Shown here: positions 1 through 11,121 of the stretch, in pieces
Position numbering within the stretch: position 1 is the stretch's first letter
Layout of the letters: each line of letters opens with the position of its first letter
Source: a bacterium
Lineage (GTDB): Bacteria > ARS69
NCBI GenBank assembly: GCA_025774865.1
Contig: JALGZO010000213.1
Location: 1 to 11,121, forward strand
Reading direction: 5' to 3'
DNA: 11,121 nucleotides
The notes under the pieces: model-generated
Told to the model about the DNA's origin: nothing
The model's input: only the letters and a program-made list of their open reading frames with translations
The model's database searches: none
Translations under genes and position numbers: made by a program

Positions 1-752
1 CGTCGATCCCCGGCATGGAGAAGGGAGGCCGAGGCGCGCGCCGCCGGTTCGCTCGCTACGCTCGTGACGGCCGAGTGGCCGACCACTTCTTCGGCGAGAT
101 CCTCTCGGCGCTCCGGGATCGAGGGCGGCTCGAACGTACCGTAGTCGCGGTAGTCGCGGACCACGGCGAGGAGTTCCTGGATCACGGTGAGATGGGGCAC
201 GGGGTGTCGATGTGGACGGAGACGCTGCGCGTGCCGTTCGTCCTTCGAGCGCCGGGGCTGGTGCCCGGAGTTCATCGGGGGCGCGTGAGTCTCCTCGACG
301 TCGTACCGACGCTCGTCGATCTCGCCGGCATCGAAGCGCCGACGGGTTTCGAGGGGCGCAGCCTCGTGGGGGAGCTCGAGGACGGCGGCACACGGTTTTC
401 GAGCCGACCGGTCTTCGCGCACCTCTTCACGCAACCCGTCCGGCTCGATCGGGACTTGATGGCGGAGCGTACGTTCACGGGTGACCTCGCGGTTTTGCAA
501 GACCAATGGAAGCTCGTAGTGCGAGACTACGGAGGGCATGCGGACGGGGGGGCATCGCTCTTCGATCTTCGAAACGATCCCGGCGAGCGCCACGACGTGG
601 CCAACCTGCATCCCGAGAGGGTGGCGGAGATGATCGAGCTCGCTCGCGCGTGGTATCGGACGGTTCGTTCCGACCGCCCCGTCGGGGACGAAGTGCTCGA
701 GATACAACCCGAAGCTCTCGAGCAGCTCCGGGCCCTCGGCTACCTGGACTGA
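1..752 (+). CDS. Sulfatase-like hydrolase, C-terminal part (5' end outside window)
   Basis: The frame is open from base 3 to the TGA at 750-752 and gives about 249 residues, so only the C-terminal half of the protein is visible. The motif ADHGEEFLDHGEMGHG (codons from about 156) is the metal-binding DHG signature of the sulfatase/alkaline phosphatase superfamily (PF00884). It is followed by the usual LRVPFVLRAPG, the LLDVVPTLVDLAG segment and a late SLFDLRNDPGE strand. An ATG at 15 lies inside the conserved fold, so I do not take it as the start. The nucleophile region lies upstream of the window, so I cannot tell whether this copy has Cys, Ser or Thr there; substrate is unknown. The protein ends in LEQLRALGYLD, a tail shared with the second sulfatase-like protein at 8735-10183. 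The asparaginase gene starts 3 nt after the stop, so the two are probably co-transcribed. Confidence 0.9.
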   Translation, partial: SIPGMEKGGRGARRRFARYARDGRVADHFFGEILSALRDRGRLERTVVAVVADHGEEFLDHGEMGHGVSMWTETLRVPFVLRAPGLVPGVHRGRVSLLDVVPTLVDLAGIEAPTGFEGRSLVGELEDGGTRFSSRPVFAHLFTQPVRLDRDLMAERTFTGDLAVLQDQWKLVVRDYGGHADGGASLFDLRNDPGERHDVANLHPERVAEMIELARAWYRTVRSDRPVGDEVLEIQPEALEQLRALGYLD

Positions 753-755
753 CCC

Positions 756-1820
756 ATGGAATCGATACTCCGACCTGCCCCCGATTCCGGCCCCTGGCCC
801 TTCCGGCCGTGGATGTGCGCAGAACGGGGCGGTCGCCCCGAGTCGTACCACGAGGGCATCCTCGTCGTGGTGGACGATCACGGTAACGTCCGGGCTCGAT
901 GGGGGGATCCCGCGTGGCCGGCCTACTTGAGGTCGAGTCTCAAGATGGTTCAGGCGCTGCCGCTCGTGGAGTCGGGGGCCGCCGATGAGTTCCGGCTGAC
1001 CCCCCGTCACCTCGCGGTCACATGTGCGTCACACAGCGGCGAGCTTTCTCACGTGACGGCGATCGGCGAGATTCTCGAGCGAGCTGGCCTCGATCCGTCG
1101 TTCCTCCGGTGTGGAGCCCACGAGCCGCTCGACCGGACGAGCCGCAACGACCTCGTGCGGTGCGGCGAGGTGCCGCGCCCCATCCACAACAACTGCTCGG
1201 GGAAGCACGCCGGCATGCTCGCGACGTGTTCGCACCTCGGTCTCGATCCGCTGACTTACCAGAGCCCTGATCATCCCCTGCAGCGGGAGATCGCGAGCGT
1301 GCTCGGGGAGCTCACCGACCTCGGCCCCGACGGCATCGAGCACGCGATCGACGGGTGCGGCGTCCCGACGTTTCGCGTGCCGCTCGCCAGCTTCGCCCTG
1401 GCGCTGGCCCGGTTCGCCAGCGGGCGCGGCCCCGCGCGCGAGCATCGCGCGGCGGCGCAACGGCTGTTCGACGCCATGTTCCGCCACGCGGACCTGGTCG
1501 CCGGCACGGCTCGGGTCTGCACCGAGCTCGCGCGGGCCGCGAACCGACCCGTGATCGCGAAGGGTGGCGCCGAGGGCCTCTACGGAGTCGCCTGGCGGGA
1601 GGAGTCCGGGCAAGGGGTCGCTCTCGTCGCGAAGGCGGCGGCCGGAGACGAACGCGGCCGGGACTTCGCGGTCACGGAGGCGATGCGACAGCTGGGACTA
1701 CTGGACGCGAAGGGGCTCGAACGGATGCGCCCGTTCCACTCGGCTCCCCTCCGCAACCACGCGGGCACCGAGGTGGGCCGCCTGGTCGCGCTGTTCAATC
1801 TGAACGGTGCGGGGGGCTAG
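756..1820 (+). CDS. L-asparaginase, PF06089 (asparaginase II / Rhizobium ReAV-type) family
   Basis: This 354-residue protein is predicted to hydrolyse L-asparagine to aspartate and ammonia in the cytosol; no signal peptide is visible. It belongs to the serine-hydrolase-like asparaginase family typified by Rhizobium etli ReAV, unrelated to E. coli AnsA/AnsB. Hallmarks seen are the N-terminal PESYHEG segment, R59-S-S-L-K63, A91-S-H-S-G-E, HNNCSGKHAGM (C147, K150), DGCGVP (D199, C201) and AKGGAEG (K269). The spacings S60-K63, S60-C147, C147-K150 and C147-C201 equal those I recall for ReAV (S48, K51, C135, K138, C189), with a constant offset of 12. That supports an intact Ser/Lys catalytic pair and the Cys/Lys zinc site. 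I chose the ATG at 756, 3 nt after the sulfatase stop; an in-frame ATG at 813 is possible and would give a slightly short N-terminus. No strong Shine-Dalgarno is visible, which fits translational coupling to the upstream gene. Confidence 0.92.
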   Translation: MESILRPAPDSGPWPFRPWMCAERGGRPESYHEGILVVVDDHGNVRARWGDPAWPAYLRSSLKMVQALPLVESGAADEFRLTPRHLAVTCASHSGELSHVTAIGEILERAGLDPSFLRCGAHEPLDRTSRNDLVRCGEVPRPIHNNCSGKHAGMLATCSHLGLDPLTYQSPDHPLQREIASVLGELTDLGPDGIEHAIDGCGVPTFRVPLASFALALARFASGRGPAREHRAAAQRLFDAMFRHADLVAGTARVCTELARAANRPVIAKGGAEGLYGVAWREESGQGVALVAKAAAGDERGRDFAVTEAMRQLGLLDAKGLERMRPFHSAPLRNHAGTEVGRLVALFNLNGAGG

Positions 1821-1822
1821 CT

Positions 1823-1957
1823 TCGGTGAAGGGTCGGGACTCCGGGGTCGCTCTCGCTCCGTAGCTGCGCTCCTCGTCGAATATGCAAGCCCCAGGAAGG
1901 GGACTGCGGTGCGCCATGCGGCTCGAGAGCGACCCCGGAGTCCCGACCCTTCACCGA
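1823..1957. repeat. Long inverted-repeat element between convergent genes (34-bp perfect arms)
   Basis: The left arm 1823-1856 is an exact reverse complement of the right arm 1924-1957, and 67 nt separate them (1857-1923). The arms start with TCGGTGAAGGGTCGGGACTC on the left. The centre has its own small hairpin, CCCC-AGGAA-GGGG at about 1890-1902. Imperfect pairing also continues inside the arms (CCGTAGCTGCGC against GCGCCATGCGG). The element begins 2 nt after the asparaginase stop and ends 9 nt before the stop of the convergent FG-GAP gene, so it fills nearly the whole gap. RNA from either strand would fold into a very stable hairpin, so it may act as a bidirectional terminator or 3' stabiliser. 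It lacks the T-tract of a classical intrinsic terminator. Its length and internal structure look more like a dispersed REP/BIME- or MITE-like repeat than a simple terminator. No target-site duplication is evident. Confidence 0.85.
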
Positions 1958-1966
1958 CCACCCACG

Positions 1967-3700
1967 TCAGCGCAGCAGCTGCACCGTCGTGGTGGCGCGT
2001 CCGCCCACGCCCCTCGCTTGCACGAAGTAAGCGCCAGCCGGCAGTAACCGCCCTTCCCCGTCGCGCCCGTCCCACCGAAGGTTCCCGCTCTCGGGAGCGT
2101 CCGCCTCCCACAGACGTCGCACCCGGCGGCCGTCCACCGAGAAGACGTCCACTTCGATCGCCCCGTCGAGTCCGCTCATCTGGAGGCTCGTGCCGGCGAA
2201 GGCCGGCACCGGATTCGGCGCCGCGATGAGCCGCGCCCCGACCGAGCCGAGAGGAACGACCTGCACGTCCACCGGCGGCGGATCACCGTTGTAGAAGACA
2301 TAGAGCGTGTCCGCGAACTCGTCGACGACCGAAAAGTCGAGATCGCCGTCCATGTCGAGATCGTGGAGCCAGGGGTAGGAGCCGGTGTCGTCCACGAGCA
2401 GGGTCGCTTGCAACACCAACTGACCGGTTCCGTCGTTCGTGAAGACCTGCGCGTTCCCCGACTGGAAGTTCGAAGCGGTCGCGTCGATGTCGCCGTCTCC
2501 GTCCACGTCGGCGCAGAATACGCCGATGGGGAAGAACCCGGTGACCGCGACCAGCTTCGTGGGGAAGTTCCCGGCACCGTCGTTCACCAGGACGTGGATC
2601 TTGTCATTGAACGACGTCACCGAAATGACGTCGAGATCGCCATCACCGTCCATGTCGGCGCGGTCCATGTCCCACGGGCCGTCTCCGATTCGAAAGCGGC
2701 CGGTGGTGGTAAACGTACCGTCGCCGTCGTTGCGCATCACGGTGAGGCTGTCCGCCGTCTGGCAAGCGACGGCGATGTCGAGATGACCGTCGCCGTCGAA
2801 GTCCCCCGTCCGGATCGCGAACGGCTGACGTTGCACGTCGCTGTACGGGACTCCGGCGCCGAACCCGCCGTTGCCCTGGTTGTAGAAGAGAAAGACCTGG
2901 TCCGTGTTGCTCGACGTCGCGCAGAGATCGATGTCGTTGTCCCCGTCGAAGTCGCCGCCGTGCACCTGGCGGGTCGTCGCGCCGGCAGAATGCTGGATGC
3001 TCGGGGCGAACGTGCCATCGCCGTGGTTCAGGCTGACCGACATCGTACTGGAGCCGATGTCGGCGGTGGCCAGGTCGATGTCGCCGTCGTTGTCAAAGTC
3101 CTCCCCGAACACGGACGACGGGACGTTGCCGACCCCGTAGTCGGTGTGGCTCGTGAAGAATCCGCGGCCGTTGTCGTTCAGAAAGACCGAGAAGTCGTTC
3201 GTCCCTTCGTTCGGGGCGACCACATCCGGGTGACCGTCGTTGTCGACATCGCCGCCGTAGATGAAGTACGGCACGTCCGACGCCCCGTAGGCGAATGGAG
3301 TGCTCCAAGCGAGCGCGGCCGGGGCGGCCTCGATCGTGAAGCCGAAGTAGTGTCCGCCCGGGAGACCACTGCCGCCCGCCGTCTGCACGTCGCTGCGCAA
3401 GTTCACGTGAACGAGCTCACCCGGCAGCCAGTCGGTCGTGGCGTCGAAGAAGAGCGTGTTTCCGAGCACGCTCACCGCGCCCGTGGCCGGGCCCGACATC
3501 GTTCCGAACACCCGAAACGCGGCGGCGGGTGGGACTACCGGCGGAGCGTCGAAGGTGACGGAGATCTGCATGAGACTCTCCGACACGTTCCGCTCGTACG
3601 GAGCGGGGGAGGTCGACACGACTTCCAGGGCGGCGGCGGGCGTTGCGGCCGCGAGGGCCGCGAACGGGAGCGCGATCACGAGCACGAGCGGTCGGGTCAT
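1967..3700 (-). CDS. Secreted FG-GAP/VCBS seven-repeat beta-propeller protein with C-terminal FlgD/T9SS-like domain
   Basis: The 577-residue product is predicted to be exported. Residues 1-24 form a signal peptide (MTRP, a hydrophobic core, then PAAA before LEVV). Residues about 26-125 resemble a Big_5/SbsA Ig-like domain (VVSTSPAPYERNVSE, VTFDAPP, WLPGELVHVNL). Seven FG-GAP/VCBS calcium-binding loops follow at residues 151, 201, 250, 300, 349, 398 and 447 (DVDNDGHPDV, DFDNDGDIDL and similar), spaced 49-50 residues, which fits a seven-bladed propeller. Residues about 490-577 (APNP, VDVFSVDGRRVRRLW, WDGRDGEGRLLPAGAYFV) form a FlgD-like/T9SS-type C-terminal domain that may serve in sorting. The start at 3700 is set by GGAGGA 8 nt upstream and by the signal peptide; the longer open frame to 3886 would cross the promoter region and bury the signal peptide. 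Likely cell-surface or extracellular; no catalytic residues are recognisable and the ligand is unknown. Confidence 0.9.
   Translation of the reverse strand: MTRPLVLVIALPFAALAAATPAAALEVVSTSPAPYERNVSESLMQISVTFDAPPVVPPAAAFRVFGTMSGPATGAVSVLGNTLFFDATTDWLPGELVHVNLRSDVQTAGGSGLPGGHYFGFTIEAAPAALAWSTPFAYGASDVPYFIYGGDVDNDGHPDVVAPNEGTNDFSVFLNDNGRGFFTSHTDYGVGNVPSSVFGEDFDNDGDIDLATADIGSSTMSVSLNHGDGTFAPSIQHSAGATTRQVHGGDFDGDNDIDLCATSSNTDQVFLFYNQGNGGFGAGVPYSDVQRQPFAIRTGDFDGDGHLDIAVACQTADSLTVMRNDGDGTFTTTGRFRIGDGPWDMDRADMDGDGDLDVISVTSFNDKIHVLVNDGAGNFPTKLVAVTGFFPIGVFCADVDGDGDIDATASNFQSGNAQVFTNDGTGQLVLQATLLVDDTGSYPWLHDLDMDGDLDFSVVDEFADTLYVFYNGDPPPVDVQVVPLGSVGARLIAAPNPVPAFAGTSLQMSGLDGAIEVDVFSVDGRRVRRLWEADAPESGNLRWDGRDGEGRLLPAGAYFVQARGVGGRATTTVQLLR
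2333..3250 (-). repeat. Seven tandem VCBS coding repeats, period 147-150 bp
   Basis: The seven calcium-loop motifs of the FG-GAP protein recur every 147 or 150 bp. On the + strand each shows as a block rich in GTC/GCC such as GATCGCCGTCCATGTCGAGA, near 2340, 2487, 2634, 2781, 2931, 3078 and 3228. Similarity between units is strong over the D-x-D-x-D-G-x-x-D loop and weaker between loops. The array therefore reflects old intragenic duplication kept by protein structure, not a recent identical tandem array. Confidence 0.8.
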
Positions 3701-3708
3701 CGACTCTC

Positions 3709-3714
3709 TCCTCC
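3709..3714 (-). promoter_or_regulatory. Ribosome binding site GGAGGA of the FG-GAP gene
   Basis: On the minus strand GGAGGA lies 8 nt before the ATG at 3700-3698. It is the strongest Shine-Dalgarno match in the window, and it fixes the start at the signal-peptide methionine rather than further upstream. Confidence 0.8.
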
Positions 3715-3731
3715 GCTTCTGAACACACCGG

Positions 3732-3745
3732 GAGGCCGCGGCCTC
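3732..3745. promoter_or_regulatory. 14-bp perfect palindrome in the leader of the FG-GAP gene (possible operator)
   Basis: GAGGCCGCGGCCTC is its own reverse complement. It lies 32-45 nt upstream of the FG-GAP start codon and downstream of the putative minus-strand promoter, so it would be in the transcribed leader. It could bind a dimeric regulator or form a small RNA hairpin. In GC-rich DNA a palindrome of this size can arise by chance, so the functional call is weak. Confidence 0.3.
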
Positions 3746-3784
3746 TCCGCCTTCTTCCGGCGCTGATTCTCGGGGGGCTTCCCA

Positions 3785-3814
3785 GCTTAACCGCATCGGG
3801 GCTCCCCGTTTGAA
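3785..3814 (-). promoter_or_regulatory. Putative promoter of the FG-GAP gene
   Basis: Read on the minus strand, TTCAAA (3814-3809) and TTAAGC (3790-3785) are separated by 18 nt and sit about 85-115 nt upstream of the start. This is one of the few AT-containing spots in the gap. The spacer contains CGGGG-CT-CCCCG (3797-3808), an interrupted inverted repeat that could be an operator. Both boxes are only moderate sigma-70 matches. Confidence 0.3.
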
Positions 3815-3826
3815 GAAATCGCGCCG

Positions 3827-3855
3827 TGGCCGGTAGGCGGGACCCGTGCTAGGCT
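3827..3855 (+). promoter_or_regulatory. Putative promoter of the apgM-lnt-speA cluster
   Basis: TGGCCG (3827-3832) and TAGGCT (3850-3855) are 17 nt apart. The second box is preceded by TGC, giving an extended -10 look (TGCTAGGCT). Transcription would begin near 3862, leaving a short leader with GAGGG before the ATG at 3885. An alternative GTG start at 3846 would lie inside this promoter, which argues against it. The two divergent promoters would be only about 15 nt apart and could be co-regulated. Confidence 0.4.
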
Positions 3856-3872
3856 GCGCGCGGTCTCGTCCC

Positions 3873-3877
3873 GAGGG
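3873..3877 (+). promoter_or_regulatory. Ribosome binding site GAGGG of apgM
   Basis: GAGGG is 7 nt before the ATG at 3885. It supports that start over the in-frame GTG at 3846, which has no such site. Confidence 0.55.
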
Positions 3878-3884
3878 TTGCCGC

Positions 3885-5093
3885 ATGTCCGACGTCGTGA
3901 CTTCTCTTCTTCACGACAACCATACGAAGATCTTTCTCCTCGTTCTCGACGGGTTGGGCGGCTTGCCCGATCCGCGGTCACGGCAGACGGAGCTGGAGAC
4001 GGCGAAGACGCCGACCCTGGATCGCTGGGCCTCGGAGGGAGCGACCGGCCTGGTTGATCCGGTGGGGCGCGGGATCACCCCCGGAAGCGGCCCCGCCCAC
4101 CTCGCCCTTTTCGGCTACGACCCCATCTCGGAGAACGTCGGGCGCGGCGTCCTCTCCGCGCTGGGCGCCGGTCTGGAGATGACCTCCCGCGACGTGGCCG
4201 CCCGAATCAACTTCGCCACTCGCGACGAAAACGGGGAGATCGTCGACCGGCGCGCCGGCCGGATCGCCTCGGAGGAAGGACGGCGGGTGGCGGAGTTGCT
4301 CGCGAGCGGTGTGAAGATCGACGGGGTCGAACTGACGGTGCGTGCGGAGAAGGAACACCGGGCCGTCGTGGTGTTCCGCGCGGACGGCCTCGGCGGTGAC
4401 GTGTCCGACACCGACCCGCAGGTCACGGGACTGCCGCCGCTCGAAGTACGGCCTTTGACCGACGACGCCGGAGCGAGTCGTATGGCGGAGGTCGCGAACG
4501 AGTTCATCCGACAGGCCCGCGGGATCTTGAAGAACGAGAAGGAGGCCAACGAGGTGCTGCTCCGGGGCTTCGCGGGATGGGATCCACCGCCGAGCTTTCG
4601 CGAGCGTTTCGGACTCCGTGCCGCAGCCGTCGCCATGTACCCGATGTACCGTGGACTCGCGACTCTGGTCGGCATGCGGGTGTTTCCCGAGATGCCGTCG
4701 ATCGAGGCCGAGTTCGACGCATTGCCGGAAGCCCTCGCGGACGCCGATTTCGTGTATCTCCACGTGAAGCAGACCGATAGCGCCGGCGAGGACGGCGACT
4801 TCGGCCGCAAGGTGTCGATTCTCGAGACCGTCGACGGGTTGCTGCCGCGCGTGGAGGAGGCCGGTGCGGATCTCGTCATCGTGACCGGTGACCACTCGAC
4901 GCCGGCCCTCATGAAGTCACACTCCTGGCACCCGGTTCCGATCCTCTTCCGGGGCGGTACCACCTACCGCGACGAGACCGAATCATTCGGTGAGACCGCG
5001 GCTCGCCGCGGCGCGCTCGGTCGATTCCCGTCTCGGGAGATCATGCCGCAGGCGCTCGCCGCGGTCGGTCGACTCAACCGCTTCGGAGCGTAA
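3885..5093 (+). CDS. apgM: 2,3-bisphosphoglycerate-independent phosphoglycerate mutase, archaeal-type (ApgM)
   Basis: The 402-residue cytosolic enzyme interconverts 3- and 2-phosphoglycerate in glycolysis and gluconeogenesis. It has the ApgM architecture (PF01676 metalloenzyme core with PF10143 insert), about 400 residues against about 510 for the GpmI type. Visible motifs are LVLDGLGGLPDP with metal ligand D22, TPGSGPAHLALFGYDP with phosphoryl-accepting S68, VGRGVLSALGAGLEM, the insert domain at about 95-210, HVKQTDSAGEDGD at 293-305, TGDHSTP with D336/H337, and SHSWHPVPI with H345 and H349. At residue 302, E stands where many relatives have His (DeaGHDGD); this may be a subfamily feature. 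I chose ATG 3885 because GAGGG precedes it and the upstream GTG at 3846 overlaps the promoter. It is the first gene of the + strand cluster, and lnt starts 7 nt after its stop. Confidence 0.93.
   Translation: MSDVVTSLLHDNHTKIFLLVLDGLGGLPDPRSRQTELETAKTPTLDRWASEGATGLVDPVGRGITPGSGPAHLALFGYDPISENVGRGVLSALGAGLEMTSRDVAARINFATRDENGEIVDRRAGRIASEEGRRVAELLASGVKIDGVELTVRAEKEHRAVVVFRADGLGGDVSDTDPQVTGLPPLEVRPLTDDAGASRMAEVANEFIRQARGILKNEKEANEVLLRGFAGWDPPPSFRERFGLRAAAVAMYPMYRGLATLVGMRVFPEMPSIEAEFDALPEALADADFVYLHVKQTDSAGEDGDFGRKVSILETVDGLLPRVEEAGADLVIVTGDHSTPALMKSHSWHPVPILFRGGTTYRDETESFGETAARRGALGRFPSREIMPQALAAVGRLNRFGA
3894..3917 (+). other. Hairpin-forming inverted repeat just after the apgM start
   Basis: GTCGTGA (3894-3900) and TCACGAC (3911-3917) are perfect 7-bp arms around a 10-nt pyrimidine loop, CTTCTCTTCT. 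The structure lies within codons 4-11 of apgM, so it could modulate translation initiation. It may be a chance arrangement. Confidence 0.35.
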
Positions 5094-5100
5094 GGGCGTC

Positions 5101-6693
5101 GTGCGTGACGCCCCGGGCACGCTCGGGCTCTTGGGACGCGGTGTCGCGTCGGGATTGCTCCTCGGTGGCGCGTTCCCTCCCTTCAACTTGTGGATCTTGG
5201 CGCTCGTCGGCCTCGTGCCGTTGCTGGCCGGCCTCGAGGATCTCGCGACGGCCAACCGCGCCCGGGGGCTCTCGGCCTGGGCCGGCTCCGCGTTTGCGGC
5301 CGGCTGGGCCGCCGGTCTCACGTACTTCGTCCTTCTCCTCTGGTGGATCGTCCTCCTCGACGCCCCCTCGCTCACGATTCCCTGGGTCCGCTATCCGGGC
5401 ACGTTCGCGATCGCCGGCTGGCTCGGGCTCTTCCCCGGTCTCTTCGCGCTGGCGTACGCGTGGATCCGGGCCCGCACCGGCGCCCCCGCCTGGCTTGCGG
5501 CCCCCGCGCTCTGGACCGCCGCCGACGGACTGCGGGGTTGGGGAGAGCTCGGTTTCCCCTGGGGCCATCTCGGCTACTCGCAGATCTCGTTTCCGGCCGC
5601 CCTCCAGATGGCGTCGGTGGCGGGGGTCTTCGGCCTGACCGCCTGGGCGGTGGCGATGAACTCGCTCTCGCTCGAAGCTCTCCGCACGCGGGGACGGCTC
5701 CGTCTCGTCGCGGCTGCGGTCCTCGTCTTCGCGGTTCCCGTAATGCTCGGCGCAGTGCGGCTGGCGCGGGCCCCGGAGCTACCCACCCAGCGGATTGCGC
5801 TCGTCCAACCGAACGTGCCCAACGTCGACAAGTGGAAGCCGGCGCTCCGATCGAGACACTTCGAGAATCTCGCGGAGCTCAGCCGGCAGGGCGTCGCCGC
5901 GGGCGCGGAGCTCGTCCTTTGGCCTGAGACGGCCGCGCCTTGTTACCTCCGACGGGACCGGCGGTGGCGCCCGTGGGTGGAGGAGCTCGCGAGCGATCTC
6001 GGCGTGCCGATCTTCACGGGCTACCCCGACTACCAGGTCGTGAAAGACGGGGGAGACCCGCGCACGACGTTCACGAACTCCGCCGCCCTCGTCACGCCGG
6101 CCGACGGGTTCGTCGCGAGCATGGACAAGATCGAGCTCGTGCCGTTCGGAGAGCGCGTGCCGTTCTCTCAGTACTTTTCCGTACTCGCGCGCGTCGACTT
6201 CGGGGAAGCGGACTTCGTGCCCGGAGCGGCCCCCGTCATCTTCGATCTCGGCGAATGGAAGTTCGGGAACCTGGTGTGCTTCGAAGCGATCTTTCCGCGA
6301 CTCACGCGCCGCTACGCGAACGAGGGGGCGGACATTCTCGTCAACATCACGAACGACTCCTGGTTCGGTGCGGGCTCGGGAGCGCGGCAACATGCGGACA
6401 TGGCGATCATGCGCTGCGTCGAGACCGGTTGTGGCATGGCCCGGTGTGCGAACTCGGGAATCTCGCTCGCCGCCGATCCCTGGGGTCGGACCTTCGGGGA
6501 GACGTCGCTGTTCGAGCGCGAAGTCTCCGTCGTAGACGTGCCCCGGCGCTCGAGCCGGACGGTTTACCTCCGGCTCGGAAACTGGGTGTTGGCGGGGTCG
6601 GTGATGGTGTCGATCTCATTGCTGGTGGCCGCCTTCTTCCGCCGGTCCGGTGGGCGTGCTCCGTCATTCACGCCGCGCGAATCGGCGGGGTGA
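5101..6693 (+). CDS. lnt: Apolipoprotein N-acyltransferase
   Basis: This 530-residue inner-membrane enzyme performs the last step of lipoprotein maturation, moving an acyl chain from a phospholipid to the N-terminal cysteine of diacylated lipoproteins. Residues about 10-222 hold six or seven membrane helices with the family's GGAFPPFN entry, WWI, GELGFPWGHLGYSQ and a polar helix. Residues about 230-480 are the carbon-nitrogen hydrolase domain (PF00795) facing the periplasm. The catalytic triad is E276 (LWPETAAP), K343 (MDKIELVPFGE) and C393 (NLVCFEAIFP). E351 lies 8 residues after K343, as in the E. coli K335/E343 pair. The NITNDSWFG motif follows, and a final helix spans about 494-513. The start is GTG at 5101, 7 nt after the apgM stop; the open frame runs on upstream through apgM but is not coding there. 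Presence of this gene indicates an outer-membrane-bearing cell. Confidence 0.95.
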   Translation: MRDAPGTLGLLGRGVASGLLLGGAFPPFNLWILALVGLVPLLAGLEDLATANRARGLSAWAGSAFAAGWAAGLTYFVLLLWWIVLLDAPSLTIPWVRYPGTFAIAGWLGLFPGLFALAYAWIRARTGAPAWLAAPALWTAADGLRGWGELGFPWGHLGYSQISFPAALQMASVAGVFGLTAWAVAMNSLSLEALRTRGRLRLVAAAVLVFAVPVMLGAVRLARAPELPTQRIALVQPNVPNVDKWKPALRSRHFENLAELSRQGVAAGAELVLWPETAAPCYLRRDRRWRPWVEELASDLGVPIFTGYPDYQVVKDGGDPRTTFTNSAALVTPADGFVASMDKIELVPFGERVPFSQYFSVLARVDFGEADFVPGAAPVIFDLGEWKFGNLVCFEAIFPRLTRRYANEGADILVNITNDSWFGAGSGARQHADMAIMRCVETGCGMARCANSGISLAADPWGRTFGETSLFEREVSVVDVPRRSSRTVYLRLGNWVLAGSVMVSISLLVAAFFRRSGGRAPSFTPRESAG

Positions 6694-6728
6694 GGTAAGA
6701 TCGAAGATCGCTCGAACGGAGCTCGGTC

Positions 6729-8714
6729 ATGGCCCATCCGAATCGCTGGACGACGAACGACTCCCGGGAGCTTTACCGCGTCGACGCCTGGGGCGGCGGT
6801 TTCTTTCGCGTGAGCGCGCAGGGGACGGTGGACGTGGCGCCGTCCGGTCCCGAGGGCCCCTCGCTCGATCTCTACGAGTTGGTCCAGGAGCTCCGGCGCC
6901 GCGACCTCGGCCCGCCGCTGCTCCTCCGGTTCCCGGGCATCATCCAGGCCCGGGTGGAGGCGCTGGTCACCGCGTTCGACCGGGCCATCGCCGACGAGGG
7001 GTATCACGGTCGGTACCATGCGATCTATCCCATCAAAGTGAACCAGCAGCGCCGCGTCGTGGAGACGCTGCTCGATCTGGATGACCGCCATTCCCTCGGT
7101 CTGGAGGCCGGATCCAAGCCGGAGCTTCTCGCCGCGCTGGCCCTCGCTGATCAATCCGACTCGCTGCTCGTGCTGAACGGCTACAAGGATGCGGAATTCG
7201 TGGAGACGGCGCTGCTCGCGACAAAGCTCGGTCGCAACGCCATCCTCGTCGTCGATCGTTTCGGCGACCTCGAGATCATTCTGAAGGTGGCCGACCGATT
7301 GGGAATCTCGCCCCGCATCGGCGTGCGCGCGAAGCTGGACGCGACAGCCGAAGGGCGGTGGACCGAAACGAGCGGGCGTGGCTCGAAGTTCGGGCTGGAT
7401 CCCGAGGAGCTCGTCAGACTCGTCGACGTTCTCGAGGAGCGCGACATGCTCGCGGCGCTGAAGCTGTTGCATTTCCACGTGGGTAGTCAGATCAGCGCGA
7501 TCCGTGGGCTGAAGGATGCGGTGCAGGAGGCGGCTCGCGTCTACGTGGAGCTGTATCAGCTCGGCGCCCCGCTCGAGTTTCTGGACGTGGGCGGTGGGCT
7601 CGGCGTCGACTACGACGGCTCACAATCCACGAAACACTCTTCCATGAACTACGACCTTCAGGAGTACGCGAACAACGTCGTGTTTCACGTGCGCGAGATG
7701 TGCGACGAGAAGAACGTGCCCCACCCCGACATCGTGAGCGAGTCGGGTCGAGCTCTCGCCGCGCACCATTCGGTGCTCGTGCTCAACGTGCCGGACCTGG
7801 ACGAAGGTCTCACGGGATCGGAGCCGGCCCCGGTGTCGTCGAAGGAGCATCGTGTCTTCCACTCGCTGTACGAGACGTGGCAGTCCGTGACGGAAGCGAA
7901 CGTTCAAGAGTGCTGGCACGACGCGAACTTCGCGCGGGAGGAGGCGATCGATCTCTTCGCGCACAGTGTTCTCACTCTCCGACAGCGGGCCCGCGCTGAC
8001 GCCCTGTACCGAGCGTGCTGCTCTCGGATTCTCTCCGTCGCTCGCGGCATGGAACAAGTTCCCGAGGAGCTCCGTGGGCTGGAGCGTCGGTTCTGCGACA
8101 CGTATTTCGGGAACTTCTCGGTCTTCCAGTCGGCCCCCGACCACTGGGCGGTCGACCACGTGTTCCCCGTGATGCCGATCCACCGCCTCGACGAGGAGCC
8201 GACCCGGCGCGGGATCCTCGCCGACCTCACGTGCGACTCCGACGGGCAGATGGACCGGTTCATCGGCGAATCCGAGGACAAGACCGTGCTCGAGTTGCAT
8301 CCGACCGACGGGAAGCCCTATTACCTGGCGGTGTTCTTGCTGGGGGCCTACCAGGAGATTCTCGGCGATTTGCACAACCTCTTCGGTGACACGAGCGCGG
8401 TGCACGTCTCGCTCGACCCCGACGGTTACGCGGCGCTGGACGATATCGTCGCGAACGATTCCGTGAGCGACGTTCTCGGATACGTCGGGTTCGATCGCCG
8501 AGACCTGATGCGGAGAATGCGTCGGGCCGCGGAACGGGCGGTTCGCGAAGGCAATCTGAGTGTGGAGGAATCCGCGCTGTTCCTGCGCGATTACGAGAAC
8601 GGACTCTCGGGCACGACATATCTGGAGGAGGATCCGGCGGACTCGAGGGAGGTGGAGGCGGTCGCCGTTCCGGCTTCCGGCCGGGCGCCCGAACGGGCGC
8701 CGGTCGGGGATTGA
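6729..8714 (+). CDS. speA: Biosynthetic arginine decarboxylase (PLP-dependent)
   Basis: The 661-residue product converts arginine to agmatine and CO2, the entry to putrescine and spermidine synthesis. It is a fold-III PLP decarboxylase close in layout to E. coli SpeA (658 aa). Motifs seen are YPIKVNQ with PLP lysine K103, GLEAGSK, NGYKDAEF, LLHFHVGSQ with H250, DVGGGLGVDYDG, EYANNVV, SESGRALAAHH, the helical insert at about 370-450, NFSVFQSAPD, and the TCDSDG box with C502/D503 contributed by the partner subunit. The core ends near TTYLEEDP; about 25 Ala/Pro-rich residues follow that E. coli SpeA lacks. GGAG 7 nt upstream supports the ATG. The gap to lnt is 35 nt. No agmatinase or agmatine deiminase gene lies in the window, so the next step is encoded elsewhere. 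Confidence 0.95.
   Translation: MAHPNRWTTNDSRELYRVDAWGGGFFRVSAQGTVDVAPSGPEGPSLDLYELVQELRRRDLGPPLLLRFPGIIQARVEALVTAFDRAIADEGYHGRYHAIYPIKVNQQRRVVETLLDLDDRHSLGLEAGSKPELLAALALADQSDSLLVLNGYKDAEFVETALLATKLGRNAILVVDRFGDLEIILKVADRLGISPRIGVRAKLDATAEGRWTETSGRGSKFGLDPEELVRLVDVLEERDMLAALKLLHFHVGSQISAIRGLKDAVQEAARVYVELYQLGAPLEFLDVGGGLGVDYDGSQSTKHSSMNYDLQEYANNVVFHVREMCDEKNVPHPDIVSESGRALAAHHSVLVLNVPDLDEGLTGSEPAPVSSKEHRVFHSLYETWQSVTEANVQECWHDANFAREEAIDLFAHSVLTLRQRARADALYRACCSRILSVARGMEQVPEELRGLERRFCDTYFGNFSVFQSAPDHWAVDHVFPVMPIHRLDEEPTRRGILADLTCDSDGQMDRFIGESEDKTVLELHPTDGKPYYLAVFLLGAYQEILGDLHNLFGDTSAVHVSLDPDGYAALDDIVANDSVSDVLGYVGFDRRDLMRRMRRAAERAVREGNLSVEESALFLRDYENGLSGTTYLEEDPADSREVEAVAVPASGRAPERAPVGD
8677..8707 (+). 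other. Strong GC hairpin at the 3' end of speA
   Basis: CCGGCC (8677-8682), a bulged G at 8683, then GGCGCCCG (8684-8691) pair through an AA centre with CGGGCGCC (8694-8701) and GGTCGG (8702-8707). This gives about 14 pairs, one of them G-T. It ends 4 nt before the speA stop codon and has no following T-tract. It may slow polymerase, protect the 3' end after mRNA processing, or partly uncouple the downstream genes. It coincides with the extra Ala/Pro-rich tail of SpeA. Confidence 0.5.
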
Positions 8715-8723
8715 AGCGCCGAG

Positions 8724-8728
8724 AGGAG
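8724..8728 (+). promoter_or_regulatory. Ribosome binding site AGGAG of the second sulfatase-like gene
   Basis: AGGAG is 6 nt before the ATG at 8735. It decides between that ATG and an in-frame TTG at 8711 that overlaps the speA stop codon and has no such site. Confidence 0.7.
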
Positions 8729-8734
8729 TCGCCG

Positions 8735-10183
8735 ATGAGGGAGGGTCGTCTTCGGCCGCGCGGGCTGCTCGTGCTCGCGGCCGGGCTCGGAGCCGCCGGG
8801 TTCGCTCCTCCCGCGACGGCCGGGGGCGATCGCCCGAACCCTTCGATCGTCCTCATCGTGATCGACACCGCTCGCGCCGATCACTTCGAGTCTTACGGGT
8901 ACGACCGTCCCACGAGCCCTCACTTCCGCGAGTTCGTCGAGGACGCAGTCCTGTTCGAACGCGCGTATTCCACTTCGGCCTGGACCGTCCCCGCCCACGC
9001 GTCGCTCTTCACGGGCCTGTACCCCGCCACGCACCGGGCGACGCAAGAAACCCAGTACCTCCACGACCGCTGGGACACGCTCGCCGAGCTCCTCGGCGAA
9101 GAGGGGTTCGAGACCGCATGCTTCTCCAACAACCCGTGGGTCTCGACTCGCGGCAACCTCGTGCAGGGGTTCGACGTCGTCAGGGATCTGTGGCGGCGCC
9201 CGAACTGGCTTTCCAAGCGCGACGAAGACACGAGCGGCCTTCCGCACCCCACGAACGAAGCGGTGTTCGAGTGGCTCGACGGCCGGGACGCGGCCAGGCC
9301 TTTCTTCCTCTTCATCAACTACATCGAGCCGCACTGGCGGTACGAGGCCCCGGAGCGCTATCAGCGCGCGTTTCTCCCGGCCGGCACGGAAGTGACCGAG
9401 GACAGTCCCGCGTTGTTTCCGATGCCACGGTGGTACCTGAAGCCGGAGAAGATCGACCGCACGTTCCTGCCGATCCGAACTGCGCTGTACGACGCCGAGA
9501 TCGCGTTCGCCGACGTGGTGCTCGACGACCTGCTCGGGGGCCTGGAGGAGCGAGGCGTTCTGGACGGCTGCGCCACCATCGTCACCTCCGACCACGGTGA
9601 GAATCTCGGCGACCACGAGCAGATCGGACACGCGTTCACTCTCTACGACAGCACGATCCGCGTGCCGCTCGCGATCCGCTGGCCGGTGGCGGAGGGCGCG
9701 GGAACCTCGCGCGAGGATCCGGTCCAGCTCACGGATCTCTTCGTTACGATCGCCGGACTCGCCACCGTACCCGTCGGCGACGAACGTGTGCTCGGACACG
9801 ACCTGCGCGCCGGCCCGGTGCCGCCCGATCGCGCGGTGCTGGCGGAATACTACTACCCGAAGCAGGTGCTCGATTTCTTCCCTCCGATCGCCGACACCGA
9901 GGAAGCGATCGCTCCGTTTCTGCGGCGCGTAAGGTCGCTCCAGGTCGGCACCGACAAGTTCATCTGGGGCAGCGACGGTCGCCACGAGCTCTTCGACGTC
10001 AGCGCGGATCCGAACGAGCTCGCAAACCGGATCTCTAAGGACGAAGATCGCGCCCGCGCGCTCGAAGCGACGCTCACGGAGCTCGTCGCGCGAGTCGCGG
10101 AGGAGGCCCCGGACCCGGAGTCGGTGCCGGAGCTGGACGAAGAAGCGAGGGAGAAGCTCCGGTCCCTCGGCTACACCCGGTAG
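8735..10183 (+). CDS. Exported sulfatase-like (alkaline phosphatase superfamily) protein with Thr at the nucleophile position
   Basis: The 482-residue protein starts with a signal peptide (RLRPRG, a hydrophobic stretch to about 28, then ATA-GG), so it should act in the periplasm or outside. The PF00884 fold is clear: IVLIVIDTARAD with metal ligands D44 and possibly D49, TSAWTVPAHASLFTGLYPATH around residues 80-100, YDAEIAFAD, TSDHGENLGDHEQIGHAF with D286/H287, STIRVPL and a C-terminal HELFDVSADPNE strand. True type I sulfatases carry C/S-x-P-x-R, with Cys or Ser becoming formylglycine. Here the series is T84-V-P86-A-H88, so formylglycine cannot form. A Thr nucleophile is known in lipoteichoic acid synthases and phosphoethanolamine transferases of this superfamily, so a phospho-transfer or phosphodiesterase reaction is possible; substrate unknown. 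The tail ends REKLRSLGYTR. The gene lies 20 nt after speA and 5 nt before a GT-C glycosyltransferase. Confidence 0.88.
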   Translation: MREGRLRPRGLLVLAAGLGAAGFAPPATAGGDRPNPSIVLIVIDTARADHFESYGYDRPTSPHFREFVEDAVLFERAYSTSAWTVPAHASLFTGLYPATHRATQETQYLHDRWDTLAELLGEEGFETACFSNNPWVSTRGNLVQGFDVVRDLWRRPNWLSKRDEDTSGLPHPTNEAVFEWLDGRDAARPFFLFINYIEPHWRYEAPERYQRAFLPAGTEVTEDSPALFPMPRWYLKPEKIDRTFLPIRTALYDAEIAFADVVLDDLLGGLEERGVLDGCATIVTSDHGENLGDHEQIGHAFTLYDSTIRVPLAIRWPVAEGAGTSREDPVQLTDLFVTIAGLATVPVGDERVLGHDLRAGPVPPDRAVLAEYYYPKQVLDFFPPIADTEEAIAPFLRRVRSLQVGTDKFIWGSDGRHELFDVSADPNELANRISKDEDRARALEATLTELVARVAEEAPDPESVPELDEEAREKLRSLGYTR

Positions 10184-10188
10184 GAACC

Positions 10189-11121
10189 ATGATTGACGAT
10201 CTCGCTCCCCCGCGCGCGCGGATTCTCGTCGGGGGTCTCGTGGTCGGGGCACTCGCGCTACGCCTGGGCGTGATGTGGCTCGTCGCTCCCTCGCCACCGA
10301 TCGCCGACGAAGCGGAGTATCTCTACCGCTCCACGTCGCTGGCCGCCGGAAGGGAAGTGATCGGTCCCGAGATCCGGCCCCCCGGCAGCATCTGGTACTA
10401 CGTGGCGTTCCACCGCCTGCTGGATCCCGGGATGGACGCGGTACGTCTTGCAAACGTGCTCGCCGGCGTGGTCGGCATCGCTCTGGTGTACCTGCTCGGG
10501 TCCCGCCTGTTCGATCGCCGCGCCGGGGTCGTGGCGGCGGCGGTCGCGGCGGTCTACCCGAACCTCGTCTTCTACAGCGTGTCGGCCTGGAACGAAACCC
10601 TCTATGTGGCGCTGACACTGGGCGGGCTCCTCCTCCTGACTCGCAGGTTGCCGTGGGCCGTCGCCGCGGCGGGCCTTCTGTGGGGGCTCGCGGCGTTGAC
10701 CCGAGAGGTCGGGGTTCTGCTGCTGGTGGTCGGTACCGGGTGGCTGGCGTGGCCGAGCCGGGAAACACGACGATGGACATCGGCGGCGGTCTTCCTCGCG
10801 GTCTTTCTCGCGACGCTGCTCCCGTGGACGATCCGATTGAACCGGGTGGATGCGCCGTTCGCGCTCGTCGCCCGAACCACCTATCTCAATCTCTTTCTCG
10901 GAAATGCGCCGCGCGACCCGGAGGGCACGGGCGACGCGGGCCGCCCGGCGGGATCGGTCTTTCGCCGCCAGCGCGAGTACCTGTCGTTCGGGACGACGCC
11001 GGCCGAGCGGGAAGAGGTGGCGAAGAGACTGGCGACCGAAGCGATCGAAGATCGGCTTCCGGCCTGGCCATTCGAGAAGACCGTCGAGATGCTCCCGAAC
11101 TTGCTGACTCCGAACTCGCTC
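10189..11121 (+). CDS. GT-C family membrane glycosyltransferase (PMT/ArnT-like), N-terminal part
   Basis: An ATG 5 nt after the sulfatase-like stop opens a frame with no stop through the window end, giving 311 residues of an incomplete protein. It is rich in membrane helices (about 12-32, 86-107, 112-131, 138-152, 155-188, 197-214). It carries features of the PMT_2/GT39-83 group: an acidic pair D40-E41 in the first periplasmic loop (IADEAEYLYRS), RPPGSIWYYVAFHRLL (like the family RPPGYP), SAWNETLYV with E136, AALTREVG with R172 and LLPWTIRLN. Such enzymes move a sugar from a polyprenyl-phosphate donor to a lipid, glycan or protein at the outer face of the inner membrane. Donor and acceptor cannot be told from this part. 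AGGA lies 4 nt before the start. Coupling to the preceding exported enzyme suggests a shared envelope-modification role, which is inference. Confidence 0.85.
   Translation, partial: MIDDLAPPRARILVGGLVVGALALRLGVMWLVAPSPPIADEAEYLYRSTSLAAGREVIGPEIRPPGSIWYYVAFHRLLDPGMDAVRLANVLAGVVGIALVYLLGSRLFDRRAGVVAAAVAAVYPNLVFYSVSAWNETLYVALTLGGLLLLTRRLPWAVAAAGLLWGLAALTREVGVLLLVVGTGWLAWPSRETRRWTSAAVFLAVFLATLLPWTIRLNRVDAPFALVARTTYLNLFLGNAPRDPEGTGDAGRPAGSVFRRQREYLSFGTTPAEREEVAKRLATEAIEDRLPAWPFEKTVEMLPNLLTPNSL

Follow-up and report, generated by a model that had tools for sequence, protein, structure and literature searches.

The stretch of DNA that we analysed (11,121 nt, hereafter the window) contains two convergent genes, encoding an L-asparaginase II (756-1820, forward strand; PF06089, E 9.5e-106) and an FG-GAP repeat protein (1967-3886, reverse strand; PF13517, E 1e-41). 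Their stop codons (1818-1820 and 1967-1969) are separated by 146 nt, and 135 of these belong to a palindromic element. The arms of the element, at 1823-1856 (left) and 1924-1957 (right) on the forward strand, are 34 bp each and exact reverse complements of one another (34/34); they enclose a 67-nt centre (1857-1923), just as the sequence-only reading had described. The element is by a wide margin the longest inverted repeat of the window, and its predicted RNA fold reaches -108.1 kcal/mol, compared with -57.1 +/- 4.8 in shuffled sequences (z = -10.6; 0/200). It is preceded by CTAGCT and followed by CCACCC. The CTAG at 1817-1820 contains the asparaginase stop, lies 2 nt before the left arm and is a possible insertion-site context, although it is present on the left only and no target-site duplication is seen at the window copy. 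The peptide pattern reported from both strands is also there: the open reading frames at 1807-2229 (forward) and 1698-2111 (reverse) both translate to GEGSGLRGRSR...RERPRSPDPSP, a trivial result since the element is palindromic.

The position between two convergent stops, judged from the sequence, would fit bidirectional termination, and it is the point in favour of a terminator confined to this one locus. However, no T-tract follows either arm, as had been claimed, and we rejected the classical intrinsic terminator (GC-rich hairpin plus T-tract) because this run of T is missing on both sides. Homologous dispersed copies, described below, refute a single-locus terminator as a complete account, and we give that explanation next to no credence; the window element is not a single-locus feature. 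The gene arrangement itself varies among relatives. In genome G001 a phosphoglycerate mutase gene (apgM) comes immediately after the asparaginase gene, and the short spacer 3' of the asparaginase gene holds neither a hairpin or element nor an FG-GAP gene. The same two genes are likewise neighbours in G003, with the FG-GAP gene apparently absent between them. Since the FG-GAP gene is missing at asparaginase-apgM in G001, and apparently in G003, the convergent arrangement of the window is lineage-specific.

The earlier suggestion that the hairpin belongs to a dispersed palindromic element not described before, to be pursued by BLASTN and covariance-model searches, proved well founded. Searches of the host draft genome (785 contigs, 4.7 Mb; 92.65% complete, 8.3% contamination), from which all copy numbers given here are taken, found the window subfamily at dispersed sites, with 13 near-complete copies besides two fragments, as well as related subfamilies. 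With the window element as DNA query, the match to most copies is confined to positions ~20-116 of the 135. R1, a covariance model trained on the 13 copies, recovers these and the two fragments, and it also matches a second subfamily more weakly (E 1e-7 to 1e-4). This dispersal strongly suggests that the element is mobile. Several copies sit at contig ends. The ends of contigs C72 (L089 6618-7065) and C374 (L091 1-165) hold tandem truncated core copies with flank, and also a separate short tandem repeat.

Conservation in relatives, which the sequence-only reading had proposed to look for, was not found: R1 has no copy in four other genomes of the phylum. The exact core pattern has 7 + 1 matches among 84,980 genomes and viral contigs, a set from which host records were possibly left out; none sits in a hairpin, and we took these as chance. 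Phage records gave no match to the element, and Rfam gave no family at the gathering threshold, with sub-threshold matches to miRNA hairpins only. One R1 match in the distant genome G020 (L050, E 0.0015) was weak and was left out of the count. Positions 1480-1625 of L050, from another family, fold into a large hairpin (CTTGTAGGGGCGGGTC...GGCCGCCCCTACAAG) whose arms are self-complementary and whose base carries GTAG; it resembles a REP dimer, and its likeness to the window element looks superficial.

A core of ~75 nt is common to all copies of the window subfamily; it folds into an internal hairpin, and a 2x2 internal loop lies immediately inward of the arms. In the window this repeat unit, CTCGCTCC...GCGGCTCGAG, lies at 1853-1927 on the forward strand; it comprises the innermost 4 bp of each arm and the 67-nt centre, which is repeated in the 13 genome copies and has the consensus fold. 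Core identity between copies has a mean of 84.6% (12 copies), against 59% for the adjoining 22 nt of arm (12 copies), and the window's arms are locus-specific, with 59% mean identity to those of other copies. A left arm shows 85% complementarity to its own partner (100% in the window), compared with 59.5% to the partners in other copies. When pairs were counted in the alignment, changes on both sides occurred in 26 cells; shuffled alignments gave 6.8 (0/500) and slid partners one to four. Over all subfamilies, arm length ranges from 15 to 41 bp. Arms that vary by locus around a constant core are what one would see if the core had inserted into loops of terminator hairpins that the host already possessed, the private arms being host sequence. 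We consider this very improbable: the arms follow a common theme across copies and subfamilies, and long hairpins without a core are almost lacking in the host contigs read, and 400 kb of G003 contain a single one, located within a gene. Because this common theme persists, the arms probably go back to a single ancestral arm, with concerted drift since then.

Perfect arms had been taken to imply recent origin, ongoing gene conversion or selection on the folded form. Of this, concerted change of the arms holds up, both in the covariation and in an indel shared by two arms; recent origin is not needed, because the cores have diverged to 85% between copies and the arms are still matched within copies. 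The indel concerns contigs C313 and C160, whose flanks are identical over 60 bp. The left arms of the two contigs differ by a 2-bp indel and the right arms by the same one, and one further arm difference restores perfect pairing in one contig. The two are apparently alleles of one site, as represented by draft contigs in a mixed assembly, and the same indel in both arms points to arm-to-arm correction, for example by replication template switching. Mutation by template switching from one palindrome arm to the other is well established and is known to generate and preserve perfect stems (PMC8794818), and it most likely accounts for arms that are matched but private. Perfect stems and simultaneous compensatory changes through arm copying are common to both settings, but the published cases are RNA genes with short stems, whereas here the process is proposed for a dispersed repeat with arms of up to 41 bp. 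Candidate strain alleles within the draft assembly (L084 1-198 and L086 1-194; L102 and L173 1-165; L094 and L176 5629-5784) show a symmetric 2-bp arm indel, loss of a whole hairpin and a possible fusion of the two modules of a second-subfamily unit. In the apparent allele pair C60 and C477, ~187 bp are lost, including the entire hairpin of a second-subfamily unit.

When the genes at the copy sites were tabulated, as had been advised, ten copies of the window subfamily were found 3-147 nt from the stops of unrelated, mostly housekeeping genes (gene calls in other contigs are from a codon-score script and are approximate). TAG accounts for 9 of the 14 stops adjoining these copies, compared with 65 of 261 (25%) elsewhere (P = 0.003, Fisher's test), and for 9 of 19 stops adjoining the second subfamily (P = 0.055). 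The tetranucleotide CTAG is ten-fold depleted in the host genome (117 vs 1197 expected in 388 kb). Of six copies outside convergent gaps, five have their core strand in the sense direction of the neighbouring gene, the exception being L085. A universal sense orientation to the upstream gene was dropped, given this exception, the ambiguity of convergent gaps and a total of five in six informative cases.

Placement close to the stops of unrelated genes, strong arm covariation and the prevailing sense orientation of the core strand (5/6) would all suit a host 3'-UTR RNA element (a terminator, RNase barrier or protein-binding hairpin), in which a conserved apical domain tops a freely varying stem, RNA selection keeps the pairing, and spread is by recombination or duplication. 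RNA selection would allow wobble, however, and across 850 arm pairs (30 elements of host genome G000; cells not all independent) the core-strand mismatches comprise 18 A.C, 2 G.T and 12 others, so that in RNA of the same sense as the upstream gene just 2 of the 32 mismatched arm pairs are G.U. The absence of a T-tract, the lack of copies in the four phylum genomes and a sister family that is plainly a MITE also count against an RNA element of the host, which we regard as unlikely, if worth serious consideration. The wobble is tolerated on the strand opposite the core strand, and this opposite strand folds somewhat better in 26 of 31 elements; if real, this makes the relevant folded strand antisense to the upstream gene. 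We offer tentatively, as a rather doubtful reading, that a conserved apical core is flanked by arms continually rewritten by arm-to-arm copying, and that the biased mismatches mark a protein or process recognising the folded antisense strand, much as some recombination sites act as folded single strands.

The sister subfamilies were examined in 292 kb of host contigs, chosen mostly for carrying copies. Nearly all long hairpins there consist of an arm ending in CTCG, a core of 57-67 nt, and CGAG, and they carry one of at least four cores. Cores 2A and 2B stand head to head, ~100-150 nt apart, within a unit of ~400-450 bp that has terminal inverted repeats (TGTTCCGTCTCGAAAGTC). CTAG flanks many of its ends, and ends with CTAG often lie exactly at TAG stop codons. 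This unit of two inverted hairpin modules, found on host contigs C729, C381, C183, C515, C780, C660, C713, C501 and C406 (pieces L092, L093, L100, L098, L101, L095, L105, L094 and L109), is a MITE; what links it to the window subfamily is a common architecture, together with model scores that are weak (E 1e-7 to 1e-4). Genome G002, of the same family, has a different MITE-like repeat with ends CTAGCCYGCATTTCTCACCAG, also with CTAG (L153 10893-10972; L154 4458-4652; L159 7287-7468 and 12875-13060).

Like MITEs, the window subfamily is non-coding and has many copies dispersed over a single genome. Conserved terminal inverted repeats are found in the sister subfamily; in the window subfamily the inverted arms differ in sequence from copy to copy, and no common terminal repeat lies outside them. 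A search of the host draft genome for DDE_Tnp_1 found none. One DDE_3 gene is present, with no matching terminal inverted repeats within the 3.4 kb read around it. Prokaryotic MITEs, including ERIC and Correia elements, are short non-coding dispersed intergenic units that give strong transcript hairpins, some of them at gene 3' ends (PMC10969869). The host elements are likewise short, dispersed, intergenic and hairpin-forming, and the sister subfamily has terminal inverted repeats and a repeated CTAG target. They differ in being GC-rich rather than AT-rich, and whereas the ends of MITEs are normally conserved, the window subfamily varies most in its outer arms and is conserved in its centre.

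The sequence-only reading had called the element REP/BIME- or MITE-like; the MITE half of this fits the sister subfamily, and REP in the RAYT sense does not stand. REPs are intergenic, lie beside gene 3' ends, form head-to-head pairs with conserved spacers and have TAG stops at their ends (PMC3733652), features that would also agree with mobilisation of the host element by a RAYT (Y1 tyrosine transposase). The likeness to REP, BIME and REPIN elements (PMC3733652, PMC3116915) extends to extragenic palindromes near the 3' ends of convergent or co-directional genes, often as inverted pairs and often beside TAG stops, and the window subfamily does occupy such extragenic 3'-end sites. However, the transposase search that the same reading had advised found no Y1 protein (PF01797) at E <= 0.001 in the 92.65%-complete host draft, with positive controls. 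The GTAG/CGTC tag is absent from the window arms, and GTAG occurs near some other copies solely as stop codon context. Single arms are not palindromic (folding of 26 isolated arms gave a mean z of -0.02 relative to dinucleotide shuffles), nor are their sequences conserved. The host fold is also much longer (100-135 nt), with a dozen copies rather than hundreds. We therefore rejected a RAYT-type REP/BIME, which we judge improbable.

We favour, as the probable account, a copy of a lineage-restricted, non-coding and non-autonomous dispersed element of MITE/REP-like kind whose arms diverge in concert. This account is supported by dispersed copies with a conserved core, matched private arms and covariation; by a sister MITE with terminal inverted repeats and CTAG, together with the excess of TAG stops (P = 0.003); and by the element-free spacer after the asparaginase gene of G001 and the apparent allele pair that differs by the same 2-bp indel in both arms. 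It is weakened because no transposase tied to the family was found and no target-site duplication is seen at the window copy, with CTAG on its left only, because the window subfamily lacks a common terminal repeat outside the arms, and because the allele pair comes from draft contigs of a mixed assembly and the two subfamilies are linked by architecture and weak scores. Each copy would stem from a non-autonomous unit transposing to a (C)TAG site or next to one, and in this CTAG-poor genome such sites would often be stop codons. Replication template switching (quasi-palindrome correction) would then carry a mutation from one arm to its partner, giving fast drift between loci with matching kept within each locus. 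The RNA hairpin may cap the 3' ends of both convergent transcripts, for protection or termination, as proposed for REP/ERIC-type elements.

The element looks like a previously undescribed variety of small mobile palindrome, a kind of repeat with a long record in bacteria, and it adds a class of 3'-end hairpin elements from a very poorly sampled bacterial phylum. It may account for contig breaks and for spurious ORFs in assemblies of this kind. The family also provides a natural data set, with many loci, on how palindrome arms evolve in concert, a process so far deduced mostly from short stems in RNA or from individual mutation events.
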